Assembly: GCA_002749535.1 (NCBI GenBank)
Contig: MZZL01000400.1
Span: forward strand, 62,001-126,000
Source: Apophysomyces variabilis
Taxonomy: Eukaryota > Mucoromycota > Mucoromycetes > Mucorales > Mucoraceae
Direction: 5' to 3'
DNA: 64,000 nucleotides
Position numbers and translations under genes: made by a program. Below are positions 1 through 64,000 of the stretch, one piece after another. The notes beneath the pieces were generated by a model that was not told where the DNA came from, did no database searches, and worked only from the letters and a program-made list of their open reading frames with translations. Position 1 is the stretch's first letter. Each line of letters begins with the position of its first letter.

Positions 1-1
1 G

Positions 2-1452
2 TACACAAACAATCGATCCAATAGTTTCGTTCGGGATGGCATCCTTTATATCCGGCCCACCCTGACCATGGATCTCCTAGGAGAGGAGAACATGAAAGAA
101 GGAGCCCATGTGAATTTATGGTAAATCATCCGGGTGAACTGTGATCATGTCGTGTGTGCTGACGCTTAGGCCAACAGGTCGGGTCAACCTTCCGTGAGTT
201 GTACAGGTAAAAAAAAAAGTCCCACGTGTTTGTACAAGACGGTTCCTTTCCTTGCTTAATATACTAAATCATTCAATAATAGACAATTCAAATTATGGTA
301 AGGTTGCATTTTGGGATCCTTCGCTTTTTATGCGGTGTCAAGGAGAATAAAAGCTCTGGTTTTTGATCTGCAGGTTGCGAACGAACGGCTGGAGTCTCTT
401 CTGGTGGTAACTACCTCAATCCAATCCAATCAGCATGCCTCCGTACTATCGAGTCGATGTCTTTAAAATATGGCAGAGTGGAAGTGCGGGCACGAATGCC
501 TGTGGGAGATTGGTTATGGTAAGAAAAGAAGCAAAGCAGCACTCCCAACTCACAGATGGAATGAATCAACAAAAGGCCTGCCATATGGATGATGCCAAAA
601 TACTCTGCTTACGGTGATTGGCCTGCAAGCGGTAAGTGATAGGGCTTTTTCTTATCTCTGACTTGCGTCTTACATTGACACCTACTTTCACATGCTTTGC
701 TTTTCTTACTACACGATTCTAGGTGAAATTGACATTGTTTGTTTTTGCCATTCTGACACCCACAGATGAAATAATTGTTTTTCTTCATGCATTAGATCGA
801 ATCGCGAGGAAACCGCAACTTTCCCTATGGTAACGTTTCTACTGTAGAATCTACATTGCATTGGGGTCCTAGTACCCAATTGAATAGGTACAAGTTGACA
901 CATGCCATGGCCATGTTAGTGGATAACACAACCTTTGCGGACGATTTTCACACTTATGGTAAGAAACAAAAGGTGTCATTTACATAACAGGTTACGGATT
1001 GACTTTTGGCTTTTAGGTCTCGATTGGTCCGAACAAGGACTAAGAACCTATGTAGACGATAAGACGTTGCTTTTCATCGATTTTGACAAGTCTTTCTGGG
1101 ATCGCGGTCATTTTCCCAAATGGTCGATGAACCCATGGGAAGGTGGCGATATTTCGGCACCATTCGATCAAGAATTTTATCTCGTAAGAATTGATCTTTC
1201 CTTTATTCACTCCTTTAGTCAACAATTACCTATGCATACACCTTCTGACATTAGATACTTAATGTGGCTGTTGGTGGGACAAATGAATTCTGGAAAGACA
1301 GCCCCGAAAAGCCTTGGAAAATAGGAGACCCGCATGCTGTCAACGAATTTTGGGATAGCAAAGACAGCTGGCTACCCACGTGGGGTGAAGGAAACAAACG
1401 TGCCATGGCAGTGGACTGGGTCAAAGTATGGTCAGCTGATACGAATTGTTAA
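2..1452 (+). CDS. GH16 family beta-1,3-glucanase-like hydrolase, 5' end outside the window
   Basis: Eight exons join in one frame: 2-120, 178-206, 374-518, 576-631, 723-736, 796-958, 1017-1183 and 1255-1452. The product carries the GH16 active-site motif GEIDIIESRGN, in which the two glutamates are the expected nucleophile and acid/base. The upstream stretch GDWLWPAIWMMPKYSAYGDW and the downstream LNVAVGGTNEFW are typical of laminarinase-like GH16 enzymes. Such enzymes cleave beta-1,3-glucan, either in fungal wall remodelling or in nutrition. The signal peptide and the first part of the domain lie before base 1, so secretion is inferred from the family. The C-terminus ends shortly after the domain at TNC, with no carbohydrate-binding module or GPI signal. 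Exon 5 is only 14 nt. The assignment to GH16 is firm; exact substrate specificity is not. Confidence 0.9.
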
Positions 1453-2243
1453 TGTCAATGACACGAACCAGCTATTTCCCAAACAAAAGCATTGCGTGCT
1501 AGACAAAGTAAACTTGATTGTTTGTTTGTCCTCTGCCCCTTCGAATTCTGCTTTATTGGACGAATAATATAGTATGGTGTTTACTATTGACAGTACAAAA
1601 TTGACAGTATTATATATTGTTTGCATCGCGACAGAATATGACTTGAATAGTCAAAGTGTTCAGAGATTGTTTGAGGATACGCATACATCAACTGTTTGAG
1701 ATTCCCCTAGTAGATCTTTTAGAGTAGGCCCTTTCCAGAGTTTATTTGATTCCATCTATAACTTGAACTTGTGTGAAAAAAACCATTTCTTAAATCATTC
1801 TTCTTGATCCCTAGTACTACTTCTGAACCCAAAAAAGCCCTATTCGCAGCCCTCTCTTATTCTCTTATAGCATGAACTATAACTGCCACTGAAACCAGCA
1901 GGATATAGTGTTCTAATTGTACGTATGGCAAAGGTAAAAAAAGGGATACGCTAAGATTTTTCTTCTTCCAAACTTTGTCCATAATTGAAATATGAAATAA
2001 AACGTGTATGCCCACAACGCATACTAACAACTGTAGAACGGATAGAGAGATTCCTCGCAATGACTTCATTAGAAAGTAGGAAATAAGACCTATAATTTAG
2101 TCTTCTTGTAGACACATTAAACTTTCGATAGCATGTTTTACTAGCCCTCGCAGTTGTGCTGTAAGAAAATGTGGCCACAAAGACCATAGAGTGCAAACGA
2201 TGAAGTACTTGATGCAAAAAAAAAAAAAAAAAAAAAAAAAAAA
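1453..2243. other. Intergenic region, no gene supported
   Basis: This AT-rich stretch follows the glucanase gene and runs into a poly-A tract at the scaffold gap. Short open frames exist on the minus strand (for example 1857-2069), but they show no recognisable domain and no splice-consistent partner. Confidence 0.5.
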
Positions 2244-2910
2244 NNNNNNNNNNNNNNNNNNNNNNNNNNNNNNNNNNNNNNNNNNNNNNNNNNNNNNNNN
2301 NNNNNNNNNNNNNNNNNNNNNNNNNNNNNNNNNNNNNNNNNNNNNNNNNNNNNNNNNNNNNNNNNNNNNNNNNNNNNNNNNNNNNNNNNNNNNNNNNNNN
2401 NNNNNNNNNNNNNNNNNNNNNNNNNNNNNNNNNNNNNNNNNNNNNNNNNNNNNNNNNNNNNNNNNNNNNNNNNNNNNNNNNNNNNNNNNNNNNNNNNNNN
2501 NNNNNNNNNNNNNNNNNNNNNNNNNNNNNNNNNNNNNNNNNNNNNNNNNNNNNNNNNNNNNNNNNNNNNNNNNNNNNNNNNNNNNNNNNNNNNNNNNNNN
2601 NNNNNNNNNNNNNNNNNNNNNNNNNNNNNNNNNNNNNNNNNNNNNNNNNNNNNNNNNNNNNNNNNNNNNNNNNNNNNNNNNNNNNNNNNNNNNNNNNNNN
2701 NNNNNNNNNNNNNNNNNNNNNNNNNNNNNNNNNNNNNNNNNNNNNNNNNNNNNNNNNNNNNNNNNNNNNNNNNNNNNNNNNNNNNNNNNNNNNNNNNNNN
2801 NNNNNNNNNNNNNNNNNNNNNNNNNNNNNNNNNNNNNNNNNNNNNNNNNNNNNNNNNNNNNNNNNNNNNNNNNNNNNNNNNNNNNNNNNNNNNNNNNNNN
2901 NNNNNNNNNN
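2244..2910. other. Assembly gap (667 Ns) flanked by poly-A
   Basis: Unresolved bases flanked on the left by about 27 A and on the right by about 32 A. Both flanks have the same homopolymer on the same strand, so a long poly-A/T tract probably stopped the assembly here. No coding statement can be made across it. Confidence 0.95.
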
Positions 2911-2944
<34 letters not shown>

Positions 2945-3069
2945 AAAGAAATAAGAAACAACTAAAAGATGAGCGAAGTAACATCGTCCTTTTATTCCTA
3001 GCTCTTTCCTTCTTTAACAAGGATGGTCATTTCAATACTAGTCTTCCTAATAATTAAAGTCATCATACA

Positions 3070-3297
3070 CTATATGACAGAATGGGTACTAAGCAAACCC
3101 TTCCATAGTAAAATGCCCATAGTTAGGGCTAAATAACTACCTTTATCCAGCAACAAAGTAGTATGTTCTGCTGCTTCCAAACGTAGGAGGAGCCTTGTAA
3201 TGCATGAATGCGCAATAAACAAAAAGATTGAGAAAATGAGCCATGCACCTGTCACGGCCTTTTTTCTCTTCCTATTTTTTGATCGATGACTGAACAT
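3070..3297 (-). CDS. Possible small membrane protein (unrecognised)
   Basis: A 75-residue open frame has a basic N-terminus (KNRKRKK) followed by two hydrophobic stretches of about 20 residues, which would suit a small two-pass membrane protein. I do not recognise a family. Its ATG lies inside the first codons of the divergent WD40 gene that starts at 3286, so as drawn the two reading frames overlap head to head by 12 bp. That is unusual and lowers confidence. It may be a chance frame or a 3' exon of something larger. Confidence 0.25.
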   Translation of the reverse strand: MFSHRSKNRKRKKAVTGAWLIFSIFLFIAHSCITRLLLRLEAAEHTTLLLDKGSYLALTMGILLWKGLLSTHSVI

Positions 3298-5349
3298 GAA
3301 AACACAAATGCATACGCTGAATCACACAGTGAGCGAGAAGAGGTGCTGAACGTTTCTCTCTCTTATTCGCAGCACAATGAACGCGGCCAAGAACAAGTCG
3401 ATCGAGACATTGCCATGGCAGAAACTGAAAATAGCGTCACTGTGACAGCATCGTCAACGAGCATCACGTTAGATCAAGTCGTAGCTGATTCAGGTCCTAA
3501 TCAAACCTTTCCTGCAGTAAAAGCAGAACCATCAATAGACAATATTAGCGTGGTACAAACAGATACAAGCGATATCAATTACCTTGCAGAAGACGCGAAC
3601 AACGCAAATGCAGAGACTGGTTCAAAAGGGGAAGTCGCCGACGGATATGGTACCAGTGTCTTTATACACGATTTTTCGATTCCTTGTACCCTTATTGCAT
3701 CAACCTATGATCGATATAATGTGGACGCCGGAAAAACATTGGAAGCAGAAACACATCTTTTACAGCAACAACCGATAGCCTCCAATATCCCGAAAGGAAA
3801 TAACTTCTTTCGAAATGCCAAATGGTAGATCATGAAACGTTTTTACAAACTGATTTGTTCCAATATCCTTTAGGTCACCGGATGGCATGTGCCTTTTAAC
3901 GAATTCAAACGATGACATAGTGAGATTATTCAACCTGTAAGCGCGACAGCTAGCTCTTTCTTTTACTGATTCCGCATAATACAAATTTTTGATAAATTAG
4001 ACCATCCAATATCTATGACGATATAGCAGCAGGTCAGCACGAAGTTTTATCGATCCGTGTACAGTTCTCATCGTGGATTATCCAGATAGCACTTTGCAGC
4101 CGCTTGAAATGCAACCGGCATTATGCATTAGGGAAGGCGAATCGGTTTATGATTTTGAGTGGTTTCCTGCCATGAATTCTCAGGGTAAAAAGAAAGGGGA
4201 CAGTACAAGAAATATAGACTTTACTCATAGAAGTCTATAATATTTAAAGATCCCGCAACATGGTGTTTCTTGACTTCTGTCCGAGATCATCCAGTCAGGT
4301 TATGGGACGCGGGCACAGGGAAAGTCCGTGCATCGTATAGCGTGATTGATCATCAGGAAAGGTTTATCGGTCCGAATGTGATTCGTTTCAATCTCGATGC
4401 ATCAAAGCAAGTATCATACAGAAGCTCTGCTTGCTTCATTTTCTCATTCCGATCGTGATAGGATATATTGTGGATATAACAATATGATTGAAATCTTTGA
4501 CACGCAACGACCAGGTCAAGAATCTCAAAAGGTTGCAACTGTGCCAAAACGAAGAAGTAAGCAGGGCCAAAAAGGTATGCAGCCTCTTCCTGTTTTCCCT
4601 GTCTAGTTGAGCTGATAGAGACGTCTAGGTTTGATTTCCTGTTTGGACTTTAGTCCTGATTATTCTGGGCTGTATGCCGCTGGATCCTACAGTCAGACTG
4701 TGGGAATATACGATGAAACGAATAACGAACTTTGTTTGAAGCTGACCGGGATTGAAGGTGGTGTAACTCAAGTGAGATTCTCGCTCGACGGCAGTTTGTT
4801 ATTTACTGCATCGCGGCAAGCGAACAGTATTTTATGTTGGGATATTCGCAATACTGCCAATGTTCTCTATGAAATTCCTCGTATAGGAAAAACAAATCAA
4901 CGAATTTCATTTGATATAGATGGTAGTGGAACTACTTTGGTGGTGTCAGATCAGGTAATATGAATTATAAAACGGTCTTTTTGTACCTAAACGCTCCTAT
5001 TTGGTATAGAATGGTTATGTTACGTTCTACGATATAAAAGTAGGAGAAGAGGACAACGACTATGCAAGGGATCGCTGCTTGCTGTCATTTAAAGCTCATC
5101 AAGGTAGGTGATGATGGTTTACCAGACGAGTACGCCTTGGTTTTAATGAAGTGAATCATAGATATTGCCACCTGTGCAACATTTAATCCTACAATCCCGG
5201 TCATTGCAACCACTTCTGGCCAAAGAAAATATAATGATGGAAGCAGTGATGATGAGGCATATGATGTCATGGAAACGGAACCTGTCGACAATAGTTTAAA
5301 GATATGGCGGATACATGGCTCATATTCATGGTACCCATATGAAACATAG
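3286..5349 (+). CDS. WD40-repeat protein of the WRAP53/TCAB1 (telomerase Cajal body protein) family
   Basis: Exons 3286-3824, 3874-3936, 4001-4032, 4065-4184, 4250-4406, 4462-4574, 4629-4954, 5010-5103 and 5162-5349 give about 543 residues in one frame. A low-complexity acidic N-terminus of about 180 residues precedes the beta-propeller. Diagnostic stretches include SVRDHPVRLWDAGTGKVRAS, GLISCLDFSP, AAGSYSQTVGIYD, ILCWDIRN and TNQRISFDIDGSG; these track the animal TCAB1 propeller closely, down to the RDHP and NQRI motifs. In animals the protein binds CAB-box RNAs and directs telomerase RNA and scaRNAs to Cajal bodies. The role in this fungus is inferred. The intron at 4407-4461 is GC-AG. The join at 4033-4064 would be a 32-nt intron, which is very short; a 1-nt assembly indel is the alternative. 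Confidence 0.85.
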
Positions 5350-5452
5350 CGTTGTTTTTTTTCGCTTGGAGATTGGCATATATTGTTTTTTCATAGTGCC
5401 CAATACATGCATGCAACATGACTGTAGCTTTATTCATTCCATACGACTAACG

Positions 5453-6749
5453 CTAAAAGAAATCATAACCTGGATCGAAAAGTACACTCACTCTCTCGCC
5501 GTTATGGATACGTCGTATTGCTTCCGCAAATATAGGTACAACATCAAGGGTCTTTATCTTCTTGCACGCACGCGTGTGTTTGTCTTGAGGTATCGAATTG
5601 CTTACAATGACACTATCCAGGTGACTATTGTTAATACGCTCAATAGCATCACCGCTCAAAATAGCGTGTATGATCAGTGCGTAAATCTTTGTGGCGCCAT
5701 TCTCATGGAGCATTTTCGCAGCTTTGGTGATGGTGAACGATGTGTCAGCAATGTCATCGATAAGGATACATATTTTGCCACACACATCGCCTACAAGCAT
5801 CAAATCTGGTTTTAGAGGCGCACTTAATGACCGTCGTTCTTTGTGAATTAGGGCGAAATCCATGCTTAAATTTTCGGCCACGAAGGAAGCTCTGCAGTCA
5901 GGAAACAAAAAGTCATTAGTGCTAAGCATCGAATGTTATGCCAACCTGCCTTTTTGCTCCACCTGCATCAGGCGAAACAATGACCGCATCTTGATAATTT
6001 GGGATGTTGGCTTGAATATAACGAACCATCACAGGCAATGCGCTTAGGTTATCTACAGGGCAATCAAAAAATCCTTGGAACTATTTGATGCTGAGAGATT
6101 ATTGATTCTGCGCGCCATAACTTTGCGAACCACATCTCTTTTCCTTATTTTTTTCGAGCTTTCCTTTTTTAATTGTTTTTACCTGAGGATCATGTAAATT
6201 CATGGTCACGATATGATCTGCTCCAGCACACGTCAACAGATTGGCGATCAACGTTCCTGATCTTGCAACCCACTGTCGATATCCTCCTTCATCGTCATGG
6301 GGCACAGCTACATCGTTGGGAATAAATTCGTTTATGCTATTTTCATTCGGTGTTTCAATGGGATGGGGAGTGGTCGGTATCGACTTTGGAGTGGAAGGCA
6401 CAGTCATCGGAGGTGGTTTGACCAGCGGTGCACCCGAACTTTTGTAAGGCACGTCCACTTGTCTTGAATAAGGAAAAAAAGGAATGACAGCAGTAACTCT
6501 TCTAGCGGATGCTGTTTTGCATGCTTGTATCATGACAAGCAATTCCATAAAGTTATCATTGACATGGCCGCAGCCTGATTGCACAATAAAGACATCTTGC
6601 TCTCGCACGGACTCATACACTTCCACTTGGGTTTCGTTGTTGCTAAACTTCGACAAGTAAGATTTCCCTGCTTTTATGTTCAGTCGTTTGCAGATCTCTC
6701 CGCCAAACTCGGGGTGAGAGGAGCCAGCGAATACGACGAGACCACGCAT
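5453..6749 (-). CDS. PRS5: Ribose-phosphate pyrophosphokinase (PRPP synthetase), PRS5-like subunit
   Basis: Three exons on the minus strand (6183-6749, 5950-6080, 5453-5891) encode 378 residues. PRPP synthetase makes phosphoribosyl pyrophosphate from ribose 5-phosphate and ATP for nucleotide, His and Trp synthesis. Family motifs present are [47 protein letters not shown] and [12 protein letters not shown] proline/threonine-rich insertion of about 55 residues follows FPYSRQ (starting [12 protein letters not shown]), as in the fungal Prs5-type subunits, hence the symbol. The PRPP-binding loop reads DDIADTSFT where catalytic subunits have DDxxDTxGT, so this copy may be a regulatory or partner subunit. 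The second intron (5892-5949) is GC-AG. The gene converges on the WD40 gene with 103 bp between stops and diverges from the SNARE gene. Confidence 0.9.
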
Positions 6750-6946
6750 GAAAAAAGAGTGTGAGTTCGAAAAGTTCTCAGAGAGCGACGATTTTTAATT
6801 CCCGAATCGATCTTGCGCACATGTCGTTTTCCGTTCGCTTGATGTGACTGGACTTGCCAAGTCCACCTTTCTTACTCCATTTCATTCCCTACGATGTCTC
6901 GACAGTTTGGGTCAAGAAGTGTAAGGTTGTTGACATACAGTGAGAA
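6750..6946. promoter_or_regulatory. Shared divergent promoter region, PRPP synthetase / Bet1 SNARE
   Basis: Only 197 bp separate the divergent start codons at 6749 (minus) and 6947 (plus), so both genes must draw their core promoter from this stretch. Pyrimidine-rich tracts are visible but no clear TATA box. The role follows from position only. Confidence 0.5.
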
Positions 6947-7535
6947 ATGGCGAACTTAAGCTTTTCGTCATCCACCGGGGGAAATAGGTCTTTTCAACAT
7001 TTACACAATCGGTCTGGTCTTCTTGGAGAGACATCTAGGTCTTCCTCGACACCATCCCCATCTCAGTACGATAACCATTCACAACCTGTTCGATTACATA
7101 TGGATGACGGTGACCTTGAGTATATGGAAAGCCAGAGTGCTGAAAGGATAAGTGGTTTGTCGGCCAAAGTACAAGTGTTGAAGAACGTAAGAAGAAGGAT
7201 GGCTACTACGATTCGTTTGTCCCTAAACTCTAAAACAATTCTCAGATTACTGGCAAAATCGGAGACGAAATACGATCTGGAAACAGTCTGTTAGAGACCA
7301 TGGTATGTGAAAGTATACGTTACCTATGTCTTTTCTCTATCATTCACTTTCTCGCTTATCTGCGGAACTTGTTGCTGCCTAGAACGATCAATTCTCAAAC
7401 ACAGGGCTTATTTTAAGCAAGACCATGAATAAGTTCCAAGTGATGGCGTCAAAAGAATCCGGAGCAACCATGTGCTACTTAATGTTTTTTATTGTAGTGA
7501 TTGTTATTCTTTTCTATTACTGGTTTTTTAAATAA
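6947..7535 (+). CDS. BET1: Bet1-type Qc-SNARE, ER-Golgi transport
   Basis: Exons 6947-7186, 7246-7302 and 7383-7535 encode 149 residues. A serine-rich N-terminus is followed by one SNARE heptad region (from LKNITGKIGDEIRSGNSLLE to TMNKFQVMASKESG) and a C-terminal membrane anchor ending YYWFFK. The order, single SNARE motif and tail anchor fit Bet1, the Qc-SNARE for vesicle fusion between ER and Golgi. The related Golgi Qc-SNARE Sft1 is the main alternative. The start codon sits 197 bp from the divergent PRPP synthetase start. Confidence 0.85.
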
Positions 7536-8303
7536 TATTAGGCGATACCAACGAGTGAAAATCACCCATATCTTTACATATTTTTCTGAAAAGAACGATA
7601 TCGTTTTTGATCAGGATTAATATTCGACGTTCTCGATTCTGAAGGCCGTATTTTCAAAAGTCGAACGTCGCATGTCCAAAACAAACTGTCCTACAAGCTT
7701 TGGTAATCTCAATAACGTGCATCAACGTTCTACTCCCGCGGTACCGAAACCTATACGTGAATAGTCACTTCTTTTACAATGACCATTCACTTTTATTGCG
7801 AAGATGGAAAAGGTACTATTCTCATTAGGTTTGGCAGATCGATCAACGTACTGTACCTTGTTCTTAGCCGTGGAGATAATGGGACTTCTTCATATTACTG
7901 ATCGAGCATTGTGAGTATCTGTCGCAGCGCATTACACATATGAACTTTTATATCGTATCTAAGAATTAGTTCCTGGATCAAGCTCAGCAAACGGTGTCTG
8001 TATCGATTTTGAGAAAACAGGAAGGATCTAAAAAAAAAAAGAGAAAGACAAAACAGAAAAATGTAAAAAATGTTCCTTCATTGTCATTCTCAAGTGCGAA
8101 ATTTGAACTAAGTGAGCTGTAATTATAGTAAACAAGTTGGTACAAAATTACTCCAGTTGTAGTGAGTTGGCAAGATAACGCTGTCACTCACTTTCTGGCC
8201 TTTTCAACACAGAAGCAGCGGACCAATCGAATACTTTGCTTGTCTGACTTTGTAAGTTTGGAACTTTTTCTTAGTGGCACGTATTCGAGGGAGGTAAACG
8301 AAT
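7536..8303. other. Intergenic region, no gene supported
   Basis: About 770 bp between the SNARE gene and the coiled-coil gene, with poly-A (8031-8040) and T/A-rich patches. No spliced frame or RNA gene was recognised. A 5' non-coding exon of the downstream gene could lie here. Confidence 0.5.
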
Positions 8304-10808
8304 ATGGATCACTCGATCGAAGTGTTGAGAATCCAACAAAGTGCGGTCTCCAAAGAACTTAGCCGTTTCCGACCATGCGATCCAGAACTACGTTGTTACT
8401 ATTGCCGCGATTGGGCCCAATATATTCATAAAAAGCACTTTGTATGGAACGCCAAAACACAGGATGATGTGCAATCAACAGAATGTGATGCATCCAAAGC
8501 GCAGAATGGACGCACCTTACGACGCAAAGAGAGATCTCCCAAGCTAACTGATCAGTTCGAGAAATTATTGGAAGAGAATCCAAACAGCATGACGCTAATG
8601 CAAGATATCTTGGAAGTGTGCATAGCATGGCAAAACCTACCAAGCCAGTTATCCTTGCCATCCTTCTTCAAGCCGCTAGAATTCAATTCGTATCCGGATG
8701 CTATACCGTTAAAACAAGATCCAAGTGATCCAGTTCACTTACTTGATCCGCTTGTTATGGAACGGCAGGCATTGTATTTACCATCCGACGCGTTTCCTCT
8801 CTTGAAAAATTTGACAGACGATGTGCTGATTTCATATGGCCAGCCAACATGCAATCATACAAATTTTGCGTATCGGTCACCAGCAGAACTGGAAATTGAA
8901 CGAGTGATTTATAACGAGAAAATGGATGCCGCGATAAAGGAGACTTTTGGAGAACTTGAAAAAGCTCTGGACAATTCTTGGCACGCCTTTTCTGAGTTTT
9001 TGGAACGACTTTTGGCCCTTGAAAAAGAGAGAATCCAGCTGATGGGCAGAGGCTGCCAGCAGTTGATAGATAACTTTGCCGCTGGACAAAAGCTCTCAAA
9101 TTTTCAGGATTACTGGAAAGCGCAATCGGCACGATTCAAAAACAAAAGGTCCGCGTCCGTAGGGCAGTTAGATAAAGTCTTCTACTGTCACTTGGACCGA
9201 TTGGCTGATTCTGCTAAGCAGTTTACGAATACATTCTGTAACTCTCGATTGTCTGAGGTTTGTGCACTGATCCAAAGACTATGGGGTTTGGTGGTACCTA
9301 CTATACAACAAATGGCCGATCGCATGGCAGCCCACGAAGATCAAGATGAGAAACACACCGAAAATTGCAAAGCGGTTTCATCCTCTTTAAAAGGCCTTCA
9401 TTCTACAAGTGAAGTGGATGATGCTGTCAACAGGATTCGGAACGAAATGGATACCCTTTTACAGCGTCATCTGGAAGATATTGCACAACTGAAGCATGAT
9501 TATAAAGAAAGCCCTGCAACTAATGTCGCTGGTCGACTAAATATGATTGCACAAAAGGACTTCCAGAAACGGATCAAGAAAATAGAAGACAATTATTCCT
9601 CCATGCGGCAGCATTTTCAGTATGAAGTGACACAAAATATCATTCCAGAAACGCTATTCTGCAAGTTTACACTGGTCTGCTTGGAGGCGCTGATGCAAGA
9701 AGGAGAAATGATGGAAGCTATGACGATAGAACGTGAGGTTAGAGCCTTCATTGAGTCTCACAAGGATCTTGTGAGACAAAGACAGGCTCTTCTTAGTCAA
9801 TTTGAAGACGGTGTCCACACTGGTCGAAAAGAGTTTGCATGTATTATCGGTCGATTACTTCTCGAAGAAGGTATGCGTCTGCATGCGGAAAGCTTGGCGG
9901 TAAAACGCCAGAATAAGCTATTGAAGTCTATGGGTCTAACGGATCAACCGCCATCAACAACATCCAAGAAGAAAAGTAAAAGGAAAAAGGCAGGGAACTC
10001 GGCTTCGGAACCACCGTGCTCGCCAAGGAAATCCGTTGCATCCGCAGTTTTAGAAGATCATGACAGTGATACGTATGAAATTATGTCTGATGCTAATAGA
10101 CATTCTGTACCATCGCAGGCGAAGGACAGATCAACGGCAGAAGATGGCAAGGATATAAAGGTTGCACAACCAATAGAACGCTTTGCTTCTACAAGTGCCA
10201 ATAACAGCTTACCAAAGAAGGAAATGCAAGCAACGTCGGTGATGCAGCCTGTTACTCAGACGGAAGCTTCGACAAGTCATCTTGATCGTGATTATAACGA
10301 TAGCAAAGCTGTGAAAGAACGGCCAGTGTCCTTCAAAGATGAGCTTGAACAGATTAGCATTGAAAGTAACGCAGGAAAACCAGAAGGATCACGGATAGAA
10401 GCGCATGACCCACATGAAAATCAGCAACCTGTCTTGGTTACAGAAAATGGAAAAGAAAACTTATATCGAGCAGATGAATCAAGCCATCGACAGCTTGTGG
10501 CTCAAGTACAGATGTTATATCAAGAAAACATTCAGCTTACACGAAACTTGGCGTCGATAAGACAGGAAATGGCATCCTTAAATGGTCGATACACCGATCA
10601 AATGACATTTGCGCGTGAACGAGAGGCACAAACGCTTCAACTGCATGAAGAACGGAAGCAGACAGAAATGGAGGAGGTGAAGCGATATATATTATCCCTA
10701 GAGTCTCGAATTGAGACACTCGAGCACGAAGTCAGAAAATCGAAACGGCCTGGTATGATGGCTGGTTTCCGAAAGCACTACCAACTATCAGGATCTCGAC
10801 CGTGGTAA
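8304..10808 (+). CDS. Large coiled-coil protein of unknown function
   Basis: A single uninterrupted exon of 834 codons, in contrast to its intron-rich neighbours. The first ~550 residues are predicted mainly helical and charged. A lysine-rich segment near residue 555 (KKKSKRKKAG) could be a nuclear localisation or charge patch. Residues ~560-720 are low-complexity and Ser/Glu-rich. The last ~100 residues form a strong coiled coil (from LVAQVQMLYQENIQL to ETLEHEVRKSKR). I do not recognise a named family. Codon use and length argue for a real gene, and a cytoskeletal or scaffold role is only a guess from the coiled coils. Upstream exons cannot be excluded. Confidence 0.75.
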   Translation: MDHSIEVLRIQQSAVSKELSRFRPCDPELRCYYCRDWAQYIHKKHFVWNAKTQDDVQSTECDASKAQNGRTLRRKERSPKLTDQFEKLLEENPNSMTLMQDILEVCIAWQNLPSQLSLPSFFKPLEFNSYPDAIPLKQDPSDPVHLLDPLVMERQALYLPSDAFPLLKNLTDDVLISYGQPTCNHTNFAYRSPAELEIERVIYNEKMDAAIKETFGELEKALDNSWHAFSEFLERLLALEKERIQLMGRGCQQLIDNFAAGQKLSNFQDYWKAQSARFKNKRSASVGQLDKVFYCHLDRLADSAKQFTNTFCNSRLSEVCALIQRLWGLVVPTIQQMADRMAAHEDQDEKHTENCKAVSSSLKGLHSTSEVDDAVNRIRNEMDTLLQRHLEDIAQLKHDYKESPATNVAGRLNMIAQKDFQKRIKKIEDNYSSMRQHFQYEVTQNIIPETLFCKFTLVCLEALMQEGEMMEAMTIEREVRAFIESHKDLVRQRQALLSQFEDGVHTGRKEFACIIGRLLLEEGMRLHAESLAVKRQNKLLKSMGLTDQPPSTTSKKKSKRKKAGNSASEPPCSPRKSVASAVLEDHDSDTYEIMSDANRHSVPSQAKDRSTAEDGKDIKVAQPIERFASTSANNSLPKKEMQATSVMQPVTQTEASTSHLDRDYNDSKAVKERPVSFKDELEQISIESNAGKPEGSRIEAHDPHENQQPVLVTENGKENLYRADESSHRQLVAQVQMLYQENIQLTRNLASIRQEMASLNGRYTDQMTFAREREAQTLQLHEERKQTEMEEVKRYILSLESRIETLEHEVRKSKRPGMMAGFRKHYQLSGSRPW

Positions 10809-11606
10809 TGGTCTAGTTCTACATTTGTATTATAGTCATTTTTATTCGTTTTAAGGGAAAAGAACAAAAAGTATCGTTCCGCGTCCATAATCGCAACGGC
10901 GCTTTAATAAAGCGTGTAACCGTTCAAGCAATGCCGAAAGCTGTCTGGAAAGATCATCCAATGATATTGAAGCGGGTTGGGTAATCAGATGGCTTCTGAC
11001 AACAACAACCTTCTTTACTAAGGTAACTTCTAATCATTGGAACATTTCAGTTAAGATAAGGAGCACAGTATCAGGTGTATTATTTATTTTTCTAATGAAA
11101 TCCGCAAGATACAAGCAAAACCAAACCATAGTTGCTCCTGATGTTGACATCCTGTTTATTCCGAAAGCATGGCGATAAAAGCGCGTACAAAACCTTCGAA
11201 TTAATCGCACTATAGAACAGGAGCAAGTCCTATATACACGTCAAATACTAAACTCTGATGTGTCGGAAACTGCAGATAAATTATGGATGTGGAATATGTT
11301 TTCTGATACATCAAATTCAACCGTTCTTTATCATTTAAAAAGTTCGTTATCGGTAGGCCATCAGCTATGGGTTTGATATATCTAACCGTTTTTTCGAATT
11401 CAAGCTATCTTACTTGCCTTTTCCAATTGCTCTGAGTTGTTTAGAGAAGCCTATATGCAGGATGAAAGGTTTTCATAGATCGTCAGATAATGTGAAGCCA
11501 TAGTCACATCTTTAGGTTTGCGTTACAAAATCAAGGGGCTTGCTCTGAACTCTCCCTTTCTGTTTTCTTTCTTTAAGTAACTCTTTCTTTCCGTTCTCTA
11601 TCTCTC
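10809..11606. other. Intergenic region / promoter of the bZIP gene
   Basis: About 800 bp without a supportable frame. The last ~100 bp before the bZIP start are C/T-rich (11548-11606), as often seen around fungal transcription starts. Confidence 0.45.
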
Positions 11607-12689
11607 ATGGATTTTAAAGATATCGTTGACATGGAGTGGCTTGAGTCCCACACCACGGACAACGAACCTTGCGATGACCTAACAGACTTGAACCTTCACG
11701 CTCACCTGGGGTTCGACGACGAGCCTTGCTGCAAGATGGAAGAGGATGCTGTCATCCCAACCAATGAACAGATCAGGCAACTCATTGAAGTGGCCAAGCA
11801 ACACATCGCGCTGCATGAGCAGCAGCAAGTGGGATCGTCCTTAATGGCACCCCTTAACACGGTGTCACCCGACTCGCTGGTGAAGCCGATGTCCCCGCCA
11901 GCTCCCCAGCCACACTCCAGTCGTCGTGCATCCACAGGATCTACGGAAGACACGCCTTCTTTGGAAGCCATGGCTGAGGCCGATGGTCTGGATATCAAGA
12001 CCCTGACACCCAAAGAACGAAGACAACTACGAAACAAGATATCGGCCCGGAACTTTAGAGTACGAAGAAAAGGTAGATATAATCAGAAAGAAAAAAAAAT
12101 GAAAACACTAAGATGGTTCCGAACAGAATATATCACTAGTCTTGAGCAGCAAGTGGATCAGCATAAGAAGTATGCTGAGGATTTAATGTCTCGTCTGGAT
12201 ACAGCGGAAGATGAAAATCAGCGGCTACGGCTGGAGGTTGATTCTCTGAAGCAACAAAATCGACAATTGCTTCAACAACAGTCTTCCATGGCAGAGACTG
12301 TGTCCTCTCCTTCTCCGTCATCCTCTCCTTCTCCATCAGTGTCATCCTCTCCGCACATTATTGCTCCTAATATTAGCAAAGACATCAGTATGTTAGGAAC
12401 CAAGCCTACGGAGACCTATCGTCAAGACACCAGGATCCTTGTTTCCAGCGCAGTCATGCCAGCTTGGGATTATCAAAGTATTCTTTTTCCGGCCACGCCT
12501 ACTATCCAAAAATGTGCTGAGCATTTACTGTTGGCTTGCTTTTCAGAGTGGACAAAGGAACCGGCGAAAGAAGAAACTCCCTCAAATTACATGGAGCAGC
12601 TCTATGACGATGTGATAGCTGCATCTCTTCAAAGCCACGGTGTCGACAAAGAATTTTGGTGGTGGGAAGAAAGAGCTGGGAAAACGTAA
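11607..12689 (+). CDS. bZIP transcription factor
   Basis: Two exons (11607-12072 and 12127-12689) give 342 residues. The basic region reads KERRQLRNKISARNFRVRRK, with the N-x7-R DNA-contact pattern, and continues after splicing into EYITSLEQQVDQH and a leucine zipper through DTAEDENQRLRLEVDSLKQQ. The N-terminus is acidic. A Ser/Pro-rich linker follows the zipper, and a conserved-looking C-terminal tail contains aromatic residues. The target genes are unknown. The intron (12073-12126) is 54 nt with no in-frame stop, so the unspliced message is also open and would add 18 residues between the basic region and the zipper. Spliced is taken as the functional form because it restores the standard spacing. 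Confidence 0.88.
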   Translation: MDFKDIVDMEWLESHTTDNEPCDDLTDLNLHAHLGFDDEPCCKMEEDAVIPTNEQIRQLIEVAKQHIALHEQQQVGSSLMAPLNTVSPDSLVKPMSPPAPQPHSSRRASTGSTEDTPSLEAMAEADGLDIKTLTPKERRQLRNKISARNFRVRRKGRYNQKEKKMKTLRWFRTEYITSLEQQVDQHKKYAEDLMSRLDTAEDENQRLRLEVDSLKQQNRQLLQQQSSMAETVSSPSPSSSPSPSVSSSPHIIAPNISKDISMLGTKPTETYRQDTRILVSSAVMPAWDYQSILFPATPTIQKCAEHLLLACFSEWTKEPAKEETPSNYMEQLYDDVIAASLQSHGVDKEFWWWEERAGKT

Positions 12690-14107
12690 ACGATGTGTCC
12701 GATAGGTTTACACAATTTCTTCTCTTGTTTCGATTGTTCTTGTAAATAGGTTAGAAAGGTAGCGCGGTTATGGCTTTCTTTGTTTCATAGCGTCTTGTTG
12801 TTAAAAAGGGAAAAGAAAAGGAAGGCCATGAATGGATTGTTTCCCCTGATCCAAGGTCCCCCAACTCTCTGTTAGTTCTCTTATCTAACGAAGCCCTCTA
12901 CCCTTTGTGTCTTTCCGCGCGTATTACCTGTTTTGAAAAACGTGCGGAAACTAGCGGTTTGTTTATCATAAACAATCTCTATAGCCAGAAAACAATTCAC
13001 TGAGGTTCGTGTTTTCTTCTCACAAAGGAATCCCTATTTAGCGAAATAAAGGAAGAGTATGAAGAGCATTGATCTTCATCCCGAAAACCGTAATTTGCAG
13101 CGTGCGATGAAGATAAACCAGCGTTCCCCCATCACAGCGACTAAAAACATACGCCTTCGTTTTTGAAGAGAGAACTTCTAATATATACGTTGTATGCCGC
13201 GATACTTTGTACAAACAAACGTTATATCGGGGTCCAGATAGATCACAAAGATTAGAATACGAATTCGCCGAACCCATGTATACCTAATGCATCTTTTCAG
13301 CCAACTAAACAGGTACGTACTGTATACTGGACTTATAATTTGGCCAAGAATAGCATAACCGAACGGATATCCAAGCAGATAAATTGATATCGACAGTAGA
13401 CCGGGCTTTGATAGTCATGGCTTCTGTTCGGTCCGAATCTAATCGGTATGCAGAAGATGAAACTTACGAGAAAACTTAGTTCTGTGGGAAAAGGTGATAC
13501 TAATGCGTGTCTGGAATTACATATATTTACTGTTGGCAAACTAAGTTCGACGCTGACAGTTGTTGTGCTGTTAAAAGTTTGAATTGAAACATTTTACGCA
13601 CCCTTCTAATAATCTGACAACACCTTACCGAGAATCGCCCATAAACCGTATAAAATGAATGACCAATTTCAATTGATGAGCGTGAAGACGAAAACATATA
13701 TGACAAGAGATTCATGCGTCTACAATATATACAAAGATATGAAAGCTTGTACGGTGATTGGTTTCTAACGATCACGCCATCAATTACCACCACGAGATAG
13801 CATTATTTTCCGGAAAGACTGTACAATCGCTTCGGATGCAATCCGATGTGTTTGTGCTAGCCTACTTTTCTTATTTCCCCTTAGCAAAATCTCTGTAAAT
13901 CTCCCTCAAGCTATAAATTATTTTTGTTAGTGATAAAGACTGAATTACAAGTTGACCTGTAACGTGTGCTGCATATGCGATGGATGCCGCATTTGCCGTG
14001 TGGAAGGCTCCGATTGGCAACTTCTCCGTCCATGTCAATTCAATGGCCGCCGTGCCATCGATACTGCCTTCATAGTGTTTCCAAACGCATTGTGAGTTTT
14101 CTCCAAG
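12690..14107. other. Intergenic region, no gene supported
   Basis: About 1.4 kb between the bZIP and glucosyltransferase genes. Several short minus-strand frames (for example 13038-13277 and 13527-13793) show no domain, no signal and no splice partner. I see nothing else in it. Confidence 0.5.
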
Positions 14108-17100
14108 ATGACCAGGACAGGAACCTTTGTCCTCGGTATAGCAGCACTGGGGACATGTTTACTACGTACCGTATTAGCCAACACAACACCATCGCCTCCT
14201 GTTGATCTGACACTCGTTGCACCATGGCCTGCATCGGACCTGCTAGTCGAGATCGCGTAGGTCCAATGAGAGCGAATGAAGTAAGGGAAGTATTGAACAT
14301 TCTAACTGGGTCACGGTAGAGAGGTTGCTGCCGCTGAGAACGACACTTCCTATTTTGAATTAATCGACGACTTGGTGGCGATCTCACGAGAGTCGCCAAA
14401 GCAGATGTATCAAGATGCATTGAATGCTTTGACACACAGGGGCCATATAGCAACGCAACGAAACATGGATATCTTGAAGCTTGGAATGGCTTTGCATGTT
14501 GCAGCACCCCGAATTGAAGCATACCATCAACTTTACAACCAGACCGTGATACCTATCATTGACAACTATGACCCCGACTGCTCTGTATGGGCCCAAGTAG
14601 ATCAGGTCCAAATCTGCGATGTCACACAGCTAGAGGAACGCATTAAAGCCCTTACGACTTCAGAAGATGACTTGTCACTACTTCCATTTGATCATGTTTT
14701 ACGTCCAAAGGGAATGGATGCGGGCAAAACAGTGATTCTCTATACCAATGCCTTCTCGACACTGTTTGCAAACTTTCACAGCAACCTTAAGTCTTTCGTG
14801 ACAAAGTATGGCATTAATTATGTTCTTCGGTACAAACCATCCAGCAATCCGAACGACCAGAAGCCATTGTATCTTTCTGGATATGGTGTTGAGCTCGCGT
14901 TGAAAAACACGGATTATCTTGTAATTGACGATCGAGCTGCGGAAGGTAATGTGTGGCTGGCAAAAGAAGATGACGATTTCCGCGACAAACAATGCTTATA
15001 TATATATCATATAAACAGAACAGCATGGCACGTCGAAGCGTAAGGTGTCAAATGCCGGGCAAAATCTTGGTCAAACATTATTCGAGAACGTAAGTCCAGC
15101 TATTGAGCCTCTAACACCGACGGAAATCAAAGGTACCAGGACAGGGTCGGAATGAAAGAAGATGAGCGTTCAGATACTAAGCAATGATGTTTAGATCTCG
15201 GACTAAAAGCAGCACAATTAATTGCCGTTTCCAATAATCCGCTTACTGTGTTGTCTCAACTTTCACAAGATTTCCCCAAATATGCTAATAGCTTAAGCGA
15301 AGTGGAATTGGAAGAGCCATTCGAAGAGGAAATTAAGCGTAACCAAATGTCGGTTGTTCAGTCCGGAATGAATGCGATATGGTTCAATGGTCTGCTTGTG
15401 GAATCGGAACAGATGGATCCATTTCAGTAAGCTCATCGCATAAATTGTCGTGGTCTATGTCGTCTGATTCATACGAATTAGTCTTCTCCGTATATTGCAG
15501 AGAGAAGGTCGTCTCGTTGATTCCTTGGAAAAAGTTGGATTGAGCAAACGACAGGCAATCGACCTTTTAACTCATCCAGGATTATCAGAAAACGAATCTG
15601 GTGCATCTGCTGTCGATAATGTGTACGATGTGCGGGATCCAAGCGACAATAAGATGACTATTTGGTGGAATGACTTGGAAAAGGATAAGCGTTACAAAGG
15701 ATGGAGCAATAATTTGTTTGATGCAAGTACATTGATAGAATCTACATGTATCACTAAATATCATAATCCTTTTAGCTTTTGCGTCCAGTATATCCCGGGC
15801 AATTAAGAGCTATCAAACGAAATATTTACAATCTCCTTATGATTGAAAATCTTACCTCTGCTAGCTCATTGTTGCGAATCCAGGAGGATGTTCAAGCCAT
15901 GGTGAAGGGTGGTACACCGATCCGCTTTGGAATAATTCCTATTGTTGGCTCTCACCACAGTGCTGGTTTGTATATATGTCTCTGTAGCTGCAGCCGATAC
16001 TCATGGTTGTACTTGTAGAAACGATTGCCGCAAAGATTTTGCATCACTTGGTGACTGAACATGGCAAAGCACATGGAATGAACTTTCTGGCCATGGTAAG
16101 GTGCATAGAGATGATCAAGACAGGATTATTAACAGTAGCATAACACCCCATAGATACATGAGCAATTGCAAGAGTCGGGTCTCAATCATGCTTCTGAGGC
16201 GATGGTGAAGAACGCGTTTGATGCTATCGTAGCTGCAGAGGACAAGCTATCGTCAAATCTGGACTCGCTCCTAAGTTCCGAAGTCGCTTATGAGAGCAAT
16301 GTCAGAGATTTTTTGAAACGTATGGGAATATTTGGAGAAGATGAGGGCATTATGTTCTTGAATGGAAAGATACTGGAATCCAGTAACGAAAAGGCAACTA
16401 TCTGGCAGCTTCAGCGATTGTAGCTAACTGTTTGATTATTAGCCATGGAAGCATGTATTGATGAATGCATTGCAGGAACAAAACCAGATTATTGCCAGAG
16501 ACGTAGGTCTAAAAAGTGTTTTGCAATCATCTAATGGCGAATATATCTTCAGCTATACTTTGGAAAATTATCACCGCATGGAGACATTTATGAGCATTTA
16601 CTGTCGCAGCCCTACGTTGCTCGTGCGCGCAATCCCTATATTACAGTATCAGAGAATCGTCCTCTTCGCATGCTTACAGTGCATGAGCACCATGTTGAAC
16701 TAGATAATCTGAAGTACTTGAGTAACGGTATGGCCATAGGAGTGAAGACGAGATCACTGACTCTTTAGTAGCAGTAGAAGGAGAGATAGAAGCAGACACA
16801 AATTTATGGGTTGTAACTGATTTTGACAGCGCGGGCGGTATCAAACTTGCCTTAGAAGCGTTGGCTTTTACTGTAAGACGAAACAAAGAAAGGAAAGGCT
16901 ATATCAGCACTGACAACCGATATAGCATGGAAACGATAAAGTGCGCCTCTCGTTTATCCATAACCCCATCCATAAATCTAGTGACCATAGTTCTGCGACG
17001 TTTTCTGATCTGCTATACATGGAGATTTACGAGAAAACGACCGTCACTTTATCCCGTATTGAAGAATTACTTTTGGCTGCATTGGAAACGGAATCAGAAA

Positions 17101-19661
17101 AAACCGGTTTCGTGGAACAAGTGAAGCCGTTAGTTCCTGGGTCGCCAATAATAGAAGCGGCTAGTATTCGAGGAAAGGAATGGCAGCAATTTAGGAAGGA
17201 TCTGCTTATGGGCGGACTAGACGACAATTTTCATGGCCTTGTCATCAATGGAAGAGTGAGTTGACTAGATTCGAACTGTCGTGCAGTCTAACATAAGGTG
17301 TCAGATAATAGGCCCCCTTCCGTTGAACCTCGATTTTACCAAAGAAAACTTCGACTCACTGTACCAATACGAAGCTGAAATGAGACTTGGTCCGCTTCAA
17401 AGAGCTCTGGAAGAAACAGGTGTAGTTGTGGAGAATGGATTGCTTTCGGATATGATTATGCAGTCGATGTCAGTCCTTGAATCTGATAAAGCAAGCATGC
17501 CAAAATCCATGTTTGATTCCCAGTCAAAAACTCGTTTACGTAGCTATAAGTCCATGACAAGCAATCAGACGAAAATCACCTTTGGTGACCGTGACAATGC
17601 TTTCCTTGAGGTTGGCGTTATTCTGGATCCATTAAGCGAGACTGCACAGAAATGGTCGGTTTTACTAGAGAAAGTGCTGACTATAGACGGCGTTTTTATT
17701 GAAATATATTTGAATCCGCACACACATCTGGAGGAGATTCCGCTCAAACGGTTTTATCGATACGTGGTCGATCCTGAGCTCCATTTCGATGCTGTTACTG
17801 GTGCTCTCGAAGCGCCTGCAGCCTATTTCGCTGACTTACCAACCGACGCTTTATATACTCTTGGAGTTGATACTATCAAGTCGTGGCATGTAGCAGTCAA
17901 AGAAGCTAATATGGATTTGGATAATGTCAAGCTGAGCATGTTGGATGAACACTCATCAGTGTCAGCAGTGTACGAGCTGGAGCATATCTTGATCGAAGGT
18001 CACTGCATGGATTCAACCACGCAAGGAGCTCCTCGAGGATTACAGTTTGTGCTTGGAACAGAATCCAATTCAGCCATTACAGATACCATTGTCATGGCTA
18101 ACCTTGGCTATTTCCAGCTAAGGGCCTCTCCTGGTGTATGGAATCTTGCTCTACGCGACGGTAGATCGAATCAGATCTACCATATAGAAAATATTGGGAC
18201 AGCTGGAAAATGGGAAAAAGGGAATCAGAAGACGGCCCTGGCTTTGACGTCCTTCGAAGGTCTTACGATTTTCCCACAAGTGAAAAAGAATCCTGGGATG
18301 GAAAATGAAGATGTTTTGCTAGAAGGAGAAAAGCAGAATAGCAATCAAGAGGGTTTTTGGTCTTCGTTGACGAACAAGTAAGGAGTGGAGCTCATTCAGA
18401 AGAATGGACATGAAATTTATGGGAATCCTAGGTGGTTTGGGAACAACGAGAAACGAGCAGTGACCCATAACGCTCCCAAACAGGCGGATATCAACATTTT
18501 CTCGGTGGCTTCTGGTCAATTATATGAACGCTTCATGTCAATTATGATTGCTTCCGTGATGGAGCACACAAAGAGTACTGTGAAGTTTTGGTTTATTGAA
18601 AACTTCCTGTCGCCGTCCTTTAAGGTGAATACATGCGGTTTGCTGTTGAGAATATTAAAACGATGTCTAGAACTTTGTCCCCGAGATGGCTAAAGAGTAC
18701 GGTTTTGACTATGAAATGGTGACGTACAAATGGCCTTCCTGGTTAAGAGCACAAAAAGAAAAGCAGCGGACAATATGGGGGTACTGCTTATAGGCAAACA
18801 GGATGATGCAAAAACTTACCGAATAAGTGTAGCTACAAAGTCTTGTTTTTGGACGTACTTTTCCCTCTTGATCTGGAAAAGGTCATCTTCGTGGATGCTG
18901 ATCAGGTATGTCAACTGCAGATATTTGGTATGGCATTTAAACCCGTCTGACCTTTTAAAGATTGTCCGAGCAGACATGAAAGAACTCGTGGATATGGATC
19001 TTCATGGTGCACCCTACGGTTATACGCCGTTCTGCAGTGACCGCACCGAAATGGATGGTTTCCGATTTTGGACGCAGGGTTACTGGAAGGACCATTTGCA
19101 AGATAAACCCTATCATATTAGGTAAAGAGAGGAGTTAATGTAGATGGTAACTGAAAGCGATTTTCCCAAATGAAAAAAAAGCGCCTTGTACGTCGTCGAC
19201 CTTGTCCGCTTCCGTGAGCTGGCTGCTGGAGACCGTCTTCGTGCACAGTATCAACAGCTTAGCGCGGACCCGAATTCGTTGGCTAACCTGGATCAGGATC
19301 TTCCGAACAATATGCAGCATATTGTTCCTATCTACTCTCTACCCCAAGAATGGTTGTGGTGTGAAACTTGGTGCAGCGATGAAAGCTTGAAGAAGGCAAA
19401 AACCATTGACTTGGTAAAATTTCAATCAGATTATCCAAGGCATCTAGATATACTAATAACGAGATGTAGTGCAACAATCCGATGACCAAGGAACCAAAAC
19501 TGGATCGCGCAAGGCGTCAGGTTCCCGAATGGGAAAGATATGACGAACAGATTCATCAGCTCCGAAAGAAGGTGGCAGCTCGAGCATCGTCGCCTGCTGC
19601 CGATGCTCAACAGAACGCTCCAAAGACTAAACAGGGTCATCGATATGTCGACGAACTCTAG
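14108..19661 (+). CDS. UDP-glucose:glycoprotein glucosyltransferase (ER folding sensor)
   Basis: Eighteen exonic blocks: 14108-14256, 14320-14945, 15019-15132, 15195-15426, 15503-15722, 15776-15965, 16019-16095, 16154-16393, 16443-16502, 16553-16872, 16926-17255, 17305-18377, 18432-18624, 18671-18780, 18833-18905, 18961-19121, 19182-19413 and 19470-19661. They encode about 1530 resid., the family's normal size. The enzyme re-glucosylates misfolded N-glycoproteins in the ER lumen. It has a signal peptide ending near TVLA, thioredoxin-like repeats with [12 protein letters not shown], and a GT24 catalytic domain with [25 protein letters not shown] and DQDLPNNM. The C-terminal ER retrieval signal is VDEL. 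The intron at 15723 is GC-AG and the one at 16394 probably is. One base appears missing near 16740, in the 16553-16872 block; a 1-nt sequencing error is most likely. Confidence 0.93.
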
Positions 19662-20491
19662 TACAGTGTATTGCCTATTTCTTGTTCATGGACAGGCAGA
19701 GAATAACGGAAGAAAGCCATAAACACAAATATGTATATTGTTCACTTGTCATATTCATAGAACATTGCTATTCTATATGTCGTAAATTTAGGTTCACTGA
19801 TTGATAGATCCTCGAGCAGCCAACGATGACAAATAATTGCACTGTTTGAATGGTTGCCTTTCTTTTCGGAAGCTATCATAATTTGAAATTTTCTCAAGGG
19901 CGTGTTTATTACGCTCCCACTTATTGACTATAGGGAGATGCAATTAAAGTTCACTTCCGTGTTTTAGAAGTAGCGGAGTAGAAAACAATCCCGTTTATGG
20001 CAACACGCCGATGTTGGATACAACACCTAGATTTCATCGTCCTCGGTCATATCAAAAGGAGCATTAACGGAAAAGATAGAGGATCATTTGCAGTCGTACA
20101 AAATGACCAACGTCTGCTTAGAACCTGTCATAAATAAAAAGGTGGGCTTCTTTTCCTCTCGTTTACAACAATAGAGGTTTCTACGAGCAGCAAAGAAGGT
20201 CGCACAGTATAAGTTACCGTTCGATTATACGCCACCGTCCTTACCTCACTTTCAAAGAAAGTTGACTGGTAGATTGGTAATTTGCATTCAGTCATTCGAT
20301 CTAGGCGGGCTATGTGGTCCATCATCATTTAAGCGGTAGGTCATACCAGCATACAGAATAAGAAGAGAAATGAAAGTAGAACGCCCACTTTTTGAGAATT
20401 TCTTTGTTTGTTCGAACTTTATGCCAAATGTTACTTCATTTATAATGCGTCTTTCAATGAGATTTTAAAAAGTTTAAGTACAGAAATTAGT
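19662..20491. other. Intergenic region between tail-to-tail genes
   Basis: About 830 bp hold the 3' ends of the glucosyltransferase gene (plus) and the succinate-CoA ligase gene (minus). No supportable coding frame was found. Confidence 0.5.
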
Positions 20492-22419
<1,928 letters not shown>

Positions 22420-24074
22420 GGTTATACTGAAGGGGAAAAAGAGAAGGAAAAAGAAGGTTATCGGTTTGTTTCGTTCACAAGCCCTTTTTGGATCTGTAAG
22501 CCTAATTTTTTTTACCTTTATGTAAGTCGAAAAAAGGACCGTTTAATTTCGCCCCGAAGGCTTTTTTACCCTTTGGTTTGGCGGTGTTTCCTCCCCCCCC
22601 TTCTCTTTTCCTACCCAAAAACGACACGCTGAAGGCGCGGGTAAGCACGGGAGAAAAAATTTGAAGCCGAAACAGTCACAAATCCATCGGAAGAGTTGAA
22701 GCCCCGCCCCGCTTTTCACATGGCTACACACACACACAGAGGAAAAGAGAGGGTATGAGAATTCATAAGCATCTCATCTATAAAAAAACATAACAAGTCA
22801 AAGAGGAAGGCATCTTCTTCTATCAAAGCATCAATGGATAGAAAAGGCTTTAGTTAGCTGATGATGAGAGAAGCTGATTTATCTATTGCTGTGTTAGATA
22901 AGTAAAGATACATAGAGACCAATGTATCCTTCTGTGGGGAGCCATTTGTGGAAGTGTGGGAAATTGGAGAGCAAGAACGGGTACGATGACTTGTCTGAAC
23001 GTGCACTTTGCAGTTCCCCACGCTACCATGCCTTGGACTCCGCGAAACTTGAAAGCGTTTCTTTCTTTTATTTATTTATTACGTTTTTATAATCATTGTC
23101 TTTTAAGGTACATCAAGATCAATCAAAAGGACAGAATTCAGCTCATCTATCCTGATAATTAGCTTATCTGATCCGCACAGATTCGCTCCTGCAATTCAAA
23201 CTACTCAGCAAAAGCAAACCAAACTCCTTCCCATTCTATCCTGTCCGCACACGATATTCACTTTTATTTTTTTTTTTGAGTTATAGAAATCAGTAAATGG
23301 ATCGAAATGCAGAGAGGTCCTTGGACGGGGGAAACTTCTCCCGACAAGGTATCACCTGAAGGTCATTTGTTGGTTTGTCATCCATTCTTGCCCTCTCCTT
23401 TTCTATTTATCAAAGAAGACAATATCTGTAGCCAGCAAACAAAAAAAAAATTCGGAAGTCTCCAGCATATTCATGGCACAGTCATCCAGAAATCACAGCA
23501 CGATAATGTTATACATTCTTCATGGACCATAGACTTGTAGACTTAATGAGACAAAGTAGTAAAGACATCAAGGACAAAAAGATAAAAACAATCGGGCTGC
23601 AAGATGAGAACAATTGGCAGCTTCAATGCCTTGAGAAAGAGCGACGAGGTTCTTATTGGACGTTGAGCGCTCAATCATCAATCATTAACTTGACAGAAAG
23701 GTGCGCATATCTTGTCAGGCCGACATCCTTGCCAGAAGTAAACATCCACAAATCACAACGCGATTTTCTGGCACAAGCTGAATTGGGATTTTCCGATAGT
23801 ACATATAGGATATAGATGTTACATAACAAGTTATATCCTAAAATCATCATCTTTGGAAACATAAGAGCAGTGTTCTAATATATCCTTAAGTCTGCTTGTC
23901 CCTTTCCATCGTTTACATCTACAATCTTTTCCCGAATTGTTCCTCTTTTTATTCAAACTTTTACCTTTAATCCTCTTCATAGTGCTCGTCTCCACGTTTC
24001 CTACGTTAGAATAAGCGGGCCTAAATTTTTCAGGTGACGCTTTTATTGTTCAAGGCGTCTTTAACTGCATTCGT
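22420..24074. other. Divergent intergenic region, LSC2 / RMI1
   Basis: About 1.65 kb between divergent starts. It contains a C-rich tract at 22592-22601, a short (CA)n tract at 22728-22737 and T-rich tracts. A 97-codon open frame at 23522-23815 has no recognisable domain and no convincing splice partner, so I do not call it a gene. Confidence 0.45.
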
Positions 24075-25999
24075 ATGACAAGTCATGGTAACACGCCTTA
24101 CAACCTTTTGCGCCTTCTCGAAGATCGCAGTAGCATCCGTATAAGACCGGAGTATCTACAACAATGGTATGCCGAGCGGATGGCCTCTGTGGCATCCAAC
24201 AACAGCGATCGCGAATTGTTGTACGCAGCACTCTTAGACGACTTTCTAAACAAGGACATGCGCTTCACCTCCAAACCGATCTTGCCAGAAGATTATGGCC
24301 AACAGCCTCTCGATGCATTTCCAGCACCACAGTTTCGACAGACAGGGATCGTGGTACAGATCCAAGATACCATAGACATTAGCCATTCAGCGCATTCCTT
24401 GCTTGACAGTTTGTCAACAGTTACCACAGTGAGGCACGTGTATACCTCGCGTGAAGAGGACGACGAAGTCAGGTTCCAACGAGGCATGTTACGCTGGACG
24501 TTAACGGACGGGACAAAGGAGATACAAGCTTTGGAGTTCAAACGTATTCCAGAATTAAACATGAATACTCCTTTCGGTTGCAAAGTACGCAACAACAATG
24601 AAGCATGCATTGACCATCTATACTCATGTGCTGATATTTGACTGTGTAGTTGTTGATAACGAACTGTCAAGTGCGCCGAGGTGTGTTGCTCCTAGATCCA
24701 AGCAAGGTCAAGGTTCTTGGTGGTCAGGTACCGGCATTATACCAAGGCAACATGACGGCAGAACTTAAGCGCAGGCTTCAGATTCGCTTAAGGTAGGTTT
24801 AACGAAAGAAATATCGTGATAGGACTCGAATTTACCTTTCTTTAATAGATTACCGCAAGATGCTCAACAACGGCCCAATAATCAAGAACGTCCAGTAGCA
24901 CATAGTACACCACAAGAACAACAGACAGCAATGGAAGTCGATGATGAATTTGATGAACTGAACGCGGCAGATATGGAAGAACTAGATGAAATCGAGAATG
25001 CCATGCAAACGGTCGAGCTCCAAGCAAATCGAGTGGCGGAACGAACTACTACAAGAGCTCCTTCACCACCTTCAGTCGAGGACCTTAACGGTCTTTCTCC
25101 TCTTTCCTCCGCACCTACTCCGTCTTTCACCTCCCATTTGACATCAACATCCATGAATAATGATAGCTTGTCAAAAGCACCTAAATCAACTTTTAGAAAT
25201 TTTGCCGCTCAATATGCATATCAAGAAACACAGAATGAACCGTCTACATCAGAACCCATCGTAACACCTACAACACCAGCACCGCCATTGACCATACAGA
25301 AACCCATACACCAACAAAATGCTTATCTTTCTCCTGAAGAAGACGACAGTGCAGATTTGGACTGGGTTGGAACTAGCGTCTGGGGAGCTTTAGACGGAGA
25401 AGAAGAGCCTGTAGTGAAGAAAGAAGTGGGTACGCAGCCAGAAGAGAATAAAACCTTCTCTGTCGCACGCGTGAAAGAGATACTGAAAGCTATACAAAAC
25501 AATGAAAATATCGACTCTGTATCCGATCAAATCACGGTCGAAGCCAAGGCGCGAAAATTGTCCAGTCTGAAATTAACGCCTGTCAGCGGTTTTCATCTTG
25601 TTGTACATTTGGTGGACCCCCTGACGCTCGACAGCAGTGACGAGATTTTGGTAGTCTTTGGAAACAAAGTAAGAAAATACGAAAAAATATCGGAAAGGAT
25701 GTGTAACAGATGCTTTCGAAAAAGATAATTACTGAACTAATCGGAATGACACATCATGAGGTCATTGAGATGAATAAGACGGAAGGAAAGCGAGGGATAA
25801 CAAGCAAGGTATAACGCTGCTTTCTACGCCAAAGCAATGCTAACTAAAGCCTTTGCGATAGGTGTTTAAGCCATTGCAACATAAACTGAAAAACACCCAT
25901 GCCTCCATTGAACTGGACTTGACCTTGACCGAGCAAAGCTCCAGCTACAGTGTCTTGATGCCTGCCGTGGTTTCATATAAGGAATTCAAGCCAAGTTGA
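24075..25999 (+). CDS. RMI1: RMI1-like OB-fold protein of the RecQ helicase-topoisomerase III complex
   Basis: Exons 24075-24584, 24650-24792, 24849-25668, 25710-25808 and 25862-25999 encode 569 residues. RMI1 stabilises topoisomerase III and RecQ/BLM helicase for double Holliday junction dissolution in the nucleus. The N-terminal domain (helical segment, then OB fold) ends in the diagnostic RRGVLLLDPSKVKVLGGQV. An acidic linker of about 180 residues follows (MEVDDEFDELNAADMEELDE). The C-terminal part (VSGFHLVVHLVDP, ITELIGMTHHEVIEM) fits a second OB fold like that of animal RMI1, which yeast Rmi1 lacks. The gene is tail-to-tail with the AIM24 gene (105 bp). Confidence 0.85.
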
Positions 26000-26104
26000 A
26001 AACACAGTTTGCATTTTTGAAAAGTTCTGCTCTAACGCAGGAAAAGGGAAAGCTTGTAATAGAAAAAGAGAAGGAAAAATAATGTACATAAATGTCACTA
26101 GCCA

Positions 26105-27889
26105 TTAGATGGAAGAGGATGCTGTTTCTTTCGCCGGAACAAAAGTAACAACTCCCTTTGGACCCACTTCGGCATAATAGGTTGGCCTTCCATCTATCGA
26201 TTTTTCTGTAGCATAACCGGGGTGTCGACCTTTCTTTGGTGCATTGCGTCCCTCCACGACGGAAGCAACGGGAGCTGGGAATAAAGCAGATTGTTCAAAC
26301 AATTGGGTAGCTGAATCATTAACAGCTGCTAGTGCATTGAATCTGTAATGCATGGTTCAGGATGAGAAAATACGGAAATATTAGGATGCTTACAGTCTTG
26401 ATTTTTCAAATCCTGATTCAACTCTTGATGCCAAATAAAAGTCGCCCGGACCTCTGAGTTGCACGAAGTCCTATTAAAGAGTTAGCTTCAACAACTTCTC
26501 TGTTTTTAATCCTTACCGGAGCACCGACGACAAAATTTCGGAGGGCTTTTGCCATACCATCCAAATACTGGAGTTTAGGTTGAAGTGACGGACTGTCGAC
26601 GATATTCTTTACCACGCTGTACTTTCTCCATGGTGATCTGGGAGATGGGACAACGGGATTCTTAGGATGTAGTTTACTGGGCGTTGTACGTCTTTCCCAC
26701 ATAATCAGATTTCTTTTTATGAAATAAGTCAGTACGTCAGAATTACTGCTTCAGAAAAGAGGGTCAAAGCAGTTTTTGTACCTGGGATTTGCCAAGTATT
26801 CTTCTCCAGCGCCCAAAGAAAGGCGATATAATCCACCGTAATGCGAGATGGCAATGGTGCCGGGGCCACTGATAGTATGTACAATCTTGTTCACCAGACC
26901 CTTCGAGCTACACGTCAGTCTCGAATAGTCCTTCAGAATCAGCTACTCACTGTGTCTTTACCCTTGATACCGTCCACACCAAGCTCCATTGTGACCTTCT
27001 CCGTTTTGGCTAAGAATGCATCTCGACGTAGCACATACTTTGCACTGCCTCGGAGATTGACAATAGCGATCTCTCCCATTCTCTGTGGGGCAAGCAAAAG
27101 ATCACCAGCCGCATGTCTTGTATAAAACTTTCAATTCTCATGGTTATCCATTTGTTCCTCCATTGCCCTATTTCTTCTTCGCTTTACCTTTTGCTGGAAC
27201 ATTGGATCGCCAAGCAGCCTTTTACCAACAGCTCTGAGAGCTGTGCCATCCAGCGTCAGTTTAGAAGCAATCTATAAGAACATCATGGTAAGAACGCTAT
27301 GGCTAGAAAAAGAATGTTTCATCCTTTTTTGGTATAGTTGTACCTTGTTGGAAGCAGCAATGGCACTGCCGGTGGCTGCAGTAATTTCTGCATCAGGAGG
27401 CAGCTTTTTGGAGAATCCATTTTAAGAGGATGCTATCACTAGATTCTGTTATGGATGCCCTTACCTTGACCAAAAGAGCCGATCCTAATCAAAAAATAAT
27501 CTTCACATTTAGTTCTCGAGTCCCTATTGCTGTTATCCTACTGACCGACTCCTGATGAAACGATTTCAAATACTGGCTCCGTTTTATCTTCCGTCTCAAC
27601 GGCTGGCATAGTCTCGATAAGCATGCGTCTTTTATATACTGGAAACAACCGAGTCACTACCGTTACCTTTTCCCATGGAAGAGATGGTACTTCCGGATAC
27701 GCCCACCGATGTTTGCTGGAATGACTTTAATGAGCGGTCGACGGTAGGAACATCAGGTTGTGATTTAGACTCATTGAATGCAAGGCCCACGTAGGAACGA
27801 TGGGATGCTACACGTGCACAAGGAGACCATTCGCTGTATTGCAGGGCTCTTGCCAAGGGTGAAGTAACATTCAAAGCGCGTCGATACAT
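26105..27889 (-). CDS. AIM24: AIM24 family mitochondrial protein
   Basis: Ten minus-strand exons (27691-27889, 27542-27638, 27465-27484, 27344-27417, 27188-27271, 26951-27127, 26782-26900, 26517-26712, 26394-26470, 26105-26342) close in frame to 426 residues. AIM24 proteins are needed for normal mitochondrial inner-membrane organisation in yeast. The Arg-rich start (MYRRALNVTSPLARALQ) suits import. The beta-rich AIM24 core includes LLLAPQRMGEIAIVNLRG, GPGTIAISHYGGLYRLSLG, GEEYLANPRN and DFVQLRGPGDFYLASRV. The 20-nt exon 27465-27484 and the join to 27417 are forced by frame. That join uses a 3' site ending in TG instead of AG, where a single base (27419) separates it from a normal AG. Confidence 0.85.
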
Positions 27890-29327
27890 GGAAGAAACTT
27901 TTATTACTCTTTAAGTTGCAAAGTTTCCCTCGTGTCGACCTCTTCAAAGGAACAGCCTGCTGTGTGTGGGGGGAGGAAATCGATCAGAGCGGCTTAGCTT
28001 ATTACCGCTTAAATATCATTGGCTGCCAACGCACACCTGGCCATAAACCTAGTTGATTCCCGTGGCAGAGTCTGATACTCTTTCCAGGGGCATAAGTCAA
28101 TGCTAAAGTACAATATCATCAATGCCCTCCATGTTTCGGAAAATTTATGCGACTTCCTTTCTATTTAATGGAACGATCTGTTTTGCTGTATTTATGGACA
28201 AGAGGGTTCGCTTTACACATATGTTTGAGCTCTTTCTTTTTGTTTAACTTTCGCATCCTTGGCCTGATGAGAATGGATCACTGTCCAGATCTTTATGAAG
28301 GATACAAAGACATTTGCTAAGTTGATATCCTTAGCGATATCCTTTTCTTTCTTTAACTCACAGAATGACCACACACGAAGAAAAGATACTTACAATTCTG
28401 AAACCGATGCCGCTGCATAGCATGAATTATCGGATAGAAAGCTCAAAGCTAAACTTCTTTTCTGTTTTCGGTCCCGTATGCGCCACTGATACACACCTTA
28501 GCCCGATTCTCTGACCTTGATTTACAGTGGAGAGTTACAAGCACAAACCTAGGAGCAACTCACAAAACAATACTGACAATGTAGTCTAGATGGATATCAA
28601 AGCTAGTTGGTGAAAGTCTCATAGAAAACTGAAATAAAGCAATGGCAAAAAAGCCATCATATTTAGATCAGAAACGAGCAGTTCAAAGTACGTAATTCGG
28701 ATAATCAACACCAGCTGTCATGTTTGATGCGAAGCAGCAGCATGTAAAAGTAAGTGATCTGTAGTCTTAGTCCGCGTCAGATATCGTCGTTTAATTTTTT
28801 TATGCTGGTTCTACTTGCAATTGAATTTATAGTTCTGAAGGAATATTGCCGGTATTGATTTTTTCCAATGAATATGCGCATATTCATTGGAAAAAACCAA
28901 TATCATTGTACGTACCTTAAAAGGAAAAGACACAGGGGATCTCAGGTTTGTCGTCTTTCGGCGAGGGCGATCACTTCTGGAATTGATAAAGTTGGAGGAT
29001 GAACATTACCATCCTGGTCCGCATCTTCGACGTGAGGAAAATTAACCCAAATGACAGGTATTTAGTAAAATGCACGTCTTTAATTTTGGGCATCATTCAC
29101 TGTGTTCATCGAAAACAATCGGCTAGTGAGACCAGAATGAGTTGTTCCGCGCACTATGGACAATATCAGGCATTGTAATAAAATGACGTTTGCTATGGTG
29201 GACAAAAGATTGCTAGAGCAAAAGAAAACTAAATAGTATTGATGCGATGCGGCAGTTTGGTAGAGTTAGATTTGCGTTCTTTAGGCTTTACGATCTGTTC
29301 TGCTTTGTATAACAAATCAAGAAATAG
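27890..29327. other. Start of the accessory region; no gene supported
   Basis: About 1.4 kb upstream of AIM24. The only clear structure is the palindrome at 28853-28902. A short minus-strand coding-like run near 28940-29040 has no domain I can name. Confidence 0.4.
28853..28902. repeat. 50-bp near-perfect palindrome
   Basis: Two 25-base arms meet with no spacer at 28877/28878 (centre ATGCGCAT). The inner 19 base pairs each side are perfect (six T, then CCAATGAATATGC, against its complement). The only mismatch is 28858 against 28897. It could extrude as a cruciform, or fold as a hairpin if transcribed. No TIR-flanked element was seen around it. Confidence 0.85.
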
Positions 29328-29552
29328 TTAGCAACAATATTCACATTTGCTAATACTATTCCAGAATATATAATCTGTATATTGCTCTCTCGGGGCACTA
29401 ATGACGACAAATGGCAAAAGTTGTTCATCTCGCTCAGATTGTTGAAGTTGTTGCTCCCAAGCAATAGCAAGATTGAGTGGATTGAATGGACAAGCAGTAC
29501 TGATAATTCGCAAATGCGTTGTGGAATGACAGTGAGGACAGGTTCGTGGCAT
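29328..29552 (-). pseudogene. Zinc-knuckle relic of a transposon protein
   Basis: A short open frame contains the cluster TCPHCHSTTHLRIISTACPF, spacing C-x2-C-x4-H-x7-C. The same spacing occurs twice in the N-terminus of the intact Fanzor gene at 45.9-49.0 kb in this window. The rest of the frame is not recognisable, so I read it as a decayed 5' piece of a related mobile gene. The link is by motif spacing only. Confidence 0.4.
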
Positions 29553-29988
29553 ATGCGGCTACTAAGCTTTTATAAAGAAAAACAAGTAATTAGGAAGACA
29601 GAAGGCAAAGTTTTCAGAGCATAATATTTCCATATTAAGACTTTTAAACGGTCTTTTATGCTGTCACATTTGATCACATCGATGGGGCTGTGTTGTCATA
29701 TATAGGTTTTAACCAGTGTGTTTTGCTTTTCATCTATCGAGATTTATTCTTGCTACTTAGCAGATCATTACCTATCTAGAACATTTGTACTGCAAAAGTA
29801 GTTCCATAGTCCAACTCACCTAAATAGTTTTCATCCGCGTCAGAAAAACTCGCTTCACTGTTGTTACAGTGTGCAGGATACCATAGCATATCCTAGAAAA
29901 AACCGCGTAGATTAGCGAGATTTGAGAATTACTCTGCTGCTAAAACACTGTATCGCACAAGCCATCATGAGACCAGGGCACCAAAAAG

Positions 29989-30924
29989 TGTAACAAATGC
30001 GAGCACCACTTTTAAAGTAAGGCAGGCAAGCAGTCCCACGCTACAGGACGGCTAACCAGTTGGTAAACTTACCTTGGCCGCAGAATCCATTCAACACCAT
30101 GGTGACTCTAGCATAACGAATCAGACCAGGCTAATGTTGGATAACCCTACAACACCAATTCTATGAGAGGACCCCATAGTCTTGGCTGGCCAAGGTGCCA
30201 ATACTCGGCAAGGTACCAGAAAGAAAGCGTAACAAATGCGAGCACCACTTTTAAAGTAAGGCAGGCAAGCAGTCCCACGCTACAGGACGGCTAACCAGTT
30301 GGTAAACTTACCTTGGCCGCAGAATCCATTCAACACCATGGTGACTCTAGCATAACGAATCAGACCAGGCTAATGTTGGATAACCCTACAACACCAATTC
30401 TATGAGAGGACCCCATAGTCTTGGCTGGCCAAGGTGCCAATACTCGGCAAGGTACCAGAAAGAAAGCGTAACAAATGCGAGCACCACTTTTAAAGTAAGG
30501 CAGGCAAGCAGTCCCACGCTACAGGACGGCTAACCAGTTGGTAAACTTACCTTGGCCGCAGAATCCATTCAACACCATGGTGACTCTAGCATAACGAATC
30601 AGACCAGGCTAATGTTGGATAACCCTACAACACCAATTCTATGAGAGGACCCCATAGTCTTGGCTGGCCAAGGTGCCAATACTCGGCAAGGTACCAGAAA
30701 GAAAGCGTAACAAATGCGAGCACCACTTTTAAAGTAAGGCAGGCAAGCAGTCCCACGCTACAGGACGGCTAACCAGGTGGTAAACTTATCTTGACCGCAG
30801 AATCCATTCAACACCATGGTGACTCTAGCATAACGAATCAGACCAGGCTAATGTTGGATGACCCTACAACACCAATTCTATGAGAAGACCCCATAGTCTT
30901 GGCTGGCCAAGGTGCCAATACTCG
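29989..30924. repeat. Tandem array, about 3.9 copies of a 239-bp unit
   Basis: The 17-mer taacaaatgcgagcacc recurs at 29991, 30230, 30469 and 30708, a period of exactly 239 bp. Copies 1 to 3 look identical by eye. Copy 4 carries a handful of substitutions and stops at 30924. The unit contains a palindromic CACCATGGTG and small hairpins (CTTGG/CCAAG and GGTAA/TTACC). No open frame runs through all units, so this is a minisatellite rather than a protein repeat. Confidence 0.95.
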
Positions 30925-31329
30925 CCAACTGCTTTGAATTCCCAAAAGTCTCACATGGATTTGAGGGCAAAGGAATATGCGAATCTTCGCTGTTGGGAAT
31001 GCCATGAATTCTCATGTACTAAGCCACAGGAATATATTCAGCCAATTACCTACTTTGTTGCAGACCTATCTTTTTACCTATTTGTCTGCGAGTTTCTACT
31101 GTATTTTTTGTTTGAGAGAAACGAGCGAAGGAAAAGGGGAAAGAAGGCAAACGGGAGGAAGAGGAAGGACAATCTATGAATTTACTATCCTGGGATAATG
31201 ATGCTACGTTGTCCGTCGATCTACTGGCTCACTAAAAAAAGACGATTCCCTTTTTGCTTTAAATGGAAAGCCAAACTATTCACCATGCTCCATCGGATCG
31301 CGTATGAAATCAGAAGTTTTTGCGGTTCT

Positions 31330-34300
31330 TCGTATTAGATCCAGTGGCAAACGATGCGCATCCCGGGTTCATGCATAATGAACCTCCATTGAGGTTAAAG
31401 GTCTTCCACTTGCCGTCAATATAACGTCTACCTTTAGACGTTACAACAGGTTAAAAACAGACGGAGCATGTCTGGATGTCCGGAATTTATCCGTCATCAC
31501 AACGCTAGTGTAACGACGATGTCTTTCTGATCTGTGCACCACCTCTTCTTGAATATCCGCCTATCCACGACCTAGACCGCTGCCCAGCTTTCTGATGCAA
31601 ATAACAGTGGAATGCTTATCAGCACCACTCACGAATCGACGTTCAATCGAGGGGAATTTGTTATATATGATACTTCTGAAGTGATTGATCGTATTTCTTT
31701 CTTTCCGAGATCTCTTTGATTGATAAAATTCTCTAAGGATCTTGCGACTCTCCACTGCCACCTGCTCCTTACAATTAGGGATTGGTGACATAATGCGCAC
31801 AATCAAACCATGCGTTTACCTGATGGCATCTCCAGATCTCACTTGAACTTGTAGCAAGAGTGGGCCGAATTTTTGCTGAGCTTGGTTTCGGCGTTCTTGA
31901 CATCTGGCTTCAGGGCCTAGAGAGGGAACATTAATATAAGTATGCGAATATAACCAGCAAAATATACCTTCTGGCGCTTCTGGCGCTTTCTCTTTTTTCG
32001 ATATTTTCTAACAAGCCCTGACTGGTTAAGTTTTTAAGCAGTAGTGCGTAGGCACTTCGGCGATACGGTGTTCATCATCTGCTCTGCTGGCTCTCTCATC
32101 GTTTGTTCATGTTCTGCCTTTTTATTAAGAGACGAAGAATTGTTGTATGTTTCAATTATCTGCAAACATTGCTGTTTGGACAAAGAGACAGTTGTAGACA
32201 TTGTGACAAGACCATAATCCTTGCCCCCGAAAGAGACTTCTTTGCCACTTGCTTCCATGCTGTGTATGAAACTCTGAAGATCAATGTACTCTTCATCCTC
32301 TCGCAAGCCGGATATTGGCTATTTGGTGGATTGTACCATATTTCTTCTTTGGCTTCTTATTTTTGGGATCCGTTTGGGCTTTCTAGAAATATGGAAGGTA
32401 GTTACTATAGTGATCGGCACTTCTTTTCTTTCCACGTACCTCCCAAAGGGTGTATCTTTGGTTACGCATATCTTTCAAAGTCAGTCTTGTCGAGTTTACC
32501 TGAAACTAAGTGGTTGCCCGAGACTTTTTGAGAGCCTTTAGTTAATTGGATAACCTCCGTTTATCGTGACAGGAGACAAAAGAACGCCTTTCTTTGAACT
32601 CCTGCAGCTGTTTTACCGCTCTTCGTAAAGAACTGTTCTCGGATCGAAGCTGTTTCTCCAAATCCTTTATCTTCCTATCATAAGTTTCCAGCTCCTGCTG
32701 GATAGCTGACGGAACTGTGTTTGGCTTCGTCTCTTTTCGACGCAGTTTTTGTAGGTGCTTTTTCTTTGTAGTTTCTTGCTTTCTTCTTTCTTATGTCATA
32801 ATAGGGAATAGCTGGTTTAATCGTTTCTTGCAGAACGCCTTGCAAATGAATCATTCCGTGATTGCTCACAATAATATGATTGTCAAAATCCAAACCGTAA
32901 GAGCTGCAGATATCTTGTATCTTTTCTGTATCCAAGAACGATCCCAGAGTCTCGCTCTTCCTGTGTACCGCCATATCAGCCGACGATATCGCCTGGATCA
33001 CTGCCATTTAGCGTATACGCGGAACCTCCAATGGTAGTAGTCATCACCCGGTAAAAACAGTAGGATCCACTGCTAACGAATGGATGTGTGCAGGGCTGAT
33101 TACAGGGAATATCTTCATTGTAAAGTCCGTATAACCGGCGACGCGTTCACTGTGTTGGCAAGAACAAGGGTGATTCTTTTTTCTCCTTTTTTTCTTCTGC
33201 CCGACGGTCTGTCATCTCCTTATATTTTGCTTCTCGCTTTGGTGCAAGATGCGTTCGCAGATAAACAAGCATCAATTGATTTAAAGGACGACTATAGACA
33301 CGCCCATGCCATATATTTTGGATGTTCGTAGCTAATTGACGAAGTTTCTCCATAAGCGTTAAACTCAAACCAGCAGGAAAAGGAAAGCCAGGTTGATGCG
33401 ATGGTAATAGCTTGTTCCACGCAGGAAGCCTTGCTGCAGAAGTAGCAGTAAGCCTCTGACTAAACAAGCACATATGCAGGAACTGCAAGTGCTCATGGGT
33501 AGTCATCTTATGGAAATCGCCATTGTTTCCCAGTTTGTCTAAATTGCGTGGCAGAGGTGCTACAAGTATTGTACTACTATTACAAAGGCCATTGTCTAGA
33601 TTATTTGTTGCGTACTCAGTAAAAATTGTCCATTTTTGGATACGAGAAGATCAGATTCAAGATATCTCAACTCCGCTAGTTTTCTCCACAGTGATGCCTT
33701 TGTTTGTAATCTCATGCATAAGAGCGTTGACAACCGTCATCATATCAACTGCATAGTCCGTTAATTGCATAGCAGTAGCAGCCATCTTTTCTTGAAAAGT
33801 CTGACGATCATCTGCAAGAAAGGTCATCTCTCATATCTTTTCCCCATCGTCGGTCGAGTACGTAGCCGTTCAATTTCGATTTCTTCTTTAGTTTGAACCT
33901 CCTTTCTCTCATGCTCTTCTTGTAATTGTTTAAATTTATTTTCTGCTACTAATCTTTGATCAGGGAATGAGCATGCCACGTATAAAAACCAATCTTTATG
34001 AACGTCATGCCCTTGACCGACGGTGTTTCTGACCGTTCGTAAGAAAAACCCTCCCAACTTGTCAACTTGCTCAAATAAACCTCGGGGAACACGTTCACCA
34101 ATGTTTATTTCATAAATTCTGTTCCATGACGAATTCTCCAGCGTCTGTTTTCTTTTAACCATTGACTTTAATCGCTTATCGATCTCATTCGACAACATTT
34201 GCTCGACAGCCAACTGTAACGCCTTTTTTGCCTCTTCTATGGATGTCTTTTTCTGTTTCGGTTGCTTTTTGTGTTCGCCAGACCCTGACCAGTCTGGTAG

Positions 34301-34340
34301 GGGGACCTTTTCTGCTGATACGAAGATTTTCCTTCTCAGA
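31330..34340 (-). pseudogene. Decayed Fanzor (TnpB-like nuclease) gene
   Basis: Minus-strand coding pieces, broken by stops and frame changes, line up in order: a coiled segment (33824-34260), a long piece with THEHLQFLHMCLFSQRL (33147-33570), FPVISPAHIHSLAVDPTVF (about 33045-33120), a piece ending IPYYDIRKKKARNYKEK (32678-33007), one with VSFGGKDYGLVTMSTTVSL (32034-32306), then a C-terminal part. That part has, across frames, DKFRTSR, TCSVCF, VTSKGRRYIDGKWKTFNLNG and SLCMNPGC. This fits the TnpB/Fanzor end: RuvC-II acidic motif D-E-x-R-T-S followed by a CxxC...CxxxxC zinc ribbon. The RuvC-II glutamate position is lysine (DKFRTS, about 31475-31495), so the copy is dead as well as broken. The subfamily differs from the intact gene at 46 kb. 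Confidence 0.5.
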
Positions 34341-34805
34341 CATATGAAAGAAGATGTCTAGCGTGGTGCATTAGACATATGACATCCTAATATGCTTAAA
34401 GACACTTACGATATGTTTAAAGAAATGAAAGAAATTTGTCGTTTACTGTATATCTGCAATAATTTTATGATTCTGACATTCACAGTCAATCCTTATCTAC
34501 TCCAAGGCGTCCGTTCTGAGAAATAACTTGAAATAAACAAGGGTTAAATTATCAAGAGTTGTACCAGTGTTTGTGTACCAGAACAAAGAATACGCAAGCG
34601 TAACAAACGAGCTTATTTTTGAATTCCCCCTAATTCGCTTGCCGTTTCGCATACTATGCTTCTTTTAAAATCTTAACTTTACATGGTTGCTCCGCATGAT
34701 ACCTGTGATATGAGGATATATGGAGACGGATAAAATCTTTCGAGATTGTTGTACATGTTTATTTCACTTAAGCTGATTATTTCAGAAAAGACCCATACAC
34801 GGTGA

Positions 34806-35797
34806 CGAAACTACCGCCACATACCGATCTATCTATGTCATGAACAAGGAATACCTTGGTAAGCAGAAAAAAAGCAATACGTATTGCAAGATGTAGTTTA
34901 TTTTAATCAGCTTTTACAGGTGATGTGGTCAGAAGAATCACTAAATATTTGCCAGCATATCATGTGCTTATTGAAAAATTCATTGGATATGCAAGGAAAT
35001 CTCTTGGCCCTTAGGACTCCGATACCCGAGCTAGACTTCTACAGAGCATGATCGATAAACTGAAGGAAAGGTCTTTGACAAGCAAGGTTTTTGTATCAAC
35101 AAGTTCTTCTGCGTCGCAATTGTTTTCTGAACGGGATAGCCGTAAAGAAAGCAAGATTCTCCGAAAATTGGTAGGCGTCGAAGGGACAACGCACGGTAAG
35201 GCAAAAACTAAGACAATAAATAAAAAAAGACATTGATATTTTCTTTTCGTGTACACTTGATTTCTTATATTGGCACAATGAAAAAGGATATCTGCCTGGT
35301 ATCTCTCGATTTTGGTAGTCTATTGACCAATTCTACTGATGTACGAAACTTGATCAGGTAATGCAAATCAGATAATTAGGACTGGAACGGGGACCAAAAT
35401 TCTTTATATTTTGCTTTTATTAGAGATTATACAAGGTTAAAAAAAAAATAGTCGTAGACAACTTGCCAACTAAGCACGAATTGCAAGTGTTTGTAACGAG
35501 AGAAAATATTGCAAGAGGCTGGATTACACCTTCCTGAGGACAGGGAGGACCATTTCACGCAAATGGTCCGCATGCCTACGGAGATCACTGTTCTGTACGG
35601 ATATGCAACTACAGGATAAACAGATTCCTATGATTCTGGGTGCTAAAGAGCAAGTAACGAAGCAAAAGCAGTTGTTGGGAAAGCTAATTCCTCGGTTGCT
35701 CGTTCTGGAACCTAAAGCTTTTTGTCTTGTTGTTGACAATAAGTCTAACGAACAAGACTACTTCATGTCTGATACTGATAGCAGTCAATTGCCTTAA
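34806..35797 (+). pseudogene. Unrecognised coding-like segments, perhaps a broken gene
   Basis: Plus-strand pieces with protein-like composition follow each other: AYHVLIEKFIGYARKSL (after a possible intron at 34859-34919), a Ser/Lys-rich piece with VFVSTSSSASQLFSERDSR (35048-35203), VSLDFGSLLTNSTDVRNLIR (35290-35360), KHELQVFVTRENIARGWITP (35470-35530) and KQKQLLGKLIPRLLVLEPKA (35660-35720). Stops and a homopolymer of ten A (35440-35449) separate them, and I could not close a frame. I do not recognise the family. It may be a genuine spliced gene with sequence errors or a relic. Confidence 0.3.
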
Positions 35798-36265
35798 TAA
35801 AATTTCGATTTGTATTGTGATCGATTGAATCGCTGTATGTTATAATTCTAAAAAGAAGAAGCGCGTTTCTGCATGTTGATTGAATCGATCAAACTGGTGA
35901 GAATTATAGTAAACCACATCATCACAGCCTTAAGCTGTGGAATAGACAATCCCGCTATAATTATTGTTACACTGACGTCATGAGGTGTCTTCTGTCTTTT
36001 TTGAAGAGACCAACCCGCAGTCGTTTGAAATCGTCCAAATTTCTATACTCACAAAAAAATCGCGGTTATTTTTTCATTTCGACAGTGCTAAGCTATGTCC
36101 TCAGTAAGACAACACTGTCCAAAAAGAAAAACATAGGACGCACATATGGACGTTGATATTATGGAATACTTAGTCATCATCATTACGAGCGCATCCGGAT
36201 AGACTTAGAAAATTGATGGAATTTACTCAGCTGAGGTAAATGCACAAGCTTTTGGGTTACCAAGC

Positions 36266-37279
36266 ATGTTAGGAGAGTTGACACAGTACATAACCAGTGA
36301 AAGAGAAGCCGCGCAGCTACTTCGCAATTCTGATTGGGATCTCAATGTTGCACTTAACTCGTTTTATGAATCACCGAGACACGTAGCCACGTCGAACTTG
36401 CGAACTTCACAAATCCAAAAGATGTTCGAGAAATATGAAGGTAAGAGAGATAGAATATGTAAACCAAAGAAAACAAGAGGATATCAGTATAAAATAAATA
36501 TTGTTGCATAGATCCTGATGAAAAAGATACAATTACTGTGGAGGGTTGTATGTCACTATGCGAAGATCTCGGCATCGATCCGACAACTATCGAATTTCTG
36601 ATCATCTCCCATCGTTTGGGAGCCGAGCGTATGGGAGAATTTAAACGTGAAAATTTTTGTAATGGCTGTATCAAGCTTGGATGTGACAGTATAGAGAAAC
36701 TACGAAATGCTGTTGGACAACTGCGAGCGGACATTAACAGCGAGGAAAACTTTCATACCCTATATAACTATGCATTTCTCTTTGGTAGACAAGCAGGACA
36801 GAAAAGTCTCTGTAAGTGAAGAACAAAGGCAGACAATAGCACATAACTAAATTGGTGGGTATATAAGCATTGATTGCTGCGGTTGAATTGTGGCGATTGT
36901 TGCTCAGTGATCGGTGTCCGTTCCTTGAAAAATGGATACACTTTTTAGAAGTAAGTACAAGATCGCATCTCTGTCTTGTACGTTGCTGTTGACATTCGTT
37001 TTAAGAACAATCATGGGAAAGCTATATCGCGTGATACCTGGAACTTGGTAAGAAATCCTTTCCATAAATGGCTTTTTATTTAAGCGCCGTTCCATTTTAT
37101 CGTCTAGTTCTATGATTTTGCGAATCAACCTAATTTCAACCTGGAAACTCATGATGCGGAAGGTGCCTGGCCAATTCTTATTGATGAAGTACGAGTATCA
37201 TTGCTTGAAATAACTACTTCTTATCTGACAATTTCCAACTTCTTAGTTTGTAGAATATTTGAAGAAAGAGAGCGAATAA
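36266..37279 (+). CDS. DCN1: DCN1-like protein, cullin neddylation E3 cofactor
   Basis: Exons 36266-36440, 36512-36811, 36868-36950, 37006-37047, 37108-37188 and 37247-37279 encode 237 residues. DCN1 binds the NEDD8 E2 and cullins and promotes cullin neddylation. An N-terminal UBA-like segment (ITSEREAAQLLRNSDWDLNV) is followed by the PONY domain with IQKMFEKYEDPDEKDTITVEG, YNYAFLFGRQAGQKSL and AVELWRLLLSDRCPFLEKW. The C-terminal hallmark is TWNLFYDFANQP ... DAEGAWPILIDEFVEYLKK. The start at 36266 is the first Met in frame; a small upstream exon cannot be excluded. It is the only clear housekeeping gene inside the transposon-rich stretch. Confidence 0.9.
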
Positions 37280-37839
37280 GGAGGAATTCAAATCAACGTG
37301 ATGTATACATCATTTGACACCAAAGTAATAGGGCTCAAAGCAAAAGAAGAAAAAAAGAATAAGACAATAAAATGATACCCGAGACTTTGTATAAATGACT
37401 TGTTGAATTCAAGTTCATACTTGTTGCCCTGCTATTTCTTTTCGTTTTCGATAAGAAATTAACATATATATACGATGAGAATGGTCAAAACGACATTTTC
37501 AGTGCTCCTTTGCTTAACCTTGGCGTTACATGTCGTGCCTAATCTTAAATGATACTTTCAGGATATGTTGTGGTATAGGTCTTGGCGTTTTAATACGTTA
37601 TATAGAGCGCACCAGAGCTATTCTCTCGGCATTTCTTCTTGTATCATAATTAAACCGAAAATCTATTGTAATGAGCATTCAATGTTTATACGAATATGGA
37701 AATGGAACTGGTGTCGACATGCGTAGCAGGCACGAGCGTATCGATCATGTTGCTGATGAGGAACAGTATTGCCTTGAATTATTGAGCTCCTACACATGGT
37801 ACTTGGTCACATTGACTCAGCAAGTAAGACAATGAACCA

Positions 37840-38205
37840 GAAGATAGTGTAAAAGATGACGCTAAAGGTGATATTAGAGAAGCACTGAATAAGCGTAACG
37901 ATACGCTCTACACAAATCAGGACAAAGTGACACTTTCAAGCCATTGTTCGGAGACGTCTGAGCGCTTCTGCTGCTGCAAAACAGTTAGGGGTCCACGTTC
38001 GTACGGCACAAAGATGCGCTTAACAGTATGGAAAAAACACCTGATACCGTTTTTCCAGAAACACCGACAAGCTGGTCATCAAAATTTTCTTGATAAGGAG
38101 AATAAAAAGAGCATTCTATATTCCATTAATGCGAATCCGGCAGCAGTCTTGGAACAGATGAGGAACAATCGAGTCAATTCTCGTTCATCCTTCAAATTCC
38201 AGTGA
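37840..38205 (+). pseudogene. Tc1-like transposase relic
   Basis: Pieces in two shifted frames read as the N-terminal helix-turn-helix part of a Tc1/IS630-type transposase: IVRRRLSASAAAKQLGVHVR with TAQR, then AGHQNFLDKENKKSILYSIN and ANPAAVLEQM. The intact element at 42.3 kb has the equivalent region (GSTIAEAARKAGIKYSAAYN). No catalytic DDE part follows. The frame breaks and the missing C-terminal two thirds make it a dead fragment of a different subfamily. Confidence 0.5.
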
Positions 38206-38574
38206 AGAGAGAGCGTAATTAGCAGGGTCGCTTTGGGTTCAACTGGACTGGGATGTTCAGACACAATCTTAGACATATCGTCTCTATTGATATAGAGAAA
38301 GAAGGAACGTAGTCATTGCCTATTTTAGAGGCCCAACAAGCGCGAATAAATTCTCTTGCTAAGTTCCTCAACTTACATCTATGCTACGGCAGCAAGTGAT
38401 CTGACTACTACGAGTTGATTCTGTCTTTGTGTGTCATGATTGTTTATTGCAGCGAAGCAAAGTAAACAGAAATACGTGTATAAAGCAAAAATAGAGAGAG
38501 GTGCATAAAAAGTGACACAATGTCTTTACGTTTTCCGACCTTTATAATGAGACCTATCATTGTTCCTGACAGTA

Positions 38575-38823
38575 TTAACACTCCCAGCCAAGATACTTGC
38601 AACCGCGGTAGTCGTAGTCAGGATCTTGGCATCTTGAGCAAAGTGGATCGCCAGTACTGCCAGTCCCGCCGAGGAAACATTGTTTGTTCGTAGCTCTACA
38701 CCAAGCGCAACAATCGGTATCCATCGGGCCACAGCAACGGAAACGGCCTTTTTCTTCCACATCCACCGCAGAACACGTTACGACAAAAGGTACGACAAGC
38801 AGGAATAAGTTGAATAGCTTCAT
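38575..38823 (-). CDS. Small secreted cysteine-rich protein
   Basis: An 82-residue single-exon frame begins with a clear signal peptide (MKLFNLFLLVVPFVVTCSAV). The mature part has ten cysteines in about 60 residues (RCCGP, TDCCAWC, NKQC, PLCSRC, YRGC, and the final WEC), suggesting five disulfides. I know no named family for this pattern. Effector-like, antimicrobial and wall-associated roles are all possible. A TATA-like stretch lies about 45 bp upstream (near 38870). It lies next to transposon debris, as is common for such genes in fungi. Confidence 0.65.
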   Translation of the reverse strand: MKLFNLFLLVVPFVVTCSAVDVEEKGRFRCCGPMDTDCCAWCRATNKQCFLGGTGSTGDPLCSRCQDPDYDYRGCKYLGWEC

Positions 38824-40482
38824 TGATTCCTAAGATGTTGCAATTTTTCTTTGAAAGATTTCTGCAATATTTATATGTTTTTCAAAGCGTAGTACCATGA
38901 TTTCCATAGAGCACAACAAATCTCGATCCAGATCCCTTATTCAGACGATTTTTGTGCGTGTTACTACTAATCACGAGAATATCTTATTCAATTGCTATTA
39001 AACAGATCAAAGCGTCTAGTACAGTTCTTCCTTCTAAGTTAGCGTATGACGGCAAAGCCATGTGTATCATTATTAGCGTAGTCGTTCTTTGCAATAACTC
39101 AACGTAGTAGGCAAAGACGCGTGCGGAAAAAGAAGAGACTTTTTCGTCTTTCTCTTCTTTAAGGAATCGATTCTTTGAGCACAGAGTTTGCCACTTTGTC
39201 ATCACTGTTAAACACAAAATACGAGCCTTGGATATGTTAAGGTTCATTTAATGCGGGACTAGTTTGCCAAGAAACGGACAATAGTCGAAGGCATCCAAAA
39301 CTATGTTTTAAGAAAGGCGACATACTCTGTATACCATGAATCACTTCTCTAGAGCGATTGCCACAGATTCAGATGTCCATAGATATAGCGCAAATAAATG
39401 CACGGATAAAATATTCAGTAGTTATATTCTCCATAGTACAACACTATTTCGATAGTCATTACACTTGCAAAGTGGAACAGAGCATAACACGTAGAGCCCA
39501 ATGAATCTCCCCCCGAAAGCGTGTCATTTTTTTTCCATGAACCCTTTATTTGTCATCTTCTCACGCACGTTGCTTTGCTGGTTACATTATGCAATGGTTA
39601 AACGGAGTGTAATGCTCTCGCTATGGCAACATCGCGATTCGAGCTTGTCTAAGCCCTCTCACGACGAACTTTCATCACATAACGCAGGTGACTTAAAATG
39701 CTACAAAAATATTGGCTGAAATTAGATGTTCATGTGTCCAGACAGTTTGGTTGCAGGAATGACGCGATTAACTAGCATTATACTTGGATTACCGGTGGTT
39801 TTTGCATAACTGCTAGTACATCTCAGCGTGCTTACAAAAGCCAGAATAGCGATTGGTGTGCTTGTTTCGCGCTTAAAGGGAGTTAGATATCCTCGACATT
39901 GGCTGGATCGCATTGCCATGATCTCACCAAATCTCCCCTCTAGCAGCCATTCAAAGTAACCAAAAAAAACCTTATTTTGCTAAGGTTTAAATGATCGTAT
40001 CTATAATATATGAACACGCAGCAATATCTTTGCATTGACTTCTCATTTCCAAAACGTTGGCAATTACGCTTGATCATCGCGGTGCTATATGCTGTAATTT
40101 CCCAAAGTTCACATTACCGTAACAGGGTCTGTTATGGAGCGCTTTAGCTTCTCATGGAGCAAAACTTTATCTTGATTGCGAGGCTTTGCTGTAACGAGGA
40201 CAAACTATATTCTTAAAATTGACGAATTCCCGTAGATGACTAGATCCAACTACTTTTTGTGTCTCGTTCTACAGTTCAGCGTGCTATCGCGACTGCTACT
40301 CCGAATGTGTGCCAACCAGATACCTCCACTCTCTCTGCAGGTCTGAAAAACAATTGTATATGGAATAGCATTGGCACGTCCTTTTAACGGTATGTAAGAG
40401 TGATAACTACACGGCGGTTTTTGACGTAAGGTGCAAAGCAACATTTACATGCGGAAATTGCGTCCGCTATTTAGCTTCATTG

Positions 40483-40518
<36 letters not shown>
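38824..40518. other. Gene-poor stretch, nothing supported
   Basis: About 1.7 kb of AT-rich sequence with short frames on both strands and no domain, RNA gene or repeat that I can support. It ends in a poly-A tract at the scaffold gap. Confidence 0.45.
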
Positions 40519-40822
40519 NNNNNNNNNNNNNNNNNNNNNNNNNNNNNNNNNNNNNNNNNNNNNNNNNNNNNNNNNNNNNNNNNNNNNNNNNNNNNNNNNN
40601 NNNNNNNNNNNNNNNNNNNNNNNNNNNNNNNNNNNNNNNNNNNNNNNNNNNNNNNNNNNNNNNNNNNNNNNNNNNNNNNNNNNNNNNNNNNNNNNNNNNN
40701 NNNNNNNNNNNNNNNNNNNNNNNNNNNNNNNNNNNNNNNNNNNNNNNNNNNNNNNNNNNNNNNNNNNNNNNNNNNNNNNNNNNNNNNNNNNNNNNNNNNN
40801 NNNNNNNNNNNNNNNNNNNNNN
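40519..40822. other. Assembly gap (304 Ns) flanked by poly-A
   Basis: Flanked by about 36 A on the left and about 33 A on the right, the same pattern as the first gap at 2244-2910. Confidence 0.95.
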
Positions 40823-40858
<36 letters not shown>

Positions 40859-41687
40859 AGTGATATGCTGTATACTGTACTGCTCCTCATTGTCCGTTTA
40901 ATATGTGCTCCAGCTTTACACATCCATTACCTCGACAGAGAGGTTACAATACGCTGACGAAAATATGAGCATGTTGATGCCGCGCTCTGTTGAAGCATGA
41001 CTGGTTGGTAGTACAAATTCATTAATATTGCCTCCGAAATGCATTCATTCCTTGTATTATCGACTTCAGGTCGTCAACGGGCTTTTTTTTTTGTCTGGGG
41101 CCATGGGTCCTAGGATTTCTTTATTTTAGTTGGGAGAACAAGTACTCGGCACATGACACGCAACGATTGGAAGACGGCAGAGCAACAGATTCCGTTCTAT
41201 GAGTGAAATGCAGACACAAAGGCAGAAAATTGTCAATGACGCGATAAAACGTCAGTTGGACGGAAGAGTTAAGTTACATAATTTAAATGAGTCTGACTGA
41301 ATGATCTGGGAGATACACCAGGCTTAGAACCGTAGTAGCATTTTCCACGTCGGATTGTAGAACGATGTACAGAAAATAGTCGAGTCTAGCCAGCTACAGT
41401 AATCCACTATTTTTAGGAATAAGAATCTTATTCTACAAAGCAGAAATCGTCACCGATCTCTATCTTTTGCACTGTAAAAGGGCATATTTTCCGGGACATA
41501 AACCCATTCCGGAAAATGCTTTACAATGCATGAAACGGATCCTTCCAGACGCGACAAGTGAATAAGGAAATATGGTCATCTGTATTCCGACTCTCACGGT
41601 CAATAATCATCGATTAAGAAAGATGCTTTATAAAAAGGCTTCCATTGGCATATCCAGACTTCTAGCTACTTGCTTTTCATTTCAAGC
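40823..41687. other. Intergenic region upstream of the repeat-peptide gene
   Basis: About 860 bp with no supportable frame. A TATA-like box sits at its right end (41629-41636). Confidence 0.45.
41629..41636 (+). promoter_or_regulatory. TATA-like box of the repeat-peptide gene
   Basis: The sequence tataaaaa lies 52 bp before the ATG at 41688, a plausible core promoter distance for a small highly expressed secreted-peptide gene. Motif and position only. Confidence 0.45.
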
Positions 41688-41948
41688 ATGCGATTTGCGT
41701 CACTGTATCTTTCCATTGCTGTCTGCTTTGCTGCTACCGCTACGGCTGCTCCAGTGGAGCCTAACGACGGATGCCCAGTGAATGCCTATGGCCAGCCTAT
41801 CTGCAACGAAGTGGTCCAATACGACAAAAGGGACGATGGATGCCCAGTAAACGCCTATGGTCAACCTATCTGCAATGAAGTGATTAAACACGAAAAAAGA
41901 GACGATGGATGTCCTGTGAATGCCTATGGTCAACCTATCTGTAATTAA
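41688..41948 (+). CDS. Kex2-type repeat precursor of a secreted disulfide peptide
   Basis: An 86-residue precursor starts with a signal peptide (MRFASLYLSIAVCFAATATA) and then holds three near-identical repeats with the core DGCPVNAYGQPICN. The repeats are separated by spacers ending in the dibasic KR (QYDKR and KHEKR), the cleavage site of the Golgi protease Kex2. Cleavage would release peptides of about 14-22 residues, each with exactly two cysteines. The CxxxxxGQPxC layout recalls the alpha-type pheromones of filamentous ascomycetes, which share a GQP-C turn between two Cys. Mucoromycetes are not known to use such pheromones in mating, so the role is open. The Met at 41688 is preferred over one 18 bases upstream because it gives the compact signal peptide. 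Confidence 0.75.
   Translation: MRFASLYLSIAVCFAATATAAPVEPNDGCPVNAYGQPICNEVVQYDKRDDGCPVNAYGQPICNEVIKHEKRDDGCPVNAYGQPICN
41766..41945 (+). repeat. Coding tandem repeat, three units of about 66-69 bp
   Basis: The DNA encoding the three peptide cores is repeated head to tail. Differences between units are mostly at third codon positions within the core and more frequent in the spacers, so the peptide core appears to be under selection. This is part of the precursor gene above. Confidence 0.8.
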
Positions 41949-42294
41949 TTTTTAGTGTTGTATAAAGAATAAAAGGATTTAATAAGTAAACAAGTCGCTT
42001 GCTATTTCTCAGTTTTGTCTGGTATATCCATGAGCTGATTAGGCATTCTGACGTTTCAGCACGTCGTTGAAGACGAAAGTTGTGGCGAAATGTGACACAT
42101 TTACCGTTTATTCGACTCTGTTAGATCGACTCTTTAAGACTATTAATATCATACTGCTTCAAATGCAGCCTGTTTCAACATTAGCTTTCACGATGTTCAT
42201 AAAATTCAACCTTTTCCTTTGAAACAAAACGAAAGAAATTCCTTTACTTCTCAATACGCATCCTTCTCCTTTACTGCATCACGGCAAGAAACTA
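41949..42294. other. Intergenic region before the Tc1 element
   Basis: About 350 bp containing the 3' end of the repeat-peptide gene and the Tc1 insertion point. The TA target duplication is at 42293-42294. Nothing else was seen. Confidence 0.5.
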
Positions 42295-42344
42295 CTGGTT
42301 TTTTCAAAAGTTTTTGAAGATTCCGCCTAAAATTGTGTAAAGCT
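42295..42344 (+). repeat. Left terminal inverted repeat of the Tc1 element
   Basis: It begins ctggttttttcaaaag and pairs with 43869-43918 at 47 of 50 positions. A TA immediately precedes it. Confidence 0.95.
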
Positions 42345-42458
42345 TCGGAGAGCGAATTTTGAAAAATCATCCAATGAAATTATGAAAATCTTGTTACTGA
42401 TATTTTGAACAAAGTACATTTTTCTGTTCAGGGCGTAGCGCAACAATATTTAAAAACC

Positions 42459-43778
42459 ATGGGCACTCATAGCACCAACTACGGAATATTAAACGATCAT
42501 CTAATTGAGCAAGACATTGAAATGCAACAATACTCTGATGAGGAAACTGATTTAGCGCAGGACATGGTTGTTGATGACGCCCAAGTGAATTTAGTTACTG
42601 TTTATCAGATGAACATAGATGAAGAACAACGCGTTCCTGATGAGGATTGCTTTTCGGAAGAAGCAAAAGAAGAAGACAAGCCAATTATAAAGGTTATAAA
42701 ACATCAAAAGAGGACAAATAGCAAGTACTCGGCAGACCAAATCGCGAAGTTAATCCATTACAGGATTGAAACCGGTTCAACCATTGCCGAGGCTGCCAGA
42801 AAGGCCGGAATTAAATACAGTGCCGCATACAATTTTGTTAAGCAATACGAAGAAGACCCCGACAAAGCTTTGCCTGGCATTGAACGGAAAGAGAGAGAGA
42901 AACATGGAAGACCTACTAAGCTGAATGAGGAGCACACTAAGTTTCTGACAGCATACTTTGACGGTAAGCCATTTGCTATCTTGGAAGACGCTAGAAATGA
43001 TTTATGTACTGCTTTTGAAGGTCTAAGCGTCAGTATCCCCACTGTGCACAGGCATGTCATTAGCGAATGCAACTTTACGTTGAAAAGAGCAGAGAAGTTA
43101 CCAGCTAAACGAAACAGCGAAGAAATTATTAAGGAAAGGAAAGAGTGGGTAGAAATGATCATGAAAGATGGTTCAATCGAGTACACTACAAATTGTGTTT
43201 TCCTTGACGAATCTGGCTTTAATATGCACAGTATGCGAAACTACGCGAGGTTAAGAAAAGGGGAGCCAGCAAAAGTCATCATTCCAGCCCAACGTGGCAT
43301 ATCAATCACTATTCTAGGTGCCATTTCTTCCGCTGGAGTGATTGATGTATCTTTGCGTTTGCCAGGTGTTTATCACCGAAAGAAAAGATTGAAACACACC
43401 GTGGAACTAGGGCCGATGATTTTGCGGGTCTTTGTAAGAAATGTGTTGGATGTGCTTGACAGAAACAACCTACGTAACTTTAACATCGTTATTGATAATG
43501 CTCCAATTCACTCGTCTGATGGTATAGCTGAGGAAATTAAGGCAAGAGGTCACAAACTTCTTCGATTACCGCAGTATTCACCATTTCTTAACCCAATCGA
43601 GGAGTTCTGGTCCAAAGTTAAAGGTGCAATAAAAAGGCATCCATTGAGTGAAAGTGATCACTTGACTCCTAGGATTGTTGAAGCATGCAAGGAAGTTCGA
43701 AAGAAGGATTGTGAAGGATGGATCAGACATTCAATTTCGTTCTTTCCTCGTTGCTTGGCAGAGCAAAAGAATTTGTAA
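42459..43778 (+). CDS. Tc1/mariner transposase, DD34E
   Basis: A single exon of 439 residues starts at the first ATG of the frame. After an acidic N-terminus of about 80 residues come helix-turn-helix motifs (QIAKLIHYRIETGSTIAEAA, then SIPTVHRHV). The RNase H-like catalytic core follows with the three acidic residues in VFLDESGF, IVIDNAPIH and LNPIEEFWSKVK. There are 34 residues between the second Asp and the Glu, the Tc1 spacing. The enzyme would cut at the TIRs and insert into TA. No stop or frameshift interrupts it, so it should be active if expressed. It could also act on other DNA with matching termini. Confidence 0.93.
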   Translation: MGTHSTNYGILNDHLIEQDIEMQQYSDEETDLAQDMVVDDAQVNLVTVYQMNIDEEQRVPDEDCFSEEAKEEDKPIIKVIKHQKRTNSKYSADQIAKLIHYRIETGSTIAEAARKAGIKYSAAYNFVKQYEEDPDKALPGIERKEREKHGRPTKLNEEHTKFLTAYFDGKPFAILEDARNDLCTAFEGLSVSIPTVHRHVISECNFTLKRAEKLPAKRNSEEIIKERKEWVEMIMKDGSIEYTTNCVFLDESGFNMHSMRNYARLRKGEPAKVIIPAQRGISITILGAISSAGVIDVSLRLPGVYHRKKRLKHTVELGPMILRVFVRNVLDVLDRNNLRNFNIVIDNAPIHSSDGIAEEIKARGHKLLRLPQYSPFLNPIEEFWSKVKGAIKRHPLSESDHLTPRIVEACKEVRKKDCEGWIRHSISFFPRCLAEQKNL

Positions 43779-43868
43779 TAAACATATCTTCAAATATCTG
43801 AATCCGAAATAAGTGTTTGCTTTTCTTCAGAATTTCATTAGACCAATTTATAAAGATTCCATCTCAGC

Positions 43869-43918
43869 AGCTTTAAACAATTTTGGGCGGAATCTTCAAA
43901 AACTTTTTAAAAAACCAG
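43869..43918 (-). repeat. Right terminal inverted repeat of the Tc1 element
   Basis: It ends aaaaaaccag and is followed by TA. It is the inverted partner of 42295-42344. A related terminus occurs again at 49166-49208. Confidence 0.95.
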
Positions 43919-43920
43919 TA

Positions 43921-45906
43921 TCAGCTGTAATGACTGTTCGGATCAGGTTACACTAACACCTTTTATATTCTATTCATCTGTTGCTGAGACACCAGCGGAC
44001 ACAGAATATCAAAAGACAAAAGATTAACGTGTCATTACCGATCGTACGGATTTTACAAAAGATACTAGTAACTACCCCAACCCGCTTTTACCCGCACGCA
44101 CTGTCTAAAATATTTAAAGAGAGCAATTAGTTATGAANGGATCACACAGAAAATCCCGGAAAAGGAAGCGAAAAAGTCGGAAGAAACATGTCATAAAGAT
44201 TCAGAAGTTGGCAATCCGTTACACCAAAGGTTAGTATTTATCTGCATGACAGTTCGTTACCTGCAGGAATTAACAGCTAATTGATAGCCTTCCCCAGCCA
44301 AATACATCTGCCGAGCGCAGTACGCTTAAAAAAACCAAGNATTTTCTAAGCACGGACTAATTAAATAGCTGGCTTTCAATTCTACTTCTACTTTCTACTT
44401 CCGGCTAAAGTCTAACACATACCATAGAGGCTTACGTGATATTTAAAGCAAGCCATGGTTCCCCAACCATCTGATCCTTGTTCTCAATATCCTGTTGATT
44501 TTGTCACGAACAAAATAATCACGGAACTTTTGACCATTCTACCATATCAGCTTCCTCAATACGTGAGGTCTCATCCATAGCTGCCCTGTTACGCTGAATA
44601 AATGAGAGTAGCACTTCCTGTCCAGGAACGTTATTCATAGTGTAGTTAGTGATCACAAGAATAAGTGATAGAAAATTAGAAAATGAGACTTAAAAAGGTC
44701 CACTAAGTATGACCCTGCTTTGTTTATAAAGTGTGATCCAGAATGCATATCAAAGAAAGTTTGATTGTTCTTTCTAACAAAACAATGATGAATACATGTT
44801 TTAGTGGTAAAGTTAACAATGAGTGTACAAAGAATTGTATCAATAGCCCTTCGTTGAGCAGACGATGACCGTAATGACACATCATACCTGTATTATCTCT
44901 AGATGAATTCTGATCTCATACACACTAATGCATTCTGGTTGGTGACACGAGGCATCACATACTGCACCTTCGTATTCTCTTTCTCTAGCTTTGATAGTTA
45001 TATTGTTTTTAATTGAATCTATCGTCACCACCTGTGTAATGGACGAAGTTTGGCAAAGCTGTGGAAATCCGCATTATAGGCACGTGTGAATCGAGTGCGA
45101 AACAAAACGTTATCAAAGGCAAAACCTAGTTCGAGTCCAGTCAGAGAGGATACTTGTTTTGACAAGCACGAATATAATACTCTTTTTCTTACGTCCACTT
45201 TCCCTTGGTTTTTCCTTCAATGGTTATCATCAATGACTGATTCCGTATTACACATTTCCATAGACCTCCTATTTGCCCTTTTCATTTCCATCAGTTTATT
45301 AGTCTATTCACCTTTGCTTTTTTCATGATTTAAGAAAAGCAGAAAAGCTTCAAAAAGTAGAGGCCACAAACAAAGGGTTTGTCATAAAGGCTTATCTTTT
45401 TGACCTACAAGTGTCTTTGTATACATTTCAAAATTAGATATTGTAATCTTCTTTGACAGAAGTATGAGTATCGTAGAATATAGCAGTATACTGTATGATT
45501 TACACATACGCGACATTTGGCACGACTCACCTGTCAAGTATGTGATATCGGCTTGTAACTTACAATTTCGGAAAACCGGTTAGGCCTACACATCTTAAAA
45601 GTCCTGTTTAGCGGGGCTTGTATGGTTTTGATAACCTTGAATTAGTAGCGCAGCGTAGACCCTGAAGCTTAATTTGACATTCTTGTTTCAAGCATGATGC
45701 GTCTCTGTTTAAAAAAAGTTGTCCAACCTACCAGCTTAAAAAATTTAATAGAATTTGTTTTGTTAGAAAAATGAAAAAGTCGGTCTTAAACTTTCGAAGG
45801 TCTTATTTATGAATGTCGAGGAATAGATCATTGAATGGCATAATGGAAAAAGTTGTTTCCATGTAAAGACGACGAAGTTATAGTCTGGATACACCGTCAT
45901 TAATAA
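43921..45906. other. Gene-poor stretch with a pasted Fanzor fragment
   Basis: Apart from the fragment at 44139-44339, I see no gene, RNA or left-end TIR in these 2 kb. I searched by eye for a copy of the Tc1 left terminus that could pair with the right terminus at 49208 and found none. Confidence 0.4.
44139..44339 (+). pseudogene. 201-bp copy of a piece of the Fanzor gene, bounded by single Ns
   Basis: This stretch matches about 48275-48475 of the intact Fanzor gene almost base for base: the Arg/Lys-rich end of exon 6, the whole following intron and the start of exon 7. There are only a few substitutions (such as acatgtcat for gcaggtcaat). Single Ns sit exactly at both ends (44138 and 44340). 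It is either an assembly filler contig from another genomic copy or a real fragment. Either way a second Fanzor copy exists in this genome. Confidence 0.85.
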
Positions 45907-48900
45907 GTGAAGAGCAAAAGTTGTCCAATTACGCATGTGACGGTTTCGGATTACCATCGTACCTTAAAAGAGACAACAGAAGTAACAAGAACATTCTATC
46001 ACATCTCTTTTGCGTTGTCTTTTCTCATTATGCTTCAAGCCGTCTTTGAGTGGTGCTGTTCAAAATTGACAGCTTTGATTCCGCGTTCCTATGAATGGAA
46101 CTGGCAAGGTATCGTCTGCCTTTGCAAAATCAGAAAATATTTCCAACAAGAAGCAGAACGCTTAAAACGAGAAGAAGGTGAGTCTTACAGAAGGGACAAG
46201 TTTTTCTTGATCAATAGCCTTATTTATCATTGCACACATATCATGTTCAGTCTTTTGCAAAGACTGCGGGCAGAATGGTCATCCAAATAAACGATACAAG
46301 GCATGTCCATTGAACGCGCGCCATGGAAAGAAACCTGGTAAGCTAATACATTTTCTAATCCGCAACGTGTCTCTGATAACGTCCCTTCCTGTGTAAGTTG
46401 GAGTAAAAAGAAAATTGAATGCTACAGAGGAGGCAGAGTTTTCAGCGGCAAAAAAACGTGGAAGACAACTCAAAGCGGAGGAGACATCGAATCCAAATAA
46501 ATCCAACAAACCATGCCCGAGCTGCGGCGGTATCGATCATTCGAAATCTTCTTCTAAAAATTGCAGGAAACCCTCCAAAACGAAAAAGAGCGTTATCGCG
46601 GAGAAACTAAACGACAATCATTACGAAACTTTTACTCGAAAGTTACCAACTTCATCTGTGGTGCGTCAAGAATTTCGAGAGATTTTCCAGGAGAATAGCG
46701 TTCGATTATCGGCATTCCTTAGGGAAAGTTATCTTCCGTGCTCAGCTACTTGTCAACTCGTACATTATTGCGAACTGTGATAGACCGGTGCCTTCTTATA
46801 TTTATACTCAAAACTTCTGGTATTCGGCGTGTCAGCTTATCATGGGCATCAATATTAGCAACAACAACCCCAATTTCCCTCAAGACCTACGTGATCACTG
46901 GAGAGCGTTCTTGGATAACCATCCAAATGCTCTTTATCCTGTTAGGAATTTTTCCGGTTACAGTGATGCCCTTTCCGCGGCCTGTGTCACGTTAGCCACC
47001 ACATATTCCAACAATGTCGCTGAAAACTTTGAAGGTCGCCTAAAGTTTTATATCTCGAGACGACTTACAAAGCTTATACTTGTAAGATGAAAGCATACAT
47101 AGTGCATACCTCTCAACTAACTATATATGTATAGGGCTTATCCCAAAAAAATGCAAAAGCCATTGCAGGAGACTATATTTATGAACTACTTGCTAGAGGT
47201 GATCCTCACTGGCCTTTCGAAGATGAACTTGCCGTCTCGGACTTTGATCAGGCTGTAGAAACCATTTGTGGCGAGTTTGCGACACTAATGCCCGAATGGC
47301 AAACAAACGCGGAAAAACTATCTGCTTTTCCAGGCAGCTACATTCCAGTGTTAGCATATATACTCACCGAATACAATCGAGAGCATGAAGAAGCCAAACA
47401 AAAACAAAACGCTCAAGGAGAGCAATACGATCCAAAAAACGAAGAAGCCGAAAAGGCAAAAGGTAGTTTTAAGGATCTACCGCGATTGTTTTCTCTGTCT
47501 CCGTCTCCTTCAACTCATTGGAGATTTATCTGCGTTAATTCCAAGACCCTTCAACAGTTAACGAACATCAGCCACCGAAAAGACTATGAGGACCAGCTTG
47601 CCCAGTTTTATCAAGTTTTTGATTTCCACAAGCTGGGATTTGACAGGTATTTACTATGATTATTTGTAGCTAAATCTCTCAAAAATGTTTGTTAGTCTGG
47701 AGCAGCTTCAAAATTTCGGTAACAGTGGACGAATCGCTTTCAAAAATGTTATCTTCACCGATGGCTACGCGATTGACTTCCAGTTCGCTCGCGCACGAAA
47801 GATTGAGTCAGTGGTCACGGACGCCAGCCTCTCTGTTGAAGACATTGACGGTAACCATATCTATGACAATTTTGCACCATGTGCGATTGATCCGGGCATC
47901 AATCAAGTCTTTACTGCTTCTTATGGCTGCGGATCAGAACCTCATGAAATAAGGAGATGCTCAACCAAAGAATACTATGTGTATACTGGTTCGCCGAATA
48001 GACAGAATAAAATGGAGAAGGAAAAAAAGCAGCAAGGTATACAAGACATTGAAACCTCATTGGAGTCTGGAAAAACAGCGCATATCGAAGCCTACGACGG
48101 TTATCTACGATCTATATTCGGCAATATGGACGTGCTTTTCCAGTTTTATGGTCCGCATCGAGCTGAAGCTCGATTTCGAGGATATCAAGGCGTGCAAAGA
48201 GCAAGAGAGGAAATGGTCAATATACTAGCATTTGGTGGTAAAAAGTACAACTGTAGCAGACGGAAACGGACGAGATCAAACAGAAAATCCCGGAAAAGGA
48301 AGCGAAAAAGTCGGAAGAAGCAGGTCAATAAAGATTCAGAAGTTGGCAATCCGTTACACCAAAGGTTAGTATTTATCTGCATGACAGTTCGTTACCTGCA
48401 GGAATTAACAGCTAATTGATAGCCTTCCCCAGCCAAATACATCTGCCGAGCGCAGTACGCTTAAAAAAACCAAGCGTTTACCTCACTGGAGGCAAAAGAA
48501 ATTCACTGTTGAAAGGAAAGTGCCACTCATTGTATTTGGGGACGGGATGTTCAACAATCGATGCAACTACAAAGGACACCGAAAGGGAGTTGTGAATATC
48601 CTATGGAGATCTTTGAAACGGAGAGAAAAGCGCGAAGAACTATTGGTGCTCACGATAGATGAATACCTTTCTTCGCAAGTAAGTTGGAGCGATTGATAGT
48701 AATATAATGCTCACAAACGTCGTTTAGGTGTGCCATAGCTGCAGATACAGGTCCCTGCAAAAGCTTACCACAGCCGATTGCGTTTCTCACCATAGCATCT
48801 TGGTATGCAAAAACTGTAAGATGTTATGGGACCGAGACGTCTTGGCCAGTAAAAGTTTATTCTTGATTGCGGAGTCAATTTGGTCTGGGCAAGGAAGACC

Positions 48901-48976
48901 AAGAGAGTTTGCCCGGCCTTCATTAGATCAATACACCGCCGTTACGAATACGGTTGGTCCCTCCGGGGACTTTTAG
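45907..48976 (+). CDS. Fanzor: eukaryotic TnpB-like RNA-guided nuclease gene
   Basis: Eight exons (45907-46177, 46251-46337, 46398-46664, 46723-47081, 47135-47646, 47696-48364, 48456-48678, 48728-48976) total 2637 nt and close in frame (878 residues). Two zinc knuckles, CKDCGQNGHPNKRYKAC near residue 93 and CPSCGGIDHSKSSSKNC near 159, precede the TnpB-like body. RuvC-I is CAIDPGINQVFTASYG (Asp near 564). RuvC-II is TIDEYLSSQ (Glu near 790). A zinc ribbon (CHSC...CKNC) separates it from RuvC-III, LWDRDVLASKS (Asp near 831). All catalytic positions are intact. A basic NRKSRKRKRKSRKKQ could be a nuclear signal. Known Fanzors cut DNA guided by an RNA from the element's 3' end; function here is inferred. 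The start codon is uncertain (46030 is an alternative), and the 46665-46722 intron could instead be a frameshift. Confidence 0.85.
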
Positions 48977-48985
48977 GTTTTTACG

Positions 48986-49045
48986 GTAAGTGTATTAGCC
49001 AATTTTTCTAGTTAGGATTGTTTTACTAACGTTTATCTTTCGCAG
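48986..49045 (+). other. Probable spliced intron just after the Fanzor stop codon
   Basis: GTAAGT at the 5' side, a perfect TACTAAC branch-point motif at 49024-49030 and a TTTCGCAG 3' site define a 60-nt intron starting nine bases after the stop codon. An intron downstream of a stop is unusual. It may shape the 3' RNA that Fanzors use as guide scaffold. Confidence 0.6.
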
Positions 49046-49139
49046 GTGGTCACGCCGGTAAGTTCACTATCACAGTTTAACAGAGGATAATCACTAACAT
49101 TTTGTTGGCAAATTATTTATAACTTTTATACCCAAATCT

Positions 49140-49208
49140 TCAAACAATTTTGGGTGGAATCTTCAAACAATTTTGGATGAAATCTTTAAAAACTTTTGAA
49201 TAAACCAG
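49140..49208 (-). repeat. Tc1-like right terminus downstream of the Fanzor gene
   Basis: The segment ends aaaccag followed by TA (49209-49210). Its last 43 bases match the right TIR of the Tc1 element (43876-43918) with six differences. The preceding bases repeat the subterminal motif (aatcttcaaacaattttgg) a second time, a 23-bp duplication. It marks the right end of the element carrying the Fanzor gene and lies 202 bp before the QCR6 start codon. Confidence 0.85.
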
Positions 49209-49410
49209 TAGAGTGCACAGCTCAGGAACGGGACCGTCTATGAGAGGACAGTCCCATTTTACGTCATTTTTTCAGATTTTGCTAGGGGTAGAGCGAGTGG
49301 CTCCAAAAGCAAGTCCCGCGGTTTCGACACAGAAAACAACAGCACCCTTCACTTTAACGGTCCCAACTACCCTTTTTTTCTCCCCGCTCTGTATATCCAA
49401 TTCAGTAACC

Positions 49411-49916
49411 ATGGGTCTCGTCGAACTCTTTACAACCTTCATTCCTACCGTCTACGCTGAAGAAGAAGAACAGCCTGTTGAAGCGGTTGAAGTTGTCGCA
49501 GAAGAGGAGGAAGAAGAAGAAGAAGAGCCCGAGGATCCCAAGGAAGCCATTATGGAAGGTAATTCAATGCGTGCGACGTACCCAATTCAAAGTGTTGACG
49601 TGTTTTTTCATTGTTAGAATGTGCCAACGAATGCTCCAAACTCAAGCATCACCTTGACGAATGTAACGAGCGCGTCGAGAATGGCTCCAGCGAAAATTGT
49701 AAGCGAGAAACTTCGAGATAGAAAATATATGTAGACCACGGGCTGCTGATACGAATAATACTTATAGGCATTGAAGAGTTCTTCCATTTCATGCACTGTG
49801 CTGACGAATGTGTAAGTTTTGGTAGCTGTGATGTTATGGAAAAGGAAAGAATGATTTTGGTATACTAATGCGAGTGTATTTAGGCTGCTCCCAAGATCTT
49901 TGCTGCCACCAAATAA
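49411..49916 (+). CDS. QCR6: Cytochrome bc1 complex subunit 6 (hinge protein)
   Basis: Exons 49411-49558, 49618-49698, 49768-49811 and 49884-49916 encode 101 residues. The protein sits on the intermembrane face of complex III and helps the cytochrome c1-cytochrome c interaction. The sequence has a short N-terminal targeting part, a highly acidic run (eleven glutamates around residues 33-45) and the conserved helical hairpin with Cys pairs (ECANECSKLKHHLDECNERV, then FFHFMHCADECAAPKIF). Length and layout match the family. The transposon terminus lies only 202 bp upstream, so its promoter is short or shared. Confidence 0.92.
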
Positions 49917-50976
49917 ATTGGAAGATGAACACTTCAAACGCTAGACTACTAATAAAGAAGAAAAAAAAAAGAGAAAAACTCATCATCCGCCCAACAACAT
50001 CAGCGATTTTGTTCGTTAAAAGCAGTAGAAAACGATGAAGTGGTTGTACGAAAGTTTTACTTCATTTGAGGTTTTGGCACAATCATTGGTGTTCCTGGGT
50101 CACTTAAGGAATCAAGGTGGGCGCTGCATAATAATGCAGGCTCGTCTAAGGTGTGCTAGTTTCTGCTTCGATTCGCAAAACGTATCTTCGTTTGACACAC
50201 TATCTTTGAACACAAAAGGAATTGTTGTGTTTATCTGTACATACATCGTATACCATACTACCACTTATTCATAACAAGCTCGTTGTTTTTCTGCTGTCTA
50301 TCTATCTTCGTATTGCTTCTCAACAACTGTAATTATAATCAAACTCCGCTTTCATTGAAGTCGTTAAGTTTTCTGTAGATGAATGTTTTCATCACAAGGC
50401 CCGCTGTCCATGATAAGCAGCTTGTTTGTTTCACCACGTCGAATAAGCGCTTCTGCTGTAACCGACGCCGTCCTTTTGCAGGACCCTACCCGTCATTAGT
50501 CGGATCAATGTTTAGTTTCAAATAAGCACCTAGTCAGAGCCGAATAAGGCGTCTATAAAGACATCTTGATCGATGCTCACTTTCACAATTTTCGCTGTTA
50601 CGGTCTAAAACTTCCTTAGATGGTCACGGAGCAGTTATACTTCACAGTTGGCTGGATAGGGCTACTGTGGCATGCCTCATCTTCTTTCCAAAGTGTTGTC
50701 TGCCGGTCATTATTACCATGGGCCGCATCCTTGATCACACTTGACGAGATGATGACTTTGGACCCTCTATTAACCATGAGTATGTCTTTTATGCTGCTCA
50801 AGTGGATTCTTCTTTTCCATTGACGACAAGTTGTCTAAGTAAAATCTACTTTCTGCATAACCGATTTACCAACGAGGCATGTTTTTTTGGTCCTTGGCGC
50901 AAATTGGCACTTTATGGACGCATGATTTATTTATAGTAGGGTGAAATTCCATCCGTCAAAGAAGCATTTGAAATCC
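49917..50976. other. Intergenic region, no gene supported
   Basis: About 1.06 kb. Facing short frames at 50616-50823 lack any recognisable domain. I see nothing else. Confidence 0.45.
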
Positions 50977-51580
50977 TTAGATCTCGGCCATCTCACGAAG
51001 ACGACGAACAGTCGAACGTACAGTGGCAGCGGCGGTGGTGCTAATTAAGAAAAGAGAGAAAAAGAGCATTCCTTTTAGTTTCCTTTGTCTCCTCTTTTTG
51101 AATCCGGTCAAGCAATTCAACTTACGACACGGTGTAAGCACCGCCAGCCATGGTCTTCTTGCATCCCTTGCACTTCCAGATACCAACAGCGGTACGCTTA
51201 ACAGCATCCTGGATAGAGTAAAACGTGGACGTGAGCATTGCATTGGCGACATCGTAAAGCATCGGAATCGCTTGTTTTCTCTACCTTGCCACAGAAAGTA
51301 CAAGTGTACTTGGCATGCTGGGTGATTTCCATCTTTTTCACCTGCTTTCTAAGCGAGGCACCATAACGAGTGCCGTACTTGCCGGTGATGCCAACTGTCG
51401 CGTCATGGGTTGCACTTTAGCTTTCTCTTTGCTGTTTCCACTCGGGTTTCAATCCGTTATACCTTTCTTGGTGCGCTTGGCCTAAAAAAGCTTATTAACG
51501 CATGTCTGATTCGGGATAATGCAGAGTTGTGAAGTGAATGGGTGGATGGATGGATGGATGGATAGCTCCTACATTACCAT
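50977..51580 (-). CDS. RPL43: 60S ribosomal protein eL43 (L37a)
   Basis: Five minus-strand exons (51578-51580, 51463-51481, 51285-51394, 51126-51208, 50977-51040) give exactly 92 residues, the standard eL43 length. The protein begins [20 protein letters not shown] and has the zinc ribbon CTFCGK ... [19 protein letters not shown], ending [10 protein letters not shown]. It is a structural protein of the large subunit. Exon 1 carries only the ATG, immediately followed by GTAATG, and exon 2 is 19 nt. Introns close to the start codon are typical of ribosomal protein genes. Confidence 0.93.
51544..51563. repeat. GGAT microsatellite, five units
   Basis: Five consecutive ggat units lie in the first intron of the eL43 gene. 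Confidence 0.9.
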
Positions 51581-51995
51581 TTAACAGAGAGGGGGGGAAA
51601 ATCGACGCTAGCCAGGCCACACCCACCGTAAGGGCGTCCACTTTCCAATTTTGGAATCGGAAGTTAAAGCGACAGGAACAAGCTCCAACAAATCTCCATA
51701 CCTCAATTTGTTTTTGTTACATAGTGAACTTTCATTCTTGTGGATCGATGATAGAGACGGCCATAACTCAGAATTGGATCCATTTTCTTCTGCTGTTTGA
51801 TAACATCTATGGCAACATCATCTGTTGCAATACGTGCCTGTTTCTTCTACTCACACTTTGAGGTCACATCGTTATGGCAATAATAAACTTTTCAGTAAAA
51901 AGATGATGTTCAGACTTTATAAACAAATGCCCATCTGTTATCTTTCAGAATGCACTTTGGATGGTTTTTTTCTAAGACTATATTACAGGATGAAG

Positions 51996-53970
51996 TTATT
52001 GATTATTATTGTAAGCAGCGTCGTGGACCTTCTGAGCACGGCCAGAAGGATCTTCGGGGCAGCCCCAGTCAGCCCTTGGAATCCATCGTACAACGCTAGC
52101 GGTACATGCCTCTTGTGGGAACCATTGCTCAAACATGACGCGGTACATGTATGCTTCCTTGGTAGTAGGAGTGTCCTTGGTCCATTTCTGTCCAGCTGTT
52201 GCGAATTCTTCATCGGTAACTTTGGTCAAGCTGACCTCTTTCAAGGTGTCGATCCAGTTGTAGCCAACACCATCTGAGAACTGTTCCTTCTGTCTCCACA
52301 AGACACTGTCGGGCAAGTAGGGCTTGGCGCCGGGTTCATCCGAGGTGTCGAAAGCCTTACGCAAGATGTACTTCTCCATGCGACCCTTGGAACGGTCATG
52401 CATCTTTTCCTTGGGATCAATGTTCATGGCGACCTCCAAGAATTGCTTGTCGAGGAAGGGAACACGAGCTTCAAGACCCCAGGCCATGGTAGACTTGTTG
52501 GCGCGAAGACAATCAGCGTAATGCAAGTTCTTGACACGAGTGACGGTTTCACTGTGGAAAGAGGGTGCATCGGGAGCATAGTGGAAATACAAGTAACCAC
52601 CAAACACTTCATCAGCACCTTCACCAGACAAGACCATCTTGACACCCATGGCCTTGATCTTACGAGACAAAAGATACATCGGTGTGGAAGCACGGATGGT
52701 TGTGACATCGTAAGTCTCAAGATGATAGATCACATCGCTCACAGCATCCAAGGCTTCTTGGATAGTGAATGTAAATTCGTGATGGATGGTCTTGAGGTGT
52801 TTCGCGACTTCACGCGCGGCAATCAGATCGGGTGCGCCCGGAAGACCGATAGAGAAGGAATGCAAGCGAGGCCACAACTTAGGTCCGCCTAATTGATCCG
52901 ATCAGTTTCACTGTTGTCCGCTTTATGTTTTGAAACCCATATGGCCGCCGCTCAACTTACTCTCATCATAACCATCATTCTCTTGACCGTCTAAACCAGC
53001 TGCAATCTTTTCCGTTTCTCTGGCAGCAATAGCAGCAATCAAACTGGAGTCAAGACCACCCGACAAAAGCACACCATAGGGGACCTCAGCCATCAATCTC
53101 TTGCGGACTGCCTTTTCCAAGGATTCTCTCACAAGCTTGTAGTCGACTGGGTTGCTTGGTGTTTGGTTCTCATCCCACCAGCTGGGCTTAAAGTATCGCA
53201 CAGTGTCGTTTGTCTCTGAATCGTAAACGTGTCCAGGTGGGAAAGCCAAAATCTTATCACAGTCTTCGTTCAACGACTTGAGTTCAGACGCGAAGTAGAC
53301 AGTACCAGGCATCTTCGAGTTCCAGCCGTAGTACAGCGTAGTGATTCCAATGGGATCACGAGCAGCAATGACACGGTTGCGCTTAACGTCAAGCAATACA
53401 AAGGAAAACATGCCATCCAAATGCGGCACAAGATCCTTGTCCATTTCCTTGTACTACAACACATATGTCAGACTTATCTTGTCTGTCGTACGATGAATCT
53501 CGCATCTTACCATATGCATGATGACTTCGCAATCAGAGTGTGTTTGGAACTTATGCTGTCCTTCCAAGTTGGACCTCAGCTGCTTATGGTTGTAGATTTC
53601 ACCGTTGACACAGAGGATCAGGTTCTCATCTTCGCTGACGAGGGGTTGGGCACCGGAATCTAAAACATAGTTCAGTTTTCAATGGTCTCCGTTTGCAGCC
53701 ATGGAAATGCTCCCTAAGAAGAGAGAATACTCTATGCTTACCAACACCAACAATGGCCAAACGTTCGTGTGCGAAGATATGGTTTTTGGTATGATAGCAT
53801 CCAGACCAATCGGGACCACGATGTCGGATCCTAAGTAGTCATAGTACGTTTAATACAATGAGGTCTGATGCCGTGGTTTAGTAGGTTTACTTCTTGGACA
53901 AGTATAATGCGCGCTGGCGATAGGCTTCAGCATCGCCCTGATAGTTGTAGACACAGAAAATACCACACAT
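51996..53970 (-). CDS. ASN1: Asparagine synthetase (glutamine-hydrolysing)
   Basis: Five minus-strand exons (53891-53970, 53742-53830, 53511-53659, 52961-53453, 51996-52888) encode 567 residues. The enzyme makes asparagine from aspartate, ATP and glutamine. The start MCGIFCVYN provides the N-terminal catalytic cysteine after Met removal, and [19 protein letters not shown] and HSDCEVI complete the class II glutaminase domain. The synthetase domain has the PPi-loop [23 protein letters not shown] and [18 protein letters not shown]. It ends in [16 protein letters not shown], as in eukaryotic enzymes. A Gcn4-type TGACTCA lies about 310 bp upstream. Confidence 0.95.
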
Positions 53971-54278
53971 GGTAAAGAAGTTGAGGATGAAAGAAAAAAA
54001 AAAAGGGAAATGAATCGATGGCAAACAAAATTTTTATACGCTGTTTGCCTTTAACCCCGGATCGCTGTTTCAAACAATGTTTGAGTAACCGAAACGCTCT
54101 TTCCCGGTAGAACCGTGCAAAACTGATATGGATTAGTATATATAAACCTATATAGACTCCGTTTTCCTACATTACCAATGCAGAGAATTACGTTGACTGC
54201 AAGCAATGATAACTCTAGCTATGGGTTTTCTGATTCCGTGCGGTAGCCAGATCTGTGTAACTCTAGAATTGCCCATCG

Positions 54279-54285
54279 TGACTCA
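54279..54285. promoter_or_regulatory. Gcn4/Cpc1-type site upstream of asparagine synthetase
   Basis: A perfect TGACTCA palindromic half-site pair lies 309 bp before the ASN1 start. In fungi this is the binding site of the bZIP regulator of general amino-acid control, and asparagine synthetase is a usual target. Position and motif only. Confidence 0.4.
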
Positions 54286-55277
54286 CAGAAGTTTATTTCC
54301 TAATCAGGTATGGTAAGCCACTGATAGGCTCTGTTTGGCGGAAGCACACAGCGTTGCTTCATTTGCACTCAGGGCCTCACCTTTTACCAATCGTCTGATA
54401 CGCACTTTATCTGTTTCCTGGCCACAGATATAAGAAAGTCTTACCAAGGCCTTTAATTGCACACTGTTTGTGTACGAATACAGAACTGTAATGTATAGCC
54501 TACTCTTTAATAAATAGTGCATCAGACATTTGCGAAACGCCACGGTTATACCGCCGAAAACGATCCTGTTTAATATCAAATGACACGATGCTCTATATGG
54601 TGGTCATAGCATCTCATATAGCCTTCTTACCATATTTTGTAGATTACTGAGCACTATCTTGATGCAAGAAAACTTGCCTGAATCCCTCTTTATATGGCGG
54701 TGATTGAGCGAAACAAACTCAGTTTCCCTGAAGTCCATTTCAATATGAATGAACTTTAAGCGACAGTTGAAATGGCTGACTTTGACTTCTTTTAATCAAC
54801 GTCCTGTTCAAATCAATTGCTGACTTGTCATACAAGAAGCACATTCGTGAAAGAACCGATTCCTGCCAATTTCCAATCCGGCCTTCATAATGACGGTCAC
54901 TTCTGTGTCCAAACCATATTACCTATTCATTTGGAAAATATACCTTGTTTACTATTAATTCGATCTGTGCATACTATGAGGCTTTTTTGTTTCCGGATTG
55001 TCATGCAATGCTAGACACCCATCTGTTTGAAAGCCTTCTTCGACGTAGAATGCTTTGCCGCTTAAAACTTTGGTGCGTTTTTAACCATAACTATCCACAC
55101 TGCTTGGAAACGACCTTGTTGGACGCCAGTTAAAGAGCCGATTCAGACGATAGCACATAGGAGATATATTTTTACTCCTGGAAGAGAGCTAGAATAATAG
55201 TGGATAGACGCTGCAGCACATGGGGTATGACGATGGTATGCTCAGCCAACTGGTTAAAGATAGTCTTGAGTTTGCTT

Positions 55278-55310
55278 GAGTTGACAGAGTTGACAGAGTT
55301 GACAGAGTTG
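55278..55310. repeat. 9-bp tandem repeat, 3.7 copies
   Basis: Units of gagttgaca repeat three times, followed by gagttg. The stretch is intergenic, with no coding meaning seen. Confidence 0.85.
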
Positions 55311-57608
55311 GCATATGCAATTAATTTAATCTGCTATAAATACCTTCTTTAACACGTCATATGCTGTGTTTCACTGGTTAACTCGGTCGAATGCATTTCC
55401 ATAGCAGATACTCTTCGGGGTCACAACGCATCGAAATCCACTATTTCTGGTGGATGTCGCTCTTAGCGAATGTAGACTATATGTCCGTCATAGCAGTTCC
55501 AAGAAAGGTTGTAAAGGCTTCAATTGATCGCCAACTTCAAGGTTATTATTATGTTGAACGTAATACTGGCCTATGCCACATTACAACACTATTGTGTACC
55601 AAACTAGAACTAGATTAACGGATGAAAGGTTTGATTACCTTACTTTCTTTCTTACCATGGCATCACTCTTATACTTTCCTTATGTCCAAAGGACATGCGA
55701 AAGCTTGCTACGACCCATACGCGTTTTTCCTTTTGGTACTGCCTTCAGTCCCTATTTCCAAGTGTTTTGTAGAGGCGACCAGCAGGAAAATCGGAACCAA
55801 AAACAAATCCCTTTCGCTGTCTCTTTTTCATCTTGTAGCACAGACCGTATATGCTATGTTGGATTTGTTTAGGGATAAATAGAAGTATATGGACCAGACC
55901 TCTATTTGGGAGGTATCCCTGTCGTTTAAAACCTCAACATGCCTTAAGTATTAGCTGTAAGTTTAACGTACGTACGTTCATAATATAAGTCGATGCGGTT
56001 TCGGATACTGCTGTCTTCCTTTGTCCATAATATCTCGTACATACTATCCATGCAGACGCTCAATGCAATCTATCAATATGATACGGCAGCGAATTTCCGG
56101 ACTACAGTGATCCAAGAGGAATTGATAAAACAGATGCATGGTATGTAGTGGAAGAAAAGGAGATTTTCGTGCAAAGCGAAAATAGGTTGTTTAAGGTTAG
56201 TTCTGACTGGTGCGCTTTTATGGGATTTATTTTTGGTCCCTAACTCAAGCCACCTGCGTCTGCAAAGAGCGACATTGGAAGACATAAAAAGAAAAAGTAC
56301 GTTTCTTCTGTTTGTGAGCTGATAACGATGCTTGAAAGATTAGGATACCAAAGTTATGTCCCACCTAGGATAATAATATTGTTAGGTATGCCTTTAAGAA
56401 GTACAAATACATAATGCTCGAGATGTGCCACCTTCAACAAGGAGGGTATGTCGTCGCCAATATGGGTACATTTACCCGCCATCTGTGGGACAAGATAGGT
56501 GCCTGTTTCACTGCACTAAATCAGGCAACAATACGAGGTTCGCAGGGGAAACTTTAAGCCTGGATAGATAATGATATTTCTTTATGGAGAAATGATATAT
56601 CTTGGCATAGAACTGGGTAAAGGTTTCCTGTGACTGAGATACAACCCATTTTTGTTTCAATGGAAAAAAGAATGTTTTTCATTCTAGTATTTGGACCGGT
56701 TGATTAAAACAAGAGTAAAGTAATAGAGGTTAAATCCCGGGATGAATTATCTATCACGGGAGAAGACTTTTAAGTGACAGAATAGGATAATCTCAACAGG
56801 CCTTAAGTTTAACCAAAAGAGTGGAGGTTTGCAAACAAGGGAAAACAAGCAGTTGTTAGGTACGGAATGGTCATCCAAAGTTTGCTAAAATTTTTTTCCC
56901 ACTCTTATTTTGAAAACTGACACATCGCTGAATATCTGTTAACCAATGAATCAATTTTTTTGTCAGTATCATCGTTTGACAAGGAATGAATCTGCCGCTC
57001 AAAAATGGATATGGTTCCCACCACCTTATGGAAAAAAAGGACTTAAAACGTGTTAAAAATGAAATCATTCCCAGAGTCTGTGAAACAGGGTACTACGTCC
57101 ACAAAGTACTGTCGATCAAAGATAAACGTGGTTTTGTCCAGCAAGATCCAAACCACCAGTAAGAAAAAAGGTTCGTATAACCATGGAGATGTTTGATCTG
57201 AGACATAGTGAAACCATTTTATTCAGTCGACGACATCTGGGGAAAAGGGTCACCAAGCCGACGGTCGTACAGGATACGTTGCGCAATATCACGCAATGTT
57301 CCGAGAGCTTTTTTTTTTACTTTGCCCCCCAATAGAGAAGCTCCCAAAAGGGCTGAACTCCCCGCGGTTCCGACATTCATTACCAGGAACCGGAGGGAAA
57401 ACCTAAGGCCGATCTGGATCCGAACATTGCACCTGTCCACGTCCTTTAAATATTTCTTCCTCCGCATCGATTTCTTTTTGTTCCACTTCTCTTTCTTTCC
57501 CCAGAAACTATCGTCGACAAACTGGCTTCCCAACCTGAAAATAGCGTACAGAGCCTTAATGGCTCATTGACCATTGGATCAAATACAGACGCATACTCGA
57601 ACAAGAGC

Positions 57609-59147
57609 ATGAAAGAGGACACGTCTTCTCCTGTAAATACTGCATTATCAAAATTCGAAAAGTACAAGAGCTGGCTTCTCTGGTGGAATACAGATGAGTG
57701 GTGGCCAGTCATTATCGGCTGGATATTTTTTGGATGTATCGTCAGCGCTGTCCATCATGGCATAGACCCTCCTGAATTTTTACCTTGGACGACCAATCCG
57801 TTTCTTACGTTCAATGACTCTGCCAACTATGCTTTGTTGGTGATTGCACCCTGCATGGGCATCCTACTGACACTTGCAATGAATTCCATTGGTGCCAAAG
57901 GAGCACGACAATACCCATTAGGCTATATTATTTTCTTCTTCGTCGCTTTAATCAGTAAGATGTTGTCTGCCAACGGTAAGTGCACGTTATTTCTCGGGCC
58001 AGGCGAGGCCCTGTCTGAGAAAATAAATGAACAAATGACTGACGGATGATTTTATTCAGTGAAACTCCACCAAGCAAGCCTCGGCGATTCAATATGGGCC
58101 ATTATTTTTGGTTTCGTTATTCGAAATGCCATCGCCTTTCGACGACCTAATGCGCCTGTTCCCCTGTTCCTCAAGGTAGCCATGCAAACCGAACTTTACA
58201 TCGCAACCAGCTTGGTCCTCTTGTGCATTGATATCAGCGTTCTTCGACCTCTTGCCCCCCGTGCTTTGTTTGTCAGCTGGCTTGACACACCTACTCTTTT
58301 CATCGCCGTCGCATTCATCGGCTGGCGCCTCCTTAAGATCGACATGCAAACATCGATCATTATGTCTGGTGCAACATTTATCTGTGGTTCATCCGCTGCT
58401 ATTGCTCTTGGTGCCAGTATGGGTGTGATGCACAAGACCGAGATGCCGATTGCCATTATCTCTATTTTCACTATTCCAAGTATTATTGCTCTTCCATACA
58501 TTGCAAAGGAGTTCAAGTTTGGAGGCGAAATCAGCGGTGCGTGGTTTGGCGGATGTGTCGATTCCACAGGAGCTGTCATTGCTGCCGCTAAGATCTATGG
58601 TGACGAGGACGCTGTCAACACATCCGCTGTGGTTAAAATGATGCAAAATGCACTTATTGGCCCGATCTCCGTGGTCATGGCATGGGCATGGTCTCAGCAT
58701 GAATTGAAACAACAGTACAAACGTCAAGACGAGCTTCTACGACGATCGCCTGAAACAGCAATGGACGATATTGCCATGGAAGAAGTCAACACAGAATCGA
58801 AATCGAAACAACCAAAAACAGAGACAACAAAACAGCCAAAGCCTTGGGTGTTGCTGTGGCAGCGCTTCCCCAAATTTGTCCTCGGATTTATCATCACGGC
58901 TATCCTTTTCAATACCGTAATTTCGGACGTGACCGCCGTACGAACCCAAGTATACCAATATTGCTTTTACGTATCCGAATGGTTCTCAACGCTTTCTTTC
59001 GTCAGCATTGGATTGGGCATGGATATCAACACTGTAAAGAACAATCTCCGTCACGTTGGAAAACTCTGTACACTCTATGTCATTGCTCAAATGGTTGATA
59101 TCGTAGCAACCGCTGGCTTGGCATACATTGCATTTACATATGTGTAG
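57609..59147 (+). CDS. UPF0324 (YeiH-like) membrane protein, putative anion exporter
   Basis: Exons 57609-57975 and 58060-59147 encode 484 residues with about 10 to 12 membrane segments. Signature regions of the UPF0324 / Cons_hypoth698 family are present: SGATFICGSSAAIALGASM (bacterial IGAGSSICGAAAV), GEISGAWFGGCVDSTGAVIA (bacterial IGSTVHEVAQVVA), VVKMMQNALIGPISVV and LSFVSIGLGMDINTVKNN. Bacterial members are proposed sulfate or sulfonate exporters. A charged cytosolic loop of about 60 residues (Gln/Lys/Glu-rich) is an addition. The family is mainly bacterial, so ancient transfer is possible. The start is the first ATG in frame; the frame stays open upstream to a good 3' splice site (tttccccag, near 57506), so a 5' exon is likely. 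Confidence 0.8.
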
Positions 59148-60403
59148 ATATATACAACCAATTAATATATATAAAACAGTTTATTACTATTGTTATTATT
59201 TCCACAACCGTTCGTTATATCAACCTATGTTATCAATTTTTTGGTTTGCTTTCTGATTCCCATAAGTTATCCTGTGAGAAAAGAAGAAGCGTCCTTGCAT
59301 GCTTTGCCCTACAACAGCATGATTCCTGCACACAACGTAGATCATGTTCTTTCGAAACTGCATGCAGCTTTGTACCGAGGGTCTTCCCTAGTCCAGCCAT
59401 TCATTCTAACTACCCAAGTACTTTCGTTCGAAAAGTGGCCAAAAAGGTGAAGTATATGTCGATTCCGACGCCACCAACATTGACTGTGTAAACCCATAGC
59501 TATTATGGAAACACAGCTGAGCAATTGGTTTCTTTAACTCTAATATATGTGAGAGCATGAGAGGTCATGGTACTCCAACGGAGAAAGCCATGTAGATATG
59601 GCAACGAAGCGTTAATCATTCTTAGTCTGATTTTCATAGCAAGTCTTTGTCGTTGTTGATACGCCGACAGATCAGATAGTATTTTAGAATGCTGCTTAAG
59701 CTTTAAGCAAAATGCATGGCTTTCGCCTCTTTCTTCCTTGTGCCTTGATTTTCTTTATCATCCATTTGGGCTCTAAGTGTGATTCCGTAAGGGAAAATAC
59801 GATGACCAGTAAGTTACGGATGTACTGTCTGGAAAGCCACTGTATCCGGCAGTTGCAGAAGGCTCCGTGCTGTCAAACTAAACGAAAACGATTAGTATTC
59901 TTTATGCCACATTGTTTAAGCACACGTTCACCGTTTTTGTTTTGTTTTTTTTTCTGCACAAGCTGTTGCTGACAATATGGCATCACAATATATTTGCTCA
60001 GAGATACCACTTATAAGAATGATGTGATATATTACTGTCATTGCTTTCATGAAACAACTTGTTTGGAAGCTTGCATAACAATGCATAGATCGTTTAGGGC
60101 GAGACTCTTCAAATAAGCTATGGTTTCCTTTTTGAGAGGCCAACTATAGCTCTCGTTAATTTTCGCAGAACAGTTATCCTTCATAACGATACAATGTATC
60201 TTTCCCAATACAGGTCGGATATTTAGTAATATAGATCAAAATAGATCAGCTACGTTGGGACAAAGTAGGTTATGGCGTCCATTGTGGTGATAATTTGCGG
60301 AAGGTGTTTACCAATTGGAACAGGTGCGGGTCATACGACTCTGCATTTTTCTTTCTTAGCATTTTACTCTTTTTGAACTTAGCCGAATCATTCTGTTTGT
60401 CTC
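59148..60403. other. Intergenic region with one weak small-protein candidate
   Basis: About 1.25 kb. A frame at 59712-59972 starts with a hydrophobic leader (MHGFRLFLPCALIFFIIHLG) and could be a small secreted protein or its first exon, with a possible donor (gtaagt) at 59810. The downstream part looks random, so it is only noted. Confidence 0.3.
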
Positions 60404-61899
60404 ATGTCAGAAGCATCATTGAGATCACGACCGAATCTGCCTGGTACAAGTCATTCGCATTCATATAATTCGCAAATTTCGACTGCTGTTCATCCTGCGG
60501 CTTCTGTTCATACTACCTCTCCTTCAAGAACAGTTCGCTCACATTGGCTACGATTTTTGTACGACGCATGGCGTCGAATATCTCGAGCAAGCAAATTGCT
60601 GTTGTTGTGCTCAGTGATATTGGTGCTTATCCAAGTAAGCCGCAGAATTTTTTGTCGTTCTTTTGCTTGTCGAAACAGAGCAGAATACTTAAATTGAGAG
60701 AAAAACAAATTACAGATCGCTGTGTCTATAGTGGCTTTGGTTGTTGCGAAACATGAATCATGCGACAAACCCTTGGCTATTTTTCTGATTATCTATGTCG
60801 TGCGAGACGCTGTATCATTTCCAGTCATCGTATATCATCGTCTCTTTCGGCGTCCGCTACAAAGAAACCAATTGAGAACCCTAAGGCAAAGGCAGAATAT
60901 CCAAAGCTCTGAAGCAACTGAACCAACCGAGAACCAACATGATGGATACCCGTCTTCAACAATGGAATCAGCGGAACATTCTCTTTCTCCTCCTTCTCCT
61001 GTTCCTAATCCTCCCACAGCGTCATCTTCCCAGCCGAACGCACCTTCCATGACGGAATGGATCGATCGGTACATAGAGAAAAATAGTCTTAGATAACCTT
61101 TACGAGCGATGCTCACTGTTACGTTAGCCTCAAGGCACTTCTTGATTTGGGTGCTATTCTCCTGTTCGTAATCGGGAACTATTTCTTATTCACTTCGAAC
61201 AATTGTGCGCAAAATGCCCCTATTCTGTTCTATACAACGCTGGTTTGGATGTTAATGGGTTACCTGGTAATCCTTTTACCGCTGATATTATGTGGATCTG
61301 TTATTTTCTGTTTGCCTTGCGTGCTTGGTAGGTTTTACCCAATTAGCCGCCTTGCATTTATTGACAAATGATTCTAGTTGCCATGCGTGCATTGGATTTA
61401 GGAGATCTTCCAGGCTTAAAAACAGGAGCAAGCAAAAGCGAGATACAGAATATGCCAGTGTATCGATATAGAGCAACCAATGAGGCGGTCAGTACTGAGT
61501 CAACTGCGCAGTCTCAAGGACAGAGCGAAGACTCTAAGAAGACGACTAAGAAGGGTTTCATGCGCCGATTACTGAAACAATGTAGACCTAAAAGGGAGGA
61601 GCAGGACTTTGAATCGACCTATGAATATTTAACGCTGGATGCTGCCGAAGATTCCGTTTGCTCTATTTGTCTATCCGAATATGAAAATAATGATCTGCTT
61701 TGTAAGCTATGGTAAGTATCTTCGTATGAAAAATGGTGGATCTCAGTTGCTTACTTTCGGGGTTTTAATCAGGTGCAGGCACCATTTTCACAAAAGCTGT
61801 GTACAGGAATGGCTCGCATTAAATACAAAGTGTCCGTTGTGTAAGCAAGATTTCCGAGGGAAGGAGTACCATGATAGCGACGATGTTGAAAATGAATGA
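60404..61899 (+). CDS. Membrane-anchored RING-H2 E3 ubiquitin ligase
   Basis: Exons 60404-60634, 60716-61068, 61128-61327, 61378-61711 and 61773-61899 encode 414 residues. A Ser-rich N-terminus leads to two hydrophobic blocks (LLLLCSVILVLIQ continuing into IAVSIVALVVA, and later LLFVIGNYFLF plus YLVILLPLILCGSVIFCLP), so about four membrane spans. A Pro/Ser-rich loop lies between them. The cytosolic C-terminus carries a RING-H2 domain: CSICLSEYENND, then CRHHFHKSCVQEWLALNTKCPLC, with all eight zinc ligands present (C-x2-C ... C-x-H-x2-H-x2-C ... C-x2-C). The substrate and compartment are unknown. Confidence 0.85.
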
Positions 61900-62270
61900 C
61901 GGTATTACCAACTCACGGCCAATTCGGACTTTAGAAAGCTCGTTTTGACCAGAGCTGAATTCCATACAGCTTTGAAACGAAGGACATCTTCCTAAGTCAT
62001 TCAATATCCACACATCTTCTTTGTATATATTATAATATAGTTGCTATACACTCTTACCACCTTTTGTATTCTCAATCGGGTTGGAATCAGGCAACCAATG
62101 AGAGCAAATTATTCATGCATGTGCTGTGGAATTTTTGTGAGTCTCGTAAAGGATTACCTTCCTTGTCAGAAACATCCGTTAATCAATAACGCGCCACGTT
62201 CCGTTCTTTTCGGCCTTTCTTTTTCCCAAATTTCTTTTGTTCCTGTGGAAACGGGTCGCTTTTTACTGTC
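61900..62270. other. Intergenic region / kinase promoter
   Basis: About 370 bp with C/T-rich stretches before the kinase start. No gene was seen. Confidence 0.45.
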
Positions 62271-64000
62271 ATGGACTTGTCAGACAATTCATTGCAGGAG
62301 AAACGCTATGACGACCCAGGTCCTATTGTCAAGGATATAATGAGCCCATGTAGAACATTGGCACAAGATTGGCCCCTTTCAGAATGTCCTAAAGAAACAG
62401 TGACGGTACGTTGGCTAGTGGAGGTGCAGAAATGAACTGGTGTAATGCTCTTTGTTTTCTATGCACAGTGCGCCAAAGAAGCTGTTCATGCTCAAAATAC
62501 TCCGATAGGTCATCGACGACAGCAGCCGTCTGTCGGGCTAGGTATTGTTACCGACCTGAAAGAGATGCAGAACGAAAAGCGCAGATCCAAAAATGAGGAA
62601 TTTTTTAGCAGCGTAATTGAGCTTCCTCGTCCACCTCCCTCCTTAGCGCGTCCATCGGATCCTCCCGCTGCCTGTTCATGTTCTTCTTCTTCTTCACCCT
62701 CAGAAAATAGCCTGGAAAACCATCCTCCAGATGTATTGATAGACACCCACGATCTTCCAAATAGAAACCTGCATGTGGATTCTTTTTCAGAGGATAAGAT
62801 TATCCCGTTACCTAGTCCTGCACAGGTTAACGTTTACACGACGTTCCTTGCAAGGAACCCGTTTCCGAGTCATCAGGCTGTTTCATCCGAAAATCTCGCG
62901 TCGTCAGCGCCCACAACAATCCCAATCCTGATGTTCTCCCCTCTTCCTCCGGATAAGACAAACACCTTTCCCTCCTTATCAGAGCTACCTATTTTGGGCG
63001 ACGTGGATGAACAACCTCAGGATTCATTATCACTCCCTATTACCCGAGAGTTTAAATTCCCTTCCCCATCACCCTCCAACGCACAAAATGAGGATCTAAT
63101 CGGAAAGCTGATATGGAAATTCGAAATCCAAAAGCTACTTGGTGTAGGCGCCTTCTCCAGAGTCTATTTAGCCAATAACATTGAGTCGGGCCAGAAGTAT
63201 GCTATCAAGATGATCAGTAAAGAACGCATGTTGAATGATTTGCGAGTAAAGACAAGTATTGAAAGAGAGGTGGAGATACTCAAGGTAAAAAACGTACAAG
63301 AAATCAGAAGGAATAAAAATGGGGAAAGGCCAAGTTTTATTTTCTTTTTTTCTTTTTCGGGCCAATGTGTCAACCACTGAATTACATTGGCATGTAGTAT
63401 ATAGACCATCCCGGTATTATACGTCTTGAGGCAACCATGGAAACGGAGCAGTACCTTTGTATTGTTCTGGAATACGTCGAGGGGGGCGAGTTATTTGATT
63501 ATGTCCAGAAAAGACACTGCACCACCCCGAACCCAGCCCATGGCATAAACGAACATGATGTGAAAGCTCTCTTTTTGGAGATTGTCCAAATTGTTCGATG
63601 GATGCATGAGCGAAATATCGTTCACCGTGATCTAAAGCTTGAAAGTAGGTGAACATCGACATATAAAATTACGCTTGATTATATGATTGACCCTACCCAC
63701 CTTTTTCGTTTTTTTTTATCTTTTTTTTTTACTGCAGATATTCTCCTTCACAAAGATGATAATGGCAATCTACGTGCCAAATTAACCGATTTTGGTTTGG
63801 CCCGCGTGGTGGACCCAACCTCTCCACAATTGACTACGCGCTGTGGAAGCGAAGAATATGCTGCTCCTGAGATTGTTCAAAGCCAGGTTTATGACGGTCG
63901 TCAAACCGATACCTGGTCTTTAGGTGTCGTTCTTTATGCTTTGTTGGTGGGTTATCTGCCTTTCACTTATAATCCTTCTCGCGGTGAGAAAATATCGCAT
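62271..64000 (+). CDS. Ser/Thr protein kinase, CAMK-like (Prr1/Prr2-type), 3' end outside the window
   Basis: Exons 62271-62405, 62469-63284, 63398-63644 and 63738 to beyond 64000. A Pro/Ser-rich N-terminal extension of about 275 residues precedes the kinase domain. All key motifs visible so far are intact: Gly loop LGVGAFSRVYLAN, VAIK-type YAIKMISKERM, catalytic loop HRDLKLEN, DFG in TDFGLARVV, and activation segment end CGSEEYAAPEIV followed by DTWSLGVVLYALLVGYLPF. The activation segment and long N-terminal tail resemble the fungal CAMK-like kinases Prr1/Prr2, but the exact subfamily needs the C-terminus. The start ATG at 62271 opens a clean frame into the first intron. Confidence 0.88.

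Follow-up and report, generated by a model that had tools for sequence, protein, structure and literature searches.

A frame-broken copy of a multi-copy Fanzor1 transposon family with a predicted RCTA TAM

Guided by RNA, Fanzors cut DNA both in vitro and in human cells, and in the available text of PMC10432273 their natural role is stated to be unknown. The best relative by sequence in the PDB of the protein described here is SpuFz1 (element SPu-1) of Spizellomyces punctatus (PMC10432273, PMC3627910; PDB 8GKH). According to the accessible parts of these sources, SPu-1 is a single 633-codon open reading frame with no transposase, flanked by TA target duplications; copies have a conserved CA to the left of the left repeat, which together with TA forms the TAM CATA (PMC10432273), and the guide RNA, of 88–90 nt with a 14–15 nt guide, comes from the right end (PMC10432273, PMC3627910). 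Fanzor1 genes in mariner-type elements with TA duplications were also known already: in PUl-1, PUl-4 and PGv-1 a pair of mariner-like repeats encloses Fanzor1, sometimes together with a mariner transposase, and Fanzors have been found in Mucor, Rhizopus and Phycomyces (PMC3627910, in the part available). A Fanzor1 from the Mucorales, the order to which the first-pass annotation had assigned the DNA studied here, is PpFz1 of Parasitella parasitica; its structure has been solved and, as far as the accessible text of PMC11423790 goes, it has the TAM ATN, a 75-nt guide RNA and an FRI insertion. Finally, CRe-1/2/3 of Chlamydomonas and MCi-2 of Mucor have truncated or fuzzy left ends and exact right ends, with flank repeats of 7–19 bp and 11–12 bp, respectively; in Chlamydomonas, such repeats were found in 1 of 200 copies of a Fanzor-less relative of the truncated Fanzor Helitrons (PMC3627910, available part).

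The window, that is, the whole stretch of 64,000 nucleotides that was analysed (C86:62001-126000), contains a Fanzor element that resembles SPu-1 in its TA target duplications, in conserved bases to the left of the left repeat that are predicted to form a TAM with TA, and in a candidate guide RNA from the right end. Unlike SPu-1, the present family has seven exons and 856 codons, is partly a composite with a transposase, and has RCTA as its predicted TAM. It differs from PUl-1, PUl-4 and PGv-1, which come from other hosts, in that the Fanzor body is headed by an entire mariner unit, which has a right repeat of its own. PpFz1, with its different TAM, guide RNA length and insertion, was not among the PDB matches of the present protein. 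Three insertions with 12-nt repeats (see below) recall the flank repeats of CRe-1/2/3 and MCi-2; the latter elements are, however, Helitron-type or unclassified, and in the available part of PMC3627910 their authors discuss one-ended transposition and not nuclease cutting. Neither an RCTA TAM nor cutting scars appeared in the titles of the open-licence Fanzor literature that was searched. As the type of Fanzor itself is known, what deserves attention is the evidence from the borders at the level of the family.

The element bearing the gene is 6.9 kb long (42295-49208) with TA on both sides, so that its placement inside a defined element by the first-pass annotation was borne out. Judged from the sequence, the mariner/IS630 unit and the Fanzor body form one TA-flanked element whose order of parts recurs at other loci (Table 1). 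Inverted repeats, a TA duplication and a DDE transposase place the former part with Tc1/mariner/IS630. No left repeat was found between the mariner unit (ending at 43918) and the second right repeat (ending at 49208). The same order is present in C94 and C95a, and C93 and C87 agree with it over their readable parts (2191 and 3300 bases, respectively, are N). The older copies C94c, C95d and C76a consist of the left repeat, about 100 unmatched bases and the Fanzor body, with the mariner coding part absent; thus, a transposase-less Fanzor element and a mariner-headed composite both exist, and presumably both moved via the shared repeats. Among 20 other copies, 11 match the window up to exactly 49210 and no further; in most of the others the match breaks off earlier, in or near the right repeat, and many copies are devoid of one 24-nt unit there. 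The segment 44138-44340 is probably a wrong gap fill, i.e. a fault of the assembly.

Table 1. Positions of the features of the element in the window, with the profile score or model on which each assignment is based where one was given.
Feature	Position	Strand	Basis
ACTA next to the left end of the element, predicted TAM (RCTA); its last two bases, TA, form the left target-site duplication	42291..42294	+	
Complete mariner/IS630 unit; inverted repeats of 75 nt (87% complementary); next two bases TA (43919-43920)	42295..43918	+	
DDE transposase frame, 466 codons from stop to stop	42378..43778	+	PF13358 75.7 bits, PF01527 32.8 bits
Duplicate of Fanzor exon/intron sequence between single Ns; C94, C95a and C93 have 362 other bases	44138..44340	.	
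Fanzor exon 1; start codon of the model at 46030	46030..46177	+	sibling comparison
Fanzor exon 2; zinc-knuckle-like CCHC	46251..46337	+	sibling comparison
Fanzor exon 3; one-base frame break near 46.72 kb	46398..47081	+	sibling comparison
Fanzor exon 4	47135..47646	+	sibling comparison
Fanzor exon 5; candidate RuvC Asp D542 (codon 47889-47891), basic cluster	47696..48364	+	sibling model
Fanzor exon 6; candidate RuvC Glu E769 (codon 48661-48663)	48456..48678	+	sibling model
Fanzor exon 7; zinc ribbon, candidate RuvC Asp D811 (codon 48836-48838), stop 48974-48976	48728..48976	+	sibling model
Candidate guide-RNA scaffold; noncoding part conserved across elements with divergent Fanzors	48956..49208	+	
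Hairpin GUCCC-UCCG-GGGAC at end of reading frame; arms vary between families	48957..48970	+	
Candidate 3'UTR intron, 60 bases (GTAAGT ... TACTAAC ... CAG)	48986..49045	+	sequence motifs
Right terminal repeat of Fanzor element, complement of 42295 onward	49161..49208	+	
AATAAA in right repeat; left repeats mostly AAAAAA at the matching place	49199..49204	+	
Right TA target-site duplication; the guide would start at 49211	49209..49210	+	

Two neighbouring genes were observed. Positions 41688-41948 encode a small secreted-peptide precursor with a signal-peptide-like start and three (KR)DDGCPVNAYGQPICN copies separated by KR sites; it resembles precursors of alpha-factor-type pheromones (Pfam MF_alpha, 13.9 bits, under the cut-off of 19). 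On the other side, UQCRH (hinge protein; PF02320, 87.5 bits with exons joined by hand) starts at 49411, which is 203 bp past the element and in the same direction, and the insertion thus lies in the upstream region of UQCRH.

The identity of the protein was assessed with the translation of the open sibling C87, and comparisons beyond the fungus's own genome were made with PDB chains and library profiles. In the kind of profile search that had been proposed for the window gene, this translation matched PF07282, the TNB zinc ribbon (33.8 bits with a cut-off of 26.3), and at E≤0.001 the only PDB relatives by sequence were SpuFz1 and GtFz1, in agreement with the earlier identification as Fanzor; NCBIfam TnpB models gave weak matches far under their cut-off (20.3 vs 425). 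The nearest PDB relatives being Fanzor1 proteins, and AIDPG standing at the first catalytic Asp, the class is Fanzor1 as judged from PDB relatives and element type. In the phmmer alignment, the zinc ribbon and two of the three catalytic residues align with SpuFz1: E769 falls in the segment LLDEYKTSSVC and D811 in WNRDML. If the chain numbering includes a tag of 394 residues, as assumed here, these would be SpuFz1 E541 and D606 (the offset itself being inferred), and the available text of PMC10432273 names E541 and D606 among the magnesium ligands. D542 lies outside the program's alignment and carries DPG, a signature of Fanzors at the first catalytic Asp (PMC10711439, accessible part). The Fanzor/TnpB pattern D-X(125,275)-[TS][TS]-X-X-[C4 zinc finger]-X(5,50)-RD, taken from the part of PMC3627910 available, was recognized by inspection in the sibling model as D542, about 229 residues, SSQV followed by CHSC...CKNC, 5 residues, and R810-D811. 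D542, E769 and D811 are thus candidate RuvC residues of the sibling protein.

These features had been described for the window gene itself, and there too the description held: the Asp in AIDPG, the Glu in TIDEY and the Asp in DRDVL are all encoded in window exons, the zinc ribbon CHSC...CKNC is encoded between the Glu and the last Asp, and the basic cluster reads RKRKRKSRKK. The window copy was absent among the matches listed in the PF07282 search of the whole genome (at least 73 matches, from the best 150 of 164 candidates scored), an absence that is probably due to an intron interrupting its zinc ribbon. The number of matches in this one genome also indicates that several Fanzor lineages coexist. 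Two N-terminal CCHC-like zinc-knuckle motifs were noted at sibling residues 51-77 and 118-134 (window exons 2 and 3; Pfam 15.3 bits, cut-off 22).

The gene lies on the + strand with seven coding exons, which were assembled by eye and compared with the sister copies, and introns that are all GT-AG and 49 to 91 bases long. The exon model, of 856 codons, was fixed by the sister copies, and sibling numbering is used for residues throughout. Position 45907, given previously as the start of the gene, is merely a stop-to-stop boundary. Set against the open siblings, the reading frame of the window copy is shifted by one base within exon 3, at about 46.72 kb, and runs into a stop at codon 206. The copy can therefore not be called complete and apparently active as first proposed, nor does its spliced frame close over eight exons: the sibling-fitted model has seven and leaves the frame. 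The extra exon may have come from forced splicing within exon 3. When all GT-AG pairs of 40-130 nt within exon 3 were listed, 15 of 109 would restore the window's frame, each by deleting 13 to 42 codons that the open siblings encode; the eight-exon model was rejected, since it needs the removal of exon 3 sequence that open sisters use as coding. That the copy is complete by virtue of an additional frame-keeping intron thus draws on these 15 pairs, and is set against the coding use of the same stretch in the siblings, whose frames the intron would break; we regard it as extremely improbable. The break could also be an error of assembly or sequencing in a copy that is truly open, and the same locus does carry the probable wrong gap fill with its single Ns. 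However, the same change in length is found at other loci in C95a and C89, in C95a with a different base, and an error is in our judgment quite improbable. As a candidate for functional study the window copy, with its broken frame, was not upheld, and the recommendation passes to its sisters C87, C93 and C94a, which are open and have kept the triad.

Sister copies were sought in the 38.7-Mb genome (126 contigs). A six-frame search with the window exons yielded at least 135 matches (among the best 79 of 531 candidates scored), including at least 20 close Fanzor copies, while other copies range down to about 40% identity. Ten young copies are 99.0–99.8% identical to the window over the aligned part, and three of these (C87, C93 and C94a) combine an open frame with the triad. 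The 856-codon seven-exon model is open in C87, C93 and C95b, as well as in C94a, whose exon 1 was read on its own; C95b (L016, C95:1798158-1801850) is young with an open frame and has DIY for DRD, by which the third catalytic Asp is lost. In C43 and C41 the break lies in the last exon, exon 7, and homology of C35 starts only at 46899. The older copies, when spliced, were all broken (11 of 11). Fixed differences between young and old copies comprised 23 synonymous and 18 nonsynonymous changes (dN/dS ∼0.26), and private changes of old copies 111 and 298 (dN/dS 0.88), respectively (Fisher p 2.5e-4). With the fixed differences constrained and the private ones near neutral, selection acted while the family spread, single copies decaying later; these substitution patterns indicate that the Fanzor protein lineage evolved under purifying selection. 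The broken copies (window, C95a and C89) are as young as the open ones, so that spread does not require the protein in cis.

For the borders, 68 left-end sequences were put through one automatic rule, and 46 could be read: 42 of Fanzor type and 4 controls (three solo mariners and C62, of unknown content). The 42 ends are a sample, since the searches scored the best candidates (for instance the best 40 of 129 and the best 40 of 136), and were classed by likeness to the ends of Fanzor elements or composites, not each by a Fanzor gene (e.g. C77 and C81). The other 22 were unreadable by the rule and uncounted; by eye, C precedes TA in L045, L060, L061, L066, L086, L087, L095, L132 and L135, A precedes TA in L082, C precedes TG in L137 and L138, and the remainder are without a clear tip. 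Left out of the 68 were L043 (flank as C94a), L053-L055 (elements of L056, L057 and L080), L076 (taken as an inner mariner end), L103 and L105 (right ends), L101 (C35, no tip), and L098 and L099. The last two were rejected as mariner left ends, being right ends of Fanzor elements, and were counted on the right.

At the 42 Fanzor-type left ends the base before TA was C in 39, G in 2 and T in 1, and the base at −2 was A in 29, G in 12 and T in 1; the position beyond was even (11, 11, 10 and 10). RC thus stood before TA, giving RCTA, at 38 of the 42 ends, with a background at the window's own TA sites of 18.5% for C and 9.3% for RC. The left bias was not mirrored after the right TA, where T was found at 16, A at 15, G at 7 and C at 6 of 44 right ends. 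None of the three solo mariners lies at RCTA (GT, AT and AT precede TA; Fisher p 0.0014 vs Fanzor-type ends, with control n=3). C precedes TA at all seven left ends with a mariner repeat beside a composite body, of which C81 was classed by its end and not by a Fanzor gene, and at none of the three solo mariners (p 0.008). RCTA was also found at elements with divergent Fanzors, for instance at C64:209284 (Fanzor 39% identical), and the variation between A and G at −2 speaks against a motif that the element carries along with it. As read from these borders, the Fanzor-type elements lie at RCTA. By the logic that derives CATA from the CA and TA of SpuFz1, RCTA is the predicted TAM of the Fanzor here.

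Insertion preferences of transposases are common, and the bias to RCTA could be due to a transposase inserting asymmetrically, with the Fanzor as a passenger that has no part in retention. The solo mariners, only three in number, likewise have a purine at −2. Against this stand the restriction of the bias to the left, although one target supplies both borders, and the presence of C at each of the mariner-repeat composite left ends vs none of the solo mariners; we consider an origin in the transposase rather unlikely. A further group of observations concerns 35 elements with both flanks. In three of these (C95a, C95:970860 and C99) a 12-nt target repeat replaces the left tip: TA and about 10 target bases occupy its place and are repeated after the exact right end, the 12 bases being exact in two elements and interrupted by one inserted base in the third. 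These scars fell in 3 of 8 elements with a damaged left tip and in 0 of 27 others; a crude expectation by chance at the exact place is 0.017 in 35. Target bases to the left of the element imply a break or switch in an empty-site molecule, located downstream of the insertion point, and the joining of that molecule to the element, as expected if a Fanzor had cut the empty site. Ordinary aberrant transposition or template switching, with no Fanzor cutting, has about an even chance of being the source. There are just three cases, all within the eight damaged left tips with known right flank, yet a break or switch downstream in the empty site is needed at roughly the same distance three times, and similar repeats accompany Fanzor elements of other superfamilies in the accessible part of PMC3627910; the factor common to the repeats of Chlamydomonas, Mucor and the present family is Fanzor. 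An empty site was not found with the one query used, in which the joined flanks of C94a matched nothing beyond the occupied site and, on C49, that same left flank. This short contig (L043, C49:1-1666) has the left flank and left end of the C94 insertion, and is a duplicate or an alternative assembly of that locus.

The noncoding block between stop codon and element end in C93 is 84 to 95% identical to that of twelve other elements. Among these are C124 (L168; 94.7%), C100 (L174; 92.3%) and C116 (L167; 91.7%), whose Fanzors are only 43 to 44% identical over the main match; the block is either strongly constrained or exchanged between elements. The arms of the hairpin at the stop codon (H1) differ by family (GUCCC/GGGAC, GACCC/GGGUU and UUCCC/GGGAA), and their pairing exceeds that of shuffles (0.80 vs 0.72, reached by 5 of 2000 shuffles), whereas pair types and double changes do not (reached by 923 and 705 of 2000). 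Pairing of the hairpins H0 and H2 was not above shuffles either (1027 and 366 of 2000 reach it). In these counts 4 of 38 sequences were unplaced (L170, L177 and L179 without anchor, L185 without H2), and that for H1 includes L184 in the wrong family, which weighs against H1. Alifold on 35 right-end sequences gave two short helices, and Rfam had 0 matches within the window. AATAAA stands directly before CCAG at 36 of 46 readable right ends (49 examined); at the corresponding place of the left ends its count was 0 of 42. At poly(A) signals cleavage takes place some distance downstream, on which basis transcript ends were placed past AATAAA. A poly(A) signal in the right repeat would let transcripts end about 5 to 25 bases into the host flank, a distance that fits a guide in length. 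The guide RNA from this end that the first-pass annotation had suggested is plausible. In 49058-49208 and the related right ends GGTAAG, ACTAAC and the terminal CCAG are conserved, and AG in between was seen 19 times vs 134 expected by composition (39 related, non-independent sequences). From these motifs, the right tip of the element could serve as a 3' splice site in the manner of an IStron; an IStron-like donor site was not seen at the left tip.

Overall, the locus is probably best explained as a young copy that is dead at the protein level, one of many in a Fanzor1 transposon family, with RCTA-directed retention inferred from the borders. In the mechanism proposed, the DDE transposase would move the element through its terminal repeats, and a transcript would be turned into a guide RNA in which the right-end block is followed by 10-20 nt of the host flank; the AATAAA of the right repeat would perhaps determine the 3' end of this RNA. 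The complex of Fanzor and guide would recognize RCTA plus flank, that is, the unoccupied site, and cut it, after which repair from the occupied copy would restore the element. The window copy makes no protein, but may supply a guide to protein made by its sisters.

A more specific proposal is that in this fungus the Fanzor serves its transposon as a homing nuclease; we put this forward tentatively, as a possibility with somewhat less than even prospects. The cut would then be made at an unoccupied RCTA, past roughly the tenth base of the sequence matched by the guide, and repair would copy the element in starting at its right end, with the three scars as traces. Dozens of related Fanzor insertions, with 42 readable left borders, make such a role testable in this genome, and the set of borders offers the RCTA prediction, the right border as an internal control, evidence of selection and a few possible scars. 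If true, homing would explain the 7–19 bp repeats of the Chlamydomonas Helitrons and the 11–12 bp repeats of MCi-2 as described in the available part of PMC3627910, and would supply the biological role of Fanzors that PMC10432273, in its accessible text, calls unknown.
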